Below are positions 1 to 64,000 of a stretch of 64,000 nucleotides of DNA, in pieces. Both the position numbers and the translations under genes were made by a program. Under the pieces are notes generated by a model. That model was not told where the DNA came from. It saw only the letters and a list, made by a program, of their open reading frames with translations, and did no database searches. How positions within the stretch are numbered: the stretch's first letter is position 1; every line of letters starts with the position of its first letter. Source of the DNA: Acidilobaceae archaeon (GTDB lineage Archaea; Thermoproteota; Thermoprotei_A; Sulfolobales; Acidilobaceae); contig JALWPV010000028.1 of NCBI GenBank assembly GCA_027080775.1, forward strand, positions 1 to 64,000. Reading direction: 5' to 3'.

Positions 1-798
1 GCCCTATCGGGCCTGGGGTGGGCGGGCCTCCTCGTGTGGGTTTCCTTGTCCACAGCGGCCCCCCTCGAGCCCCCGAGCTGTGGGGGCCTCACGGCCGAGG
101 TGTCCGGAGTCCTAACCAGGGCGCCGCCGCCCAGGCTCCTCCTCTGGAGGGGTGGAGGCTGGTGGAAGACGGGCCTCGCATGCACGCGTGGCAGGGGCAC
201 CATAGCATTGCCTGGAGCCCGGGGGGTGGTCATTGCAGCCTATGGTAGCCACGCAAGGGACGCGGCCATCCTATTGGCTGGAAAGTGGCCCGGAGCGACC
301 TACGTTTTGTGCCTGTACTGCGAGAGGGATCCCTGGCTAGCCGCTGGCCTGGAGCCCATGGTTGCTAGGGGCGAGGGCGGGCTGCCCGCGCTACCCCCCG
401 GGAGAGGGGCCCTATTGGTCCCAGAGGGAGAAGGCCTCGAGCATGCTATCACTAGCGCCAGCCTGCTTGCCCCACAGGCCTCGGAGGGGCTCGTCGTGGT
501 TGACGATGCCAGCGCGGTGCCGGCACCAGTCCTGAGGACCCTCCTGGCGGAGCTTGCCGCCCGCGGGGGGAACATTGTTCTTGTTTACACAAGGCCACCA
601 GAGACCACGACACCTCCAGTGCCTCCTGGGGCGTCGAGCATGGTCCTACTAGCGGGGGAGATCTCGAGGCGCGTGCTGTCAGCACTGCTGCCCGCAGGGT
701 TACTAGATGCCGCTCTAGAGGCGCTGGTTAGGGGCTACGTGCTTATCTACCCCTCCTGTAAAGGGGCCACCGTGGCCCTGAGGCTCTCCGAGGCCTAG
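1..798 (+). CDS. unknown protein, 5' end cut by window edge
   Basis: The frame is open from base 1 and ends at TAG 796-798, so the true start probably lies upstream; the first internal ATG is at 34. I do not recognise the family. The part seen alternates hydrophobic strands with Gly/Pro-rich turns. A strand resembling a Walker B (LVVVDDAS, around base 500) is followed by another hydrophobic strand (NIVLVYTRPP), which suggests a Rossmann- or P-loop-like alpha/beta fold, but no GK[ST] P-loop is visible. The protein is very rich in Ala, Gly, Leu and Pro. A weakly degraded ATPase-like protein is one guess only. The next gene starts 116 bases later from its own TATA box. Confidence 0.55.
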   Translation, partial: ALSGLGWAGLLVWVSLSTAAPLEPPSCGGLTAEVSGVLTRAPPPRLLLWRGGGWWKTGLACTRGRGTIALPGARGVVIAAYGSHARDAAILLAGKWPGATYVLCLYCERDPWLAAGLEPMVARGEGGLPALPPGRGALLVPEGEGLEHAITSASLLAPQASEGLVVVDDASAVPAPVLRTLLAELAARGGNIVLVYTRPPETTTPPVPPGASSMVLLAGEISRRVLSALLPAGLLDAALEALVRGYVLIYPSCKGATVALRLSEA

Positions 799-869
799 TA
801 GTCCCCCGAGCCCCGGGCCAGCCTCGACCAGGTGACCGTCCCCGTCGAGGGGACCGACGGGTATTCACG

Positions 870-878
870 CTTAAATAA
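870..878 (+). promoter_or_regulatory. TATA box of the AbrB-ACT gene
   Basis: CTTAAATAA lies about 40 bases before the ATG at 915, the usual archaeal TATA position for a short leader. Position and composition are the only support. Confidence 0.45.
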
Positions 879-914
879 CCTAGCCTGAAGCGAAAGCCGT
901 GGGGGATTAGTGGG

Positions 915-1379
915 ATGAGCGAGGGGAGACCTGGCGAAGAGCGAGTTGGCCCCCTCCAGCTCCCGGCTATGGTGAAGGTTGACTCGAAGGGTAGAGTCAC
1001 GATCCCGCAGACGGTGAGGGACGCCCTGGGGATAAGCCCCGGCATGTACCTGGTCCTGATAGCGGATGCGGATAAGAGAGAGATAGTGCTCTCCCCGATA
1101 GCGGCGAACGCCAGGAACGTGGTGGAGATAAATGTTGAGATGGAGGACAGACCCGGCGCGCTCGCCGAGGTGGCTAAGACGCTCTCCGACCTCAACGTGG
1201 ACATCATAGTGTCGAGGTGCGCCTCGATAGCCAGGGGCAAGGCCGGGACCTGCACCATAATAGCGGATACGACGCGCTCCGGCATAGAGCCGGAGGACCT
1301 CAAGCAGAAGATCGAGGAGGTGCCAGTCGTGAGGTACGTCAAGGTGAGGCGCTTCTCGGGCCCCGTGGTCTCGCTCTAG
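915..1379 (+). CDS. AbrB/SpoVT-type DNA-binding domain fused to ACT domain
   Basis: The protein has 154 residues. Residues about 18-62 form a swapped-hairpin AbrB/MazE-like domain (VKVDSKGRVTIPQTVRDALG, then a hydrophobic strand). Residues about 70-150 form an ACT domain (INVEMEDRPGALAEVAKTLS...NVDIIVS), a fold that usually senses amino acids or other small ligands. The expected role is a ligand-responsive transcription regulator; its target and ligand cannot be read from the sequence. It stands alone with its own TATA box at 870-878 and ends about 90 bases before the DUF72 gene, which seems to have a separate promoter. The domain assignment is firm; the regulator role is inference. Confidence 0.85.
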   Translation: MSEGRPGEERVGPLQLPAMVKVDSKGRVTIPQTVRDALGISPGMYLVLIADADKREIVLSPIAANARNVVEINVEMEDRPGALAEVAKTLSDLNVDIIVSRCASIARGKAGTCTIIADTTRSGIEPEDLKQKIEEVPVVRYVKVRRFSGPVVSL

Positions 1380-1470
1380 CCCCTCAGAGCAGGGGTCTTC
1401 CACCCAGCCCCTCTAGGAGACGGTTTTCCCTCACTTAACCCTGCCGGGAGCAGGCTCTAGAGGGACTCCC

Positions 1471-2259
1471 GTGGCCTGTGGGTCGTTCCTCGTCGGGACC
1501 TGCGGCTTCCAAAGGGCGCGGAGCCTTCACTACAAGAGCCTCGACGCCGTTGAGGTCCAGCAGACCTTCTATGATCCCCCACCACCTGAGAGACTCTCCA
1601 AGTGGAGGACGGAGGCGCCCGAGGGCTTCGTTTTCACCGTTAAGGCCTGGATGCTGATAACCCACGGCTACAACAAAAGGCTCTGGAGGCGCCTCAAGAG
1701 GGAGCTACCCTTCGAGCCTGCTGAGTTCAAGCCGTTCCACACCAACAAGGCAGTCCTCTGGGCGCTGGAGGTGACCCTCGAGGCCGCAAGGGCCCTAGGC
1801 GCGAGGGTCCTCGTGTTCCAAAGCCCAGCAAGCTTCGGTGCGACCGAAGAGAATGCACGTCTCGTGGCGTCGTTTTTCAAGGAGGCTGGCCTGGAGAATT
1901 GGGAGGTCTACTGGGAGCCCCGCGGTAGCTGGTGGAGCCAGGGCCGGGGCCTGCTCGAGCGTGTAGCCAGCGAGGCCGGGATCGGGATAGCGGGCGACGT
2001 CCTGAGGGGCCGCCTACCCCCCAGGGGGCAGGATGCACTATATGCAAGGCTACACGGGCTCGGCGGCAGGGGAGAGGTGAACTACCGCTACAAGTACAGC
2101 GATGATGACCTCCAAAGGCTCCTTGATGCAATCAGCCCCTGGGGTGGGGGCTACATAATGTTTAACAATGTGTATGCATTCAACGACGCGAGGAGGTTCC
2201 GCGAGATGCTCTGCAACAAGATAGCCAGTAGTCGGGGCCAAGGCGAGCCGGGAAGATAG
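1471..2259 (+). CDS. DUF72 (YecE-like) family protein
   Basis: The protein has 262 residues, normal for DUF72, a TIM-barrel-like family of unproven function. Family signatures are the N-terminal GTCGFQRAR segment, the VEVQQTFYDPP strand, WRTEAPEGFVFTVKAW, LVFQSP, and the C-terminal strand YIMFNNV followed by a conserved-looking Asn/Asp stretch. The start is GTG 1471. A TATA-like CACTTAACC at about 1432-1440 would place transcription start near 1460, so the mRNA is nearly leaderless. The gene is monocistronic. No catalytic claim is made, because the family lacks a settled reaction. Confidence 0.85.
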   Translation: MACGSFLVGTCGFQRARSLHYKSLDAVEVQQTFYDPPPPERLSKWRTEAPEGFVFTVKAWMLITHGYNKRLWRRLKRELPFEPAEFKPFHTNKAVLWALEVTLEAARALGARVLVFQSPASFGATEENARLVASFFKEAGLENWEVYWEPRGSWWSQGRGLLERVASEAGIGIAGDVLRGRLPPRGQDALYARLHGLGGRGEVNYRYKYSDDDLQRLLDAISPWGGGYIMFNNVYAFNDARRFREMLCNKIASSRGQGEPGR

Positions 2260-2329
2260 GAGGGGAACGCTTTTCCCCGCCTGCCCCTGTCCCATAGCGT
2301 TGGCCCGACCTATGAGAGGCGGTATCCGC

Positions 2330-2410
2330 GGCGGGCCACACCCCACAGCTAGGGGCCCGCTGGGTAGCCCGCCGGAGGGATGAGGGACGCCACCCCTCCG
2401 GTGGCCCGCC
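2330..2410. repeat. nested inverted repeats, three-way-junction-like
   Basis: GGCGGGCCAC at 2330-2339 is perfectly complementary to GTGGCCCGCC at 2401-2410. Between them lie CCGGAGGG (2372-2379) with CCCTCCGG (2394-2401) and a weaker GCTA (2348-2351) with TAGC (2365-2368). The element fills the 193-base gap between the DUF72 gene and the zinc-ribbon gene and ends at the TATA-like TTTAACT of the latter. It could be a terminator-like structure, an operator region or a structured RNA; no known RNA family is recognised. Confidence 0.6.
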
Positions 2411-2417
2411 TTTAACT
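2408..2417 (+). promoter_or_regulatory. TATA-like box of the zinc-ribbon gene
   Basis: GCCTTTAACT lies 36-45 bases before GTG 2453. It abuts the right arm of the 2330-2410 inverted repeat, so that structure could affect access to the promoter. Confidence 0.35.
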
Positions 2418-2452
2418 CCCGGGCCCACGCCGATCATTGGGGGACCAGCCCC

Positions 2453-2764
2453 GTGCCGCCTAGGATAACGCTCGCCTGGAGTAGGTGCCCGATCTGCGGC
2501 CGCCACGCGCCTGTGTGGCACTGCAGGGCTGGGGGCAGGGTCGTGGAGGCCTGCATGTTCTGCGCCTATACCCTGGGCCTCTCCTGCGAGGGCCTTAGGG
2601 TGCCGAGCCGCCCCTATGGGGTTCGGGGTAGGCCTAGCCTAGAGCCCGATGAGTCCTTGCTCGAGGAGCTAAGCACTGGCAGGACGCGGGCTGGGGGAGC
2701 CCAGGCTAAGCGGCGGGTTGCCAGTAGGAGGGGCAGGCGCTCTAGAGGGTCGGGGAGGCGCTAG
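2453..2764 (+). CDS. small zinc-ribbon protein with basic tail
   Basis: The protein has 103 residues. CPIC (about residues 12-15) and CMFC (about 34-37), plus nearby Cys and His, look like a four-Cys zinc ribbon; the last 30 residues are Arg/Lys/Gly-rich, as in nucleic-acid-binding tails. No helix-turn-helix follows, so it is not MBF1. The start is GTG 2453, about 40 bases after a TATA-like element. Its stop and the PCNA stop on the other strand share the palindrome CTAG at 2761-2764, so the two genes converge and overlap by four bases. The function is unknown; nucleic-acid binding is inferred. Confidence 0.7.
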   Translation: MPPRITLAWSRCPICGRHAPVWHCRAGGRVVEACMFCAYTLGLSCEGLRVPSRPYGVRGRPSLEPDESLLEELSTGRTRAGGAQAKRRVASRRGRRSRGSGRR

Positions 2765-3516
2765 AGGGTCAGAGGCGCTATGTAGATGTACATGCGCTCC
2801 CCGTTGGGGAAGGTGAACTCGAGCTTCAGCGGGTAGTCAGTAGCATACTCGGCCCTTACGATATCGGCTGCTCCTGTGGGCTTGGTGGCCGCCTCCAAGG
2901 GAGAGCGGCCGTATGAAGCTGTGCTCGGCTCCGCCACGTCGATGTCTAGGAGGGGGGCGTTGGGCTTCATCTCCCACACGTACTCCTTCTCCTCCTCGCT
3001 AGCCTTCACTAGGAGCACTCCCTCCTCCTTGCTCTCGAAGGTGACTGCATCGCTGACCACTTTCACATCCTGTATTATGACCTTGAACACGCTGGCGTCG
3101 AGAGAGAACCTCGTAGTACCCTCGAACGTTGGCTCCCTTATCTCGGGCGGCTCAAGGTCTAGTATGGGCACGGTGAAGCGCCTGGTGAGCCCCGTCTTCC
3201 TGTCCTTGAGTGTCACGGCTAGGGCGGGCTCGTTTGGGTCGCGCTCGAATATTATCGTATCATTCCTTGTGGCCCTCCTGACAACCTTATTCAACTCGTC
3301 AGTCCTCACTATGAACCTGGACTCCTCTTCAACACTAAACTCTCCGAAGCTTATGCTAGGGGCCTTAAGTACTGCCAGCGTCGTCTTGTCGGGGCTCATC
3401 TGCCATATCAGCATCTCATCCGCGCCGACCACAAGTGTAGCCTCATCGCTTATCTTCGCGAGCGTCTGAGTGATATACTTGAACTTTGTTGCTGCATCAT
3501 AGGCCAGCCTGAACAA
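2761..3516 (-). CDS. pcn: DNA polymerase sliding clamp (PCNA)
   Basis: The clamp is a ring subunit that tethers replicative polymerases and repair enzymes to DNA. From TTG 3516 it has 251 residues, matching the roughly 250 of archaeal PCNAs. Visible hallmarks are the N-terminal FRLAYDAATKFKYITQTL helix, the DEATLVVGADEM strand region, the interdomain connector (FTVPILDLEPPEI) and the C-terminal strands ending FTFPNGERMYIYIAPLTL. A longer frame reaches ATG 3552, but that ATG touches the TATA box TTAAAATA (3551-3558), so transcription should begin inside it. TTG 3516 has GGTGA eight bases upstream and restores the family N-terminus. Some crenarchaea carry several PCNA paralogues; only one is in view. 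Confidence 0.93.
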   Translation of the reverse strand: MFRLAYDAATKFKYITQTLAKISDEATLVVGADEMLIWQMSPDKTTLAVLKAPSISFGEFSVEEESRFIVRTDELNKVVRRATRNDTIIFERDPNEPALAVTLKDRKTGLTRRFTVPILDLEPPEIREPTFEGTTRFSLDASVFKVIIQDVKVVSDAVTFESKEEGVLLVKASEEEKEYVWEMKPNAPLLDIDVAEPSTASYGRSPLEAATKPTGAADIVRAEYATDYPLKLEFTFPNGERMYIYIAPLTL

Positions 3517-3550
3517 GCCCCATTCACCGTTTCCTCCTAGCTCCTCCAGC

Positions 3551-3558
3551 ATATTTTA
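3551..3558. promoter_or_regulatory. AT-rich TATA element usable in both directions
   Basis: TATTTTAA read forward sits about 37 bases before ATG 3593; its complement TTAAAATA sits about 40 bases before the PCNA TTG at 3516. It is the only AT-rich stretch between the two divergent genes, so it probably serves both. Confidence 0.5.
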
Positions 3559-3561
3559 ACG

Positions 3562-3592
3562 AGCCAGACCCCCTAGCCTCTGGGGTCTGGCT
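3562..3592. repeat. 11-bp perfect inverted repeat in divergent promoter
   Basis: AGCCAGACCCC (3562-3572) and GGGGTCTGGCT (3582-3592) are exact complements around a 9-base spacer. The right arm ends directly before ATG 3593 and covers the predicted transcription start of that gene. It may be a regulator site for the pcn/3593 divergent promoter or a hairpin at the very start of the message. Confidence 0.7.
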
Positions 3593-3976
3593 ATGGAGGG
3601 CAAGGTGAAGGTCGAGATAGACCTCGGCAAGTACATCAGCGTCGAGCTCCCAGCTGAGGAGGCTGAGAGGCTCATACGCCACCTGACCGAGAGGCTCGGC
3701 TACGAGAGCCAAGATGCGAGTGAGGCCCTCAGATACATTAGGAACTTCGACGCCTTCTACGAGATAGCCAAGAAGAAGTTCAAGGACTACCTCGTCCCGC
3801 CCAAGAGTATGAACGACATGATACGTGGCACAGTGCTCGTGGATAGGCTGAAGCTCATCAAGGACGGTGAAAAGCGGGTCGTGGTTACATTCGATAGGAG
3901 GGTACCACTCGACGAGGTACTCGCCGCACTCAAGGATCTGGGGTACGAGGCCGAGGTTGTCAGAAGGGAATTATAG
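3593..3976 (+). CDS. conserved-looking small protein of unknown function
   Basis: The protein has 127 residues, is soluble and highly charged, and matches no family I can name. It opens with a beta strand (KVKVEIDLGKYISVELP), then helices rich in Glu/Arg/Lys, and ends with a strand-helix unit (KRVVVTFDRRVPLDEVLAAL...YEAEVV). The short leader begins at the 3551-3558 TATA element and contains a perfect 11-bp inverted repeat ending one base before ATG. Being divergent from PCNA and sharing its promoter region hints at joint regulation, not at a proven role in replication. Confidence 0.75.
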   Translation: MEGKVKVEIDLGKYISVELPAEEAERLIRHLTERLGYESQDASEALRYIRNFDAFYEIAKKKFKDYLVPPKSMNDMIRGTVLVDRLKLIKDGEKRVVVTFDRRVPLDEVLAALKDLGYEAEVVRREL

Positions 3977-4046
3977 GCGGGACCTCGGGTCTGCGCTGCC
4001 TAGGAGCGCGCCCCTAGTCCCTAACATCCTCCTGGCCGCTGCCGAT

Positions 4047-4403
4047 TCACTTCTTCCTAGTAGTTTTCCTGCGCCTGCGCTGCGTCGTCTTCCTCTTCCT
4101 CTTCTCCTTCTCAGTAGTGTCTATAGCGACTGCCTCCACGGGGGCCTTCACTTTCTCTAAGTAGATAGCCTTTGCCTCACTAGGTCTTAGCCTCCCCTCG
4201 GCCAGTGCCTCGAGTATATCGACTGCCTCCGTGAATGCGTCCAGCAGCTCCGGGACGACCGGGTGGTACAGGCCCACCTCGGCCTCGACGCTTTCCTCGG
4301 CGGCTCTAGTCTCCTCCTCGGGCTTCTCCGGCTTCGCCAGCTCTACCCCTCCAGGCTCTGCGATGACCTCCTCTTCCTCGGTCTCCTCGGACTCCAGGAT
4401 CAA
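4047..4403 (-). CDS. small protein, acidic head and basic tail, unknown
   Basis: TTG 4403 gives 118 residues. GGAGGTGG (4411-4418) lies seven bases upstream, and the TATA element at 4443-4450 fits; the frame continues upstream but that part would precede transcription start. Residues 2-40 are very Glu-rich, the middle ([24 protein letters not shown]) should be helical, and the last 25 residues are almost all Lys/Arg/Thr. Such charge polarity suits a nucleic-acid- or protein-bridging role, but no family is recognised. It shares a divergent promoter region with ileS. Confidence 0.6.
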
Positions 4404-4442
4404 TGCTGTTCCACCTCCTAGAGGGTGGCCTGAGGGCCCAGG

Positions 4443-4450
4443 ATTTAAAA
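4443..4450. promoter_or_regulatory. bidirectional TATA element between ileS and 4403 gene
   Basis: TTTAAAAT is about 40 bases before TTG 4403 on the minus strand and about 75 bases before the ileS ATG on the plus strand. It is the only AT-rich patch in the divergent gap. Confidence 0.45.
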
Positions 4451-4468
4451 TAGGTATTTCGAGGCGCT

Positions 4469-4505
4469 CACCCACACGCCTCCCCCTACTTGGGGGTGTG
4501 GGGTG
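4469..4505 (+). repeat. GC-rich hairpin in the ileS leader
   Basis: CCCCC (4482-4486) pairs with GGGGG (4492-4496) around TACTT; outside this, ACAC (4474-4477) pairs with GTGT and CACCC (4469-4473) with GGGTG (4501-4505), with small bulges. It falls in the predicted mRNA leader, ending 17 bases before ATG 4522. No T-box consensus is visible. Confidence 0.5.
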
Positions 4506-4521
4506 CGCCTGGTTGCCTCCG

Positions 4522-7500
4522 ATGCGTGACACGCTCAGCAGGGAGCGCTACGACCAGTTCGCCCTGGAGGAGTGGGTTAAGAGGTACTGGGAGGAGCACT
4601 CGATATACAGGCTAGTCAAGGAGAAGAGCCTTAGGAACCCTAGGAAGCTCTACTTCCTCGACGGCCCCCCCTACACGAGTGCCCCAACGATACACGTTGG
4701 GACCGCGTGGAACAAGGTGATCAAGGACACGCTACTACGCTACTACAGGATGATGGGCTTCAACGTCTGGGACAAGCCCGGCTTCGACACCCACGGCCTA
4801 CCCATAGAGGTTAAGATAGAGCAGAAGCTGGGAGTCAAGAATAAGGGAGAGATAGTCGAGAAGGTGGGAGTAGCACGCTTCGTAGAGGAGTGCAAGAGGT
4901 TCGCCGAGGAGAACATGAGGGGTCAGACAGAGAAGTTCAAGGAGCTAGGCGTCTTCATGGACTGGGATAACCCTTACGTGACCTTCAGAGACGAGTACAT
5001 AGAGTCTGGCTGGTGGCTCATAAAGAGGGCATGGGAGAGGGGCCTCCTAGAGCAGGATGTATACGTGGTCCACTGGTGCCCGAGGTGCCAGACCACGCTC
5101 GCTGACTATGAGGTATCCGAGTACAGGGTTTTGGAGGATCCCTCGATCTACGTGAAGTTCCCCGTTAAGGGCCGCGAGGGCGAGAGCCTCCTGATATGGA
5201 CCACCACGCCCTGGACTCTCCCGGCTAACGCGTTCGTGATGGCTCACCCAGACCTGACCTATGTCAGGGTGAGGGTTGGCGGGGAGGTGCTTATACTAGC
5301 GAAGGCCAGGCTCGAGGCGGTCATGAGCGAGGCTGGCGTGAGGGACTACGAGGTGCTCGAGGAGTTCCCCGGCCGCGAACTCGAGGGCCTCGAGTACCGG
5401 CACCCCCTCGAGGGCCTTGTGGACGCCCAGAGGATCCTGGCCCCCTACCATAGGGTGGTAATGGCACCCGAGGCCGTTACGCCCCACGAGGGCACCGGGC
5501 TGGTACACTCAGCCCCCGGCCACGGCGATGTCGACTTCGAGATAGGCAAGAGGCTGGGGGTGCCGATAATATCCCTTGTCGGCGATGACGGCCGCATGCT
5601 CCCCGAGGCGGGAAGGTACGCCGGCCTATACTTCAGGGGGGAGGCTAATGAGAGGATTATAGAGGACCTCAGGAGGCTCGGAGCCCTCTTCCACGAGGGA
5701 AGGGTGAAGCACAGGTACCCCGTGTGCTGGAGGTGCAAGACCCCCCTACTGCTGAGGGCGACCAAGCAGTGGGTGATAAGGGTCTCCAAGCTCAGGGATG
5801 AGCTGATAAAAAGCGCTGAAAGCGTGGAGTGGATACCCCTGTGGGCTAAGGAGAGGTTCATGCACCTGCTCAGGAACATCAGGGACTGGGTCATAAGCAG
5901 GCAGCGCTTCTGGGGCGTCCCGCTCCCTATATGGGTCTGCGAGTCCTGCGGCTACAAGGTTGTCGTGGGCAGCGTCGAGGAACTCGAGAAGCTAGGCGGC
6001 AAGAGGCCCAAGGAGCTTCACAGGCCCTGGGTCGACGAGGTCACACTCAGGTGCCCCAAGTGCGGGGGCGTCATGAGGAGGGTGCCGGACGTAGCCGACG
6101 TGTGGTTCGACAGCGGGATCTCCTTCTACGCGAGCTTGGGTTACCCGAGGAGGAGGGACCTCTGGGAGAGACTCAAGCCAGTAGATTATATAGTAGAGGG
6201 ACACGACCAGATCAGGGGGTGGTTCTTCAGTCTCCTTAGGAGCGGCGTGATAGGCTTCGGCGAGTCGCCCTACCGGAGGGTCCTCGTTCACGGCTTCGCC
6301 CTCGACGAGCAGGGCAGGGAGATGCACAAGAGCCTGGGTAACTACATAGACTTCGACGAGCTGATAAGCAGGATACCCAGGGACGTTGTGAGGCTCTGGA
6401 CCACAAGCAACACCGTCTGGGAGGACCTCCGCTTCTCCTGGCGCGGCATGGAGATGATGTGGAAGGACTTCACTGTCATCTGGAATGTCTTCTCCTTTGC
6501 AAGCATGTACATGGGTCTCGACGGCTTCGACCCCAAGAAACACAGCATAGAGAGCCTCCGGGGCATCCTCAGAGTCGAGGATAGATGGGTAATCTCGAGG
6601 GTTAACTCGTTCTTAAGAGAATACCATAAGGCGATGTCAGGCCTCCTAATACACGAGGCAGCCAGGGCACTGAGAAGATTCATCCTGGAGGATGTCAGCC
6701 ACTGGTACCTCCGTCTCATAAGGCGCAGGGTCTGGACCGACGAGGAGACACCAGACAAGCTAGCGGCCTACACCACGCTCTACTATGTCCTCAGGAGATG
6801 GCTCCTGGCGGCGGCGCCCTTCATACCATTCTTCACCGAGTACGTGTATCAAAAGCTCTTCAGGGAAGCCGAGGAGGGCCCGGAGTCCGTCCACCTGCTA
6901 GACATGCCGGAGGCTGACTTCAGCTTAATAGATGAGAGCCTAGAGGACGAGATGGAGAGGGTCAAGGCCGTCGTCGAGGCCGCGAGGGCCGCAAGGATGA
7001 AGGCCGGGCTCAAGCTCCGGAGGCCCGTCTCCCGGGTGATAGTTGTCACCGAGGACGAGAGGACCCGCAAGGCTGTGGAGGACCTATCAGACATAGTCAG
7101 GGGCGAGGCTAACGCTAGGGAGGTTGTGGTTGCTGGTAGGGAGTTCCTCGAGGAGGTACGAGTTTACAAGGTCGAGCCGAACTATAGGGAGATAGGGCCT
7201 GAGTACAAGAGGGATGCCCCCAAGGTCTACAGGCTCCTCGAGGAGAGGAGCGAGGAGGTCGCTAGGGCCCTCGTGTCGAAGGGCTTCTACGAGGCCGAGT
7301 ATGAGGGTGTGAAGGTCAGACTAGAGCCGAGACACGTGAGGCTCCACGCCGAGTACCCAGAGTGGCTGAGCGTTGCTGAGGGCGAGGGCTTCACGGTGGC
7401 GGTTGACACTAGAGTGGGCCGCGAGGAGTTGCTGGAGGGCCTGGCGAGGGAGGTGGTTAGGAGGATCCAGTTCATGAGGAAGGAGGCTGGCCTGGATGTG

Positions 7501-7707
7501 ACCGACTACATCGAGGCGTGGATCTCGGGGGACAGTGAGATACTAGAGGCCGTGAGGGAGAAGCTCGACTACGTCTCGAGCGAGACGAGGGCCTCCACGA
7601 TAAGATTCGATAAACCCCCGGCCACCGCCTATACTAGGGAGTGGGAGGTGGACGGGAAACGAGTACTGATAGGGATAAAGAGGGTAGGAGCCACCAGGTC
7701 TACATAG
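4522..7707 (+). CDS. ileS: isoleucyl-tRNA synthetase
   Basis: This class I synthetase of 1061 residues charges tRNA-Ile in the cytoplasm. The HIGH motif is HVGT (residues 58-61) after [11 protein letters not shown]; the KMSKS counterpart is MHKSL (601-605) in [11 protein letters not shown]. The CP1 editing domain contains [10 protein letters not shown] and [12 protein letters not shown]. Cys pairs CPRC, CWRC, CESC and CPKC suggest bound zinc. The C-terminal anticodon-binding region is complete. ATG 4522 is chosen because it precedes the conserved first helix; the open frame running further upstream crosses the divergent promoter. IleRS rather than ValRS fits the [13 protein letters not shown] segment and overall length. 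Confidence 0.96.
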
Positions 7708-8408
7708 TATGGCCCAGCGACCTCCATAGACTCGGCTACTGCCCCCGGCTTCTATTCTTCGAGACCCACCTACCCCGGCGCCGGGGGCTCGGTGAGAGGC
7801 TCAGGCTCCTCCTTGGGAGGCTCTACCACGCGGTGCTCTCGCTGCCCCTACGCCTTAGGGGCTTCAGGGTAGAGGAGCCCCTCGAGGTCAGGCTGGGTAA
7901 TGTGGTGCTTAGGGGGAGGAGCGACGCCCTAGCCCTCCGCGGCGGGGCCGTCCACGTTGTCGAGAGGAAGAGCGGCAGGGCGCCCCGCAGAGTGGCGTGG
8001 CCCAGCGACATCCTCCAGGCGGCGGCCTACGGCTTCATGGCGCTGAGGCTCGGCATGGCCTCGGACGCCCTCCTGGACATAAGGTATAGGGACGCCTCCT
8101 ACACCTACAGGCTCGACAGCGAGACCGTCAGTGCAGTCCTCAGGGCCGTGGATGACGTTGTCGAGATAAAGTACTGGGGCATCGTCGGCTACCCCAGGAG
8201 GAGCCGGGGACGATGCTCCCGGTGCCCATACCGGGCTCTCTGCGAGTCCCTTGACAGGGAGCTCGCGCCCCCCGAGGAGGGCGAGGTCTACGAGCCCGGC
8301 GAGTGGCTGGCGAGGGAGCGCTTAAGCCCTCCAAGCGCCTCCGGGGCCACCCAGGGAGCCGGTGGAGATGGCGCATACCCATCCGGAGAGGGATCCCATA
8401 GAGGCTAA
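7641..8408 (+). CDS. Cas4-like RecB-family nuclease (DUF83-type)
   Basis: The protein has 255 residues. It carries all Cas4/Dna2-type features: a first Cys (C34, in GYCPR), a distal triplet C192-C195-C201 ([10 protein letters not shown]) for a 4Fe-4S cluster, and PD-(D/E)XK residues H63, D95 (GRSDAL), E108-x-K110 (VVERKSG) and the Q126-to-Y130 motif. The expected activity is a metal-dependent single-strand exonuclease. The only standard start upstream of the conserved core is GTG 7641, 67 bases inside ileS; no ATG, GTG or TTG exists in frame between there and the core. Its tail overlaps the MoxR gene by 41 bases. No cas genes or CRISPR repeats are nearby, so it is a solo Cas4-like protein. 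The start is uncertain. Confidence 0.8.
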
Positions 8409-9309
8409 GGTAGCTGAGATATACGGCGATGTGGCCAGGCCCAGGGAGCCCGTTCGGAGCCCCAGCCTGGCCGTGAAGGTCTTAGAGAGGGAGTTCAGGC
8501 TCATAGTCGACGAGAGGATAGTGGCCCTCACCTACGCCGCCTTCATGAATGGGAGGCCCGTCCTCTTCGAGGGCCCGCCCGGCACGGGTAAGACTGAGGT
8601 GGGCGAGGCCCTCCTCGAGCTCTGGGCTGGGAGGAAGCCCTTCCTACTCCCCTGCAGTGAGAACTACGATGAGTACAAGGTCATAGGAGACTTCCACCCA
8701 CTGATAGCGATGCGGAAGGGGTTCAACGAGGAGTCCTTCATCCCGCGTCCACTCCTCGCAGCGTTAATCCTCGACGCTGGCGTCCTCGTAGATGAGATTA
8801 GGAGGAGCAGCGAGGACTTCCAGAACATGCTACTAGACGTGGTTGATAAGCGCAGGATAATAGTGCCAGAGCTGAAGAGGGTCTTCAGGGCGAGGGGCCC
8901 CGGCTTCCAGGTCATATTCACGAGTAACCCCGAGGATATAGCGCAGAACGAGCTGAGCGATGCCTTCCTGAGGAGGGTCGTCAGGATACCCTTCGACTAC
9001 CCCCCACGGGAGGTTGAGGCTAGAATCATAAGGCTGCGCAGCGACAGCGAGCCCAGGCTGGACTCCAACGTGATGAACCTGATCCTCGGCACACTGGAGA
9101 AGCTGAGGAGGTCGGGGCTCTCCCACAAGCCCGGGACCGCGGAGGCTGTAGCCTGGGCCAGGATGGCGCAGGCCCTAGCGAGGCTGAGGGGTAGGAGCGT
9201 CGTCTCCCTGGAGGACGCCTATGATGCCGCCATGGGCGTACTCGTGAAGCGCGTTGAGGACGAGGAAATCGTTGACTCCGTGCTGAGGGAGGAGTTCGGC
9301 CTTGCCTAG
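8368..9309 (+). CDS. MoxR-family AAA+ ATPase
   Basis: From ATG 8368 it has 313 residues. Walker A GPPGTGKT lies at about residues 69-76, Walker B VLVDEI at about 139-144, a sensor-like Asn at FTSNPED, and arginine-finger/sensor 2 candidates in AFLRRVVRI. MoxR ATPases act as chaperone-like remodelers and almost always work with a VWA-domain partner, which is encoded immediately downstream here. GTG 8362 is an alternative start; ATG 8368 follows GGTGG. The gene overlaps the Cas4-like gene by 41 bases and the VWA gene by 8 bases, so the three are almost certainly co-transcribed and translationally coupled. Confidence 0.9.
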   Translation: MAHTHPERDPIEAKVAEIYGDVARPREPVRSPSLAVKVLEREFRLIVDERIVALTYAAFMNGRPVLFEGPPGTGKTEVGEALLELWAGRKPFLLPCSENYDEYKVIGDFHPLIAMRKGFNEESFIPRPLLAALILDAGVLVDEIRRSSEDFQNMLLDVVDKRRIIVPELKRVFRARGPGFQVIFTSNPEDIAQNELSDAFLRRVVRIPFDYPPREVEARIIRLRSDSEPRLDSNVMNLILGTLEKLRRSGLSHKPGTAEAVAWARMAQALARLRGRSVVSLEDAYDAAMGVLVKRVEDEEIVDSVLREEFGLA

Positions 9310-11293
9310 GTACAGCGTTGAAACAGTCATAGACCTGCTGCCGGGGCTGGCGGAGGCCCTCAGGCGCAGGGGGCTGAGAATAGGCACCAGCCAGCTCGTG
9401 GAGGCCGCGAGGCTCCTCAAGAGCTACTCCGCCCTGGAGGCCCGCGAGTACCTTGACGAGGAGGAGGTCTCGCTCGTGCTCGGGGCTGCCCTCTCGCTGA
9501 GGGGCGGTCACGCTGAGGCCCTCAGGGATGAGTTGAGGGGGCTACTTGTAGCAGCCAGGCTGGATGAGGCGGCCCGGGGGATCCAGGAGGAGATAAATGA
9601 GAGGCTCTCCGCGCTGGGCCTCAAACCCGGAGCCAGGGTCGTTAAGAAGAGGATCCTGGGCGGGGGGCCTAGGAGGAGGGAGAGGGTAGCCGCCTACCTC
9701 GAGCTGAAGAGGGTCGGGGTAATAAGAGGCCCCAGGGGGAGGGAGAGGGTAGCCGGGGCAGCTGAGATCTCAGTCATATCTAAGAGACTGGCGAGGCTGG
9801 GCTACCGGAGCATCGAGGACGCAGCGAGGGAGGCTGGCAGAGCGTGGGGCGAGGACGACATAATGCTCCACGCCGAGGCCAGGCTCGGCGCTGGCCGCGA
9901 ACTGGGAGACATGGACACCGACAGGCTCCTCAAGCTAGGGGAGGCGGCCCTCAGGAAGGGGGATCGCAGGCTCCTGAGGAGCGTTGCGGAGGAGCTTGGA
10001 AGGAGGATCCTGAGGGGCGAGAGGGTAGACTCCGAGAAGAGCCTCGAGATACTGCGGAGAGCTGGTGCCCTCAGCCCTGCCCACGAGCGCGCGCTGCTCC
10101 GCAGAGAGCCCGACTTAGTGGCGGCCTCCACCCTCCCGCCGAGGGAGCTGGCATCGCTCGCGGAGAGCCTTGGCGCCGAGAGGGGCGGCCTCCTCGTGTC
10201 GAAGGCCCTCAAGAGGCTAGGCATCGGGGCTGCGAGGGAACTCGTAGCCAACCTCGACCCCGCGCTCCTATGGGCAGTTAAGAAGCACCCCCTCCGGGGC
10301 CCCGAGGCCTCGCTCGTGGACGCGGCGGCCAAGGCTTCTAGGAGCCTCAGGGAGGCCCTCCTCTACGCTGAGACAGGCGAGCCGGGTAGGGCTGACATGG
10401 CTAGGGACCTAGCCTCTAGGAGCCTGGAGGCCCTAGAGGCCCTGGGGGACCCGAGGCTCGGCAGGCTTAGCCGCGGCGAGGTCGAGGCGCTGGCGTCGAT
10501 GGCCCTGGCTATAGTTGACGCCCTAGAGGCCCGGGGTCCGGAAAGCGTCGAGAGCCTAGTGGCTACCCTCAGGAGGCTGGGGCTGCCGAGGGCCCTCCAG
10601 GTCCTGAGGGGCCTCTACTCGAGGGTCACCCCCGAGGCTAGGGGGCTCGTCGCTAGGGCGGCCGCCTCCCTGCTCTACAGGTTCGCTTCACGCGAGGGCC
10701 TGAGGCTACTGCCGAGGAGGCTCACAGCCACGCACGGCCCGGGCAGGCTCGAAGTGCGCCACACGATCTACAGGCTCGGCAGGCTCGCCCAGGACCCCCT
10801 AGTCTTCAGGAGGAGGCTGAGGAGCCGTAGCATAGGCCTTGCCCTCGACGTGAGCGGGAGCATGATTGAGCATAGCGTGTGGGCCCTGAGCATAGCGGTC
10901 CTATTCGCCTCCAACATAGACAGGCTGGTGCTCTTCTCGGCCGAGCCCACAGTCCTCGAGGGGCCCTTCACCCCCATCCAGCTGGCGGAGACCCTCCTAT
11001 CCGCCAGGTTCGCCGGCTACACCGACATCGCCGGCGCCCTGGAGGCCCTCGGAGGCTCGAGGGGGGCGAGGAGGCTCGTGTTGGTGTCGGATCTCAAGCA
11101 AACCCTCGAACCCGGCGACCCCGTGGCTGCGGCTGCGTCCCTGGTTAGGAGGGGCTTCAAGCTCCTCGCAATAACGCCGCCGCTCCACGACGCGGCCACG
11201 CGGAGGAGGCTCGAGGAGGTCGGGGTGAGGGTTAGGGTAGCGTATACCCCGAGGGACGCCGCGAGGGAGGTGCTAAGGAGCCTCCTGAGGTGA
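9302..11293 (+). CDS. VWA-domain protein (CoxE-like), MoxR partner
   Basis: This 663-residue protein starts at TTG 9302 inside the MoxR gene. Residues 1-500 are long, Arg/Leu/Ala/Glu-rich helical repeats with no recognised domain. The C-terminus is a von Willebrand A domain with a complete MIDAS: D516-x-S518-x-S520 (LALDVSGSM), T574 (GYTDIAG) and D597 (LVSDL). Such proteins bind metal through the MIDAS and use it to engage a ligand protein while MoxR remodels the complex. The large helical N-terminus is longer than in simple CoxE proteins and may carry the specificity. The target is unknown. Confidence 0.85.
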   Translation: MPRYSVETVIDLLPGLAEALRRRGLRIGTSQLVEAARLLKSYSALEAREYLDEEEVSLVLGAALSLRGGHAEALRDELRGLLVAARLDEAARGIQEEINERLSALGLKPGARVVKKRILGGGPRRRERVAAYLELKRVGVIRGPRGRERVAGAAEISVISKRLARLGYRSIEDAAREAGRAWGEDDIMLHAEARLGAGRELGDMDTDRLLKLGEAALRKGDRRLLRSVAEELGRRILRGERVDSEKSLEILRRAGALSPAHERALLRREPDLVAASTLPPRELASLAESLGAERGGLLVSKALKRLGIGAARELVANLDPALLWAVKKHPLRGPEASLVDAAAKASRSLREALLYAETGEPGRADMARDLASRSLEALEALGDPRLGRLSRGEVEALASMALAIVDALEARGPESVESLVATLRRLGLPRALQVLRGLYSRVTPEARGLVARAAASLLYRFASREGLRLLPRRLTATHGPGRLEVRHTIYRLGRLAQDPLVFRRRLRSRSIGLALDVSGSMIEHSVWALSIAVLFASNIDRLVLFSAEPTVLEGPFTPIQLAETLLSARFAGYTDIAGALEALGGSRGARRLVLVSDLKQTLEPGDPVAAAASLVRRGFKLLAITPPLHDAATRRRLEEVGVRVRVAYTPRDAAREVLRSLLR

Positions 11294-11301
11294 GGCTCCA
11301 A

Positions 11302-11310
11302 CAATAAAAG
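11302..11310 (+). promoter_or_regulatory. TATA box of the r-protein operon
   Basis: CAATAAAAG lies 25-33 bases before GTG 11335, right after the VWA stop. Transcription would start close to 11335, giving either a leaderless GTG or a short leader for GTG 11353. Confidence 0.45.
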
Positions 11311-11334
11311 CCCCTCGGGTGTCGCAGTGCCGGA

Positions 11335-11784
11335 GTGGGTGGGTGCTGGAGGGTGACGCTTGAAATCCCGCCAGAGTGGCGTAGGTTCCGCTACAGGGGT
11401 AGAAGCCTAGAGGAGCTAATGCAGATGTCTATCGAGGACCTAGCGAAGCTCATGCCGGCCAGGCAGAGGAGGAGCCTGCTGAGGGGGTTCACGCCGGCCC
11501 AGCGTAAGCTGCTGGCTAAGATCAGGAAGGTTAGGAGGAAGCTGGAGGAGGGCAAGCTGAAGAGGCCACCAGTCATAAGGACCCACGTGAGGGACATGAT
11601 AGTCCTCCCCGAGATGGTTGGGCTCACGATAGCCGTATACAACGGCAAGGAGTTCGTGCCGGTCAGGATCACGCCTTGGATGATAGGCCACTATCTGGGA
11701 GAGTTCAGCCACACGACGAAGATCGTGCAGCACGGAGAGCCGGGCCTGAAGGCCACTAGGAGCAGCCTGCACATAGGCAAGTAG
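11335..11784 (+). CDS. rps19: ribosomal protein S19 (uS19)
   Basis: Small-subunit head protein with 149 residues, in the usual archaeal size range. Conserved core: [40 protein letters not shown], and the C-terminal [10 protein letters not shown]...[12 protein letters not shown]. Two GTG starts are possible: 11335, near the expected transcription start, and 11353, preceded closely by GGAGG; both lie upstream of the conserved part. It is the first gene of the cluster. The usual archaeal neighbours L3, L4, L23 and L2 are absent upstream, replaced by the MoxR-VWA genes, so the operon has been split in this lineage. Confidence 0.95.
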
Positions 11785-11797
11785 AGGTGAGGCCGCG

Positions 11798-12268
11798 ATG
11801 CCCCGCTGGGGTTACTCTGTGAAGTTCAGGGACGAGTCGAACATAGCGAAGGCTATGATGTGGGACGTCCCGGTGCACCCGAAGGTCATGAGGGAGGTGG
11901 CCGCCGCCATCAAGGGCATGAGGCTTGCTGAGGCCAAGGCGTTCCTGGAGAGGGTGATCGAGAAGAGGGAGGCGGTACCCTTCAGGAGAGCCCACGGCAA
12001 GCAGGCCCATAGGAGGGGCCTCGCCGACAAGTGGGGGTGGCCCATAGGCAGGTACCCCGTCAAGGCGGCCCGCTACATGCTGAAGCTCCTGAACAACGTG
12101 GAGGCCAACGCCGAATCCAAAGGCCTCGAGATCGAGAGGCTTAAGATAATACACGTAGCCGCCCACAAGGGCATAACGCTGAAGAGGTGGATGCCCAGGG
12201 CCTACGGTAGGGCCTCACCTAAGAACAGGGTGCACAGCCACGTGGAGGTAATAGTTAGGGAGGAGTAG
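11798..12268 (+). CDS. rpl22: ribosomal protein L22 (uL22)
   Basis: This 156-residue protein lines the peptide exit tunnel of the large subunit. Recognisable stretches are WGYSVKF, DVPVHPKVMREVAAAIKGM, the loop RRAHGKQAHRRG and the end RAYGRASPKNRVHSHVEVIV. ATG 11798 follows the S19 stop by 13 bases with a GGTGAGG ribosome-binding-like stretch. Archaeal length and order match S19-L22-S3. Confidence 0.95.
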   Translation: MPRWGYSVKFRDESNIAKAMMWDVPVHPKVMREVAAAIKGMRLAEAKAFLERVIEKREAVPFRRAHGKQAHRRGLADKWGWPIGRYPVKAARYMLKLLNNVEANAESKGLEIERLKIIHVAAHKGITLKRWMPRAYGRASPKNRVHSHVEVIVREE

Positions 12269-12281
12269 GGGGTGCCTGTGG

Positions 12282-13031
12282 TTGGGTAGGGTCGAGAGGT
12301 TCTTCTTGAACCAGGGCTTCCTCCGCGCCAAGATAGATGAGTACCTCGCCGCTAACTTCTACATGGCTGGGTATAGTAGGGTCGAGATCATACCCATGGC
12401 GCTCGGCACGAGGATCCATATATACGCCGAGAGGCCCGCCCTCATCATAGGGCAGAGGGGCGCTACCATTAGGAGGCTCCAGCAGATATTCGAGAAGGTC
12501 TTTGGCATCGAGAACCCCCAGATAACCGTATCCCAGCCCGAGAACCCCGAGCTAGACGCTAGGGTCCAGGCCTTCAGGATAGCGAGGAGCATAGAGATGG
12601 GCTACCACTTCAGGAGGGTTGCCTTCACCGCCCTCCGCAGGATCATGAACGCCGGCGCCCTGGGAGCCGAGATCAAGATAAGCGGTAAGCTAAGGACGGA
12701 GAGGGCCCGCTTCGAGAAGTTCAGGGCAGGTAAGGTCTACAAGGCGGGCGAGAAGGTCGACGAGCTAGTTGACCGCGCCGTGGCTATAGCGAAGCTGCCC
12801 AAGGGCATCATAGGGGTCGAGGTCATAATAGCGAGGCCCGGCAAGCCGGGTGATTACATTAGGATAAAGAACCCCGAGGAGGTGGCGGATGAGCTACAGA
12901 GGCTACGCGAGGAGCTAGAGGCACGGGCGCCCGAGCGGCCCGAGATCGAGGAGCTAATAGAGGAGGCCGCCGGGGAGGAGGCTCCTGGAGCCGAGGAGGC
13001 GACACAGGCGCCTGCCGGGGGTGAAGCTTGA
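12282..13031 (+). CDS. rps3: ribosomal protein S3 (uS3)
   Basis: This 249-residue protein carries an N-terminal KH domain (ALIIGQRGATIRRLQQIFEKVFG, with the GxxG-like GQRG loop) and a C-terminal S3 domain (GALGAEIKISGKL...ARFEKF). It helps form the mRNA entry channel. The last 40 residues are a Glu/Ala-rich acidic tail, common in archaeal S3. TTG 12282 is the only start that keeps the family N-terminus (RVERFFLNQGF). Its TGA overlaps the L29 ATG. Confidence 0.95.
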   Translation: MGRVERFFLNQGFLRAKIDEYLAANFYMAGYSRVEIIPMALGTRIHIYAERPALIIGQRGATIRRLQQIFEKVFGIENPQITVSQPENPELDARVQAFRIARSIEMGYHFRRVAFTALRRIMNAGALGAEIKISGKLRTERARFEKFRAGKVYKAGEKVDELVDRAVAIAKLPKGIIGVEVIIARPGKPGDYIRIKNPEEVADELQRLREELEARAPERPEIEELIEEAAGEEAPGAEEATQAPAGGEA

Positions 13032-13261
13032 TGGGCAAGTACAGGGTCAGAGCCCGTGACATGAGGTCCATGAGCCCCGAGGAGAGGCTCAAGGCGCTCG
13101 AGGAGTGGCGGAGGGAGCTGATAACGCTCCGCTACCAGGCCGCTGCTGGTAGCCTCGAGAGCCCCGGGAAGCTCCGCGAGTATAGGAGGAACATAGCGCG
13201 TATGCTCACAATAATGAGGGAGGAGGAGCTAGGCCTGCGCCGTGGAAGTGGAGAGTCTTGA
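13031..13261 (+). CDS. rpl29: ribosomal protein L29 (uL29)
   Basis: Two-helix large-subunit protein of 76 residues near the exit tunnel. Signature: RDMRSMSPEERLKALEEWRRELITLRYQAAAGSLESPGKLREYRRNIARM. ATG 13031 overlaps the S3 stop by one base (TGATG), better than TTG 13028. The stop overlaps the next start (TTGA). Confidence 0.94.
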   Translation: MGKYRVRARDMRSMSPEERLKALEEWRRELITLRYQAAAGSLESPGKLREYRRNIARMLTIMREEELGLRRGSGES

Positions 13262-13536
13262 GGATCACGCCGCGCAACCTACGCTACCACGATCTCATAG
13301 GACTCGAGGTCGAGGTCCTGAGGCACTACGACCCGGGCCTCATTGGCATCAGGGGGAGGGTGGCCTGGGAGACCCGGCGAGCCCTCCTCGTAGAGAGTGG
13401 GAGACGAGGCCCACTCCTAATCCTTAAAAGTGGTGCTCTCCTAGCATTCCACCTCCCCGGCGGGAGGAGGGTGGTGGTCCCCGGAGACGATCTCGTGGGG
13501 GACCCTATAGAGAGGCTTAAGAGGCTGAGGAGGTGA
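13258..13536 (+). CDS. rnp1: RNase P protein component 1 (Rpp29)
   Basis: This 92-residue protein of the Rpp29/Pop4 family binds RNase P RNA and helps mature tRNA 5' ends. Its Sm-like barrel is visible: HDLIGLEVEVLRHYDPGLIGIRGRVAWETRRALLVE...FHLPGGRRVVVPGDDLVGDP. Its location between L29 and S17 is the usual archaeal arrangement. Some archaea have an eIF1-like gene just before it; here none is present. TTG 13258 overlaps the L29 stop by four bases. Confidence 0.93.
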   Translation: MRITPRNLRYHDLIGLEVEVLRHYDPGLIGIRGRVAWETRRALLVESGRRGPLLILKSGALLAFHLPGGRRVVVPGDDLVGDPIERLKRLRR

Positions 13537-13543
13537 GTAGCCA

Positions 13544-13897
13544 GTGCCAGCCCCGAGGGCGTTAAAGAAACTCTCGATCCCGGGGGTGGAGCCCCCGAAG
13601 AGGACCTGTGACGACCCCAACTGCCCCTGGCACGGGCACTTGAGGGTCAGGGGAGTGCTGCTCGAGGGTATAGTGGAGAAGCTCAGGGCCAAGGGCACAG
13701 CCGTTGTGAGACACGACTACATATACTATGTGAAGAAGTATAAGAGGTACGAGAAGAGGAGCAAGCGCATCAAGGCGCACGTGCCGCCCTGCATCGACGT
13801 CAAGGAGGGTGATCTAGTCGTAATAGGGGAGACGAGGCCCCTCGCCAAGACTGTGAAGTTCGTCGTCCTCGGCGTGAAGAAGAGGGCAGGCGGATAA
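13544..13897 (+). CDS. rps17: ribosomal protein S17 (uS17)
   Basis: This 117-residue OB-fold primary rRNA-binding protein of the small subunit starts at GTG 13544. Archaeal markers are CDDPNCPWHGHLRVRG near the N-terminus and YVKKYKRYEKRSKRIKAHVPPCIDVKEGDLVVIGETRPL. It follows Rpp29 after seven bases. Confidence 0.95.
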   Translation: MPAPRALKKLSIPGVEPPKRTCDDPNCPWHGHLRVRGVLLEGIVEKLRAKGTAVVRHDYIYYVKKYKRYEKRSKRIKAHVPPCIDVKEGDLVVIGETRPLAKTVKFVVLGVKKRAGG

Positions 13898-13943
13898 GTG
13901 TATTAAGCCCTCCCCTCAGAGCGTGCGTGGGGGATAGAAAGAC

Positions 13944-14366
13944 ATGCCAAAAAAGAAGAAGTATGGCGCTGTGATCTCACGCTTCGGGATCAACACGGGC
14001 CTACAGGTTGGGAGCTACGTGAACGTGGCTGATAATAGCGGCGCCAGGGAGGTCATGATCATAAACGTGCCCCTATACAAGACTAGGCTCCGCAGGCTCC
14101 CCAGGGCTGGAGTGGGGGACCTAGTCGTTGCTACTGTTAAGAAGGGCAGCGTCCAGCTGAGGAGGCAGGTCGTCTACGCCGTCGTGGTGAGGCAGAGGAG
14201 ACCCTACAGGAGGCCCGACGGGACCTGGGTCGCATTCGAGGATAATGCTGTAGTGTTGGTCAACCAGGATGGGACCCCGAGGGGCACGGAGATAAGGGGC
14301 CCCATAGCGAGGGAGGCGGCCGAGCGCTGGCCTAGGATAGCGAAGCTCGCCACAATAATAGTCTAG
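13944..14366 (+). CDS. rpl14: ribosomal protein L14 (uL14)
   Basis: This 140-residue large-subunit protein at the subunit interface has the core [21 protein letters not shown] and the C-terminal [42 protein letters not shown] 13944 follows a 46-base gap with a possible weak TATA (GTATTAAG near 13899), so an internal promoter is possible. The short basic start KKKKYG is normal for archaea. Confidence 0.95.
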
Positions 14367-14380
14367 GAGGGGTGCGCGTC

Positions 14381-14866
14381 ATGGCAAGGCTCACCGGGAG
14401 CAGGCAGCCCCGGAAGCAGAGGAGGGCCTACTATAGGGCCCCACTGCATGTAAGGCAGAAGCTCATGAGCGCCACCCTCAGCCCTGAGCTGAGGGAGAAG
14501 TTCGGTGTGAGGAGTCTACCAGTCCGTAAGGGCGATAAGGTCAAGGTGATGAGGGGCGACTTCAAGGGCCACGTGGGCAAGGTCGTAAAGGTTGACTTGA
14601 AGAGGTACCGCGTCTACATAGATGGCGTCACAATAAAGAGGAGTGATGGCACACCCGTGTTCAGGCCCATACACCCCTCCAACCTAATGATTGTCGAGCT
14701 CGACCTAAGCGATCCCTGGAGGAAGAAGATCCTAGAGAGACGCGGGGCGAGGCCGGAGGAGGTTGAAAGGGCAGCTGAAGCCCCTGCCCCCGGCGAGGCC
14801 GCCGAGGCCGGGGGGGCTAGCGGTGAGTCCCCTGGGCAGGTTGAGGAGGTGAGCCAGAGTGGCTAG
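14381..14866 (+). CDS. rpl24: ribosomal protein L24 (uL24)
   Basis: This 161-residue protein helps start large-subunit assembly. It has a KOW motif ([25 protein letters not shown]) and a typical archaeal start ([27 protein letters not shown]). A Glu/Ala/Gly-rich acidic tail of about 30 residues follows the core. ATG 14381 is preceded by GGAGGGG with good spacing; GTG 14372 is less likely. Confidence 0.94.
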
Positions 14867-15617
14867 GATGGGCGGCCAGAGGAGGCTCAAGGCCCTAGCA
14901 GCCCCGAGGTTCTGGCCCATACTCAGGAAGGAGTATAAGTGGACTGTGAAGCCGAGGCCCGGGCCTCATAGCGCTGAGCTTAGCCTGCCGCTGCTCCTGA
15001 TCGTCAGGAACGTCCTAGGATACGCTAAGACGGCCAGGGAGGCTAGGAAGCTGATAAGTGAGGGCCACTTCAAGGTCGATGGGAGGGTTAGGAAGGACTA
15101 TAAGTTCCCGGTAGGCTTGATGGACATCATAGAGGTTGTTGACACGAGTGAGAGATATAGGTTCGTCCCCTATCCCGTCACGTTCTTCAAGTTGCACAGG
15201 ATCCCGGATGATGAGCCCAACGTTAAGCCTGTTAGAATAAACAATAAGACAACCGTGCGGGGAGGCCATATACAATTGAATCTCCACGATGGCAGGAACA
15301 TACTGATCAGAGTGAAGGATCCCAGGAAGCCTGTTGAGGACAACTACAAGACCCTGGGCACGCTACTCATAACCGTGCCGGAGCAGGAGATCAAGGATTA
15401 CATACCCCTGGAGGAGGGCGTCCTAGCAATAACCTTCGCTGGCAGAAACGCTGGCAGGGTCGGCATTGTCAAGGAGATCCAGCACGGCTGGGGCAGGAGG
15501 AGGAGCACCGTGACTCTCCAGGATCGCCGCGGGAACCTCTTCCAGACGAGTCTTGACTACATATTAGTGATAGGCAGGGACAGGCCCTTGATAAGCCTTC
15601 CGGAGGGTGCGTGGTGA
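14859..15617 (+). CDS. rps4e: ribosomal protein S4e (eS4)
   Basis: This 252-residue archaeal/eukaryotic small-subunit protein has an S4-like RNA-binding helix pair ([36 protein letters not shown]) and a KOW-like C-terminal barrel ([17 protein letters not shown]). GTG 14859 overlaps the L24 stop by eight bases; ATG 14868 is the alternative. Position between L24 and L5 is standard for archaea. Confidence 0.95.
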
Positions 15618-16189
15618 TGAGTGCCGTACCCCTACCAGCGGAGACCGTTGAGAGGATCCTCGAGGACTGGAAGGCTCACCCTATGAGGAAGCCGAGGATA
15701 GCTAAGGTCACGGTTAACATTAGCATAGGCTACAGCGGTGAGAGGCTGATGAAGGCTGCCCAGCTGCTTGAGGAGCTGACGGGTCAGAAGCCAATGTTCA
15801 GGAAGGCCAAGAGGACGATAAGAGCATTCGGCGTCAGGAAGGGGGAGAACATAGCTGTCATGGTGACCCTGAGGGGCGAGAGGGCCCTGGACTTCCTGAA
15901 GAGGGCGCTGGAGGCCGTCGGTAGGAGGCTCAAGGTCTCCAGCATAGACGAGCATGGCAACGTTAGCTTCGGCATAGAGGAGCACATACTCATACCCGGC
16001 GTACGCTACGATCCCGAGGTGGGTATACTAGGTATGGACGTCGCCATAACCATCGAGCGCCCCGGCTACAGGATAGCCCGGAGGAAGAGGGCTAAGAGGC
16101 CCCACATCCCCCTGCGCCACAGGGTGAAGAAGGAGGAGACGATGGTGCTATTAACTCAGCTGCTCGGGGTCGAGTGGGTAGAGAAGTAG
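15617..16189 (+). CDS. rpl5: ribosomal protein L5 (uL5)
   Basis: This 190-residue protein binds 5S rRNA in the central protuberance. Core features: [58 protein letters not shown] and [30 protein letters not shown] 15617 overlaps the S4e TGA by one base; GTG 15611 is possible but less coupled. Confidence 0.95.
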
Positions 16190-16204
16190 GGGGGGTGCTG
16201 GTGC

Positions 16205-16369
16205 ATGGGTAAGATAAGGCCTCCCAAGCCCAAGATGATGGGGCGCGGGGCCCAGAAGTGCATGAGGTGCGGTACGCGCGATGCCGTGATACAGAAGTAC
16301 GGCCTATACCTCTGTAGGCAGTGCTTCAGGGAGGTAGCGGAGCTGCTGGGCTTCAAGAAGTATAGGTGA
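16205..16369 (+). CDS. rps14: ribosomal protein S14, zinc type (uS14)
   Basis: ATG 16205 opens 54 codons ending at TGA 16367-16369. The protein ends with two Cys pairs, CMRC and CRQC, separated by about 16 residues; these form the zinc site of archaeal S14. Basic Lys/Arg residues and the end GFKKYR fit the family. GGGGGGTG lies just before the start. The gene sits in its usual place between L5 and S8. Confidence 0.95.
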
Positions 16370-16388
16370 CGGCTGGGGGTGGCGGCCC

Positions 16389-16790
16389 ATGGTGATGCTG
16401 GATACCCTAGCTAACGCCCTCGCAACGATATACAACGCTGAGATGAGGGGTAAGAGGGAGGCAATCATAATGCCCGCCAGTAAACTGATAGCATCCGTGC
16501 TGAGGGTGCTACAGAGGGAGGGTTACATAGGTAACTTCGAGTACATAGATGACGGCAGGTGGGGCAAGTTCAGAGTCGAACTCCTCGGCAGGATTAACAA
16601 GATAGGAGTGATCAAGCCCCGCTTCCCAGTCAGCTACAGGGAGCTGGCACGCATGCCGGAATGGCTGAGGAAATACCTGGCTAGCAGGGATATTGGAGTC
16701 CTGATAATCAGTACAAGCAAGGGTGTAATGACCCATAAGGAGGCAATCCAGAACAAGATAGGAGGCGTGCTCCTCGCCTACGTATACTAG
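16389..16790 (+). CDS. rps8: ribosomal protein S8 (uS8)
   Basis: This 133-residue protein binds the central domain of 16S rRNA. Family features: [46 protein letters not shown] and the C-terminal [33 protein letters not shown] 16389 is used; ATG 16395 is two codons later. A 253-base gap follows, the only long break in the operon. Confidence 0.95.
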
Positions 16791-17043
16791 CATCCCACAT
16801 TTCCCGTTAAGAGTTCGAGCCCCCTACATGCCGCCTTACTAGCTCGTATAAGGGCGCCACGCGGTGGCTCCCACGCCTCAAGCCCATCCTGGAGGAGGCT
16901 ATCAATGCCAGAGTCCACGGGGCCTGTCCCAGGTGCGCCGGGGTAAGTGGCTTCTGCACGTCAACCTTTTCAACCCTAGAGCCACCCGCCGCCTCCTACG
17001 GGTGGCCTGGCTCTAGAGTGTAGTCAGGAGAGGGGTGCCCTGA
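16791..17043 (+). other. structured gap inside the r-protein operon
   Basis: This gap separates S8 and L6 in an operon where most spacers are below 20 bases. It holds a stop-free stretch of about 210 bases ending at TAG 17018-17020 whose translation looks partly protein-like (LKPILEEAINARV, then CPRC), but no ATG, GTG or TTG opens it. The last part contains a strong hairpin. It may be a decayed gene, a regulatory leader for L6 or a small RNA. No tRNA fold was found. Confidence 0.4.
16976..17016 (+). repeat. hairpin upstream of L6
   Basis: CTAGAG (16976-16981) pairs with CTCTAG (17011-17016) and CCACCCG (16982-16988) with CGGGTGG (16999-17005); a five-base bulge (CCTGG) lies on the right arm. 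Alternative pairing CTAGAGCCA/TGGCTCTAG is also possible. It ends 27 bases before the L6 ATG. No T-run follows, so a classical archaeal terminator is unlikely. Confidence 0.6.
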
Positions 17044-17592
17044 ATGGCCAAGGACGTCCACGTGGTCAAGACGGTCGAGATACCGGAGGGGGTAGAGGTC
17101 AGGGTAGATGGCGCCAGAGTCACTGTTAGGGGCCCAAAGGGGGAGCTTTCCAGGGACTTCAGCCACGCAAGAGGCGTCATCATGAGGGTTGAGGATGGAA
17201 AGTTCATCGTAGAAGCCTACTTCGCGCGCTCCCGTGAGAGGGCGCTCGTAGGCACAATAGCGGCCCACGTGAGGAACATGATCCTGGGGGTAACGAAGGG
17301 GTTCCGCTACAAGCTGAAGATCATCTACAGTCACTTCCCGATGAACGTCAAAGTCGAGGGAGATAGGGTCGTTATAAGCAACTTCCTCGGAGAGAGGGCT
17401 CCCAGGGTGGCTAGGATCCTGCCCGGGGTCAAGGTCCAGGTTAAGGGGCAGGACGTGATAGTCGAGGGAACCGATATCGAGAGGGTCGCGCAGACCGCTG
17501 CGAACATCGAGAGGGCGACTAAGATCAGCGACCTGGATAGGAGGAAGTTCATGGATGGGATATACATCTACGCACGGGAGGTGATCGAGTAA
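17044..17592 (+). CDS. rpl6: ribosomal protein L6 (uL6)
   Basis: This 182-residue large-subunit protein near the sarcin-ricin loop has two related domains. Markers: VEIPEGVEVRVDGARVTVRGPKGELSRDF and the second half YSHFPMNVKVEGDRVVISNFLGERAPRVARI. ATG 17044 follows a GGAGAGGGG stretch and the strong hairpin at 16976-17016. Its TAA overlaps the L32e ATG. Confidence 0.95.
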   Translation: MAKDVHVVKTVEIPEGVEVRVDGARVTVRGPKGELSRDFSHARGVIMRVEDGKFIVEAYFARSRERALVGTIAAHVRNMILGVTKGFRYKLKIIYSHFPMNVKVEGDRVVISNFLGERAPRVARILPGVKVQVKGQDVIVEGTDIERVAQTAANIERATKISDLDRRKFMDGIYIYAREVIE

Positions 17593-18020
17593 TGAGCGAG
17601 CGCTCTGGGAGGGAGGAGGTTCTCAGGGCCCTCAGGGAGCGTAGGAGGCTTCAGAGGCGCATGTGGAGGGAGAGGAGGAGTAGGCCGGTGTTTCTCAGGT
17701 ACCTCTCGTGGAGGTTCTGGAAGTTCGAGAGGAGGGAGTACTGGAGGAAGCCCAAGGGCAACGATAACAAGATGCGCCTTCAACTCAAGGGCTACCCGCC
17801 CATAGTTAAGGTCGGCTACCGGACCCCCGCCAGCTTCAGGGGCCTCCACCCAAGCGGCCTGGAGCCTGTGGTCGTGCATTCGGAGAGGGACCTGGAGGGC
17901 CTGGAGCCGGGGAGGCATATAGTCTATATAGCCTCGACTGTGGGCCTGCGGAAGCGCTTAGAGCTTATCAGAGCGGCCCGGGAGAGGGGGCTGAGGGTGG
18001 CTAACGCGGGGGCTGTGTAG
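17592..18020 (+). CDS. rpl32e: ribosomal protein L32e (eL32)
   Basis: This 142-residue archaeal/eukaryotic large-subunit protein has the signature PVFLRYLSWRFWKFER...WRKPKGNDNKMRLQLKGYPPIVKVGYRTP and LHPSGLEPVVVHSERDLEGL. The N-terminal 25 residues are Arg-rich. ATG 17592 overlaps the L6 stop (TAATG). Confidence 0.94.
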   Translation: MSERSGREEVLRALRERRRLQRRMWRERRSRPVFLRYLSWRFWKFERREYWRKPKGNDNKMRLQLKGYPPIVKVGYRTPASFRGLHPSGLEPVVVHSERDLEGLEPGRHIVYIASTVGLRKRLELIRAARERGLRVANAGAV

Positions 18021-18022
18021 CG

Positions 18023-18478
18023 ATGGACTACAGGCTGCAGAGGAGGCTCGCAGCAGAGCTGCTGGGGGTAGGAGAGAGCAGGATATGGATAAACCCGGAT
18101 CCCGAGTACGCCGAGGACATAGAGCAGGCCCTGACGAGGAGGGACGTCGAGAACCTCATAAAGAGGGGGCTGATAAGGGTCCTACCAGCCAAGGGCAACG
18201 CACACAGGTGGCTGGAGAGGCGCAGGCAGAGGGCTAAGGGCAGGAGGAGGGGGCCAGGTAAGAGGAAGGGCCCCGCCACCGCGAGGAGTGACCCCAAGGA
18301 GGAGTGGATGCATAGGATCAGGAGGATACGCCGCTACCTGAGGTGGCTCAGAGACCACGGCGTCATAGACAGGCGGACATACAGGAGGCTCTATAGGCTC
18401 GCCAAGGGAGGAGCATTCAGGAGCCTCTCAGCCCTCAGGAAGCACCTCGAGGAGGAGGGGGTAATCAAGCAGGGGTGA
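18023..18478 (+). CDS. rpl19e: ribosomal protein L19e (eL19)
   Basis: This 151-residue all-helical protein has RRLAAELLGVGESRIWINPDPEYAEDIEQALTRRDVENLIKRGLI followed by the Arg/Gly-rich linker GRRRGPGKRKG and the helix RIRRIRRYLRWLRDHGVIDRRTYRRLYRLAKGGAF. It forms a bridge region of the archaeal large subunit. Two bases separate it from L32e. Confidence 0.95.
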   Translation: MDYRLQRRLAAELLGVGESRIWINPDPEYAEDIEQALTRRDVENLIKRGLIRVLPAKGNAHRWLERRRQRAKGRRRGPGKRKGPATARSDPKEEWMHRIRRIRRYLRWLRDHGVIDRRTYRRLYRLAKGGAFRSLSALRKHLEEEGVIKQG

Positions 18479-18484
18479 CGAGCC

Positions 18485-19120
18485 ATGGGCCACGGCCCGA
18501 GGTATAGGGTCCCCTGGAGGAGGCGCAGGGAGGGCAAGACCAACTACTACAAGAGGCTCAAGCTCATTAGGAGCGGCAGGCCCCGCCTCGTGGTTAGGAG
18601 GACGAATAAGTACATCATAGTCCAGGTGGCCGAGGCCAGGATAGTGGGCGACCATATGATAGCTGTTGCCCACAGCAGGGAGCTAGTCAAGAGGTACGGG
18701 TGGCTCGGAGGCACCGCCAACACCAGCGCCGCCTACCTAACCGGGTTCCTAGCAGCCCTGAGGGCGCGGAGGGCTGGCGTGGAGGAGGCAGTGCTAGACA
18801 TAGGCCTAGCAACCCCCACCCCGGGCAGCAGGGTCTTCGCCGCTCTCAAGGGAGCGCTCGACGCTGGCCTGAGGGTGCCCCACTCACCCGAGATACTGCC
18901 AAGCGAGGATAGGATCCGGGGAGTCCACATAGCCGAGTGGGCCTCCAAGCTGGCTGAGAGTGATAGGGAGAGGTATGAGCGCCTATTCAGCAAGTACCTA
19001 TCGAGGGGCCTGCGCCCAGAGGACCTCCCAGCACACTTCGACGAGGTCCTCTCGAGGATACGCGAGGAGTACTCGGACCTCCTGGCGGAGAAGAGTGAGG
19101 CTGTTGGAGGTGGTGAGTAG
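18485..19120 (+). CDS. rpl18: ribosomal protein L18 (uL18)
   Basis: This 211-residue 5S rRNA-binding protein belongs to the longer archaeal L18/L5e type. Features: [33 protein letters not shown] and [48 protein letters not shown], then the [17 protein letters not shown] segment. It follows L19e after six bases. Confidence 0.95.
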
Positions 19121-19122
19121 GG

Positions 19123-19797
19123 ATGGCTAGGGGTAGGAGGAGGTCGTCGGGGCCTCGGCCCGCGGTGAGCCCCCCGGAGGTCCTCGAGGCTTGGGAGCCG
19201 AGGACTCGAGTGGGGCGCATGGTTAAGGAGGGCAAGATCACGAGTATAGACGAGATCTTCAAGATGAACATGCCTATACTAGAGCCTGAGATAGTGGACA
19301 TACTCCTACCCGACCTCAAGCACGAGGTGATCGACGTCAGCATAGTGCAGAAGATGACTGACGCTGGCAGGATAACGAGGTTCAGGGCGGTAGTCGTGGT
19401 CGGCAACGGCGACGGCTACGTGGGTCTAGGCAAGGGCAAGGCCAGGCAGTTCAGGTTCGCCATAGAGAAGGCGATAAGGAACGCGAAGCTCAACATAACA
19501 CCCGTGAGGAGGGGCTGCGGGAGCTGGGAGTGCACCTGCGGGGAGCCCCACAGCGTGCCCTTCACCGTTAGGGGCAAGAGCGGCAGCGTCGAGGTCATAC
19601 TGAAGCCCGCCCCTAAGGGCACAGGCCTAGTCGCCGGGGACGTAGCGAAGACTGTGCTCAGGATGGCCGGTATAAGGGACGTCTGGAGCTTCACAAAGGG
19701 CGAGACGAGGACCAGCTACAACTTCGCCAGGGCAACATACCTAGCGCTGAGGGCGACGTACAAGTTCGTCACACCACTAGACTGGGCCAGGGTGTAG
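19123..19797 (+). CDS. rps5: ribosomal protein S5 (uS5)
   Basis: This 224-residue small-subunit protein is involved in decoding accuracy and the mRNA entry site. Double-stranded-RBD part: [44 protein letters not shown], then the archaeal Cys-rich [41 protein letters not shown]. Three Cys residues in the middle could bind metal. ATG 19123 is two bases after L18. Confidence 0.95.
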
Positions 19798-19813
19798 CCC
19801 TCCGAGGGGGTGC

Positions 19814-20302
19814 ATGGCGGTGCCACTCTACGCTATAATAAGGATACGCGGCACAGTGGACGTCAGGCCCGACGTCGAGGCCACCCTGAGGATGCTCAGG
19901 CTTCATAGGCGCTACACGGCCTCCCTATACCATAGCAGCTTGCCCGGCATCGAGGGCATGCTTAGGAAGGTCGAGAACTGGGCCACGTGGGGTGAGATAG
20001 ACGTTGACACCCTCACGGAGCTGCTCAGGAGGAGGGGTAGGCTACTCGGCGAGAAGCCCATAAACGACCTGTGGGTGGCCGAGAAACTCAAGATACTGGG
20101 TGGAGTCGAAGAACTCGCCAGGAAACTGGTCGAGGGCGAGATACACTATCACAAGCTGGAGAAGTACGGTGTGAAGCCCTTCTTCAGGCTCCACCCCCCG
20201 CGCGGGGGGTTTAAGGGCTCAATAAAGAAGCACTACAAAGTAGGCGGGGAGCTGGGATACCGGGGCGAGGCAATAAACGACCTGATTAGGAGGATGCTCT
20301 AG
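19814..20302 (+). CDS. rpl30: ribosomal protein L30 (uL30)
   Basis: This 162-residue protein is the long archaeal L30. It starts YAIIRIRGTVDVRPDVEATLRMLRLHRRYTASLYHSSLPGIEGMLRKVENWATWGEI and ends with FRLHPPRGGFKGSIKKHYKVGGELGYRG. The start is ATG 19814, preceded by GAGGGGGTG. Confidence 0.95.
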   Translation: MAVPLYAIIRIRGTVDVRPDVEATLRMLRLHRRYTASLYHSSLPGIEGMLRKVENWATWGEIDVDTLTELLRRRGRLLGEKPINDLWVAEKLKILGGVEELARKLVEGEIHYHKLEKYGVKPFFRLHPPRGGFKGSIKKHYKVGGELGYRGEAINDLIRRML

Positions 20303-20323
20303 CGCCCCGGGGGTGCCTGCAGC

Positions 20324-20791
20324 ATGGTGGTCCGGAGGAGGAGGAAGTCGAGGAAGCTTAGGGGTAGAACCCGGACTATGGGCTGGGGCAGGATAGGCCA
20401 GCACAGGAAGAGCGGCAGCAGGGGAGGCTTCGGCGCGGCTGGGATGCATAAGCACAGGTGGACCTGGGTCATAAAGTACGCTCCCACATGGTTCGGGAAG
20501 AAGGGCTTTAACCCACCAAGGATAAGGGCTGGCTACAGGCCTGCCACAATAAACCTTGGGGAGCTGCAGGAGCTAGTTGATAAGCTGGTCACCAGGGGAG
20601 AGGCGAAGAGGGAAGATGGACTAATAGTTGTGGACCTCCAATCAATGGGCATACACAAGCTGCTCGGCCGGGGAACGGTGAGAACTCCCTTGAAGGTCAT
20701 AGTCCTCTACGCTAGCGAGCAGGCAATCCAGAAGATACAGGAGGCTGGCGGGACTGTAGTTCTAACAGCCGCTTCCCAGGCGGAGGAGTAA
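20324..20791 (+). CDS. rpl15: ribosomal protein L15 (uL15)
   Basis: This 155-residue protein has the Gly/Arg-rich archaeal start [43 protein letters not shown] and the rRNA-binding C-terminus. It is last in the cluster. In many archaea secY follows L15; here a gap and the convergent citrate synthase gene follow instead. No clear poly-T terminator was seen directly downstream, although a short imperfect hairpin occurs near 20900. Confidence 0.95.
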
Positions 20792-20965
20792 AGTTAGAGG
20801 CGCTAACCCCGCCGTCCCCTGCTCCCCTATACAGATACTCTAGGCGCCTTAAGCCCCATTTCATATGACATGCAATCTCTCCTAGCTGGCAGTATGGGGG
20901 ATCCCTGTAGGGCTCCAGTGTCGATGGTGTGCACAGCTATAGAGAGAGCAGGAGAGGAATAGGAG

Positions 20966-20970
20966 AAAAA
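20966..20970 (-). terminator. T5 run downstream of citrate synthase
   Basis: Read on the minus strand, TTTTT occurs about 43 bases after the citrate synthase stop. Archaeal terminators are often simple T runs, so this is a plausible end of that transcript. Confidence 0.3.
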
Positions 20971-21012
20971 GTTACCTACTATAAGTCTATGATGTAGGAG
21001 GGTCTCCCGGGG

Positions 21013-22215
21013 CTACTTCTTGCAGCGCTCCTCGAGCGGCACGTACTTGAGGCCAGTCGGGCCGACATACTTCTCGGTGGGCCTTATTATCTTGTTGTTC
21101 TTTACCTGCTCGATGTAGTGGGATGTCCAGCCGACTATCCTGCCCATAGCGAAGATCGGCGTGTACATTGGTATTGGTATGCCTAGCTGGTAGTAGAGGA
21201 CGCCGGTGTAGAAGTCTATGTTGGCTGGGAGCTTCTTCTCCCTCCACATCACCTCCTCGGCCTTCTTCAGCACCTTTAGCCAGAACTCGCCGTCGGGCAG
21301 CTGCTTTATGAACTTGGCGGCTACGTCGGTCCTGGGGTCGTGTATCTTGTAGACCCTGTGGCCGAAGCCCATTATCTTCTCCTTCCTGGCTAGCTTCTGG
21401 AGCAGGTACTCCTCTATGTACTCCTCTAGGGGCTTCCCTGCCTTCTCGGCCTGCTCCTTAGCCTCGAGCAGCATCTGCATGGCCTTCTCGTTGGCGCCGC
21501 CGTGTAGCGGGCCCTTCAGGGCTCCGATGCCGCCGGCAATGGCGCTGTACATGTCGCTGAGGGTGCTGGCGATGACCCTCACGGTGAACGTGCTGGCGTT
21601 GAAGCCGTGGTCCATGTAGAGGACGAGGCTGGACTCGAAGGCCCTCGCCTCTAGGTCGCTCGGCATCCTGCCTATGATCATCCTGAGGGCGTCCTTGGCG
21701 TGGTCTAGGTTGGGGTCGGGCCTAATGAATGTGCCATTGTGGGCTAGGTGCCAGCCAGCCGTGAAGACCACGGGTATGGCGGCTATCAGCCTGAGGGCGT
21801 GCTCGTAGAGGAAGTCGTCGTCGAACCTCCACTCGGGGGCGTAGTACTGGCCTAGTAGGGTGACGGCGTAGCTACCGTAGTACATGGGGTGCGTCTTAGC
21901 GGCGAGTTTGAGGGCGTCGAACACCTTCTCGGGTACCTGGGCCCTGTAGGTGTCTATCTTCCTCTTAATCTCCCTAAGCTCGTCCTCACAGGGCAGGTGG
22001 CCGTAGAGGAAGAGGTGAGCCGCCTCATAGAAGCTGGCATGCTCGCCTATGTCGGCAATCGTGTACCCGCGGTAGATCGTGTGCTGGCCCGTCGGGTCGA
22101 CACCGCTTATAGTCGTGGTGTCGGGCACAACGTTGTAGAGGCCCTTAGGCACTATAATGTACCTCCCGAGGGGTCCCTCCTCGTACTTACACTCAACCTC
22201 TATTCTCTTAGCCAT
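21013..22215 (-). CDS. gltA: citrate synthase
   Basis: This 400-residue archaeal-length enzyme condenses oxaloacetate and acetyl-CoA into citrate; 2-methylcitrate activity cannot be excluded from sequence. Catalytic residues: His in GPLHGGANE, His in MGFGHRVYK and Asp in PANIDFYTG. The start is ATG 22215; TTG 22224 is three codons upstream. The TATA box at 22252-22260 sits about 40 bases upstream. The gene converges on the r-protein operon and is divergent from the ketopantoate reductase gene. Confidence 0.95.
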   Translation of the reverse strand: MAKRIEVECKYEEGPLGRYIIVPKGLYNVVPDTTTISGVDPTGQHTIYRGYTIADIGEHASFYEAAHLFLYGHLPCEDELREIKRKIDTYRAQVPEKVFDALKLAAKTHPMYYGSYAVTLLGQYYAPEWRFDDDFLYEHALRLIAAIPVVFTAGWHLAHNGTFIRPDPNLDHAKDALRMIIGRMPSDLEARAFESSLVLYMDHGFNASTFTVRVIASTLSDMYSAIAGGIGALKGPLHGGANEKAMQMLLEAKEQAEKAGKPLEEYIEEYLLQKLARKEKIMGFGHRVYKIHDPRTDVAAKFIKQLPDGEFWLKVLKKAEEVMWREKKLPANIDFYTGVLYYQLGIPIPMYTPIFAMGRIVGWTSHYIEQVKNNKIIRPTEKYVGPTGLKYVPLEERCKK

Positions 22216-22251
22216 TCCACTCAACCCCCTTGGGGCCGGGGTATAGGAACC

Positions 22252-22260
22252 TCATATATG
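22252..22260 (-). promoter_or_regulatory. TATA box of citrate synthase
   Basis: On the minus strand CATATATGA lies about 40 bases before ATG 22215. A second AT-rich patch (ATATATC, 22261-22267) abuts it and could serve the divergent reductase gene. Confidence 0.45.
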
Positions 22261-22333
22261 GATATATTCCTACGTACCCGTCCTACTTGACAGAGCCTAA
22301 TGGGCAATTCAAATACGGCGCGGGTGCCAGTAC

Positions 22334-23275
22334 ATGGCTCCAACATGCATAGTAGGCGCGGGAGCCATAGGCTCGGCCCTAGCATCCCTAATGGAGGCCA
22401 ATGGGTGCGATTATAGCCTCTACTCGCGAAGCCCAGGCCCTAGGATAGTCTCGAGCCCCTGGGGCCACTATAAACCGGAGGCCGTGGGCCTCCCATGGCC
22501 TCCGGGGCAATGCGAATACGCCATCCTAGCCGTGAAAGCGTATGACACCGCGCACGCCCTCAAGCTAATGCGCACATACAGGGTCGAGGCGTCAGTGCTC
22601 GTGGTGGTTCAGAACGGCCTGGGGGGCCTGGAGGAGGCCTCCAAGAGGCATAAGGGGGTAACAGCGGCTGGAGTCGCCGACTTCGGCGTGCTCAGGAGGG
22701 GCCCCACAGTACTTGTCACCGGGCTAGGGAGACTAGTGCTAGGCTGCCCCGGCTGGGATTGCACGGGTCTCCTGGATGGCCTCACCCGCTGCCTCCAGGC
22801 CGGCGGCGTTGAGGTTATCCTAGTGCCCGACATCGAGCCCTACCGCTGGCTCAAGCTGGCAATCAACGCGGCCATAAACACGGTAACAGCCATACTCGGG
22901 GAGAGTAACGGTGTCATACTCCGCAACCCATACGCTCAGAGAGCAGCCGTGGAGATCGCGAGGATCGTGGCAGAGGAGGCCCGTGAGAGGGGAGTACAGC
23001 TCGCCGGGGACGCCGTTGAGGAGACCCTGCGCGTGGCGGAGGCTACGGCCTCAAATGTAAGCTCTACTCTACAGGATCTCCTATCGGGTTCGCGGACCGA
23101 GGTCGACTACATCCTAGGCCCCCTTGCTGGGCGGGGGGAGCTTAGGCTGCTGTACCTGCTACTCAAGGCGCTGGAGGAGAGCCGCAGAGACCCAGCAGTT
23201 CGGGCCAATCAGGGCATAGCGCCGCTGCCCCAGCGAAGGCCAGGCACCCGGGCTTCCCAGCGCCCAGGGTTATGA
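22334..23275 (+). CDS. panE: 2-dehydropantoate 2-reductase (ketopantoate reductase)
   Basis: This 313-residue NAD(P)H enzyme reduces ketopantoate to pantoate for coenzyme A synthesis. The N-terminal Rossmann motif is GAGAIGSALASLM. The active-site Lys/Asn region is WLKLAINAAINTVTAILG, and the substrate loop STLQDLLSGSRTEVDYI. The C-terminal 37 residues (Arg/Pro-rich, EESRRDPAVRANQG onward) are antisense to the end of the GIY-YIG gene; this tail looks less conserved, so read-over of an original stop is possible. In crenarchaea CoA synthesis often uses this enzyme with archaeal pantoate kinase, which is not in view. Confidence 0.88.
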   Translation: MAPTCIVGAGAIGSALASLMEANGCDYSLYSRSPGPRIVSSPWGHYKPEAVGLPWPPGQCEYAILAVKAYDTAHALKLMRTYRVEASVLVVVQNGLGGLEEASKRHKGVTAAGVADFGVLRRGPTVLVTGLGRLVLGCPGWDCTGLLDGLTRCLQAGGVEVILVPDIEPYRWLKLAINAAINTVTAILGESNGVILRNPYAQRAAVEIARIVAEEARERGVQLAGDAVEETLRVAEATASNVSSTLQDLLSGSRTEVDYILGPLAGRGELRLLYLLLKALEESRRDPAVRANQGIAPLPQRRPGTRASQRPGL

Positions 23276-23717
23276 CGGCCCTGATAGCGTCAGAGCATGC
23301 TTTCACAAGGTAGAGCCTCTCTCCTCTTAGAGAGTCGCTCGCACCAAACCCATGCGCTGCCGGCTGCGCGTTCTCCTCTATGAGAAGGGCTAGATTATCC
23401 TCCCAGGGATGCCCCCAAGGCCCCACTGTCCACGCGATAGCTGCTACCAGGAAGAATCGTGAGACCGTGAGACCGTCAATATGCCACCTGAGCCTGCCGG
23501 GAGCCTCTAAGTGCCGGGAGAGCCTGGCCCTCAAGCCTTGCCCCGCCGAGCCTACATAAGCATAGAGGCGGCCGGACTCGAGTTTTACAGCACCTCTCCG
23601 TGAGGGTACATAAACGGGGCTCGTGAGGCCTCCAACCAACACGTAAACCCCGGGAGCCTTAGGCACGACATCGTAGGATCCCCGGGAGACCAGTAGAAGC
23701 GGAGCCTTCTGCCCCAT
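23163..23717 (-). CDS. DUF123 / GIY-YIG-like nuclease protein
   Basis: ATG 23717 gives 184 residues; ATG 23729 and ATG 23759 are alternatives. A TATA-like CATCTAATCC (23744-23753) favours a start near 23717. The GIY-YIG-type fold is marked by GVYVLVGGL, YAYVGSAGQGLRARLSRHL and RWHIDGLT, typical of small archaeal DUF123 proteins whose substrate is unknown. The C-terminus (GLCGSPPAP) overlaps panE by 113 bases on the opposite strand. Nuclease activity is inferred from fold only. Confidence 0.75.
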   Translation of the reverse strand: MGQKAPLLLVSRGSYDVVPKAPGVYVLVGGLTSPVYVPSRRGAVKLESGRLYAYVGSAGQGLRARLSRHLEAPGRLRWHIDGLTVSRFFLVAAIAWTVGPWGHPWEDNLALLIEENAQPAAHGFGASDSLRGERLYLVKACSDAIRAVITLGAGKPGCLAFAGAAALCPDWPELLGLCGSPPAP

Positions 23718-23883
23718 GCCACCACCCATAACTGGCGCCCCCCGGATTAGATGGCACATGGCACAAGCGTACTTTCGGTTATCCCTTCGAGCAGGAGTAT
23801 ACCATAGCAGGGCGTCTATACCGAGGGACGCGGACTAATATGCCGCACGCCACCGTATCCCCGGCTAAGGGGGCTATCAAGGG

Positions 23884-25008
23884 GTGGCGGTCTCAGCGGG
23901 CGTTGAAGCTCTACTACTCTACCTGCTGGCATGGCTTCTGGCCACAGCCGCCTTTAGGGGTAGGAGGGGCAGGCTCGAGGTCTCGCCTGTAGCGGTGCTT
24001 CTCAGGTTTAGAGCTCAGCTGGGGCCGTGGAGAGGCAGGCTTGCCCGGGGAGTCTCGCTGGCAGGGTACGCCTCAGTGGCGCTGGCCTACCTTGTGATGG
24101 GGCTCTTCTACTACCTGATGCTAGCCACGTTCTGGGTCAAGTACGTGGCCAGGCCTCCGGGGGCTTCTGGGTTAGGGGTTGTCCCCCTCATACCAGGCGT
24201 CACGGTGCCGCTGAGCGTTCTACCTCACGTCCTGATTGCTCTGGGCATAGCCGCCGCCCTCCACGAGCTGGCCCATGCCGTCGCCGCTAGGGCCGAGGGG
24301 CTGAGTGTAAAGAATGTTGGTCTAGCACTCTTCATATTCGTTCCCGCCGCATTCGTAGAGCTAGACGAGGAAGAGCTGGCACGGGCTCCCTTGGCCTCGA
24401 AGCTTAAGGTTTACTCTGCAGGGGTTACGGCCAACGTGATACTCTACCTGTTATTCCTAGGCCTAGCGGGCGCCCTGCCCTGCACGACGCTCTCCCATGG
24501 AGTCTCGGTGATAAGTGTGGCGCCCAACTCGCCGGCGGCAAACGCCACCATCGCTGGGCTACCCGGCCATGGCCTTCAGAAGGGCGACGTAATCATAGGC
24601 GTGAACGGCGTTAGGGTGTACTGTATCAAGCAGCTAGCCGCCGCCTTCGAGAGGGCCGGTGTGAAGGAACCGGGGAGGGCGGTGAACCTTACACTCTATA
24701 TAATCAGGAACGGCAAACCATACACCGTGTATATATACAAGCCCGCTAACCACACGCTGATAGGCATAACGATAATTGACAAATACACCACGGCCGGCCT
24801 TCTCGTCTACTCATCCATAATGCTGAACCTAGCTCTAGCACTCATAAACGCGGGCCCCCTATTCATAACAGACGGTGCGAAGATGCTGGACGAGCCCCTC
24901 AGCAAGCTTGCAGGCCAGCAGGGTAGGCTCGTATCAGCCGGGATCCAGGCTGCAACGCTACTCCTGATATTCTCCCTGCTAACACTAAAGCCTATACTAC
25001 CAGGCTAG
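23884..25008 (+). CDS. site-2-type membrane metalloprotease with PDZ domain
   Basis: This 374-residue integral membrane protein has hydrophobic segments near residues 5-22, 55-80, 112-135 and 182-198, and C-terminal segments near 305-325 and 350-370. The zinc motif is H127-E-L-A-H (HELAHAVAARAEG) and the second motif NAGPLFITDG supplies the third ligand Asp. A PDZ-like domain sits at about 205-290 (ISVAPNSPAANA, KGDVIIGVNGVRV). This family cuts transmembrane anchors of regulators or clears signal peptides. The start is GTG 23884 after TATA-like ACTAATATG (23836-23844). The next gene encodes an unknown membrane protein. Confidence 0.88.
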   Translation: MAVSAGVEALLLYLLAWLLATAAFRGRRGRLEVSPVAVLLRFRAQLGPWRGRLARGVSLAGYASVALAYLVMGLFYYLMLATFWVKYVARPPGASGLGVVPLIPGVTVPLSVLPHVLIALGIAAALHELAHAVAARAEGLSVKNVGLALFIFVPAAFVELDEEELARAPLASKLKVYSAGVTANVILYLLFLGLAGALPCTTLSHGVSVISVAPNSPAANATIAGLPGHGLQKGDVIIGVNGVRVYCIKQLAAAFERAGVKEPGRAVNLTLYIIRNGKPYTVYIYKPANHTLIGITIIDKYTTAGLLVYSSIMLNLALALINAGPLFITDGAKMLDEPLSKLAGQQGRLVSAGIQAATLLLIFSLLTLKPILPG

Positions 25009-25055
25009 CACCCCGCCCTACTTAACCCCAATACTCCCGCAGGATCCCGCGGGGC

Positions 25056-25721
25056 TTGGGCAGAGTGGGTAAGAGTAGGGGAAGGCTGATAGGAGAGGCT
25101 CTACTGCTCCTCTTCATAGCTGGCCTGGCCATGGCAGGCTTTCACGCGGCCTACAAGCACTCCCAAGTCGGCCAGGGCTTCACCTGTCAGGGCGGGGGCC
25201 ACTACAAGATAGGGCCTGGCAGCCTGACCCTAAGCTACTCGTACAGCGACACACTCTGCGGCCTCTATGGTGTTCATTTTAATAGAACGATTTCACTCGG
25301 CCCCGGTGAGTCTTGCTTAAGCCCTCCGGGAGAGGTGATGGCCTTCGACGCTCACGGGCATCCCGTGCTACCGGGTGCGAGGAGCGGGTACGCTAGTGTC
25401 CCGCTCGGCGTGAGGCCGGCCTACGTGTACGAGAGGCAGGGTGTCTTCGCAGCGTCGGCCTGCATGCCGATACCCGTCCAGGGCAGGGTGGTAGCATATT
25501 ACGATAAGGAGACTGGCGTCCTCCTTAAGGCTACAGCCTACGTCGAGCTTAACGGGCACAACTACGCTGTTAGAGAGCTAGACCTGAGAGGCTACACGAT
25601 AAACTCTGGAGGCTCTAGCATAGCCTCCTCGCCCCTGTGGGGCCTCCTCTACGCCGCCACCATCGGGGTCAGCGGCGCGACCATAGCCATTGCTGTGAAG
25701 AAGCTGCTCGAGGCGCTCTAG
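25056..25721 (+). CDS. unknown protein with two terminal membrane segments
   Basis: This 221-residue protein has one hydrophobic segment near residues 12-31 (EALLLLFIAGLAMAGFHAAY) and another near 192-215 (LLYAATIGVSGATIAIAV). The domain between them has several Cys (TCQGG, TLCG, SCLS, SACM) and an N-glycosylation-type site (NRT), so it probably faces outside. No family is recognised. TTG 25056 or GTG 25065 may start it; a TATA-like ACTTAACC lies at 25019-25026. It follows the site-2 protease gene by 47 bases and might be a partner or substrate, which is only inference. Confidence 0.7.
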   Translation: MGRVGKSRGRLIGEALLLLFIAGLAMAGFHAAYKHSQVGQGFTCQGGGHYKIGPGSLTLSYSYSDTLCGLYGVHFNRTISLGPGESCLSPPGEVMAFDAHGHPVLPGARSGYASVPLGVRPAYVYERQGVFAASACMPIPVQGRVVAYYDKETGVLLKATAYVELNGHNYAVRELDLRGYTINSGGSSIASSPLWGLLYAATIGVSGATIAIAVKKLLEAL

Positions 25722-25739
25722 GCTCACATGCCTGGGGCT

Positions 25740-26153
25740 CTAGAGGCACCTGACAGCGCACTCCTCCAGTCCTGCTTCCCGGTCTCTGGGCTTGTAGGCA
25801 GCGATGCCTAGGGGCGAGGCTATAACCCATATGATTGGCCAGAGCCTCATGTTCTCAATGTCCCGGCTGGAGGGCTTCGGCGGCCCAGTGGGGTGGGTGT
25901 GGAAGACTCCAACAACATCCACTCCCAGGCTCCAAGCAGCCCTATGGGCGGCCACCACGTCTAGGGGATTGGACTCGAAGGCACCCGGCTCGGCGGCAGC
26001 GTTCTCGACGGCGTAGTATGCAGCCACCCTAGAAGCGCCCCGGGCGCTCGTGTAGCCTATCAGGAAGCCCACCCTCTCAGGCAGGCCTAGGCCCGCCAGC
26101 AGGAGTAGGAGCCTGCAGAGGGGGCCTAGTTCAACTAAGCATCCACCACTCAC
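25740..26153 (-). CDS. JAMM/MPN+ metallopeptidase-like protein
   Basis: This 137-residue protein has the JAMM motif: upstream Glu in LPERVGFLIG, then H-x-H-P (FHTHPTGPPKPSSRD) with the final Asp ten residues after the second His. Such archaeal proteins can remove ubiquitin-like SAMP tags, or act on Cys-linked substrates. It starts with GTG 26153, overlapping the TGA of the upstream phosphoesterase gene, so the two are coupled. The N-terminus is very Leu-rich. The substrate is unknown. Confidence 0.82.
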   Translation of the reverse strand: MSGGCLVELGPLCRLLLLLAGLGLPERVGFLIGYTSARGASRVAAYYAVENAAAEPGAFESNPLDVVAAHRAAWSLGVDVVGVFHTHPTGPPKPSSRDIENMRLWPIIWVIASPLGIAAYKPRDREAGLEECAVRCL

Positions 26154-26680
26154 CCTCTAGGCACCTCTAGGATCCAAGCCCTGAGGGTTTCCGTGTCGAG
26201 GAGCGCCGCGGTGGCCCTGCCCGTGAGCACTCCAGAGGCCTCGCCGGGGTTCAACAGTAGAACGCCCCTGACGTATCTATAGTCTACCTCGTGCGTGTGC
26301 CCGTAGAGCACCGCGTCCCAGGAGCCGCCCGTGGCTAGTGCCTCCACGACCCTACGAGTGACCTCCGCCGAGCCCCATCCATGCACGAGGAGGATCCTCC
26401 GGCCATCCAGCTCTAGCTCGACAGGCGGGTCACTTATCACAGCCCCCGAGGCCTCTGCCACCTCGCGGAGCCTCATCTTCTCGCCACAGTTATTCCCATA
26501 GACAGCCCGGAGCCCCACATCACCCGGCAAAGCACCTGCAATGGCTGCGAGGGTGAATGGTGACACGATATCGCCTAGATGCACTATTAGCCTAGCACCC
26601 CTCTCCACGAGCATCTTAGTAGCAGCAACGGCGAGCCGCACATCATCGTGCGTATCGCTCAGCACTCCCACTAGCGTCAC
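26150..26680 (-). CDS. YfcE/MJ0936-like metallophosphoesterase
   Basis: This 176-residue calcineurin-fold phosphodiesterase has all metal motifs: SDTHDD, HLGDIV, GNNC, VHGWG and GHTHEVDY. The family hydrolyses phosphodiesters in vitro; natural substrates are poorly known. The start is GTG 26680; GTG 26671 is three codons later. The stop overlaps the JAMM gene. Upstream lies about 150 bases without a gene before the small coiled-coil gene. Confidence 0.9.
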   Translation of the reverse strand: MTLVGVLSDTHDDVRLAVAATKMLVERGARLIVHLGDIVSPFTLAAIAGALPGDVGLRAVYGNNCGEKMRLREVAEASGAVISDPPVELELDGRRILLVHGWGSAEVTRRVVEALATGGSWDAVLYGHTHEVDYRYVRGVLLLNPGEASGVLTGRATAALLDTETLRAWILEVPRG

Positions 26681-26835
26681 TACTAGCCACCTCGAGCACT
26701 CGGGTTCGCCCTCCCCGCAGTGGGATATGGGAGATTTAGCTACTACCCTCCAGGGAGAGCCGTCTCGACTGCCTAGAAGGGGTAGAGAAGGGCTAGAGAG
26801 TCTACCTGGCTATAGGATGAAAGGGGTTTTGAGCG

Positions 26836-27036
26836 TTAAAGGGAGGCTTTCTCAGCGAACTCCTTGGCCGCCCTGTCGTACCGCTCTCTGACCTCTCCTA
26901 GGGCCTTCTCGTACTCGGCTTTGAGCCTCTCCAGCTTCTCCTCGTAGGCTATGAGTATCTCCCTCCGGATCCTCTCCTCGAGGTCGCTCAGGGGCGGTAG
27001 GCCCCTTCGCTCGCTTTCCGCCACTACCCCAGGCAC
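26836..27036 (-). CDS. small coiled-coil protein
   Basis: From GTG 27036 the frame gives 66 residues. Residues 18-64 form one long charged helix with heptad-like spacing (LEERIRREILIAYEEKLERLKAEYEKALGEVR...). It resembles peripheral stalk or chaperone helices only in general character. It lies 25 bases downstream of the giant surface-protein gene on the same strand and could be the last gene of its transcript. The function is unknown. Confidence 0.6.
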   Translation of the reverse strand: MPGVVAESERRGLPPLSDLEERIRREILIAYEEKLERLKAEYEKALGEVRERYDRAAKEFAEKASL

Positions 27037-27061
27037 CCCTTTGTGTGGAGGGCCTGCCTAG

Positions 27062-30000
27062 CTAAAAGTACTCTTCCTGCTCTGATAGCCTCTCAGCTAT
27101 CACCGACTTGACCTTCCAGAGGACCGCTATCAACGCTATTAGCCCTGTCAGCCCGACGAATAGTGGCGTCATTCTCTTGACTACTGTGAGCGGCGTGGGG
27201 TATACTGTCAGTGTGACTGACTTCTGGCGCGGAACCTCTATGTAGATACTGGCAGGCTTATAGGCGCTCTGGGCCACGGAAACCTGGTATATCCCGTAGT
27301 AAGCCTTTAGTGTAACTGAACCACTCTTCGACGTTAACCCGCTTGCAACGACTGCGTGGGTCCTAGTGTCTATGAGTTCTACTAGGGCTCCCGCCACGGG
27401 CTCCGATCTATCATTGACTACCATGACTGTTATCGTGTACTGCCTAGGCTTCAGCGTTATATTCACCACCTCACCGTTTCTATCAACCTTAAACGTTATC
27501 GAGGGGGGTAGTACATAGTAGTCCTGCGAGACCGGCTTGAGCTTGCATGTGTAGACACCGTAGGGGAGCGTCAGGTTCGCCCTCCCGCCCTTCACCGTGA
27601 CTATCTTTGGATACTCAACAGCAGGCGGCTTCGCCGCGCCCTGCCTTGACAGCTCTAGTTTGTAGGGGAATGGTATGGGCCTCTTAAACAGGTAGTCTTT
27701 GAGGAGTATTGTCACGTTATACGACTTATATGGTAGGACGACCTGGGTCTCATATCCCTTGAGTCCGACGGTAACTGTGAACTGTAGTGGTTTAAGCGGG
27801 GTCTTGGGAGGCGGTGTTACTATGACCTTATAGCGCCCGACCCTGACTCCGCCGCGGGGGCTTACCGTCCCGTTGATGGATACCATCGGCGGGGGCGAGA
27901 GCTGCGGCACCTGGTACACGAGTTTAACGAGGGCGCCATCCACTCTGTTGCCGTCTGGGTCTACTATTGTAAGCTTGAGGGGGGCCAGGATTGGGTCTAA
28001 GTTGACTCTGGCCTCCTTGGAGGCCAGCAGGTTTAGTGATATGGTCGAGGGCTTGTAGTACTCAGCGGTCACCTCAACCGTATAGGCCCCCGCTGGAAGG
28101 CTGAGCTTCAGCGCGCCGCCCTCGGCCGTGGCTCGCAGCGTGCCAGTCCCATAGGGCCCCCTGTAGACTAGGGAGACATTAGCGCTAACTGGCGTGTGAG
28201 TCTGGAAATCGAAGACCCTGAGCACGAGTGTCACCGTGGGTGGCGTGATGTTGAACTCTAGTTTGAGGGGCTTATCTACGGTGAGGTTCCCATCTAGGAT
28301 CAAGGGCTCCTCCATGCCGGGGCCCCAGGCTAGTATTGTATAATTGCCGTAGCGTAGCCTGAGGACCGCCTCCCCCTTGGCGCTGGTGCGGGCCACTAGC
28401 TTCCCTGTCTCGAGTGGGTGCCTGGGTGCAGCTATGATTGTAATATTTGAGGCGCTACCCTTAAGCCATGCGGGCCCCACTACCTTTAAGGCTATACTCA
28501 CCGTATAATTCACGGCTTGAAGGTCGAAGACTACGCTCTCGTTACCTGCCACGACCAAGGTTGTGGTGGTGTTCACGTAGTGCATCTTAGATATCCTAAT
28601 TAGGTACTCGCCTGCCGGAAGCTCTATCGCGTAGCCGCTTGACAGCACTAGCCTCCCGGTCAGGGGGAACCCGTTCCAGCTCTCGAAGTATATGGTCACG
28701 TTGGCTAGCCTATCGTATGGCGGGGCTAAACCCGGGTCGCGGAAGGATACGTTTATAGTGTAGAGTACGGGTTTGAGCGCTACCTTTAACTGGGACGTCT
28801 TAAATACATCAATGTAGCCCTCCGCCTCCTGGTAGCCCTGTCTGGATACGGTATAGGCGTAAACACCAGCTCTTACGGTCAGGGTCACCGAGCCGTCGGG
28901 CCCTGTTGACGCCTCGACTGCGGGCGCTTCTACGGCCTTGAGCACGGGATCCTCGGGTTCGAGTGTTACTGATGCGTTAGCCAGGGGCCTCGACGGTATA
29001 GCTATGGTTGCATTGGCCGGCTGGTTGTAGACCGCCACCCTCAAGTGAACGAGTACGGGATCCATCTTTATGATCTCGCTTAGGCTACTATTAGGCGTGG
29101 CTATGAATGACCCCGTGGCCTCGTAGTAGTGAGGCTCGTAGGCTGCTACCGTGTAGACACCCGCTGGCAACTCGAAGGACCCGGTGCCCCCTGGGAGTAG
29201 TAGGCTCACCTTCTTACCGGGGCCTATGCCGCTATATTCTAGTAGGAGCTGGACCCCCGGCACCGGGCGGCCCGTCTGGGCGTCCGAGGCCGTTATGTTA
29301 ACCCGCGTATAAGCCGGATGCACGGTGTAGGCCAGCGTCAACGGGGAGCCCACGGCCACCTCGAAGGCCTCGGGCCGCGCGTAGGGGTGCTCGACCTGTA
29401 CCAGGTAGACGCCCCTCCTAAGGCTAAGCGTCACGGAGCCCGAGGCATCCGTGTAGCCCGTGATCGGCTTCAGTGGAAGCGCTGGGCTTAGGATCCTCAC
29501 GGTGACGAGCGCCCCCTGGAGCGGCCCCTCGGCGAGGTGCCACTTCGGATCCGTTACCACAAACCTCAGCTTTACCGGGTACTTCACTGGGGTCATGTAA
29601 AGCTTGAGTGTGTACTCACCCGTGAAGACGGCGTATGAGTCAGGCCCGTATACCTCGTAGCCGGTGGCCTCGGCCACTATCTTGTAGAGCCCGTAGGGTA
29701 GCGTCAGGCTGGCTGTCCCATTGCGTGCCTCGACGACGAGGGACCCGCCACCTGCGGTGCTGGTGTATGCCAGCGTGACCGTGGCGTTGCCCACCATGAC
29801 GCCCGCTGAGTATAGCTCTGAGTCATAGATGGCTATCCTGACATGCGAGTAGAGCGGCCTGAGTACCACACGTAGCTCTCCCAGCGAGGGCGTTATGTTC
29901 ACGTACTCGATGTAGTCCCCCGTGATCGGGCTGCTCACTTCTAGCTTGTAGAGACCCACCCTGAGTGAGAGCCTGGCCACGCCGTCTTCGCCAGTTAGAC

Positions 30001-32728
30001 CTGTGAATGTCTTGTTGAGTGGCGGGTCGAGTAGGCTAAGGCTCACGCGGGCCCCGGCCAGGGGGCCTGATGCTAGGTTAGTGAGGTTGTCCTGGACCGC
30101 TACGCTGACCGGCACCGTGTAGTACTGGGGCTCCAGCTCCACCTCCAAGCTAGTATTGGAGGCCACGTGGACTTGCCCCTTGTACTGGGAGTAGCCTGGA
30201 GCCGTGACTGCGACGGTATAGTTGCCCATGGGCACCCCCAGCTCCAGGACGCCCTTGGGGGCTGGTAGCGTGACCTCACCACCGCCCTGCAGCGCTATCG
30301 TCACGTTAGCCGGAACACTGTACTCTACGCCCTCCCGGCTCGCCTCTGCGTCGAGTATGGTTATCCTCAGAGGGTATAGGTGTGGGTATAGTGGGAGCGT
30401 CTCATTGACTGGGCCCCAGGGTGGGAGGCTGTAGGAGGCGCTCTCGTAGTACTCCTTGGAGACCGTGACTCTATAGTAGACGCCCGACCAGAGGACAGCC
30501 TCGACCCGGCCGTTGCTACCAGTTACCGCTTCAATGCTCGAGGCTAGAGGCTCGTATGATAGGTTTCCAGTATAGCCTACCGGCTCGAGCGAGACTCTGG
30601 CACCAGCCACGGGGCCTGCCTGGAGGGCGTAGCCGGGCTCGCTGGGCGGCGTGTAGATCACGAGGGAGGCCCGCCTGAACCTCAGCGGCACCGTTATCCT
30701 CGCATCGTAGTCGCCGACTTGTATCTTCTCCTCTACCACACCCCAGGACGTCGCGTTGACCCGCATCGTGTACGTGCCCGGCGGCAGGTACAGCGCGGCT
30801 CCTCCATTGACTAGCTTAGCAGATGCCACCAGGGTCCCGTCCTCCCGGTACGCCTCCACCGTCGAGTCGGGGCCTGGCGTGTACTCCTCAAGGCTCCCGT
30901 TGTAGCCCCTCACAGTGACTGTGACGTTAACCTCAACCCTATGGAGGGGTGGAGTGCTCCAGAGGCCCTCCTCCGCCACTAGCAGCCGAGGCGCGCCTGA
31001 GCCCGAGAATGGGGCGACCACGAGGGGCGAGGCGGGGCCAGACCAAGCCCCGCCGACGATGCCGCCGCCGAGGGGTAGCGTGAGGTAGGGGTAACCCGGG
31101 GCCCCCCTCCAGAGGGGCCTCCAGCTCGTCTCGTTCACGGCCTGGGCCAGCCCGCTGGCGCTAAGGGCTACGACCACATTCGAATGCGTCGGAAGTATGA
31201 AGGATACGGGCTCGTCGCCTGTGGCCTCGATGCTGTGAGCCGCCACGTACTTGCCCTCGGAGTCGAGCCAGACTAGCTCATAGAGGGTTCCAGCGGAGGT
31301 CCCTAGGAATATCTTTGAGAGGTCTGGCGTCAGGGCCTCACTCGTTATCGGGGCCTGCACTGCTATGTCCTCCCAGTACCTGCCATTCACGCTTACCGGC
31401 TGGAGGTGGGAGTCTAGGTACACCAGGTAGATGCGGCCCTTGTCAGGGTAGAGGAGGGCCGCCACACCCCTGGCGCCAGCCCTCAGCAGCCCCTCGGGGG
31501 GCGCCGTACCAGTTAGGTAGAATAGCGTGGCCGCTGGGGCCGCCCCCTTCAGTCCTGGGAGGAGGCGGAAGTCGAGCCTAGCAGGGCTGAAGGAGCCTGG
31601 GAGGCCCGTGAGGTTTATGAGCATGTAAGGCTCCAGGTGCCCCCCGCTGAATCCCACTGAGCAGTTGCTTGATGCGCTTAGAACGAGCTCCACGCTCTTC
31701 ATGTCTCCGAGGCCGAGGCCCACGGGCTTGCTCTCGCCCACGTAGCACTGCGTCAACACGACCTTGCCTGTAGTATTATCTATTAGTCTGTAGATGTAGA
31801 GCCCTGCTACCCTATAGTAGCCGGGGTAGAGCCCAGCGAGGAGAGCCGTGTAGTTAGCCTTGACCGGGTACTTCGTGCCGCTTAGATCCTCCAGGATTCC
31901 AGTGGGATAGGCTAGGACCCAGAGGCGCAGGGTAGCATTGGCGACCCTGTCCCGGGAGATGGGCTTGTACTTGAAGGTGTATGCGGGCAGCAGGCTAGAC
32001 CCCTGCTTGTAGTATACGCTCACGTTAAGCCTCGAGAGCAGCGTCGCGTTGAGCACCTTATAGCGCGCGAGGAGAAGAGGAGTGTAACTCCACTCGCCCC
32101 ACGACTCTAGGAGCTTGATGCCATCGATCTCGAGTACCTTGACCCCGCCAAGCCTCTTGAGGGCCTGCTCGCCTGGCTGGGGGCCTATCTCGAGCCAGTA
32201 GGGCTGCCCGACCCTGTATATCCTGAGGTAGCCCTTGGAGGTTAGCACGGCAAGCTCTAGTCCACCGCTGGTGTTTGAGAGCACCATACCCTCGATAGCG
32301 TTGTCCTGGCCAGTGTAGTACCTAGCCAGTGGGCCCCCCGCCTCGCTGGAGTATACTAGAACCTCGCCCTCATCAGAGGCTACGGCGGCGTGCGAGCCGT
32401 GCCCCGAGGAGTCGAGTGCTATCCTCGTAACGACGCCCTCAACGCTCGACTCCCAGAGCACGCGGGGCCCGTTCAGGCTTACGGCGGCCGCGTAGCCGTT
32501 ACCACCTATGACTGCTACCCCCGCCTCCCCTTCTAAGGCCGCGGCTGTCAGGCCCCCCGTAAGGTTGGTCTGGAGGACCCGGAGGCCGTAGATCTGCGTT
32601 GGCTCATACCAGGCCCCCACAGCCGGGGGAGCGGCCTCCCCCGAGTAGTGCGCTAGCCCAGCTGGAAGCACGGCTACCGCGGCCACTAGGAGGAGAGCCC
32701 ACACTACCCCCCGAGGCAAACGCTGCAC
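27062..32728 (-). CDS. giant repeat-rich membrane-anchored surface protein
   Basis: From GTG 32728 it has 1888 residues. The start MQRLPRG precedes a signal-type hydrophobic stretch (VVWALLLVAAVAVLPAGLA). Residues about 40-600 look like a beta-propeller-type region. From about 610 to 1845 there are roughly 14 repeats of 80-110 residues, each with a sheet-turn element of type LPxGxYxVxV, like carboxypeptidase-regulatory/PEGA-type beta sandwiches. Many NxS/T sites suggest glycosylation. Near the end a membrane helix (LFVGLTGLIALIAVLW) and a 17-residue charged tail anchor it. The frame extends to GTG 32773, but the TATA box (32754-32763) lies within that extension. It is divergent from the pilus ATPase and shares its promoter region. 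The role is probably surface adhesion or scaffold. Confidence 0.85.
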   Translation of the reverse strand: MQRLPRGVVWALLLVAAVAVLPAGLAHYSGEAAPPAVGAWYEPTQIYGLRVLQTNLTGGLTAAALEGEAGVAVIGGNGYAAAVSLNGPRVLWESSVEGVVTRIALDSSGHGSHAAVASDEGEVLVYSSEAGGPLARYYTGQDNAIEGMVLSNTSGGLELAVLTSKGYLRIYRVGQPYWLEIGPQPGEQALKRLGGVKVLEIDGIKLLESWGEWSYTPLLLARYKVLNATLLSRLNVSVYYKQGSSLLPAYTFKYKPISRDRVANATLRLWVLAYPTGILEDLSGTKYPVKANYTALLAGLYPGYYRVAGLYIYRLIDNTTGKVVLTQCYVGESKPVGLGLGDMKSVELVLSASSNCSVGFSGGHLEPYMLINLTGLPGSFSPARLDFRLLPGLKGAAPAATLFYLTGTAPPEGLLRAGARGVAALLYPDKGRIYLVYLDSHLQPVSVNGRYWEDIAVQAPITSEALTPDLSKIFLGTSAGTLYELVWLDSEGKYVAAHSIEATGDEPVSFILPTHSNVVVALSASGLAQAVNETSWRPLWRGAPGYPYLTLPLGGGIVGGAWSGPASPLVVAPFSGSGAPRLLVAEEGLWSTPPLHRVEVNVTVTVRGYNGSLEEYTPGPDSTVEAYREDGTLVASAKLVNGGAALYLPPGTYTMRVNATSWGVVEEKIQVGDYDARITVPLRFRRASLVIYTPPSEPGYALQAGPVAGARVSLEPVGYTGNLSYEPLASSIEAVTGSNGRVEAVLWSGVYYRVTVSKEYYESASYSLPPWGPVNETLPLYPHLYPLRITILDAEASREGVEYSVPANVTIALQGGGEVTLPAPKGVLELGVPMGNYTVAVTAPGYSQYKGQVHVASNTSLEVELEPQYYTVPVSVAVQDNLTNLASGPLAGARVSLSLLDPPLNKTFTGLTGEDGVARLSLRVGLYKLEVSSPITGDYIEYVNITPSLGELRVVLRPLYSHVRIAIYDSELYSAGVMVGNATVTLAYTSTAGGGSLVVEARNGTASLTLPYGLYKIVAEATGYEVYGPDSYAVFTGEYTLKLYMTPVKYPVKLRFVVTDPKWHLAEGPLQGALVTVRILSPALPLKPITGYTDASGSVTLSLRRGVYLVQVEHPYARPEAFEVAVGSPLTLAYTVHPAYTRVNITASDAQTGRPVPGVQLLLEYSGIGPGKKVSLLLPGGTGSFELPAGVYTVAAYEPHYYEATGSFIATPNSSLSEIIKMDPVLVHLRVAVYNQPANATIAIPSRPLANASVTLEPEDPVLKAVEAPAVEASTGPDGSVTLTVRAGVYAYTVSRQGYQEAEGYIDVFKTSQLKVALKPVLYTINVSFRDPGLAPPYDRLANVTIYFESWNGFPLTGRLVLSSGYAIELPAGEYLIRISKMHYVNTTTTLVVAGNESVVFDLQAVNYTVSIALKVVGPAWLKGSASNITIIAAPRHPLETGKLVARTSAKGEAVLRLRYGNYTILAWGPGMEEPLILDGNLTVDKPLKLEFNITPPTVTLVLRVFDFQTHTPVSANVSLVYRGPYGTGTLRATAEGGALKLSLPAGAYTVEVTAEYYKPSTISLNLLASKEARVNLDPILAPLKLTIVDPDGNRVDGALVKLVYQVPQLSPPPMVSINGTVSPRGGVRVGRYKVIVTPPPKTPLKPLQFTVTVGLKGYETQVVLPYKSYNVTILLKDYLFKRPIPFPYKLELSRQGAAKPPAVEYPKIVTVKGGRANLTLPYGVYTCKLKPVSQDYYVLPPSITFKVDRNGEVVNITLKPRQYTITVMVVNDRSEPVAGALVELIDTRTHAVVASGLTSKSGSVTLKAYYGIYQVSVAQSAYKPASIYIEVPRQKSVTLTVYPTPLTVVKRMTPLFVGLTGLIALIAVLWKVKSVIAERLSEQEEYF

Positions 32729-32753
32729 CTGCGCTGAGTCTCCAGGGTAGAGT

Positions 32754-32763
32754 AGTTTATATG
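32754..32763. promoter_or_regulatory. shared TATA element, giant protein and pilus ATPase
   Basis: TTTATATGA/TCATATAAA is the only AT-rich stretch between the divergent genes. It lies about 30 bases before GTG 32728 on the minus strand (near-leaderless) and about 65 bases before ATG 32824 on the plus strand. Confidence 0.5.
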
Positions 32764-32823
32764 ACTCCCCCACCCCCCGCCCTCTCGAGGCGTTGGACGC
32801 TCCAGCGACCGGGGCGGGCCTGC

Positions 32824-35286
32824 ATGGTGGACTTCAAGGGCTTCCTGGCCAAGGTGCGGTTCAAGAGGAGGGGCAAGAAGAAGCCCCAGAGGCTCGGGGA
32901 GCCCCTAGCGGTGGAGGCTGCCGAGGAGGAGGCCCAGGCTGCCGAGGAGGCAGTAGAGAGGGGGGCGCCCGCCCCGGGCTTCACAGCCCTTACGAGGGCG
33001 GGCTTCAAGCCAATAAAGATGTACCCCCTGGAGGAGCCTTGGAGCAGGGCCGTCATCCTCCAGAACCCCGAGACCGGCGAGACCCTCTACTGGGTCGACG
33101 AGATAGAACTCAACGAGGCCGAGAAGGATGTTTACAGGAAGATAATGGATATCCTGTACTGGGAGATGGAGCCTCCCAAGGAGGGAGTTGACCCCTACGA
33201 GCACTTCAGAGAGGAGGCTCAGAGGGTAATCCAGAGGTACATGCTGAGGTTCGGTGAGACGATCTCACCCCTGATAAGCTGGAAGAAGGTCCAGTACTAC
33301 GTGATTAGAGACACCGTGGGCTTCGGGAAGCTGGATCCTCTGATGCGGGACGAGTACATAGAGGACATAAGCTGCGACGGCGTCGGGAGGCCTATATACG
33401 TGTGGCACAGGGAGTTCGAGAGCATCCCAACCAACATAGTATTCGAGACCGAGGACGAGTTGGACAAGATGGTTGTAAAGCTTGCCCACAAGGCCGGCAA
33501 GCACGTGAGCGTCGCATTCCCGATAGTGGACGCCATCCTACCCGGGGGCCACAGGCTGGCCGCCACTTTCAAGCGAGAGGTCAGCATGGGAGGCTCGACC
33601 TTCACCATAAGGAAGTTCAGGGAGAAGCCTTTCAGCGTCGTGGACCTCATCAGGGGCGGAACCCTGAGCCCAGAGCTGGCTGCATACTTCTGGCTCGCAA
33701 TGGAGTTCAAGAACACCGGCCTCATAATGGGGGTGACGGGAGCAGGCAAGAGCGTGGCTGGCACCACCAGGATCCTGGCCGTGGCCCAGGGCAGGCCCGG
33801 AGTCTACACCTTCGAGGAACTCTGGGAGGTCTACGCCCACGAAGCCGTCCAGGCGGCCCCGGGATTCGAGGTTGTAGCGAACCCCGACCTGCTGGTGAGG
33901 AGCTGCGACCCCGCAACCCTGAGGTGCTCGTGGGTCAGGCCCCGCTACCTGATAAGGCACGTCAACGATAAGAGGATGTACAGGGTCAGGCTGGCGAGCG
34001 GCCGCTACCTTGATGTAACCGAGGACCACTCCCTACTCGTATACCGCGGAGGCTCCCTCAGGCCAGCCAGGCCCGGACCCGGCATTATAGGCCGAGCTGC
34101 GCCCATACTACTGGGCCTCCCAGTCCCCGCTGGGCTCGACGAGAAGGCCTCGGCGCTCAAGGGCATCCTCGACCGCGCGTCGAGGCACGGCGATAAGCTT
34201 GTCTTAGAGGTTAAAAACGAGGATGAGGCCTGGGACCTCATCTACACCCTGAGTGAAGCTGGTATAGCCGCATCACTAGACTATAGTGGCGGCAGCATCA
34301 GGGTAGTAGTGCCTGCCTCCGCGCCTGAGAGGCTCTCAATGGAGCCGGGGGCCTTCGATGTTTACGAGGCCGACGGGTGGAGCCTAGCGGCATTCCTAGC
34401 TAGTGGAGGCGCCCTCCTCCTGGATAGGATTGTAGCCGTTGAGGAGCTAGACGCGGGTGAACACGAGTACGTATACGACCTTGAGGTTCCCGGGTGGCAG
34501 AGCTTCGAGGCGAACAACGTTCTCGTGCATAATACCACACTGCTCAACGTATTAGCCAGCATGCTCAAGCCCACGATTAAGATTGTTACCATAGAGGACA
34601 CGCCCGAGCTGAAGCTCACGCACGAGAACTGGGTGCAGCTGGTCTCCAGGCCCAGCTACGGGGTTGGACCAGAGAAGATAGGGGAGATCACGCTCTTCGA
34701 CCTGGTCAAGGTGAGCCTGAGGTACAGGCCCGACGTGATAATAGTCGGCGAGGTGAGGGGCGAGGAGGCCTACGTCCTCTTTCAGGCGATAGCAACTGGC
34801 CACGGAGGCCTTACAACGCTCCACGCAGAGCATATAGAGGCCGCGGTCAAGAGGCTCACTAGCCCGCCCATGAACATACCCGAGAGCTACATACCCCTGA
34901 TGAACTTCGCAGCCGTGATCAAGAGGGTGAGGCTCTACAACCCCGACGGCACCTATAAGATAGCCAGGAGGGTCACGGAGGTCTGGGAGGTCCGCGACTA
35001 CGGGGACTACCCACTCATAGCGAGGTGGAACCCGGCCACGAGGAAACACGAGGTAAACCTGAGCCAGAGCATGGTGCTGAGGAGCATAGCGGAGGAGGTC
35101 GGCACAGACTACGGCTGGGTCGCAGACGAGATCGAGAGGAGGGCAACCGTGCTCAGGTGGCTCGCCGTGGAGGGTATAACCGATTATAGGAGGGTTGCGA
35201 GGTACATCAACGAGTACTACGCCTCCCCACTGAAGCTCTACGAGAAGGCCCGGGAGGGCCTCAAGAGCGCCGAGGCCTTCGGGTGA
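32824..35286 (+). CDS. type IV pilus/archaellum-type secretion ATPase with intein
   Basis: This 820-residue precursor (559 after removal of a 261-residue intein) belongs to the VirB11/GspE/FlaI family that drives pilin assembly from the cytoplasmic face. The Walker A is split: GVTGAGK precedes the intein and TTLLN follows it, giving GVTGAGKTT after splicing. Walker B is DVIIVGEVRGEE; the His box is TGHGGLTTLHAEH; the Asp box lies around VTIEDTPEL. The N-terminus is Lys/Arg-rich, then Glu/Ala-rich. ATG 32824 is used because the frame further upstream crosses the shared promoter. The next gene, its membrane partner, starts eight bases later. Without splicing, ATP binding should fail. Confidence 0.95.
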   Translation: MVDFKGFLAKVRFKRRGKKKPQRLGEPLAVEAAEEEAQAAEEAVERGAPAPGFTALTRAGFKPIKMYPLEEPWSRAVILQNPETGETLYWVDEIELNEAEKDVYRKIMDILYWEMEPPKEGVDPYEHFREEAQRVIQRYMLRFGETISPLISWKKVQYYVIRDTVGFGKLDPLMRDEYIEDISCDGVGRPIYVWHREFESIPTNIVFETEDELDKMVVKLAHKAGKHVSVAFPIVDAILPGGHRLAATFKREVSMGGSTFTIRKFREKPFSVVDLIRGGTLSPELAAYFWLAMEFKNTGLIMGVTGAGKSVAGTTRILAVAQGRPGVYTFEELWEVYAHEAVQAAPGFEVVANPDLLVRSCDPATLRCSWVRPRYLIRHVNDKRMYRVRLASGRYLDVTEDHSLLVYRGGSLRPARPGPGIIGRAAPILLGLPVPAGLDEKASALKGILDRASRHGDKLVLEVKNEDEAWDLIYTLSEAGIAASLDYSGGSIRVVVPASAPERLSMEPGAFDVYEADGWSLAAFLASGGALLLDRIVAVEELDAGEHEYVYDLEVPGWQSFEANNVLVHNTTLLNVLASMLKPTIKIVTIEDTPELKLTHENWVQLVSRPSYGVGPEKIGEITLFDLVKVSLRYRPDVIIVGEVRGEEAYVLFQAIATGHGGLTTLHAEHIEAAVKRLTSPPMNIPESYIPLMNFAAVIKRVRLYNPDGTYKIARRVTEVWEVRDYGDYPLIARWNPATRKHEVNLSQSMVLRSIAEEVGTDYGWVADEIERRATVLRWLAVEGITDYRRVARYINEYYASPLKLYEKAREGLKSAEAFG
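33751..34533 (+). mobile_element. intein inserted in Walker A of the pilus ATPase
   Basis: The insert covers precursor residues 310-570. Block A begins with Ser1 (SVAGTTRIL), block B has the TxxH motif (LDVTEDHSLLVY), block F/G reads VYDLEVPG...FEANNVLVHN and ends His-Asn, and the +1 extein residue is Thr. Removing it joins GVTGAGK to TTLLN. No intact LAGLIDADG motif is visible; the middle stretch EDEAWDLIYTLSEAGIAASLDY resembles the last part of a homing endonuclease, so this is probably a mini-intein with a decayed endonuclease. Confidence 0.92.
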
Positions 35287-35293
35287 CGCCCCC

Positions 35294-37180
35294 ATGGCCC
35301 TAGAGGGCCTCCGCAAGAGGCTCCGCGGCCTCTTCAAGAAGAAGGCGGAGGAAGAGGAGGGGGAGCGCCTGCCCACGGAGCCCGAGGTCCGGGTCTATAG
35401 GCCCCCCAGGAGGCTCACCCTCCAGGACGTCATAGACGTTGTTGCCCTAACCTACTTCCAGGGCATGGCCAGGAGGCTCGCCCAGGCCTTCGAGCTCGAG
35501 AAGTCCATTAAGCAGGCGGGCCTCAGGGTCAGCCCTGAGCTGTATGCAGCGAGGATCCTCCTCTACACATTCTCAACACTATTCCTGGCAGTCTACTTCT
35601 CTTCACTCATAGCGCTCACTCACCTCTCAGCGGTAATGAAGGCCTTCTCCATAATGGCCTTAATGATCTCCCCGCTACTAGTCTTCGGCCTAGGCCTCTC
35701 CTACCCCTCAAGCAGGGTTGGAGAGAGGAGGAACGGCGTCGAGACCGAGCTGCCATTCTTCACAGCCTACCTGACAACAATGGCCCGGGGAGGCGTGCCG
35801 ATAGGCAGGATCCTCGAGAGAGTGGCAAACCTCAGGATATTCAAGGCCATACGAGAGGAGGCCAGGATGATAATAAGGGACATCAAGATATTCGGTAAGG
35901 ATCCCCTAACCGCCATAGAGGAGCACGCCCTCGAACACCCAAGCCCCCGCTATAGGGAGCTCATGCTAGGCTACGTCACCAGCGTGAGGACGGGCGGTGA
36001 CGTCCTACACTACCTCGAGATAAGGACCCAGGACATATTCTCCTCCAGAATAGCGGAGCTAAAGAGTATAGCGGAGAAGATGAGCATGTTCACAGAGGTC
36101 TACGTGACCATGGCCGTTATCCTGACCCTGGTCTTCTACATTTTCTTCACTATATCTGCAATATTCCCCACAGGCGGCATGAGCCTGGCTGGCACCGCCC
36201 AGCTAGCCCTATTCTCATTCGTCTTCCTCCCACTCATGACCGTGTTCCTACTCTACGCAATACACCAAGCCCAGCCTAAGACCCCCATATCCATAGTGGC
36301 CCCCTACAGGGACACGATATACATCGGGATCCCCCTGGCCCTGCTCACCTTCCCCGTGCTACTCTACGGCACGAGCGGGTACAAGGCACTCTACGGCCAG
36401 ATAACGACCTCCTCCATAATAGGCCTAGCCACCGCCCTCTCTGGCACGCTGATAGCGCTGCTCATACCCGGGACCTACGACTACCTCAAACACAAGAGAA
36501 TGACCAGGGGCCTGGGCAGGGCCACCGCGGTCTTCCTCAGGGATCTAGCCGAGGTCAGGAAGACTGGGCTCAGCCCCGAGAAGAGCATTGAGATGCTCGC
36601 GGAGAGGGACTACGGCCCCCTAACACCCATAGTGAGGAGGGTGGCTGCTGCGATAAGCATTGGAACCGAGATAGAGGAGGCCCTCCGCAGAGCCCTCAGG
36701 GGCTTCAGGGACTGGCTGCTACTGGCGAACATGCGCTTCCTAGCCGATAGCATCCTAGTCGGCGGAGGCACCAGCGAGACCCTAGACGCCCTAGCCAGGT
36801 ACGCCCACAACCTAGTCGAGATAGACGAGGAGCTGAAGAGGAAGCTCAGGAGCTACATATTCATGCCCTACATGGGGGCCATACTAGTCGTAGTCTCAAG
36901 CCTCCTCATACTAGGATTCACCGCAGGCACCCTAACAGCCACCCACGCGGGTGCGGGGGGCCTAATGAGGACCGCCCAGATGGCAGCAGAGATGCCCAAG
37001 ATAGCCCTACTCCTAACCCTAGGAGGCATCCTAAACTCCTGGCTAATGGGCCTCGTGGCAGGGAAGATCCAGGACTCCTACCTGGCAGGAGGCTTCATGC
37101 ACGCCATACTCCTAACAGTAATCTCGCTGGCGACGAGTGCAGTAACTCTGCACATGATACACTTGAAGCCACCCACCTAA
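35294..37180 (+). CDS. pilus assembly membrane platform (TadC/FlaJ/GspF-like)
   Basis: This 628-residue multi-spanning protein has two GspF-type domains. The first is marked by LPFFTAYLTTMARGGVPIGRILERVANL and the second by VFLRDLAEVRKTGLSPEKSIEMLAE. Hydrophobic clusters lie near residues 85-140, 270-330, 350-400 and 520-625. It begins with a basic region (KRLRGLFKKKAEEEEGERLP) on the cytoplasmic side. It is the partner of the ATPase immediately upstream and anchors the assembly machine. Confidence 0.92.
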   Translation: MALEGLRKRLRGLFKKKAEEEEGERLPTEPEVRVYRPPRRLTLQDVIDVVALTYFQGMARRLAQAFELEKSIKQAGLRVSPELYAARILLYTFSTLFLAVYFSSLIALTHLSAVMKAFSIMALMISPLLVFGLGLSYPSSRVGERRNGVETELPFFTAYLTTMARGGVPIGRILERVANLRIFKAIREEARMIIRDIKIFGKDPLTAIEEHALEHPSPRYRELMLGYVTSVRTGGDVLHYLEIRTQDIFSSRIAELKSIAEKMSMFTEVYVTMAVILTLVFYIFFTISAIFPTGGMSLAGTAQLALFSFVFLPLMTVFLLYAIHQAQPKTPISIVAPYRDTIYIGIPLALLTFPVLLYGTSGYKALYGQITTSSIIGLATALSGTLIALLIPGTYDYLKHKRMTRGLGRATAVFLRDLAEVRKTGLSPEKSIEMLAERDYGPLTPIVRRVAAAISIGTEIEEALRRALRGFRDWLLLANMRFLADSILVGGGTSETLDALARYAHNLVEIDEELKRKLRSYIFMPYMGAILVVVSSLLILGFTAGTLTATHAGAGGLMRTAQMAAEMPKIALLLTLGGILNSWLMGLVAGKIQDSYLAGGFMHAILLTVISLATSAVTLHMIHLKPPT

Positions 37181-37238
37181 GACACACATTAAAAACTCTT
37201 TTAAAAACTAACGACAAACTCATTAGCACCTGCAAACA

Positions 37239-37246
37239 CATAAAAC
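37239..37246 (+). promoter_or_regulatory. TATA box of the first pilin-like gene
   Basis: CATAAAAC lies about 25-32 bases before GTG 37271, predicting a leaderless message. The gap 37181-37270 is AT-rich and also holds TTTTAAAAAC near 37200, possibly the end of the upstream operon. Confidence 0.4.
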
Positions 37247-37270
37247 ACCCCCTAAGGGCAAACCCCTAGA

Positions 37271-37729
37271 GTGAGTACGCCCCACGGGCTGTCCGAGGTG
37301 AAGAATAACATGAGGAGCAGGAAGGGCATAAGCCCCGTCATAGCGACCGTGATAATAGTTGCCGTAGCCATTGCGATCTCCATAGCGGTTGCGGGCTGGC
37401 TCATGGGCCTCTGGAGGGGCTTCGGCGCCGTGGAGCAGCTAACAGTAATGCCGGACTCCTCCCTAATAGTCTCTAACGGCACGTCCACGCTAGTGCTGCA
37501 CATAAAGAACACTGGCTCCAAGGCCGCAGTAATAGAGAAAGTCGTGGTATCTGGCCTAGGAACATTCACGTACTCGGGCGGCGATTCCACCACTATAAAC
37601 CAGGGCGCTGACTCCACACTAACATACACGGCTGCTGTGGCAGCCGTACCCGGCACCCAGTACCTAGTACAGGTCTACACTAGCTCCGGCGCCGTCTACC
37701 AGGGCTACGTCGTAGCACAGTCCTCGTAA
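37271..37729 (+). CDS. type IV pilin-like protein
   Basis: This 152-residue protein carries a class III (prepilin) signal: basic RSRKG, then ISPVIATVIIVAVAIAISIAVAGWL. Cleavage is expected after Gly19. The hydrophobic helix would form the filament core; the remaining domain is Ser/Thr/Val/Gly-rich with two NxT/S-type sites and beta character. GTG 37271 fits the TATA box; ATG 37310 would give a shorter leader with the same signal. It follows the ATPase and platform genes, so it is the likely structural or minor pilin. Confidence 0.88.
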   Translation: MSTPHGLSEVKNNMRSRKGISPVIATVIIVAVAIAISIAVAGWLMGLWRGFGAVEQLTVMPDSSLIVSNGTSTLVLHIKNTGSKAAVIEKVVVSGLGTFTYSGGDSTTINQGADSTLTYTAAVAAVPGTQYLVQVYTSSGAVYQGYVVAQSS

Positions 37730-37737
37730 ACATAGAG

Positions 37738-38982
37738 TTGAATAGAAGCACCTCCTTTACCCACTTATTTAAACGCTTTTTTAGTTTTGGCTTGAATAGT
37801 GGTAGGATAGTTATTGCGTACCTATTTTTACTAGTGATTTCAGGATCTATTATTTATCCTCTATTCTTAACCTCAACCCACATGAGGTACTCGGACGAGG
37901 AACTATACCTTAGATGCGGCCTAGAGTACATTAAGAGTAGGGAACACTGCCCCCTGATGTGTAACCCTGAGCATACCCCGCTAGCCAAGTTCGTATACGG
38001 GATCATGCTGAGATACACGGGCTTGGAGGGTCTCAGGCTATTCCTATTCTCTATATACATATCCCTTATCCTAATAATATTTATTTTATATAAAAATAAA
38101 ATAATAGGCCTGAAATATGCTTTCGTAAGCGCGCTCTTAGTCGAGCTGAACCCGTTAATATTGTCCCTCTATTCTTCCGCGTTGCTCGACGATGTAATGC
38201 TGCTATTTCTCGCCGCATCCTTCGTGCTACTGTCTTTTGGCGAGAACCCTTACCTCGTGGTTGCTGCGTTGTTTTTCGCTCTGTCTGTAATGGCTAAGGA
38301 GGCCTCACTCGTGGTTCTAGCCGTCTACGCCCTCTTTGTACTGGTCTTATGGGCTCGCCGGCGTGAAAGCGCACGCGTGCGGAGACACACATATTTTATA
38401 GTATATACAGTAATTTTTATTATAATACTTTATACAATATTCTATTCTCCTTGCATTGCAAGCCGCGGGTTCAGTAGTACTATGCACGAGATTCTCAGTG
38501 GCTATAGATACGAGCATCACCTCCACGGGTTCCGCCTTGTTATATCCATGATATCGGTTTCTAAGATGCTAACTGGCGTTGAGGTTTGGAAGTATTACAA
38601 TGTAACATTTAATATAGTGAATAATACGATTACTATCGGTAGCTATAGGTACGCTGGCTACTTGCTTATGTTTACGCCTGCAGAGTATAGTCCCGTCGCC
38701 ACTGTTTTCCCCATAGCCGTGATATGGCTTCTCTTAGAGAGGCCGGAGAAGAGGCGTGCCCTCATGGAGGACGTGAGTGTCATGTGGGCTACTGGTGGCT
38801 TCGTATTGGGGATGCTTGGCCCTATGGCGTGGTACTATGCCCCCTATAATGTGTTCGCGACCATCGCCCTTGCTCGGCATCTGCCTCGGAGGGCTCTTCT
38901 CGTGCTTTTAGTTACTGAGGCCGCGTATCTCGTGTGGATCATAGCGTTTAACCATAGACTCTTCTATTCACTTGTTATATAA
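37738..38982 (+). CDS. membrane glycosyltransferase, protein-mannosyltransferase type
   Basis: This 414-residue protein has about nine hydrophobic segments. Near the N-terminus a loop has Asp-Glu (MRYSDEELYLRCG) and then EHTPLAKFVYG, the pattern of GT39/PMT-like enzymes that use dolichyl-phosphate sugar. The gene is clearly more AT-rich than its neighbours, with Phe/Ile/Tyr codons such as TTT, ATT and TAT, which suggests recent acquisition. It sits between two pilin-like genes, so pilin glycosylation is a reasonable role. TTG 37738 starts it nine bases after the pilin stop. Confidence 0.75.
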   Translation: MNRSTSFTHLFKRFFSFGLNSGRIVIAYLFLLVISGSIIYPLFLTSTHMRYSDEELYLRCGLEYIKSREHCPLMCNPEHTPLAKFVYGIMLRYTGLEGLRLFLFSIYISLILIIFILYKNKIIGLKYAFVSALLVELNPLILSLYSSALLDDVMLLFLAASFVLLSFGENPYLVVAALFFALSVMAKEASLVVLAVYALFVLVLWARRRESARVRRHTYFIVYTVIFIIILYTIFYSPCIASRGFSSTMHEILSGYRYEHHLHGFRLVISMISVSKMLTGVEVWKYYNVTFNIVNNTITIGSYRYAGYLLMFTPAEYSPVATVFPIAVIWLLLERPEKRRALMEDVSVMWATGGFVLGMLGPMAWYYAPYNVFATIALARHLPRRALLVLLVTEAAYLVWIIAFNHRLFYSLVI

Positions 38983-39051
38983 TATTCTATCGTTATGCAT
39001 GAAAACCTATTATCCCCTTAGGAGAATAGCGTAGGTACTGGATGAAGCCCT

Positions 39052-39501
39052 TTGAGGGCTGCAAAAAGACGTGCCATAGACCCCGTGGTTAGCCTGATAA
39101 TAATCATCGCCGCAACCATAGCCGTAGCCCTAGCCTTCGCCTCATGGATGTACGGGTTCTGGGGCGTCCATGCCAGGGTTCACGGGCAGCTCGTCGAGAT
39201 CTACGATGACACCTACTTTAATAGTAGCAACTCCACGCTCATGATCCATGTCAAGGTGCACATCGACCCTAGCGCTGTCCTCTGGGTCGAGGTTCCGGGT
39301 GCGCACATCACCTCGGTAAGCCTTGGCAAGATAGTCTCGGGTAGCCCCCAGGTGGTTGACGGGAAGGTTTATGCGCCTGTTGGGAGCGAGTTCTGGCTTG
39401 CCGTTAGGCTTGATAGGAGCTACCCTGCTGGGACCACGGTGTACTTCAGGATTTACACTGAGAAGGGCTATGTGTTCTGGTTCTCCTGTCTCTCGAAGTA
39501 G
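39052..39501 (+). CDS. second type IV pilin-like protein
   Basis: This 149-residue protein starts TTG 39052 with a short basic region (AAKRRA) before IDPVVSLIIIIAATIAVALAFASW; cleavage is expected after Ala8. The rest is a beta-rich extracellular domain with NSSNS sites. It is like, but not close to, the pilin at 37271. It is the last gene of the pilus locus and ends 75 bases before the convergent acyl-CoA dehydrogenase gene. Confidence 0.8.
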   Translation: MRAAKRRAIDPVVSLIIIIAATIAVALAFASWMYGFWGVHARVHGQLVEIYDDTYFNSSNSTLMIHVKVHIDPSAVLWVEVPGAHITSVSLGKIVSGSPQVVDGKVYAPVGSEFWLAVRLDRSYPAGTTVYFRIYTEKGYVFWFSCLSK

Positions 39502-39575
39502 TAGAAAGAAAAGTGTGCACCCAGGGCCTGGTTTATTTACCGTGTTCACTGCAAGTGCTGACGTCGTAGAGCGCC

Positions 39576-40799
39576 TTAGATCTTTAGGCCGAATGCCTGG
39601 CGCACTAGCTGCCTTACTATGGTGAGCCTCTGTATCTCGTTTGTGCCCTCGTATATCGTGGTTATTATTGCGTCTCTTAGGTAGCGCTCCACTCCCATCT
39701 CTGTGTCTACTCCGTAGCCGCCGTGTATCTGTATGGCCTGCCTGGCTATCCACTCAGCGGCCTCTGTGGCAAAGGCCTTCGCTAGGCTGGCTGCTATGAC
39801 GAACTCCGGGCGTTTCTGGTCTGCTAGGCTGGCGGCCCAGTATGTTAGTAGCCTCGCCGCCTCCAGCTTCATGTACATGTCGGCTATCTTCTGTATTATC
39901 ATCTCGTGGGCTATTAGGGGCTGGCCGAAGGTCTCGCGCTGTAGGGCGTAGTTTAGGGCCTTCTCGAAGGCAGCCTGGGCTATGCCTACCGCCTGGGATG
40001 CTATGCCTATCCTGGTGTAGTCGTAGGTCGTTACTACCACCTTGAAGCCCTCGTTCTCCTTGCCCACGACGTTCTCGGCTGGAACCTTCACGTCCTCTAG
40101 TATGACCTCGTAGGGCTGCTCCCCCCTCATGCCCATGACCTTGAACTGCTGGCCCACCTTGACGCCGGGCCAGTCCCTCTCGACTACGAATACCGTTATG
40201 CCCCACCAGCGCTTCCCGGTCTCCTTGACTGCCTGCTCTAGGGGCACGGTCCTGGCTGAGACGACGAAGTAGTCGGCCTTCTCTGCGCCGCTTATGAAGA
40301 CCTTCCTAGCGTTTACTATGTAGTGGTCGTTCACCTTCCTGGCCTTTGACTGCATGCCTGCGACATCGCTCCCTGCCGCTGGCTCCGTGTTGGCGTGGGC
40401 GCCGAACTTCTCGCCCCTAGCTATGGGTGGGATGTACTTCTTCTTGAGGTAGTCGCTCCCGAATAGTAGTATGGGGACGCCGAATAGGTGGTTTACGCCG
40501 AAGGCCACCGCGAGGCTGGGCACTGCCCTGGCTATCTCCTCCATGAGTATTGCCGTCATCAGCTGGCCTCCGCCCTGGCCGCCCAGCTCCTCTGGGAAGC
40601 CGACGCCGAAGAGGCCCTGCTCCCTCATGGCGTCGAATATCTCCTTTGGTATCTGGTTCGTCTGCTCGATCTCCTGCCACCTGGGCATGACCGTGTTCTC
40701 CACGAACTCCCTGACAGCCTTCCTGAAGAGTTCGTGCTCCTCGTCTATCAGTATCTTGAAGTCCTCCACGCTCTTGAATGGGAAGACCACGGGCTCCAC
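39576..40799 (-). CDS. acyl-CoA dehydrogenase
   Basis: This 407-residue FAD enzyme oxidises acyl-CoA to enoyl-CoA. Family signatures: GFPEELGGQGGG, FGAHANTEPAAGSDVAGMQSKA, KVFISGAEKADYFVV, and the C-terminal IHGGYGVDTEMGVERYLRDAIITTIYEGTNEIQR, with the catalytic Glu in YEGTNE. Chain length preference cannot be told. GTG 40799 is the start; a TATA-like CTTAATACC lies at 40834-40842. Together with the thiolase and SCP2-like genes it suggests fatty-acyl or branched-acyl catabolism. Confidence 0.93.
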   Translation of the reverse strand: MEPVVFPFKSVEDFKILIDEEHELFRKAVREFVENTVMPRWQEIEQTNQIPKEIFDAMREQGLFGVGFPEELGGQGGGQLMTAILMEEIARAVPSLAVAFGVNHLFGVPILLFGSDYLKKKYIPPIARGEKFGAHANTEPAAGSDVAGMQSKARKVNDHYIVNARKVFISGAEKADYFVVSARTVPLEQAVKETGKRWWGITVFVVERDWPGVKVGQQFKVMGMRGEQPYEVILEDVKVPAENVVGKENEGFKVVVTTYDYTRIGIASQAVGIAQAAFEKALNYALQRETFGQPLIAHEMIIQKIADMYMKLEAARLLTYWAASLADQKRPEFVIAASLAKAFATEAAEWIARQAIQIHGGYGVDTEMGVERYLRDAIITTIYEGTNEIQRLTIVRQLVRQAFGLKI

Positions 40800-40833
40800 A
40801 CCCCTAGCCAGTGGAGGCCCCGGGTGGGCTTCG

Positions 40834-40842
40834 GGTATTAAG
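40834..40842 (-). promoter_or_regulatory. TATA box of acyl-CoA dehydrogenase
   Basis: On the minus strand CTTAATACC lies about 40 bases before GTG 40799. Confidence 0.4.
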
Positions 40843-40900
40843 CGGGGGAGAGGCTAGTCAATACACGGGAGGGGCGAGGCCTAATAAAACCCATCCAGGC

Positions 40901-40915
40901 GGGCGCCGGGCGCCC
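40901..40915. repeat. palindrome between divergent promoters
   Basis: GGGCGCC-G-GGCGCCC is a perfect 15-base palindrome with a one-base centre, next to the TATA-like GGTTTTATGT (40921-40930). It could be an operator for the divergent acyl-CoA dehydrogenase and PaREP1-like genes. Confidence 0.45.
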
Positions 40916-41036
40916 TGCAAGGTTTTATGTAGCCGGAAATGTGTTTGTAGATGTCAACACGCAATGACTCCCCGTAAGACCGTGAAGGGCCCTCACCGAT
41001 AGCGGGGCCCAGGAGCCTCTCCCCCCGGGTGATATT

Positions 41037-41576
41037 ATGGGATCGCTGGAAGCCCTGCTCCCGCAGAGCCTTCTCGAAGGCCTAGAGGGCGCCGCTAGAC
41101 GGCGGGGGCTGAGCCTGGTGGAGTACCTAGCTAGCCTAGCCTCCGAGGACCTGGAGCCCCAGGAGAGGGCCCGCTTCTATGCTAGGGTTGCCCTCGAGCT
41201 TCTGGGCCGCGCCAGGGAGGAGGTTGACGCGGGGAGGCCCTGCGTGGCAGCCGAGATGGTGTGGGCTGCCGCTTCTCTAGCCGTGAGGGCTTATGCGGAG
41301 GTCTTCGATGGCAGGGGGCTCGGTAGTAGAGCCGAGCTGGATAGATATGCCGTGGAGCTTGCCGGAAGCCTTGGGGAGTAGGTTCGCGAGGCCTGGATGT
41401 CCGTGTCCAGTATGCCGACGTACTTCTATGAGGGGTGGTGTGCCGGGGAGAGGGTTGAGCAGGCGTGCAGGTACGCTCGAAGGCTCGTAGAGGAGCTAGC
41501 AGGCCACGTGCTAGGTGGGGATCCTGCGGGAGCCGGGGAGCGCGTTGAGGGACGCCAGGAGAGAAATATCCAATAA
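41037..41576 (+). pseudogene. PaREP1-like gene interrupted by an in-frame TAG
   Basis: ATG 41037 opens a frame that stops at TAG 41379-41381 but continues in the same frame to TAA 41574-41576, about 180 codons in all. The first part has the PaREP1/HEPN-like helix YARVALELLGRAREEVDAGRPCVAAEMVWAAASLAVRAYAE. The part after the stop has the matching second half (PTYFYEGWCAGERVEQACRYARRLVEELAGH). A single base change would restore a full gene, so it is probably a recent nonsense mutation, a sequencing error, or a read-through site. PaREP1 proteins are repeated crenarchaeal HEPN-type proteins, often toxin-like. Confidence 0.75.
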
Positions 41577-41629
41577 AGAATAAATTAATGGATTACGTTA
41601 GTAGAGGGTTGAGGTGCCTCAAGAGGCAT

Positions 41630-42172
41630 TTACTCTTCGACGGGGACTAGCTCGTATGTGAGGTAGCCCTCCGGCTCCCTCTTGACTACCTCTAGCCTGA
41701 CCTTCATGCCGACCTTGAGCTTCTTCGGGTCGGTCTCCCTGACCCAGGCTAGTATCTGGACGCCATTCGTGAGCCTGGCTATGCCTACGGTGTAGTCCGG
41801 GTAGTGGCCGAAGCTATAGGGCTTCGTGTTTATTATTGTGTAGGTGAGTAGCTCGCCCTCCTTGGGTAGCTCGACCCACTCCACCTCGCTGTCGGGGGCG
41901 TCGGGGCAGTCGACCTGCGGTGGGAAGTATATCTTGCCGGTCTTCTTGCACTTTGTCGCCAGTACCTTGCCTTCGCTGAGGGCCTCGAAGAACTTCCTGG
42001 TCTTCTCTATGCTGATTAGGAACTTTAGCTTGAGTTCGCGCTGGTCGTACCACATGGCGACGCCCGTCTTCTGGTCCATCACTAGGGGTATGCCTACGCT
42101 CTGCTTCATGGTCTTAGTGAACTCCTCGAGCTGCTTGAAGAACATGTCCGCCTGCTCCCTCTGGGTACTCAT
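41630..42172 (-). CDS. DUF35 OB-fold protein, thiolase partner
   Basis: This 180-residue protein has the DUF35 layout: a zinc-ribbon-like segment (LATKCKKTGKIYFPPQVDCP) at 71-92 and an OB fold (GELLTYTIINTKPYSFGHYPDYTVGIARLTNGVQILAWV). Two of the four usual Cys are replaced (T78 and A92), so metal binding is doubtful. DUF35 proteins bridge acetyl-CoA thiolase and HMG-CoA synthase in archaea. It lies 13 bases after the thiolase gene on the same strand; no HMG-CoA synthase gene is in view. The start is ATG 42172. Confidence 0.85.
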   Translation of the reverse strand: MSTQREQADMFFKQLEEFTKTMKQSVGIPLVMDQKTGVAMWYDQRELKLKFLISIEKTRKFFEALSEGKVLATKCKKTGKIYFPPQVDCPDAPDSEVEWVELPKEGELLTYTIINTKPYSFGHYPDYTVGIARLTNGVQILAWVRETDPKKLKVGMKVRLEVVKREPEGYLTYELVPVEE

Positions 42173-42185
42173 AACACATCACCCC

Positions 42186-43379
42186 CTAGGCCTCACGGGG
42201 CTTATCTAGACTGTAAATTGTGACGTAGGCGTAGTGGCCCGTGCCACCTATGTTGTGTGCCAGGGCTACACCGTTCTTGATTGGTGCCTGCCTGCCCTTC
42301 TCTACCCTGCCGAGGAGCTGGCGCGATAGGTCTACGGCCATACTAATGCCCGTGGCTCCCAGCGGGTGGCCCTTGGCCTTGAGGCCGCCGCTTAGGTTCA
42401 CCGGTATTAGACCGCCTATGTAGGTCTGCTCCTCCCTGATCAGCTTGTATCCCTCGCCGGGCTTAGCGAAGCCCAGGTCCTCGTAGGCCATTATCTCGGC
42501 TATTGTGAAGCAGTCGTGTACCTCGGCAACGTCTATGTACTTGACGGGGTTCTCTGGGTCTATCCCCGCCTTCTTATAGGCCATCGCAGCAGCCTTCCTA
42601 GCCGCCTCTAGGTGGGTGAAGTCGGTCCTCCTCGAGAGGTTACTCGTGCCGCTGGCGGTGCCTATGGCCTTTATCCAGACCGGGCTATCCGTGACCTTCT
42701 TCGCCACCTCCTCGCTCGCCAGTATGACTGCGGCCGAGCCATCAGTTATGGGGCTGCAGTCGAAGAGTTTGAGTGGCCACGCGATGTAGCGGGACTGCAT
42801 ACAGTGCTCCACGGTTATCTTCCTCGGGAACTGGGCCTTGGGGTTGAGGCTCGCGTAGTAGTGGTTCTTGACTGCAACCTTGCAGAGGTCCTCCTCGGTG
42901 GCGCCATACTTAGCCATGTAGGCCGTGGCGTAGAGCGCGTAGTAGCCGGGGAATGTCAAGCCGAAGTTCTGGAACTCCCAGAAGTAGTTGCCAGCCCTCC
43001 CTATGAACTCGACGACGGTTGGCGTGGGACTCTCATTCATCTTCTCGACACCGAGTACCAGGACTATGTCGGCCTCCCCGCTCTTGATCGCATCATAGCC
43101 AGCCTTTATGGCAGCGCTACCGCTGGAGCAGGCGGCCTCAACCCTCATCGTGCCCACTCCAGTCAGGCCGGCGTATTCTAGGGCCACCACTGCCGGTAGG
43201 GGCTCGCTGCTCCAGCCGCCCACGTTCGAGACGAAGGCGAAGTCTATCTCACCCGGCTCAATGCCCGCCTCGTCTATGGCCTGCCTTATGGACTCATAGG
43301 CTAGCTCGGCTATGTTTACGTCGTTCCTGACTCCGAACTTGCTATGGCCAGTACCTATTATGGCTACCCTCCTAGCCAA
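42186..43379 (-). CDS. thiolase / acetyl-CoA acetyltransferase family
   Basis: This 397-residue thiolase-fold enzyme has the nucleophile Cys in RVEAACSSGSAA, His in EVHDCFTIAEIMAYEDLG, and the C-terminal GGLKAKGHPLGATG. The sequence is of the archaeal SCP-x/non-condensing type that pairs with DUF35. It makes or cleaves acetoacetyl-CoA or 3-ketoacyl-CoA. The start is TTG 43379. Two TATA-like candidates lie upstream, CTTAACACC near 43422-43430 and GTATAAAAAGG near 43469-43479. Confidence 0.9.
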   Translation of the reverse strand: MARRVAIIGTGHSKFGVRNDVNIAELAYESIRQAIDEAGIEPGEIDFAFVSNVGGWSSEPLPAVVALEYAGLTGVGTMRVEAACSSGSAAIKAGYDAIKSGEADIVLVLGVEKMNESPTPTVVEFIGRAGNYFWEFQNFGLTFPGYYALYATAYMAKYGATEEDLCKVAVKNHYYASLNPKAQFPRKITVEHCMQSRYIAWPLKLFDCSPITDGSAAVILASEEVAKKVTDSPVWIKAIGTASGTSNLSRRTDFTHLEAARKAAAMAYKKAGIDPENPVKYIDVAEVHDCFTIAEIMAYEDLGFAKPGEGYKLIREEQTYIGGLIPVNLSGGLKAKGHPLGATGISMAVDLSRQLLGRVEKGRQAPIKNGVALAHNIGGTGHYAYVTIYSLDKPREA

Positions 43380-43496
43380 GGATTTCAGCCCCTAGCCGGC
43401 AGGAGGTGTGGGTGCCCTCCGGGTGTTAAGCGTCAATGGCTTCTTAGAAGGCGCCCCCCATGTACCCCCTTTTTATACCCGTGAAGGGGCCTCCGA

Positions 43497-43506
43497 CTAT
43501 AAAAAC
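43497..43506 (+). promoter_or_regulatory. TATA box of the SCP2-like gene
   Basis: CTATAAAAAC lies upstream of ATG 43596, predicting transcription start near 43527 and a leader of about 70 bases with GGAGGTG at 43582-43588. Confidence 0.5.
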
Positions 43507-43595
43507 CTGGATTCCCCGCCAGCCACTAATAACGAGTGGGCCAGGGATATCACTCCATCGCCGCTATAGGCGTTGTGTGGCTGGAGGTGCATGCG

Positions 43596-43940
43596 ATGTC
43601 GGCCTTCGAGGAAATGAAGGCTAAGTTCGAGGAGATATTCAAGAAGGCCTCTGAGGCGCTCCCCGAGATAAAGGGTTGGAATAAGGTCTACCAGATAGTG
43701 TTGGAGGACGACGGCAAGTTCTACGTCGCCATAAAGAATGGCGAGCTGGAGGTCGCGGAGGGCGAGCACCCCTCGCCCATAGCGACGCTGCAGACCAACA
43801 CCGAGACAATGAAGAAGATACTAAACGGCGAGCTAGACGCTATGAAGGCGTTCATGCTGAGGCAGCTCAAGATCACGGGCAACGTGCTTGACACGATGAA
43901 CTTGAAGAGGCTGATAGACGCCGGGCTAGGCAAGGCCTAG
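43596..43940 (+). CDS. SCP2-type lipid-carrier domain protein
   Basis: This 114-residue single SCP2 domain binds lipids or acyl-CoA. Key parts: WNKVYQIVLEDDGKFYVAIKNGELEVAEGEHPSPIATLQTNTETMKKILNGELDAMKAFMLRQLKITGNVLDTMNLKRLI. ATG 43596 is favoured by GGAGGTG seven bases upstream, although the frame extends to 43536. It is divergent from the thiolase gene and overlaps the end of the amidohydrolase gene by 15 bases on the other strand. Confidence 0.9.
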   Translation: MSAFEEMKAKFEEIFKKASEALPEIKGWNKVYQIVLEDDGKFYVAIKNGELEVAEGEHPSPIATLQTNTETMKKILNGELDAMKAFMLRQLKITGNVLDTMNLKRLIDAGLGKA

Positions 43941-45023
43941 CCTCGATAGCCCACAGCCATCTATCCTGGCTAGTATCGAGCCCGCATCCACCCTTTTTAC
44001 CAGGGCCCACTCGGCATCCAACGCCTCCAGGATCCCGCGGCCCTCTAGGGCCACGAGCACGAGATGAGCTGGCCTCCCCTCCTCTATTAGTCGGGGCTCC
44101 AGGCCGGCGGCCCGATACCCACCCACGAATAAGGCCTCGAGCACGGGGCGCGCCGCGACCCGCGGGCCCCCGCGGAGCCTAGCTATGTAGGCTAGCGTCG
44201 ATGCCTCGGCCCAGATGTCGGGCGTGAACCAGCCAGCGTTGTCAGTGCCTATCCCCGTGGTTACACCCGCCTCCCAGGCCTGGGGCACCGGTGGCAGGCC
44301 CGTTGAGTGCCAGAGGTTGCTGCGCGGGCACAGCACTAGCGGGGTCCCCCGCTCGGCTAGAAGAGCCAGGTCCTCCTCGCTGAGGTGTACCCCGTGGACG
44401 AGTGCGTCGAAGCCAGCCTCCAGCGCTAGCTCTAGGTCTCCCCGGGCCCTGGCCTCCCTGGTCTCGGCTACATGCGCCATCGAGGGCTTCATCGTGGCCG
44501 CTATCGCCCTCAGCTCCTCGGGGCTGTAGTCCAGGGGGCTGCTGAGCCCTGCTCCCTGGCAGCCCTCTGGCCAGCCGGGCCCGGGGCGGCCGAGCACGAG
44601 GACCTCGAGGCCCGGGGGCAGGGTTGACGCCGCCCTCTCGGCTAGCCTGCAGCCCTCGCCACCGCCCTCTCGGAAGTCCACTAGGAGGCCGGTCCCAAGC
44701 CTCCATGCCCACCTATAGAGGGCCCTAATCGCCCTGACCAGGGCCTCAGTGGGGGTGGCGGCTAGGAGCCTATGCTTGGCTCCAGCCGGGGGTGCTACGG
44801 CTTCCTCCAGGGGGAGGTCTACTGCGTACTCTGGGAACGCGAAGTCCGCGCTGTGGATGTGGGCGTTAGCGGGCTGTGGGAGGGCGCCGAGTGTGACGCC
44901 GCCAAGCCTGTCGGGGGGGCACGTGGCCTGCGACTCTATAGACTCTATCACGCCGTCCCTGATCCAGATGCAGGCCCCGCGCTTAACCTCCAACTCGGGG
45001 CCCACGAGGGCCAGGGCGGCCAT
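43926..45023 (-). CDS. amidohydrolase (cytosine/adenosine deaminase-like)
   Basis: This 365-residue protein has the metal-dependent amidohydrolase pattern: an early NAHIH (a variant of NxHTH), SMAHVAET, DALVHGVHLS and GIGTDNAGW with the metal Asp. Candidate substrates are aminohydrolase-type nucleobases or formamide-like ring compounds; the specificity cannot be told. ATG 45023 is preceded by TATA-like GCTAAAAAG (45081-45089), which also suits the divergent membrane-protein gene. Confidence 0.82.
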   Translation of the reverse strand: MAALALVGPELEVKRGACIWIRDGVIESIESQATCPPDRLGGVTLGALPQPANAHIHSADFAFPEYAVDLPLEEAVAPPAGAKHRLLAATPTEALVRAIRALYRWAWRLGTGLLVDFREGGGEGCRLAERAASTLPPGLEVLVLGRPGPGWPEGCQGAGLSSPLDYSPEELRAIAATMKPSMAHVAETREARARGDLELALEAGFDALVHGVHLSEEDLALLAERGTPLVLCPRSNLWHSTGLPPVPQAWEAGVTTGIGTDNAGWFTPDIWAEASTLAYIARLRGGPRVAARPVLEALFVGGYRAAGLEPRLIEEGRPAHLVLVALEGRGILEALDAEWALVKRVDAGSILARIDGCGLSRLGLA

Positions 45024-45080
45024 GACAGCCCTAGTGCAAGGCGCCTCACGCCACCCTTACGGGTAGAGAGCGTGTGGCCT

Positions 45081-45089
45081 CTTTTTAGC
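45081..45089. promoter_or_regulatory. bidirectional TATA element
   Basis: CTTTTTAGC/GCTAAAAAG lies about 60 bases before ATG 45023 on the minus strand and about 40 bases before GTG 45125 on the plus strand. Its position argues that the plus-strand gene starts at 45125 or 45137, not at ATG 45098. Confidence 0.4.
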
Positions 45090-45124
45090 CTCCGGGTATG
45101 GCGGGGTGCCGGTGGGGGCGCGTA

Positions 45125-45907
45125 GTGTCTACGTCGATGTACGAGAGCACTGCTAAGAGGCTGCTGACCAGCCAGGCCTACATGATAGCCTACTCGGTAC
45201 TACTCGCACTGCTGGGTAAGGCCCGCTACGCGCTACTACTAGTATTCCTCTTCTGGATACTCATGTTCGTGGTCCAGAGCAGGCTAGGTAAGGGCCCCCT
45301 CGGCCATGGCAGGGTCAGACCCGAGGATGTGCTAGAGGGAAGGAAGCTCTACGAGGAGAAAAATGTCCGGGAGATCCAGATGCGCGACGAGATGCTGCTG
45401 AAAGAGATACAAGAGCAGAGCAAGATAAGCATGTACCTCTCCCTCGCAATGCTGGTGGGCCTAGTATACTTCATGGTTGCATGGAAGCAGGTGCCAGCCA
45501 TAGACCACTATATCGCTGGGTATATAGGCGAGGGCAGGCTATCCCTATTCCTCGCATACCTCGCGTACTTCGAGGGCTACTTCGTGATCTACCAGGGTCT
45601 AACATCCTATGCCCTCAGGAAGGTCAAGATCATCACCACAATAAACACTCCCCTCTCCTATGTCGTCACGGATAAGGGCATAGTGACGAAGGGGATCTTC
45701 GGCAGGACAGCCATAAAGTTCCCCCTGCCTCCAGACGTGCAGGTCAGGGTTGACGAGAAGAGGAGTTTCGTCGAACTCGTTAAGAGGGGCAAGAGGACGG
45801 TTCTCAAGATAAGGTTCTACGCCCGGAACGCGAGGAGGCTCGGCGATATTATCCGGAGGAAGGGACTGGCGAGGGCTGAGGAGGGCCCTGAGGCCAGGGC
45901 CTCCTAG
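45125..45907 (+). CDS. conserved membrane protein, unknown (possibly DUF2208)
   Basis: GTG 45125 gives 260 residues; ATG 45137 and ATG 45098 are alternatives, the latter lying too near the TATA element. Hydrophobic segments lie near residues 22-50 (MIAYSVLLALLG, LLLVFLFWILMFVV), 103-120 and 138-165. The cytoplasmic parts are Lys/Arg/Glu-rich, and the end (VQVRVDEKRSFVELVKRGKRTVLKIRFYARNARRLGDIIRRKG) is strand-rich and basic, like a small PH-like domain. The DUF2208 label is from memory of archaeal proteins and is uncertain. It overlaps the phosphosugar mutase gene by four bases. Confidence 0.75.
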   Translation: MSTSMYESTAKRLLTSQAYMIAYSVLLALLGKARYALLLVFLFWILMFVVQSRLGKGPLGHGRVRPEDVLEGRKLYEEKNVREIQMRDEMLLKEIQEQSKISMYLSLAMLVGLVYFMVAWKQVPAIDHYIAGYIGEGRLSLFLAYLAYFEGYFVIYQGLTSYALRKVKIITTINTPLSYVVTDKGIVTKGIFGRTAIKFPLPPDVQVRVDEKRSFVELVKRGKRTVLKIRFYARNARRLGDIIRRKGLARAEEGPEARAS

Positions 45908-47337
45908 AGTGTGGTCCTGTCGAGGTTTAACTGTTCCTCTACGCCCCGTATCCTGACGTTACTCTCCTCCGCGGCCTCGCTCATGAGCCTCCTGATCTTC
46001 TCAATCATGTCTAGGAGCCTCTTCCTATCGGTGGCCTGGGCGTAGATGCGGAGCTTGGTCTCGGTGCCACTGGGCCTGACTAGGATCCAGGAGCGATCCT
46101 TAAACTCGGCTCTAACCCCGTCTATCTCCAGAACCCTAACGGGCTCTCCATCGAGGCCCGAGGCTATCCTCTCCTTGAGGATGGCGTATAGCGTCTCCTT
46201 GTCCGAGTCGCTGGCCAGCCTCACACTCATCCTTATCGATGGGTAGAAGGGGAGCTGCTCTATGAGCCTGTCGAGGGGCATCCCCTCCATCATCGATATC
46301 CTAACCAGGAGCGCCGCCTGGTAGACGCCGTCAACCCACGGACCCCAGGAGGGGTCTATGAGCTTCCAGGGCTCTGCTGCCATCAGCGCCCCGGGGGACT
46401 CCCTGAGTTTCTCATGGGTCTTCCCCAGCTTCGCTCTAACTATCCTCCCCCCATACTTCTCCGCGACCTCCTCGACCTCAAGGCCAACATCTACCGAGAC
46501 TATTATCGTCCCACGCCTCTCCCTGAGCTTCTCCATGGCGAAGAGCGCTATTAGTAAGTCCTGCTTCACGAAGCCGCGGGCGGGTAGGACTAGGGCTAGC
46601 CTGTCGGCGTCCCCGTCATGTGCTAGTAGCGCCTCCACAGCGAGGGATGGGAGGGACTCCGTGTACCTCCTCAGCACGTCCGGCCGGGGCTCCGGCATAC
46701 GGCCTGGGAAGAAACCGTCGGCGTGGCAGTTGATACTCACGACCCTGGCGCCGATCTCGCGGAGGACCCTCGGCGTCACGTGGCTCGCGGCGCCGTTAGC
46801 GCAGTCTATAGCAACGGTGGGCTTGTAGCGGGGGAGGGGCACGCTAGCCCTGTCAACTAGGTCCCTGATGTATTCCTCGACAACCTCGCTTCCCTGGACT
46901 AGCCTGCCAACCCTGTCCCAGGGGGCATGTAGGCTGGCCTGGTCCTCCCCGAGTATGAGGTCCTCCAGCTCCTCCTCCATGGATCTCGTATACTCCATAC
47001 CATCCTGGTCGAATACCTTCATACCATTATCGGTGGGCGGGTTATGGCTAGCCGTGATGACTATACCGGCCCTGCTACGAGTATGCGGAACCGAGTACGC
47101 TAGGACTGGGGTCGGAACTATGCCGAGGTATATAGCGTCCAGGCCTCCAGCCATGAGGCCCGCTGCCGCGAGCTGGGCCAGCAGCGGGCTGGTAGTCCTC
47201 ACATCGTGGCCTACCGTGGCCGAGCCCCACTGGCCCACATACGCTGCTACAGCCAGTCCCACTCTGTAAGCGAGCTCCGGGGTGACCTTCTCTAGGTATG
47301 GCCCCCTGATGCCCGCGGTGCCGAAAAGCCTCGTCAT
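45904..47337 (-). CDS. phosphohexomutase (phosphoglucosamine/phosphomannomutase)
   Basis: This 477-residue member of the alpha-D-phosphohexomutase family interconverts sugar 1- and 6-phosphates. Phosphoserine loop: ITASHNPPTDNGMKV; metal loop: LAHDGDADRLAL; phosphate loop: VRPSGTETKLRIY. The sugar-binding loop is AAEPWKLIDPSWGPWVDG, not the common GEESGH type, so the substrate is hard to assign; glucosamine or mannose phosphate are both possible. It starts ATG 47337, overlapping the THUMP gene stop by four bases. Confidence 0.9.
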   Translation of the reverse strand: MTRLFGTAGIRGPYLEKVTPELAYRVGLAVAAYVGQWGSATVGHDVRTTSPLLAQLAAAGLMAGGLDAIYLGIVPTPVLAYSVPHTRSRAGIVITASHNPPTDNGMKVFDQDGMEYTRSMEEELEDLILGEDQASLHAPWDRVGRLVQGSEVVEEYIRDLVDRASVPLPRYKPTVAIDCANGAASHVTPRVLREIGARVVSINCHADGFFPGRMPEPRPDVLRRYTESLPSLAVEALLAHDGDADRLALVLPARGFVKQDLLIALFAMEKLRERRGTIIVSVDVGLEVEEVAEKYGGRIVRAKLGKTHEKLRESPGALMAAEPWKLIDPSWGPWVDGVYQAALLVRISMMEGMPLDRLIEQLPFYPSIRMSVRLASDSDKETLYAILKERIASGLDGEPVRVLEIDGVRAEFKDRSWILVRPSGTETKLRIYAQATDRKRLLDMIEKIRRLMSEAAEESNVRIRGVEEQLNLDRTTL

Positions 47338-47855
47338 GAGCCCCTCTCCCTCGGCACCGATAGTATCCCCCTAGGCGGGCCCACATATACGGCTGCCGAC
47401 CTGCGCCCGGGCCGGCCCACGACCTTTATGTAGACGAGTACATCGGGACTCCCGAGGTTGACGGGCCTCTCAACACCCTCGGCTATATATCTCGCGGCAT
47501 CGACCCTATGCATAAGGCGGCCATCCTCATCTACGAGATATCCATCAACTCTGACGGCGAAGGACCCGGGCGGTGCTTTTGATAGGAGCCTATGAACGCT
47601 CTCCCTCACCGCGCTAACCCTCGGTGGTACCACGTCGAGTACAGGTATGGCCCTCAGAATCGGCGTCCAGTCGGGGAGCTTCCTCCTCAAGAGCTCCACA
47701 GCCTCGAGGGGGCGGGGAACCCAGAGGAGGAGGACGTTGTGGTAGCCTCCGACGTACTCCACAAATCCGAGTATGTCTCTCAACTGCTCTAGTGCGTCCC
47801 TCCTCTCGTAGTAGCCCGGTATATGCGTCACGATTAGCGAGAATCTCCTCACCAC
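47334..47855 (-). CDS. THUMP-domain RNA-binding protein (Tan1-like)
   Basis: This 173-residue protein resembles the THUMP module of Tan1 (a helper of tRNA cytidine acetylation): RFSLIVTHIPGYYERRDALEQLRDIL, then SFAVRVDGYLVDEDG and RPVNLGSPDVLVYIKVVG. No catalytic domain is attached. It starts GTG 47855 after a TATA-like CTTAATACTCC (47889-47899). It is translationally coupled to the mutase gene, though their roles seem unrelated. Confidence 0.8.
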   Translation of the reverse strand: MVRRFSLIVTHIPGYYERRDALEQLRDILGFVEYVGGYHNVLLLWVPRPLEAVELLRRKLPDWTPILRAIPVLDVVPPRVSAVRESVHRLLSKAPPGSFAVRVDGYLVDEDGRLMHRVDAARYIAEGVERPVNLGSPDVLVYIKVVGRPGRRSAAVYVGPPRGILSVPRERGS

Positions 47856-47906
47856 CAGCGCGCACCGTGCCCCAGGCCTGCGAGGCCGGAGTATTAAGTG
47901 GGTAGC

Positions 47907-47929
47907 TGCATTTAATCAACGGTAATGCA
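47907..47929. repeat. inverted repeat TGCATT...AATGCA
   Basis: TGCATT (47907-47912) and AATGCA (47924-47929) are exact complements with an 11-base spacer, within the AT-rich divergent promoter region between the THUMP and PhoU/AbrB genes. Confidence 0.45.
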
Positions 47930-47954
47930 TTATAATTTATATATACGTTCTCAC

Positions 47955-47993
47955 TAGGGGAGATTTTAAAGGGTCTAAGCTTATAAACCCCTA
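47955..47993. repeat. TAGGGG/CCCCTA arms around a TATA box
   Basis: TAGGGG (47955-47960) and CCCCTA (47988-47993) flank AGATTTTAAA, the palindrome TAAGCTTA and the TATA box. This could be the binding site of the AbrB-type regulator encoded next to it. Confidence 0.45.
47980..47988 (+). promoter_or_regulatory. TATA box of the PhoU/AbrB regulator
   Basis: CTTATAAAC lies 37-45 bases before ATG 48025, giving a short leader. Confidence 0.5.
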
Positions 47994-48024
47994 ATCCTTC
48001 ACTGATAAACACGGTGCAATCCGT

Positions 48025-49035
48025 ATGTCCAAGCACGGCTCCTCCGGTAGTAACGGGAGGGGCTCACAGGACGCCATGCTCAGGAAGGTCCAGAGGCTCG
48101 GGGCCTCCTCGCTCATTGTAACACTCCCCCGTAGCTGGGCTCGCAGGCACAACCTAAAGGTCGGCGACTACATTTACATCTATGATGAGGGAGACAAGCT
48201 AATCATGAGTCCCTCCTCTAATGGGAAGGAGGTATCCCTAAGCCTAGACTTGAGGCATACTAGTAACCTGAAACACCTTGGGAAGACATGCATTTGCAGC
48301 TACATATTCGGGTTCGACTCCATTAAACTCCTGACACCCCGTTCAGTGAAGCTTGTTAATGAGAAACTCAACGTTGTAAAGTCGTTCCTACCCGAGGAGG
48401 TCTCTATAGACTCAAAGGTCCAGGCCGTCGATGTGAGGTTCACGGGAGACGGCGACTTCTTCGAGGCCCTGCGTGAGTATACCCGGAGGACATCAGCATT
48501 CATACGGAAGGTACACGAGATACTCGACGAGGGATGCAACAGGAGGAAGGCCGTAGAGGACGAGTACAGCGAGGTGCGTAGGCTCAGCTATAAGATCCTA
48601 CGCCTCGCCAATAAGAGGGTCTACATAGACAGCAAGGAGGATAGGCTTGGCAAGATCCTTTTAAACATAGCTAACTTAACAAGCCTCGCTGCAACGACAA
48701 TATATACGTTGGCCCTCGACGCAGCCTCACTCTATGACATGTTGAGTAGCGACGAGAAGGAGAGGCTCAAACTTCTCTTGGAACTGCTCGAGATAACCAT
48801 GGCCACCATAGGCTCCGCGGTGAATCCTCCGAGCTCCAAGAAGGCAGAGGACATCTACTGGAAGATCAAGAGCGTCTTGGATGTAAGGGATAATGTGAGG
48901 GAGCTCGTGCACGAGGTGAGCCCGGCGTTCCTCTACATGCTGGGGAGGGTCGTGGATATAGCCCATATCGTGGAGTACATAACGGCCTCGATAATATGCT
49001 ATACAATAATGAGTAGGGCGGTGCAAGAGGAGTAG
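48025..49035 (+). CDS. AbrB-domain regulator with PhoU-like helices
   Basis: This 336-residue protein has an N-terminal AbrB/SpoVT-like domain (about 16-70: MLRKVQRLGASSLIVTLPRSWARRHNLKVGDYIYIY) and a long all-helical C-terminal half (about 170-335) like PhoU. Such archaeal proteins are usually taken as phosphate-linked regulators, but no phosphate transport gene is nearby. The start region (SKHGSSGSNGRGSQ) is flexible. Inverted repeats in its promoter suggest self-control. It ends 94 bases before the RecA-like gene. Confidence 0.82.
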   Translation: MSKHGSSGSNGRGSQDAMLRKVQRLGASSLIVTLPRSWARRHNLKVGDYIYIYDEGDKLIMSPSSNGKEVSLSLDLRHTSNLKHLGKTCICSYIFGFDSIKLLTPRSVKLVNEKLNVVKSFLPEEVSIDSKVQAVDVRFTGDGDFFEALREYTRRTSAFIRKVHEILDEGCNRRKAVEDEYSEVRRLSYKILRLANKRVYIDSKEDRLGKILLNIANLTSLAATTIYTLALDAASLYDMLSSDEKERLKLLLELLEITMATIGSAVNPPSSKKAEDIYWKIKSVLDVRDNVRELVHEVSPAFLYMLGRVVDIAHIVEYITASIICYTIMSRAVQEE

Positions 49036-49129
49036 CGGGGCCTATGAGGAGGAACCCCAGAACACTTAGAGCCTGGTAAAGGGCGATGATGCCGCCCCGC
49101 ATCTCCGAGGCACCGGGGAGGTGCGGTAG

Positions 49130-49768
49130 TTGAGGTTATGCATACACGAGCTGGACAGGTACCTCGAAAAGAGCCCCCGGCGCTCGGGGGTGGCTGTCCT
49201 TGCAGGGCCCCTCCTCGCGTATCCCGAGGTTGTGGCTCTAGACATAGCGAAGAGGTGCCTCCTATCCGAGCCGGACCTGCGGCTCCTCTACGTGATGATC
49301 CTAGACGACCCAGCCTACATCTACGACGTGGCTAGAGGTATGGGCTTGGACTTGGCCTTCCAGGAGAGGGCTGGTAGGGCTCAAGTAGTATCCTCCAGCA
49401 GCCTAGAGGAGGCGCTCGGCGCTAGCCTGAGCGCGGGAGATAGGACCCTCATTATAGTGGATGCCACGAGCGGCCTCGGCGGCGACTTCAGAATCGAGGG
49501 ACTAGCCGAGGTGTTCGCCTCCGCGCGTCAGAGGAAGGACTTCCTGCTACTCCTAGTAGTTAACCCCCAGACAGTGCCCGAACATATTATCTCCGTCATG
49601 GCTGAGATGGCCGACCTCTACATGAGGCTGCACTCGGAGGAGACCACGATGGGTCTCGAGAGGAGCCTAAGCGTCCTCTACTATAAGGGCGGGCTTATAC
49701 CCTTCCTTAAGCTGCATTATAGCATAGGGCCTGAAGGCGTGAGTTACTCGCTGAGGCTTGAGGTGTAG
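49130..49768 (+). CDS. RecA/KaiC-like protein lacking a P-loop
   Basis: TTG 49130, with GGAGGTG six bases upstream, gives 212 residues. The order of strands resembles the RecA/KaiC fold: a strand at GVAVLAGPLL where Walker A would be, LLYVMILDD, a Walker B-like TLIIVDATSG (about 104-113) and LLLLVVNPQTV. The P-loop position reads LAGPLLAYPEV with no GK[ST], so it probably cannot hydrolyse ATP in the usual way. It lies four bases before the HDAC-family gene, implying shared transcription. No named family was recognised with confidence. Confidence 0.7.
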   Translation: MRLCIHELDRYLEKSPRRSGVAVLAGPLLAYPEVVALDIAKRCLLSEPDLRLLYVMILDDPAYIYDVARGMGLDLAFQERAGRAQVVSSSSLEEALGASLSAGDRTLIIVDATSGLGGDFRIEGLAEVFASARQRKDFLLLLVVNPQTVPEHIISVMAEMADLYMRLHSEETTMGLERSLSVLYYKGGLIPFLKLHYSIGPEGVSYSLRLEV

Positions 49769-49772
49769 AGCT

Positions 49773-50807
49773 ATGGCGGTGCTCCTATACCACGAGGATT
49801 TCAAGCTGCATGACCCTAGCCCCTATGAGCACCCCGAGAACCCCCGGAGACTGAATCTCATGCTCTCCGGGTTGAGAGATTACGGGATACTCGAGCGCTT
49901 CACTATTCCCGAGCTCCCCCTGGGAGATGTAGAGGATTACAGGCTAGTTCATAGCGAGGAGTACCTCCGCCGCGTAGCGAGCAGGGGGGTGAACGGCGTG
50001 GAGTGGCTCGACCCGGATACCTACATATCACCGGGGACCCATAAGGCGCTGAAGCGCCTAGCTGGCGCAGCCCGGCTGGCGGTTGATTCCCTAGTTGACG
50101 GCGAGGATTTACTCCTACTCCTCCCGAGGCCCCCAGGCCACCATGCCGGGAGGAACGGAGCCGCCATGGGCGCGCCTACACTGGGCTTCTGCATTCTCAA
50201 CACGTCAGCCCTCATAGCTAGGAAGCTCTCATCCCACGGTAGAGTAACCATCCTAGATTTCGACCTGCACCACGGCAACGGCACGCAGGAAATAGTATAC
50301 GACGACCCGGGGATACAACACGTCGACATACACCAGGACCCGAGGACGATATACCCCGGCACAGGCTACCCCTGGCAGACCGGAGGGCCAGGGGCGGAGG
50401 GCACCAAGGCCAACATCATCTTGCCACCGGGCTCGAGGGACGACGTGTTCTTGGAGGCCGCTCGACTGGCCGTGGATCTCATACGCGGCTTCGACCCAGA
50501 CTACATAGTAGTGGATGCCGGCTTCGACGGGTACCGGGGTGATAACTACATGTCATCAGTCAGCCTGGCCAGCCCCTCTTATCACGAGCTGGGGGCCATG
50601 CTTAGGAGACTTGGGAGGCCTATCGTGGTGGTTGTCGAGGGCGGCTACGGTAGCGGGCTCCTAGAGGGCCTTCCTGCTTTCACCGCGGGCCTACTGGGCC
50701 TCGGGGATCCCGTCGGCCGGGATGCTGGTAGGAGCACAAGGGATGTGAGGGAAAGGTTCGAGGCAAGCGCCAAGGAGCTGCTCGAGGGCCTCGGGCTCAG
50801 GCGTTAG
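49773..50807 (+). CDS. histone deacetylase/AcuC-family deacetylase
   Basis: This 344-residue zinc amidohydrolase removes acetyl groups from lysines or polyamines; its substrate here is unknown. Active-site motifs are complete: RPPGHHAG (H123-H124), DFDLHHGNG (D164, H166), HQDPRTIYPGTG, DAGFDGYRGD and EGGYGSG. ATG 49773 is four bases after the RecA-like gene. One candidate substrate in crenarchaea is acetylated Alba, but that is inference. Confidence 0.93.
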   Translation: MAVLLYHEDFKLHDPSPYEHPENPRRLNLMLSGLRDYGILERFTIPELPLGDVEDYRLVHSEEYLRRVASRGVNGVEWLDPDTYISPGTHKALKRLAGAARLAVDSLVDGEDLLLLLPRPPGHHAGRNGAAMGAPTLGFCILNTSALIARKLSSHGRVTILDFDLHHGNGTQEIVYDDPGIQHVDIHQDPRTIYPGTGYPWQTGGPGAEGTKANIILPPGSRDDVFLEAARLAVDLIRGFDPDYIVVDAGFDGYRGDNYMSSVSLASPSYHELGAMLRRLGRPIVVVVEGGYGSGLLEGLPAFTAGLLGLGDPVGRDAGRSTRDVRERFEASAKELLEGLGLRR

Positions 50808-52129
50808 GTCTCAGCCACGCTGAGCCTCGCCCTGGATAGTAGCACGTATGGGGCCAGGGTTGGGTGGCTGACCTCCCACCACTGTATCGGCCACCTCTCC
50901 GCGCTTAGATCTTCGATCGCCTTCATTAGCCTGGGCATCCTGTCGGCTATCCTAATCCTACCCAGGCAGGCCCTCGGCTCGCCATTCTTGACTAGGAAGA
51001 CGGCGTCCCTTGAGACGGTCGAGAACTCTCCCTCCAAGTAGTTCTGGAACCTAGTGTACCAGTTATTCGTTATATAAACTCCATCCCAGAGCGAGTCTAG
51101 CATGTCATCTGGTTTTAGGGTGCCTGGTGCTATGTGTATGTTGAAGGCAGTCGGCAGGATCCACCCGGCGTTGCCGGTAGTCGAGGCGCCCATAAGCCTG
51201 GCGGTCTTAGTGTTGTGTAGGAACCCCTTGAATACCCCCTTCTCAATTATGGCTTTATCCTTGGTAGCTACTCCCTCGTCGTCAAAGCCTCTGAAGAACG
51301 GTAGGCCGGTGTCGCGGGGCCTATCCTCTACAGTGAGGACTCCAGAGGCGACGGGGTCACCGGGTTTGGCATCGCGGAGGAAGCTCATGCCGAATATGAC
51401 GGAGCCCGCCGAGGCGGAGGAGACAAGTTCCTCAGCGAGGTTCCCGACAACCATCGGGCCGAGGAGAACCCTATACTCTCCAGGCTCTATCGTAGCCTTG
51501 GGTAGCCTGCTGCACTCCTCGGCCAGCTGCACGGCCTGGCCGAGAGCCCTCTTCGCTGTGTTCACGTCGTAGACCGTGGAGGTCCAGCTCCACTGCCCGC
51601 TGGCCCCGCCGCGGAAGACCCTCATGTAGCCGTTGAAGCGCGTCGCCTCGTATGCCAGCTCCGCGCCAGCCGTGGTGGCTAGCGCCGTTGCTGTGTACTC
51701 TAGGAGTACCATGCCAGCGGCGTCGCCTAGCTGGGAGAGCTCTAGGTCCTCGACAACGAAGGAGGCGTCACCCCTCAGGGCGGCGTCTCTGATCCTCTCG
51801 TCCACTCTGCTCAGCGGGGACCCACTGGGCTCGGGCAGCGGCGCGTAGAGTGGAGACTCCTCGAGTGCCCTGAGGTTCCTTGATGCATCGAGTATGCCCC
51901 TCCAGGGTTCCGGTGACTCGCTGGAGTAGACCGCCATTCGCTTATCCTTGGCAACGTAGGCGCTCGTGGACCTCGTCAGCCAGGACTGGGTGACGCTGGC
52001 CTCGCCACGGGCCATCTTGAGCATCAGGCTGGCCTTGGAGACCGCTAGAACCGCGGCCTCGTAGCCCGCTTCCGAGAGCTTCTCGAGGGTCTCGGAGGCC
52101 CTCTTCGACGCCTCGTCTAGTAGGGTCAC
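50804..52129 (-). CDS. tldE: TldE/PmbA-family protein
   Basis: This 441-residue partner of TldD lacks the metal motif, as expected for TldE/PmbA. Family marks include SVIFGMSFLRDAKPGDPVASGVLTVEDRP, FRGFDDEGVATKDKAIIEKGVFKGFLHNTKTA and NWYTRFQNYLEGEFSTVSRDAVFLVKNGE. TldD/E together form a metalloprotease that trims unfolded peptides or natural-product precursors. It overlaps tldD by four bases. Confidence 0.92.
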   Translation of the reverse strand: MTLLDEASKRASETLEKLSEAGYEAAVLAVSKASLMLKMARGEASVTQSWLTRSTSAYVAKDKRMAVYSSESPEPWRGILDASRNLRALEESPLYAPLPEPSGSPLSRVDERIRDAALRGDASFVVEDLELSQLGDAAGMVLLEYTATALATTAGAELAYEATRFNGYMRVFRGGASGQWSWTSTVYDVNTAKRALGQAVQLAEECSRLPKATIEPGEYRVLLGPMVVGNLAEELVSSASAGSVIFGMSFLRDAKPGDPVASGVLTVEDRPRDTGLPFFRGFDDEGVATKDKAIIEKGVFKGFLHNTKTARLMGASTTGNAGWILPTAFNIHIAPGTLKPDDMLDSLWDGVYITNNWYTRFQNYLEGEFSTVSRDAVFLVKNGEPRACLGRIRIADRMPRLMKAIEDLSAERWPIQWWEVSHPTLAPYVLLSRARLSVAET

Positions 52130-53577
52130 CTGACCATCACCCCCCTAAGCCTCATGTATGGCCCGCCCATCCACACGGGCACCCCCTGAGGGGGCTCTCC
52201 CTTACCGCAGGTCCCAGCGTAGAACTCGAGGTCCCTGGAGACGGCGTCAACACTCGTGAAGAGCCCCCGAGTCGTTCCCTCGAGGACTGCTCCCCTTACG
52301 GGACGTTCTATCCTGCCATTCCTTATCAGGTAAGCCTCGAGGGCGCCGTATCTCTGGCCCCACCTGACGTCGTCTATGTTCCACTCCATATACTTCTTAA
52401 TGAAGATGCCGAGCCTTACATCCTCCAGGAGCTCGTCGAGGCTGTAGTCGCCAGGTGCTATGTAGGTATTCGACATCCTAACAATTGGCTCGCTGCGGTA
52501 GTCCATCGCCCTAGCCGCCCCGTTGCTCTCGACACCGTAGACCGCGGCTGTCTCGCGGTTGTGGAGCATCTCGTATAGTTCGCCCTGCTTGTAGAGGATC
52601 CTAGGCCTAGCCGCTACCCCCTCATCGTCGTACAGGTAGAATCCATAGCTACCAGGTATCGTGGGGTCATCGATGACCGTGACGTGTCTCGAGCCGATTA
52701 TCCTCCCCTTGTAGTAGGTCCTGAAGCTCAGCCCCGCCTGCGCCGCCTCCCTCCCGAGGATCCTGTCGGCCTCGCTCGGGTGACCGGAGGCCTCGTGGGC
52801 CATAATGCCGGATATCTCTGGTGAGACAACTACGTCCATCACACCCTTAGGACTGGCCTCGGCCTTCACTAGGTTTACGTATAGGCTCTCCACGTCAGAC
52901 TCCATGCTCCCCCTGAGGTCCATGTCATCGATGACTTCTAGGCCTCCACTTGCTCCTATCATGAACCACCTGTTCGCCCTGCCCTTGTCGGAGGAGGCAG
53001 CTATATTGTAGAACACCGAGACCCGGGGAATTCTGGATCTCACGAATGCCCCGTCGCTGGTCACGAGGAGCTTCTCCTCGACAGACTCCCTGTACACTAT
53101 CGTCACACTGTTAACCTTGAAGCTATCCCTCCCCAAAGGGAGGCTACCATAGATGTCGCGTAGGAGCCTAATCTTATCCTCCACCGCCAGCTCAGCGGGA
53201 TCCCTGCGCGGCTTGACCTCGTAGCTTGCTCTGCCAAGCCTTGCAGGAGCCATCTCTATCGGCTTCTTCACGAGGCTGGCCGAGACCCTGGCTGCTGTCA
53301 CGGCCCTGAGTGCCTCCTCCCTTAAGTCCTCCTGCACCGTTTCCCCTAGTGTTTGGCTTGAGAAGCCCAGACCACCCTCGACTACTGCCCTAAAAGCGAC
53401 GCCCCACCTCTCGTCCGAGCCTATGCTCACGACCGCCCCATTCATCAATACTATGCTGGTCGAGGAGAGCGTGTGCACCCTGGCCTCAGCGTAACGGGCT
53501 CCAGCGCCAACCATTGCTCCAACCGCTCTCTCTAGCACGGATTCGTCGAAATCCCAGGCTCCCAAGAGGCTACTCAC
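52126..53577 (-). CDS. tldD: TldD-family metalloprotease
   Basis: GTG 53577 gives 483 residues. The zinc motif is HEASGHPSEAD (HExxxD type) with further conserved DDEGVAARP and LHNRETAAVYG. The TATA box at 53612-53620 would start transcription near 53590, so TTG 53601, used by the longest frame, is upstream of it. It is the catalytic subunit of the TldD/TldE protease. No peptide precursor gene was recognised nearby. Confidence 0.93.
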   Translation of the reverse strand: MSSLLGAWDFDESVLERAVGAMVGAGARYAEARVHTLSSTSIVLMNGAVVSIGSDERWGVAFRAVVEGGLGFSSQTLGETVQEDLREEALRAVTAARVSASLVKKPIEMAPARLGRASYEVKPRRDPAELAVEDKIRLLRDIYGSLPLGRDSFKVNSVTIVYRESVEEKLLVTSDGAFVRSRIPRVSVFYNIAASSDKGRANRWFMIGASGGLEVIDDMDLRGSMESDVESLYVNLVKAEASPKGVMDVVVSPEISGIMAHEASGHPSEADRILGREAAQAGLSFRTYYKGRIIGSRHVTVIDDPTIPGSYGFYLYDDEGVAARPRILYKQGELYEMLHNRETAAVYGVESNGAARAMDYRSEPIVRMSNTYIAPGDYSLDELLEDVRLGIFIKKYMEWNIDDVRWGQRYGALEAYLIRNGRIERPVRGAVLEGTTRGLFTSVDAVSRDLEFYAGTCGKGEPPQGVPVWMGGPYMRLRGVMVR

Positions 53578-53932
53578 CCGGGGATCCGGTTGTGAATGCA
53601 ACTGTCGCCAAGCTAAATATGGAAAGTTCGTTGCCAGATCAGAACCAGCCTTCTGGGGACTGGGGAGGGAACCGGGTCATCGGGAATTCAAACCTCCATG
53701 CCCCAGAGGCGGTGACGGTCACTCAAGGGGAATGCTCCTCACCAGCTCGCAGGCCTCAGTTGACCGTCGTCCGCTCATCCCATGGTGACCTACCGTCTAG
53801 AACCAGGATATATCTCTATTTCTTCGGGAATGGGATTTTAATCTGGTTCTAATGCCGTAGCGAGGATGATGCACAGATTAAGGGGGCTCGTGTGGCCTGG
53901 AGCCTGCTTGCCTGCGAGAAGCCGAGGGGCTC
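53578..53932. other. gene-poor stretch with AGAACCAG repeats
   Basis: No gene was found here. It holds the tldD promoter (TATA at 53612-53620), the direct repeats AGAACCAG at 53641-53648 and 53799-53806, and the inverted CTGGTTCT at 53843-53850; TAGAACCAG (53798-53806) with CTGGTTCTA (53843-53851) could form a long-loop hairpin. Short frames in it lack credible starts. It could carry a small RNA. Confidence 0.4.
53612..53620 (-). promoter_or_regulatory. TATA box of tldD
   Basis: On the minus strand ATATTTAGC lies about 40 bases before GTG 53577. Confidence 0.4.
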
Positions 53933-54058
53933 CTAGCATCCTAGGCCTGTTGCCTCCGATACGTAGTCCTCTAGGGCAGCGCGGTCGGCCTCGGTTACTC
54001 TTAGCCACTCCCTCCTCTCGGCGGCTTCTACCTTCCTGCCCTCACTTCTGGCTGCCAT
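53933..54058 (-). CDS. 41-residue protein with its own promoter
   Basis: ATG 54058 opens 41 codons to TAG 53933-53935. GGAGGTG (54067-54073) lies eight bases upstream, and the TATA box CTTATAACC (54098-54106) is placed so that transcription starts just before it. The peptide is charged and helical (EAAERREWLRVTEADRAALEDYVSEA) with one terminal Cys. It resembles short antitoxin- or DNA-bound helices only in a general way; no partner gene is present. Support comes from the complete set of start signals. Confidence 0.55.
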   Translation of the reverse strand: MAARSEGRKVEAAERREWLRVTEADRAALEDYVSEATGLGC

Positions 54059-54097
54059 TCACTCCTCACCTCCATATACTACTACTGGCGTCGTATG

Positions 54098-54106
54098 GTT
54101 ATAAGT
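54098..54106 (-). promoter_or_regulatory. TATA box of the 41-codon gene
   Basis: On the minus strand CTTATAACC lies about 44 bases before ATG 54058, with the ribosome-binding site 6-12 bases into the predicted message. Confidence 0.45.
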
Positions 54107-54135
54107 AGTTGCCCCTAGGCTTTTCGACTATAGAC

Positions 54136-54166
54136 TTATTTTAATAAATAGGTTATATTAAAATAA
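54136..54166. repeat. 10-bp inverted repeat in AT-rich tract
   Basis: TTATTTTAAT (54136-54145) and ATTAAAATAA (54157-54166) are exact complements with an 11-base spacer. They lie in an unusually AT-rich tract (54119-54190) between the 41-codon gene and reverse gyrase. Confidence 0.6.
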
Positions 54167-54197
54167 TTGAATTAAATAGTATTTATGGTATTACAGC

Positions 54198-54207
54198 CTA
54201 ATATAGT
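54198..54207 (+). promoter_or_regulatory. TATA box of reverse gyrase
   Basis: CCTAATATAG lies 40-50 bases before TTG 54247, predicting transcription start near 54228. It follows the AT-rich tract 54119-54190 with its inverted repeat. Confidence 0.45.
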
Positions 54208-54246
54208 GGGACATGGCTTCACTCATACCGGTAGGGTGCTCCCCCT

Positions 54247-57200
54247 TTGGAGAAGAGCATCATAGGCAGGGGAATCTACCGATGGTCATGTCCAAACTGT
54301 GGCGGGCCCACTAGCGAGGCCAGGCTACTTGCGGGACTCCCATGCGAGAGGTGTCTCAGGCGCCCCCCTAAGGAGCACTCTATCGAGGCTATCCGGGACG
54401 CCCTCAAGAGGGAGGGAACCCTCACCGAGAGGTATGAGAGGCTCTACCGCCTTGAAAGGGAGTCGAAGGAGCTGATGGACTTCTTCGAGAAGGCAGTAGG
54501 CTCCCAGCCGTGGGGCGCTCAGAGGACATGGGCTCGGAGACTCGTAAGGGGAGATAGCTTCTCGATCATTGCCCCTACCGGCGTTGGCAAGACCACATTC
54601 GGCCTTGCCGCGGCGCTCTTCTATGCCTGCAAGCACAGGGCCAAGAGCTACATAGTAGTGCCGACGACGACGCTCGTAGCCCAAGCTAAAGAGAAGCTTG
54701 ACTCTATGACAGCGAAGGTCTCGTGTCAGCCTAACATTGCCGCGATACATGCCAAGATGCCTAGAAGGCTCAGGCGTGAGGCAGAGTATCTAGTTGAGAC
54801 TGGAGACTTTGATATCCTGATAACGACCGCCGCGTACATGAGGAAGAACCTGGATATAGTCTCGAGATATAGATATAGGCTTGTATTCGTTGACGATGTC
54901 GACGCCGTATTGCGCAGCGCTAGAAGCGTCGATGCTGTGCTGAAGGTTGTCGGCTTCAGCGACGAGGACATAGAGGCCGGGCTTAAAGCGTTGGCCCTTC
55001 AAAGGAGGCTGGCCTCCCTAGCAAACAGGTACAGGGCCCTCCTCGAGAGTGGCAGGCACGAGCGCCTAGAGGAGCTTAGGAGACAGTATCTAGAACTAGA
55101 GAAGGAGTGGAGCAGGATCAGGGACGAGCTGCTTAAGATCAGGGGTAAGGCGGCCTCTCTGATAGTGAGCAGCGCCACTGGAAGGCCTCGTGGGAGGAGG
55201 GTCCACCTATTCAGGGTGCTCCTAGGTTTCGAGGCTGGGGGGCGGGGCGATATAGGCCTGCGCAACGTTATAGACTCGTATACCAACGAGGTTGAAGATG
55301 TATACTCTGAGGCAGTGAATATCGCTAGGAAGCTCGGCGATGGCACCCTAGTCTACGTGCCCGTGGACGCTGGTATAGAGGCGGCTGAGAGGCTCGCCTC
55401 CATGCTGAGGGACGCTGGCCTCAGAGCCGAGGCCTATCACTCCAAGAAGCCGCTCTCCATAATAGAGGAGTTCGCCCGCGGAGAGCTGGAGGTGCTGGTG
55501 GGCGTTGCCAACTACTATGGCACCCTCGTCAGGGGCCTCGACCTACCGGAAAGGGTCAAGTACGCTGTATTCGCTGGCGTGCCGAGGCACAAGTTTAGCG
55601 CTGACGGGGGGGAGCCACATCCCACCAGGATGCTGAGGCTCCTAGCCCTACTCGCCGAGAGCAAGATAGAGGAGGTAGCCTCAGAGGCCCGGCGCCATAT
55701 GGCCGCTCTGAGGAGGCTCGTTAGGAATCTGAGCCCCGCCGCTCTCCAGGCCATAGCGGAGAGGGTCTCGCGGGGGGACGTCTCGAGGCAGGACGCCACG
55801 TGGACGGTTATGGAGGCATACACCTTCCTCAGAAACGCCCTCCAGGACCCCGAGGTGTGGGAGGAGTTCAAGCGTAGAAGCGACGTGGCCGTGGTGGCGG
55901 AGGAGGGGAGGCTCTACCTGCTGGTACCTGACGCGGCGACGTACCTCCAGGCGAGCGGCAGGACCAGCAGGCTCTATGCCGGCGGCATAACGAAGGGCCT
56001 AAGCATAGTCGTCGTTGATGATTCGAGGCTGATCAACGGTCTCATCAGGAGGACCCGCTGGATGGCTGATGTCAACTGGGTCCCCCTGAAAGAGCTTGAC
56101 CTAGAGGCCGTAAAGAGGGAGATCGAGGAGAACAGGCGCGGCGTCTCCTCCGTGCTACGCGGCGAGGTTAAGAATGTAGATCTAGTCCGCACGGCGCTCC
56201 TCATAGTCGAGTCTCCTAACAAGGCTAGGACTATCGCGGGCTTCTTCGGCCAGCCCAGCGTGAGGATCCTGGAGGGCGGCACGAGGGTCTACGAGGTTGC
56301 TACGGGTAACTTCATCTTAATGATAGCCGCGAGCGGGGGCCACGTCTATGACCTCGTAGACTCCATCGGGGAGGGCGACCTACCGCCGGGGCTCCCGCGT
56401 GGCATAGACATCTTCGGCGTCTACAAGACTGACTCATCCTTCACGCCAGTCTACACCAGCCTGAAGAGGTGCCTAGACTGCGGCTACCAGTTCGTCGAGG
56501 AGACCGATAGGTGCCCGAGGTGCGGCAGCACCCGCATCAAGGACTCCCGCAGGACCGTGGAGGACCTAGCGAGGCTTGCATGGGAGGTTGACATGGTTCT
56601 CATAGGAACTGACCCGGATACTGAGGGCGAGAAGATAGGCTGGGACACCTCGCTCCTACTCCGGCCATACTCCAGGGCGATAGCAAGGCTCGAGTTCCAC
56701 GAGGTCACGAGGCCGGCGATACTGAGGGCGCTCCGGGAGCTTAGGGACTTCGATCAGAGGCTGGTTGACGCGCAGATAGTCAGGAGGGTGGAGGACCGTT
56801 GGATAGGCTACACGCTAAGCCCCCTGCTCTGGTGCGACTTCTGGCCGAGGTACTACTGTACCGAGAAGCTGGCAGGCCTAACCAAGGGTAGGAGTGGTAG
56901 GTGGCTCGCCAGGGAGCTTGAGAGGTGCCGGAGCATGCGCTACAACTACGCCCTTAGCGCTGGCCGGGTCCAGACCCCAACCCTCGGCTGGGTCGTGGCG
57001 AGGACTGAGGAGGCGAAGAAGCGCATCCTAAGCGTTACCTTAAGGATAGACGGGGTTGCACTAAGCTTCAGGGAGGATGAGGCCCCGGAGGCCAGGGCTG
57101 TCGCGGAGGCGGCCAAGGGGGCCGAGAGGAGGGTTACACTCGAAATCATTGAGGCCGAGAGGAGGAAGGAGGCACTGCCTCCCCCGCCGCCATACACTAC

Positions 57201-58275
57201 AGACGCCATGCTAGCCGACGCCAGCAGGTTCCTCGGGCTAGGAGCACCTGAGACCATGGCCCTAGCCCAGAACCTCTTCGAGTGGGGACTCATAACCTAC
57301 CATAGAACCGACTCGACTAGAGTCAGCGACCGCGGCATAGAGGTGGCTAGAGAGTGGATATCCAGCGCCTTCCCGGATATAGCTAGAGACATCCTGAGGC
57401 CCCGGAAGTGGGGGGAGGGCGGCGCCCACGAGGCCATAAGGCCGACGCGCCCCATAGACGCGGAGACGCTCGAGAGGCTCATAGAGGAGGGAATAATAGA
57501 GGTGGCTGGCACTCTTACGAGGAGGCACTTAAGGCTATACGATATGATATTCAGGAGATTCATGGCTAGCCAGATGCGCGAGGCATCGATTACGAGGGCC
57601 AGGTACATCCTGAGGATCCCTGAAGCAGGCGTGGAACTGGCCGTGGAGCGTCTAGTGGGCATCGGCTCTGCCGGGGAGCCGAGGCCTAGGCCAAATGACG
57701 TGGAGGCTGGCTTCCTCCTAGTATGGCATCCCTTCTTCAAGGTCCAAAAGCCCCTGCCCGCAGGCAGAATCGAGGCTCTAGTAGAGGTTAGAAGGGTCAG
57801 AAAGACCATGCCCTACAGTCAGGGCGAACTCATAGAGGAGATGAAGCGGAGGGGCATTGGGAGACCGAGCACCTACGCCAAGATAGTGGACACCCTGCTG
57901 CGGAGGGGCTACGTTGCTAGGGTGGCCTCCACGCGGCTAATTGCTACACCTCGCGGCAGCGCGGTCTACGAGTACCTAACCAACCACCTGGCAGGGGCTG
58001 GTAGCGAGTACGGCGCGCTGGCTGATGCCCTCCGCAGGGTCCCCACTCTTGTATCGGAGGAGAGGACGCGCACCCTTGAGGAGTACATGGATAAGATCGA
58101 GAGGGGGGAGGCCTCGAGGCCCGAGGTCTTAGCCCACCTCTACGAGGAGATATGGCCGATAGCCTCAGCCATAACGGGGGTGGCTAGGGTCGAGGACGGC
58201 TTCACCCGCCAGCTCAGGAGGTGCGTGGAGGGTAGACGCATAGCCCTAGAGGGTGCTAACGATGGCTCGAGGTAA
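54247..58275 (+). CDS. rgy: reverse gyrase
   Basis: This 1342-residue enzyme adds positive supercoils and is found only in thermophiles. N-terminal zinc finger C15-x2-C18 ... C33-x2-C36; helicase Walker A APTGVGKTT (about 110-118); Walker B-like VFVDDVDAV; a second zinc finger CLDCGYQF...CPRCGS (about 742-760) near the start of the topoisomerase half, which opens LIVESPNKARTIAGFFG; catalytic Tyr1018 in LITYHRTDSTRV. The protein is somewhat longer than most reverse gyrases; no intein was seen. TTG 54247 is forced by an in-frame stop at 54232-54234. The end overlaps the nitrilase-like gene by 14 bases. Confidence 0.96.
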   Translation: MEKSIIGRGIYRWSCPNCGGPTSEARLLAGLPCERCLRRPPKEHSIEAIRDALKREGTLTERYERLYRLERESKELMDFFEKAVGSQPWGAQRTWARRLVRGDSFSIIAPTGVGKTTFGLAAALFYACKHRAKSYIVVPTTTLVAQAKEKLDSMTAKVSCQPNIAAIHAKMPRRLRREAEYLVETGDFDILITTAAYMRKNLDIVSRYRYRLVFVDDVDAVLRSARSVDAVLKVVGFSDEDIEAGLKALALQRRLASLANRYRALLESGRHERLEELRRQYLELEKEWSRIRDELLKIRGKAASLIVSSATGRPRGRRVHLFRVLLGFEAGGRGDIGLRNVIDSYTNEVEDVYSEAVNIARKLGDGTLVYVPVDAGIEAAERLASMLRDAGLRAEAYHSKKPLSIIEEFARGELEVLVGVANYYGTLVRGLDLPERVKYAVFAGVPRHKFSADGGEPHPTRMLRLLALLAESKIEEVASEARRHMAALRRLVRNLSPAALQAIAERVSRGDVSRQDATWTVMEAYTFLRNALQDPEVWEEFKRRSDVAVVAEEGRLYLLVPDAATYLQASGRTSRLYAGGITKGLSIVVVDDSRLINGLIRRTRWMADVNWVPLKELDLEAVKREIEENRRGVSSVLRGEVKNVDLVRTALLIVESPNKARTIAGFFGQPSVRILEGGTRVYEVATGNFILMIAASGGHVYDLVDSIGEGDLPPGLPRGIDIFGVYKTDSSFTPVYTSLKRCLDCGYQFVEETDRCPRCGSTRIKDSRRTVEDLARLAWEVDMVLIGTDPDTEGEKIGWDTSLLLRPYSRAIARLEFHEVTRPAILRALRELRDFDQRLVDAQIVRRVEDRWIGYTLSPLLWCDFWPRYYCTEKLAGLTKGRSGRWLARELERCRSMRYNYALSAGRVQTPTLGWVVARTEEAKKRILSVTLRIDGVALSFREDEAPEARAVAEAAKGAERRVTLEIIEAERRKEALPPPPPYTTDAMLADASRFLGLGAPETMALAQNLFEWGLITYHRTDSTRVSDRGIEVAREWISSAFPDIARDILRPRKWGEGGAHEAIRPTRPIDAETLERLIEEGIIEVAGTLTRRHLRLYDMIFRRFMASQMREASITRARYILRIPEAGVELAVERLVGIGSAGEPRPRPNDVEAGFLLVWHPFFKVQKPLPAGRIEALVEVRRVRKTMPYSQGELIEEMKRRGIGRPSTYAKIVDTLLRRGYVARVASTRLIATPRGSAVYEYLTNHLAGAGSEYGALADALRRVPTLVSEERTRTLEEYMDKIERGEASRPEVLAHLYEEIWPIASAITGVARVEDGFTRQLRRCVEGRRIALEGANDGSR

Positions 58276-59248
58276 TGTTAGGATAGGCGTCCTCCACCTG
58301 CGTCTAAGGCTCGGCTCGAAGCGAGTCAACCTCAGGAGGCTTCAATCCAGCGTGGAAGCCCTAATGAGGAGACACCGAGAGGGCGTTGACGTGCTAGTAC
58401 TACCCCAACACCCCCTAACGGGGCCCATCATCGGCTACTACCACCCGGAGAGAGTTCAGTCACACCTAAGGAGCGCGGCCGAACGCTTCCAATCGACTTG
58501 GGGTGGAGTAGGCTTCACGATAAGCACGCTTTCCAAGATAGCCGCTGACTATGGAGTAGCTATCATAGGGGGCCCCATAGTTGAGAGGGCTGGCCCGCGT
58601 CTATACCTCTCCACCATATACATAGACTCCAGCGGCGAGGTGGGCGGCCGCTACAGGAAGATAACCCTCAGCAGGGAGGAGAAGATGCATGCCCTAGGCC
58701 ACGGGCGCGAGGTTGCAGTATTCGACGTCGGCGGAAGGCTGCGTATAGGCGTCTTCGCCGACTTAGACCTGCTCAACCCCGAGATCTTCAGGGGCTTACA
58801 GCTTTCCGGGGCAAACCTGCTTGTGGGCTCGCTTTTGCCCCAGAGGGGAGGACCCCTACCGGTAGAGGAAGCCGAGGAGGGCTACTTGAAGCCCAGGAGA
58901 GAGGCCATACGTGCTCTCGTCTTCTCGAGGGCACTGGAGACGGGGCTTCCCCTGATATTGGTCGGCGGTATAGTCGAGAGCGCTAATGGTGCGTTCATAG
59001 AGGCCTGCTCGGAGACCCTTGTAGTAGACCCCGAGGCTGGCGTGCTAGAACCGTATACGAGGACTATAGATGACCCTGATAGCCACATAATCATCGAGGT
59101 GAACCCAGGCGAGAGCAAGCCGAGAATATGCGATAACTCCTGCGTAACGGCACTTAAGGCCCTCTGTAGGCTCAGGAGGAGCCCTCAGGACAGCGAGCGC
59201 TCCAGCCGGGAGGAGACAGCACGCTCGATGGTTGGGAGGAAAGGGTAA
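58262..59248 (+). CDS. nitrilase-fold protein lacking catalytic residues
   Basis: ATG 58262 gives 328 residues with the carbon-nitrogen hydrolase layout, but the catalytic triad is broken. The Glu of the usual LPE motif is Gln49 (VLVLPQHPL), and the nucleophile Cys is Asp167 in IGVFADLDLLNPE; only Lys133 (RKITL) remains. Normal nitrilase activity is therefore unlikely, and a binding or regulatory role is inferred. The gene overlaps the 3' end of reverse gyrase, implying coupled expression. Three Cys residues (ICDNSC, ALC) near the C-terminus are of unknown meaning. Confidence 0.82.
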   Translation: MARGNVRIGVLHLRLRLGSKRVNLRRLQSSVEALMRRHREGVDVLVLPQHPLTGPIIGYYHPERVQSHLRSAAERFQSTWGGVGFTISTLSKIAADYGVAIIGGPIVERAGPRLYLSTIYIDSSGEVGGRYRKITLSREEKMHALGHGREVAVFDVGGRLRIGVFADLDLLNPEIFRGLQLSGANLLVGSLLPQRGGPLPVEEAEEGYLKPRREAIRALVFSRALETGLPLILVGGIVESANGAFIEACSETLVVDPEAGVLEPYTRTIDDPDSHIIIEVNPGESKPRICDNSCVTALKALCRLRRSPQDSERSSREETARSMVGRKG

Positions 59249-59297
59249 GGAGAGAGCGAAAGAGATATGGCTAGAGGCTCAGGATGCCTCCTAGACT

Positions 59298-60269
59298 CTA
59301 GGCCACGGGGCCTATTACCTCCTTGCCTACTAGCTTGTTGACCTCCTCTACCTGGCGATCCACCATCTCCTGGATCTTCTGTATCTCCTCTTCGGTCAGG
59401 TGCCTGAATCTCCCCTGAAGCTTTAGGTACTCCTTAACAGGCTTCCTCCTCTTCACCGGGAACGTGACCCTGAACTCTCCGTGGTCTATCTCGTATAGTA
59501 TCCACACACCCGTTTCAACGGCGAGCCTTGCAACCGTGATACCCATGTCATCCTTTATCCTCCAACCAGGCACGCATGGTATTAGCACGTGTACGAATGT
59601 CGGGCCTTCGTCGGTTAGCTCGAAGGCTTTCTTGAACTTGTTAGCCATATCGACGGGGTACGCTGGGTTCGCTGTGGCCACGTAGGGTACCCTGTGGGCG
59701 GCTACTATGGCGTCAATATCCTTCTTGGGCCTCCACTCTCCACGCCACTTCTTACCGGCTGGCGTGGTCGTGGTCCAGGCTCCCCAGGGAGTGGCGCCAC
59801 TCCTCTGGATGCCAGTGTTCATGTATGCCTCGTTATCATAGAGGACATACATAACCTTGTGGCCTCTCTCGAGCATGCCGCTGAGGGCCTGGAGGCCTAT
59901 GTCAACTGTGCCACCGTCACCGCCTATGGCGACTACCTTGATGTCCCTGTCGAGCCTACCTTTGGCCTTGAGCACCTTGAGCGCGGCCTCAACACCCGAG
60001 GCTGCCGCGCCAGCGTTCTCAAAGGCCAGGTGTAACCATGGGTGCCTCCATGCGGTATATGGGTAGGGCGTTGACGCAACCTCGAGGCACCCAGTAGCGT
60101 TAACGATTATGGCGTTTGGCCCTATCACCTTGGTGAGCATCCTCATAGTGGTGCCTACAGGGCAGCCAGCGCAGAGCCTGTGACCGCTCACGAACCACTC
60201 TTCACGGGGGATCTGGAAGAGGCTCTTGTACCTCTCCCCCCGGGCGGGGGGCTTGAGCGAGGCAGCCAT
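59298..60269 (-). CDS. porB: 2-oxoacid:ferredoxin oxidoreductase beta subunit
   Basis: This 323-residue subunit binds thiamine diphosphate: GGDGGTVDIGLQALSG, then YDNEAYMNTGIQRSG. CAGCPVG near the N-terminus has Cys ligands for the iron-sulfur centre. It acts with alpha, gamma and delta to oxidise pyruvate or related acids to acyl-CoA, reducing ferredoxin. Last gene of the por operon; its ATG overlaps the porA stop (TAATG). Pyruvate is the most likely substrate, not proven. Confidence 0.94.
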   Translation of the reverse strand: MAASLKPPARGERYKSLFQIPREEWFVSGHRLCAGCPVGTTMRMLTKVIGPNAIIVNATGCLEVASTPYPYTAWRHPWLHLAFENAGAAASGVEAALKVLKAKGRLDRDIKVVAIGGDGGTVDIGLQALSGMLERGHKVMYVLYDNEAYMNTGIQRSGATPWGAWTTTTPAGKKWRGEWRPKKDIDAIVAAHRVPYVATANPAYPVDMANKFKKAFELTDEGPTFVHVLIPCVPGWRIKDDMGITVARLAVETGVWILYEIDHGEFRVTFPVKRRKPVKEYLKLQGRFRHLTEEEIQKIQEMVDRQVEEVNKLVGKEVIGPVA

Positions 60270-61480
60270 TACTTCCTCACCCCATAGAATATGGTCTCTG
60301 GCTTCCTGACGGTTCTCGCCTCCCAGGCTAGTTTTGCAAGCTTCAGGAAGTCATCGTCTACCATTCTCCTCTGCCCTATACCGGCCACCACGCTAACGAG
60401 GTTCACTCCCAGGCCATGCTTGAGTATGAGTCCAGAGAACTCATTAGCCAGAGGCCCCTGGTACGGCGCGCCATAGCTTATAGCCCTGTCTATGACCAGC
60501 ACGGAGTCAACATTGCTTAGGGCATCAACTATTAGATCCTCCGGGAAGGGCCTGTAGAGCCTTAGCCTGAGCAGCCCTACCTTAAGGCCCTCCTCCCAGG
60601 CCCTCGGAAGCACGGCCTTGAGCGTCGCAGCATAGCTCGACGCGGCCACGATAAGGGACTTAGCGCCCTCGCACATGTAGCACTCTACGAGGCCGTACTT
60701 ACGCCCGAATCTCTTGCCGAACTCCTCGTCCGCTTCCCTAGCCTTATCGAGGGCGCGGCGCATAGCCTCCACTATCTGGTACTTAATCTCGTAGTACCAG
60801 TCTGGATCCGCCAGCGCCCCTAGGGTCACGGGCTTCTCGGGGTCTAGCTTGTAGGGGAAGGGCCTCTTGGGGGCATAGGCTAGGACCGAATCCCTGTCCT
60901 CCGTCACAACGGGCTCCATCGTGTGACTCATCACGTAGCCGTCATAGGCCACCATAACTGGTAGCAGTACATCACTGTCCTCAGCTATCCTATAACCCTG
61001 TATTACTGTATCATACGCCTCCTGAGCGCTGGAGACGAAGAATATTATCCAGCCACTGTCCCTAGCATTCATCACGTCGCTGTGATCATTCCATATACTT
61101 ATCGGGGCTGAGAGGGCCCTCATGGCCACGCTCATTACTATGGGCGTCCTCAGCCCGCTTGCTATGTGGAGTATCTCGTGCATCAACTCTAGCCCCTGGC
61201 TAGCAGTCGCCGTGAACGCCCGGGCGCCGGTTAGCGCGGCGGCCACGGTGGCTGAGAGGGCGCTGTGCTCACTCTCAACGTGAACCATCTCGGCCTCAAG
61301 CTCCCCATCAGCTATGAACTCGGCTATCTTCTCGACCACAGTGGTCTGAGGGGTTATCGGGTAAGCTGCCACCACATCCACGTCCAGGTCCTTGACAGCA
61401 TGTGCTATGGCACTGTTGGTCGAGAGGGGCCTGGGCTTCTTCCTCTCCACGTGGAGCCTCTCCTCCGCGGCTACCGCCAT
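60269..61480 (-). CDS. porA: 2-oxoacid:ferredoxin oxidoreductase alpha subunit
   Basis: This 403-residue subunit has the pyrimidine-binding region (ITPQTTVVEKIAEFIADGELEAEMVHVESEHSALSATVAAALTGARAFTATASQGLELMHEIL) and the transketolase C-terminal domain (LRLYRPFPEDLIVDALSNVDSVLVIDRAISYGAPYQGPL). ATG 61480 overlaps the delta-subunit TGA by one base; the frame extends one codon to GTG 61483. Confidence 0.94.
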   Translation of the reverse strand: MAVAAEERLHVERKKPRPLSTNSAIAHAVKDLDVDVVAAYPITPQTTVVEKIAEFIADGELEAEMVHVESEHSALSATVAAALTGARAFTATASQGLELMHEILHIASGLRTPIVMSVAMRALSAPISIWNDHSDVMNARDSGWIIFFVSSAQEAYDTVIQGYRIAEDSDVLLPVMVAYDGYVMSHTMEPVVTEDRDSVLAYAPKRPFPYKLDPEKPVTLGALADPDWYYEIKYQIVEAMRRALDKAREADEEFGKRFGRKYGLVECYMCEGAKSLIVAASSYAATLKAVLPRAWEEGLKVGLLRLRLYRPFPEDLIVDALSNVDSVLVIDRAISYGAPYQGPLANEFSGLILKHGLGVNLVSVVAGIGQRRMVDDDFLKLAKLAWEARTVRKPETIFYGVRK

Positions 61481-61833
61481 CACTCCTCACCCCCAATAGG
61501 CTCGGGGACCATTTCTATGGCGTTAACCGGGCACTCGCGGGCACAGACGCCGCAGCCCTTGCAGTAGTCGTAGTTGACCTTGTATGTTATCTTGTACCTC
61601 CTACCCTTACTCGTGACATACTCCTCGTCGAGTTCTAGGATCGCCGCGTCTGGACAGTAGACCCAGCAGAGGCGGCACCTAACGCACTTGTCCTGGTTTA
61701 TGACTGGCCTTAGGACACGCCAGCTCCCCGTCTTGTATTTGAGGCTGCTCCCGGGTTCCGGTATCGCGCCTCCCGGGGGTATCTCGTAGTAAGCGGGTAG
61801 CGAGCCTTCACTACTCAAGCCTAACCCCCTCAC
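61480..61833 (-). CDS. porD: 2-oxoacid:ferredoxin oxidoreductase delta subunit
   Basis: This 117-residue ferredoxin-type subunit has two 4Fe-4S motifs, CVRCRLCWVYCP and CKGCGVCARECP, that pass electrons to external ferredoxin. The start is GTG 61833, eight bases after the gamma-subunit stop. Confidence 0.94.
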   Translation of the reverse strand: MRGLGLSSEGSLPAYYEIPPGGAIPEPGSSLKYKTGSWRVLRPVINQDKCVRCRLCWVYCPDAAILELDEEYVTSKGRRYKITYKVNYDYCKGCGVCARECPVNAIEMVPEPIGGEE

Positions 61834-61841
61834 CTACACGC

Positions 61842-62429
61842 TCACGCGGTCTGTGGGGGTAGTATAGTCTCTATATGAGTTGACTCGTACGCCCTCCTTA
61901 CCGCCTCCACGTTGGCCTCTCCCAGGCGACCCTTGAACCTCTCCCTGACGAGCTTCAGAGTAGTCTCAAGGCCCACTATGCCGGTGGCCCTTATGAGCGC
62001 CCCTAGTATGGCGGTGTTAACTATTGGTACTCCCAGGGTCTCCATCGCTATCTCCACGGCATCGACGACCGCCACTCTAGCCTCCCTGTCGAGTCCCACA
62101 ACCTTGGCTACCTCCCCGGGGCTGAGGCGCGTGTTAACTATTAGCGCGCCGCCCTCCCTGAGGCCCTCTATGGTCTCCCTCGTCAGCAGTGATGGGTCCA
62201 AGACTACTACTATGTGGGGGTTAGTTATCGGGGTCCTAGGCACGAGAGGCGTATCAGATATCCTTGTATAGGCCCTCACGGGGGCTCCACGACGCTCAGC
62301 GCCGAACTCGGGGAATGCTAGGGCGTAGCGCCCCTCTAGTATTGCCGCAGCAGCTACTATCTCGCTCGCGGTTACAGCGCCCTGCCCGCCCCTGCCGTGC
62401 CACCGGATATCTATCCTCAAAGCGGGCAC
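61842..62429 (-). CDS. porG: 2-oxoacid:ferredoxin oxidoreductase gamma subunit
   Basis: This 195-residue subunit starts IDIRWHGRGGQGAVTASEIVAAAAILEGRYALAFPEFGAERRGAPVRAYTRISD, typical of PorG. First gene of the operon gamma-delta-alpha-beta. GTG 62429 is preceded by a TATA-like ATTTATTG near 62465-62473. Confidence 0.94.
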   Translation of the reverse strand: MPALRIDIRWHGRGGQGAVTASEIVAAAAILEGRYALAFPEFGAERRGAPVRAYTRISDTPLVPRTPITNPHIVVVLDPSLLTRETIEGLREGGALIVNTRLSPGEVAKVVGLDREARVAVVDAVEIAMETLGVPIVNTAILGALIRATGIVGLETTLKLVRERFKGRLGEANVEAVRRAYESTHIETILPPQTA

Positions 62430-62572
62430 CCCTCAAGTGCTCCATACTAGCATTAACTCCCCCTCTCAATAAATGCTTGTCACACCAGCGAAGTCCTGCG
62501 CACTAGTTTGGAGGGCCTGGTTGGCGTCGTGCATAAACTCTTAAGATTGATGCCCAGTAGGGCTGGCTCGGG

Positions 62573-62953
62573 GTGCTTCTCTTGCCGGGCGAGGTAGAAC
62601 CTGTGGTCACGATTAGGGTTAGCAGCCTATCCGACCTAGCCAGACTCGCATCCACCATGGCTTCCCGCTTAATAGTAATGCCTGTGTATCGCTTCAAGAG
62701 GGATGGGAAGGTATACTACATGCTCCAGGCCTCGTTCAAGGACTACTACAAGCTCTACGGTCTCCCAATAGTCTATTATTACTCTAGGAGCGAGGACGAT
62801 GACGTTAAAGACGAGGATGCAAAATACATACTCGTGAAGGCCGACATGACAGGGGAGACCGTTGAGGTAGCCGCATACGCTAAGACTGGCTTCGTGGTCA
62901 TACCAATCGTCAACCTAGCCGAGAAGCCTCCCCACCTACCCGACGAGCTATGA
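62573..62953 (+). CDS. small crenarchaeal-type protein of unknown function
   Basis: From GTG 62573 it has 126 residues; TTG 62582 is an alternative. It is a mixed alpha/beta protein: VVTIRVSSLSDLARLASTMASRLIVMPVYRFKRDGKVYYMLQASFKDYYKLYGLPIVYYY, an acidic loop (EDDDVKDEDA), then strands ending VVIPIVNL. A TATA-like GCATAAACT lies near 62531-62539. No family can be named. It is divergent from the por operon. Confidence 0.7.
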   Translation: MLLLPGEVEPVVTIRVSSLSDLARLASTMASRLIVMPVYRFKRDGKVYYMLQASFKDYYKLYGLPIVYYYSRSEDDDVKDEDAKYILVKADMTGETVEVAAYAKTGFVVIPIVNLAEKPPHLPDEL

Positions 62954-62967
62954 GTCACTCTCGGGCA

Positions 62968-63309
62968 TCAGCTCTCGGCAGGGACTGCCTCTGCCTGCCC
63001 TCCAGTCCCCACCACCTCTTGAGTGACTATGGCGTCGTCCTCCTTGCTGTGCGCCTCAACGGCGTTTAGCCCCTTTTCAATTATTAAGCTTAAATCACTA
63101 AACCCAATATTTAGGAGCCTCTCGCCGAGCACACTTATCCTGTATATCCTGTGGCTGCCTTTGGAGTATACAACGTCAACTAAGCCTAGCTCCTCCATGA
63201 ACTTAAACGCTGATAGAACCAGATACCTGGGCATACCTGTTACAGCCACCATATCACCAGGGCTGGCCATCCCAACACTCCTTAGAGCCTTCAGTAGCTC
63301 CAAGATCAA
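62968..63309 (-). CDS. winged helix-turn-helix regulator-like protein
   Basis: This 113-residue protein starts at TTG 63309. A winged helix is visible: ILELLKALRSVGMASPGDMVAVTGMPRYLVLSAFKFMEELGLVDVVYSKGSHRIYRISVLG (about 2-62), followed by a helix and an acidic, flexible tail. It is probably a small DNA-binding regulator. A TATA-like GGATTATATG lies at about 63348-63357. It converges with the 62573 gene 14 bases away. Confidence 0.72.
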   Translation of the reverse strand: MILELLKALRSVGMASPGDMVAVTGMPRYLVLSAFKFMEELGLVDVVYSKGSHRIYRISVLGERLLNIGFSDLSLIIEKGLNAVEAHSKEDDAIVTQEVVGTGGQAEAVPAES

Positions 63310-63430
63310 GCCTCCCGCACCCCGCTGTTGTTTTAGGTGCGCTACCTACATATAATCCATGCATCGCGTAGTACGACTAGGGTAACACCGCCAGATCTCA
63401 TGGATAGCGATATCTGCGTGGTGTCACTCG

Positions 63431-63940
63431 ATGCGCGGTAGACGGGGGGGATTCATCAGAGTAAGGGCGCGGTGCATCGCCATAGACGCTAGCGGCAGAC
63501 TCCTAGTACAGATCACGCCCGACGGCCACGCGGAGATCCCGGGAGGCAGACTCGAGTACGAGGAGAGCATACCATTCTGCCTTGTAAGGGAGATGGCCGA
63601 GGAGGCTGGAGTCACGGCTGAGCCCCGAGAGCTTATCTATGTCGTAGAGTTCAGGGGGGTTAGGAAGGGCAGGAGGAGACACGAGATCCTATTCTATTTC
63701 AAGTGTAACATACGCGGCGAGCCCCACCAGAAGGAGAGAGGCCTTAGATTCGAGTGGCTCAGACCCGAAGACCTCTCCAGAGAGGCGTTCTGGCCTCCCC
63801 AGCTTCTAGAATACCTGCAGAGCGACGCACCCTACTTCCCCTTCGTGAGGTACTTAAGTATTGTAGATGATAGGGTCGAGTACATCCTATCTAGGAGGGC
63901 CTCCCCCACAGAGGCCAGGGAAGCCCAACACCTCCCTTAA
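63431..63940 (+). CDS. Nudix hydrolase
   Basis: This 169-residue protein has the Nudix box GGRLEYEESIPFCLVREMAEEAGV (Gly at 38, REMAEEAG for the metal-binding Glu). The family cuts nucleoside diphosphates linked to another moiety; the substrate is unknown. ATG 63431 is preceded by CACTCG and no clear ribosome site. The last 18 codons overlap the convergent edge gene. Confidence 0.88.
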   Translation: MRGRRGGFIRVRARCIAIDASGRLLVQITPDGHAEIPGGRLEYEESIPFCLVREMAEEAGVTAEPRELIYVVEFRGVRKGRRRHEILFYFKCNIRGEPHQKERGLRFEWLRPEDLSREAFWPPQLLEYLQSDAPYFPFVRYLSIVDDRVEYILSRRASPTEAREAQHLP

Positions 63941-64000
63941 GAGATCCCGCCTCTCAAGCCTATCAATATCGTATGCCGCGGCCAGCCCACCACCTTTCAC
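63887..64000 (-). CDS. C-terminal end of a gene cut by the right edge
   Basis: On the minus strand a frame enters from base 64000 and ends at TAG 63887-63889. The 37 residues seen (including AAAYDIDRLERRDLLREVLGF) look protein-like, but too little is visible to name it. It overlaps the Nudix gene by 54 bases. Low certainty. Confidence 0.35.
   Translation of the reverse strand: MKGGGLAAAYDIDRLERRDLLREVLGFPGLCGGGPPR

Follow-up and report, generated by a model that had tools for sequence, protein, structure and literature searches.

The junction between the lysine and the threonine of Walker A is a known intein insertion point, used by the VMA-b and MCM-a inteins, and the RadA inteins also lie in the P-loop. 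VMA-b inteins (PhoVMA, TliVMA) interrupt subunit A of the archaeal A-ATPase between these two residues (PMC2814812), and both active and degenerate LAGLIDADG versions occur at that site (PMC8966425). The intein described here resembles them in its Lys/Thr position and in the occurrence of degenerate endonuclease forms at one site, but it has a different host protein, is about 12-13% identical to TliVMA by structural alignment and starts with Ser, whereas TliVMA and PhoVMA start with Cys (C1A in the solved structures). In Haloarchaea, the MCM-a inteins follow directly after the Walker A lysine, in a host gene with four sites of which two are often filled together (PMC10643990); here the likeness lies in the insertion point and the multi-site host, and the difference is that the MCM-a host is the replicative helicase. 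The RadA inteins differ in that their host is a recombinase and that conditional splicing has been measured for them (PMC5790916). The likeness to the RadA P-loop inteins of P. horikoshii and T. sibiricus is that these too occupy a hyperthermophile P-loop ATPase and have no working endonuclease, and RadA gives the best structural match.

KlbA inteins reside in a VirB11/T2SSE-type ATPase, a host like the present one, at a site that we take to lie near TGHxG, in the region of sites b and c described below and outside Walker A. They are class-2 inteins, which in M. jannaschii and others have Ala1 and Ser at G:6 (PMC4031507). The present intein has Ser1 and His260 instead, and a class-2 (KlbA-type) assignment was rejected on this basis. 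Our literature searches, with InBase and most subscription papers outside their scope, returned no report of T2SSE pilus ATPases interrupted by an intein at Walker A. What seems to be new is the host family, together with the four-site hotspot character of the T2SSE-type ATPase.

The interrupted ATPase gene and its neighbours

The window is the whole 64,000-nucleotide stretch of archaeal DNA that was analysed. On its forward strand a frame of 820 amino acids, intein included, runs from an ATG at 32824, likely the start codon of the N-extein, to 35286. Reading of this frame places an in-frame, stop-free insert of 783 nt (33751-34533) between Lys309 and Thr571, dividing Walker A between its Lys and Thr (GVTGAGK/TTLLN, where the slash marks the insertion point). 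The AAG codon of Lys309 ends at 33750 and the AGC codon of Ser1 starts at 33751; at the 3' junction, CAT-AAT (His260-Asn261) ends at 34533 and the ACC of the +1 Thr begins at 34534. The codons at both junctions agree exactly with the coordinates that the initial annotation had given for the insert, and its proposal that Walker A is split between Lys and Thr is borne out by these codons and by empty-site orthologues. The features of the locus are as follows.

32824..33750, + strand: N-extein of a T2SSE-family pilus ATPase, 309 aa, ending in GVTGAGK (congener alignment, family models)
33730..33750, + strand: Walker A half GVTGAGK; the +1 Thr would complete the motif after splicing (empty-site orthologues)
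33751..34533, + strand: intein, Ser1 to Asn261, 261 aa (PF14890, TIGR01445 and TIGR01443 above cut-offs; Foldseek to inteins)
33751..33789, + strand: block A, SVAGTTRILAVAQ, with the predicted nucleophile Ser1 (in 10/10 lineage members)
33997..34038, + strand: block B, SGRYLDVTEDHSLL, with Thr90 and His93 (TxxH; T90, D92 and H93 in 10/10 lineage members)
34144..34278, + strand: what is left of LAGLIDADG repeat 2, residues 132-176, without its catalytic Asp (alignment to same-site relatives)
34462..34533, + strand: blocks F and G, HEYVYDLEVPGWQSFEANNVLVHN, with Asp243, His260 and Asn261 (residue alignment of the lineage)
34534..35286, + strand: C-extein, 250 aa plus stop, +1 Thr first (PF00437 T2SSE, PF23989 PilB3_C)
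35294..37180, + strand: T2SSF membrane platform protein (PF00482; UpsF/ArlJ models below cut-off)
37271..37729, + strand: type IV pilin-like protein with an archaellin/pilin N-terminus (TIGR02537, 25.7 bits, cut-off 20)

The host belongs to the T2SSE/GspE family: PF00437 scores 103 bits, Walker A, Asp box, Walker B and His box are all found, and the nearest solved structures by sequence and fold are archaeal GspE (2OAP) and FlaI (4IHQ). Its identification as a pilus motor is well supported, because the genes for a T2SSF platform and an archaellin/type IV pilin-like protein come next. More specific identities were rejected. The FlaI archaellum motor model NF058587 gave 340.6 bits against an equivalog cut-off of 550, in two stretches around the intein, and the ATPase falls below the NCBIfam cut-off for BasE. 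For the Ups pilus the scores were 130.2 bits for UpsF (cut-off 400) and 43.3 bits for UpsA (cut-off 130), where a true Ups operon elsewhere yields 605 and 186 bits. Since the Sulfolobaceae-like counterpart, L209 (577 aa), is not part of the Ups operon, and since the NCBIfam scores are below cut-off, the pilus is only loosely Aap/Ups-like.

Two further neighbours were noted. On the minus strand, 27062-32773 encodes 1903 amino acids in which carboxypeptidase-regulatory-like/PEGA domains recur and a hydrophobic segment lies at the C-terminus; this divergent gene, its 5' end close to the ATPase start, likely specifies a surface protein. A membrane protein beside the pilin (37738-38982, + strand) shows weak, below-cut-off similarity to Agl23 (flippase-associated) and is possibly tied to surface glycosylation.

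Splicing residues and the endonuclease remnant

The insert matches the Pfam model Intein_splicing (PF14890, 41.3 bits, cut-off 35.8) and the NCBIfam models for both ends of inteins, TIGR01445 at the N-terminus (28.9 bits, cut-off 24.5) and TIGR01443 at the C-terminus (16.8 bits, cut-off 15.6). An AlphaFold2 model of moderate confidence (pLDDT 73.7) has the HINT fold: all 28 PDB chains that Foldseek matched to it with E <= 0.001 are inteins, the best being the P. horikoshii RadA intein (E 7.9e-10). Sequence models and predicted fold thus agree with the initial call of an intein, and the blocks A, B and F/G, the Ser1, the terminal His-Asn and the +1 Thr that accompanied that call are all present. 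Ser1, Thr90, His93, Asp243, His260 and Asn261 are kept in 10/10 members of the lineage, which range from 168 to 513 aa. The class-1 features are Ser1 as the position-1 nucleophile of block A, T90-E-D-H93 as the TxxH of block B, D243, H260 and N261 followed by Thr+1 in blocks F and G, and uninterrupted host alleles with the same junction in congener G147 and 78 orthologues. Block F is slightly off consensus, reading GWQSF and missing the usual intein His.

Because these residues are kept in all ten lineage members, we infer that the intein would splice by the standard class-1 pathway. It would be translated as part of the ATPase and fold as a HINT domain; an acyl shift at Ser1, transfer to Thr+1 and cyclisation of Asn261 would excise it, joining GVTGAGK to TTLLN and completing the ATP-binding loop. 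In the precursor, Ser1 restores the letters GVTGAGKS, so that the Walker A consensus is intact. Judged from the sequence, the precursor is nevertheless likely to be unable to bind ATP before splicing, because the helix that follows the loop (TTLLNVLAS) is displaced by 261 residues; in the precursor model residues 304-309 have pLDDT < 50, which fits loss and retention of ATP binding alike. Some nucleotide binding may be possible, since in the model the exteins around the insert retain the overall GspE fold.

The suggestion that the middle of the intein holds a homing endonuclease in decay is also borne out. Although a Pfam search matched no LAGLIDADG family in the window intein, residues 132-176 align with LAGLIDADG repeat 2 of relatives at the same site (25.3 bits, where the highest-scoring of 2000 shuffles reached 4.6), and BLAST against the intein of G198 gives E 9e-6. 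An active LAGLIDADG homing enzyme has two motifs with catalytic acids. Here only the second repeat is left, in degenerate form, the catalytic Asp of the G199 intein (FLRGYIAGDG) aligning with Ala (ALKGILDRAS), and for these reasons the window copy is unable to home now. We propose that the intein formerly carried a LAGLIDADG endonuclease, and that the immobile copy stays in place because any imprecise deletion would ruin the ATPase.

Distribution of the intein and of empty sites

The orthologue in congener G147, 85% identical, reads GVTGAGKTTLLNVLASMLKPT with no insert. A 64-aa query made of the joined flanks runs unbroken through orthologues in 78 genomes of the order (rows with E <= 5e-23), and the three other T2SSE paralogues of the window's own genome, G000, have no insert at the Walker A point. 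Intein-free alleles at this site, which the initial annotation had proposed to look for, therefore exist in G147 and the 78 orthologues and read straight through the predicted junction, not through a different one. A 96% identical congener (L184, at the end of G149:C58) sits on a contig that stops 54 codons before the insertion point.

Inteins of the window lineage occupy the same Walker A residue in nine further genomes across the phylum. Their sizes are 196 (G103), 168 (G021), 512 (G198), 513 (G199), 444 (G010), 356 (G135), 420 (G098), 500 (G522) and 365 aa (G394), and Ser1, Trp25, H70, TxDHS, VYDxEV and HN are invariant. A second lineage, with an SFPGDT start and an LNHN end, is found at the same residue in G107 (400 aa) and G140 (465 aa), at L049:2333-3532 and L050:2376-3770; the G140 intein matches LAGLIDADG strongly and also contains a helix-turn-helix domain. 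In Pfam searches LAGLIDADG_3 scores above cut-off in G199, G010 and G140, below it in G198, G098 and G107, and is absent from the window, G135, G103 and G021 inteins. The hosts of the short G103 and long G199 inteins belong to one genus, and therefore the endonuclease domain has been lost within a genus.

The intein tree has two clades, which match two ATPase subfamilies (GVTGAGK or GVTGSGK, and MASGK or MGSGK). The extein tree pairs the window gene with the intein-free gene of G147 as its sister (support 100/100); the kin of its intein sit in other families, and within the GVTG subfamily the intein carriers are spread over three separate positions, each close to intein-free genes. The window intein appears to have been acquired horizontally. 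Its third-position GC content (GC3) is 0.74 against 0.82-0.83 in the exteins, a gap too small to date the acquisition. For the patchy occupancy we favour repeated homing, given that some alleles still carry an endonuclease domain. An old intein that was passed on vertically and lost repeatedly could also explain it, and the division of the intein tree by host subfamily points that way. A scan of IMG/VR for viral carriers gave distant matches only (best 29% identity, E 9e-14), and we therefore claim no viral donor; a scan of genome contigs returned DNA polymerase inteins, mostly of Thermococcus.

As a whole, these results lead us to regard the insert, with a probability of about 0.93, as a class-1 intein of a homing lineage aimed at the Walker A codons of archaeal T2SSE-type ATPases, which has lost its endonuclease to decay and persists because it splices. 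On the sequence evidence we argue for a selfish element retained by the need to splice, given the intein-free congener and the patchy, decaying series. The initial annotation had suggested that pilus assembly could depend on heat or redox state through splicing. Splicing might indeed be slow until heat, a redox change or a partner signal releases it, the intein then gating pilus assembly: the RadA P-loop intein of Pyrococcus/Thermococcus, best fold match of the window model, splices conditionally with temperature and ssDNA (PMC5790916), and all splicing residues are kept here despite the dead endonuclease. However, any splicing-competent intein would show equal features, no conserved intein-extein feature was found, and although the intein contains Cys52 and Cys59, its Ser1 and Thr+1 nucleophiles are not redox-sensitive. 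Moreover, the intein-free G147 and 78 orthologues show that the intein is dispensable for the ATPase family. Such a switch is therefore unlikely, regulation by heat or redox is unsupported and, since the congener manages without the intein, amounts to speculation. We consider it equally improbable that the immobile intein is kept as a post-translational gate on the pilus motor with condition-dependent release, and that several other archaea do likewise at one to three motor sites.

Somewhat less probable still is that the intein no longer splices, making this ATPase gene a null allele whose role the three intein-free paralogues of G000 fill, a reading to which the slightly aberrant block F might also point. 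Against it, the 261 codons are open, all essential residues are kept, the exteins are highly conserved (85% to G147) and the adjoining platform and pilin genes are intact. An intein-bearing fragment joined to the ATPase gene in assembly or binning is very improbable, for although the draft genome has 85 contigs and the contig of congener G149 breaks off near the site, contig 28 is 220 kb long and the insert keeps the frame, has exact borders and sits at a residue used by eleven other genomes.

Multiple intein sites in T2SSE-type ATPases

Across the phylum of the window, inteins enter the T2SSE-type ATPase at four different sites, and a single gene may hold as many as three of them, which makes this family a hotspot for inteins. 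Besides Walker A, open frames place inteins at site b, IA/TGHGG, in G016, G060, G023, G065, G069, G103, G198, G199, G107, G098, G156, G171, G180, G193 and others. It is the common second site, often filled alongside Walker A (L044, L174, L175, L049, L052 and others). Site c, GHGG[LM]/[TSC]TLHA near the His box, is occupied in G073, G180, G193, G010 and G522, and the remaining site, EDIV/CDG, in G522 (open frames read). The G522 gene (L201, G522:C11:16500-24500) holds three inteins in one frame of 1635 codons, at EDIV/CDG, at Walker A and at GHGGM/CTIHG near the His box. A second intein was found beside a P-loop intein in 8/12 cases versus 8/78 (Fisher p 6e-5), a hand tally from mixed sampling that ignores phylogeny, and the co-occurrence is only a lead. 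Genome G000 also has inteins in MCM, the RFC small subunit and a Spo11/topoisomerase VI subunit A-like protein, the hosts being named by eye (L183, L179 and L180, on contigs 32, 11 and 65).

With these findings, the P-loop ATPases that inteins have entered at the ATP-binding loop include pilus and secretion motors as well as the A-ATPase, MCM and RadA. This supports the view that conserved ATP-binding codons, rather than DNA replication as such, attract inteins. Further, the full, half-decayed and endonuclease-free alleles found at one residue, even within a single genus, provide a usable series of the homing cycle in a non-replication protein.
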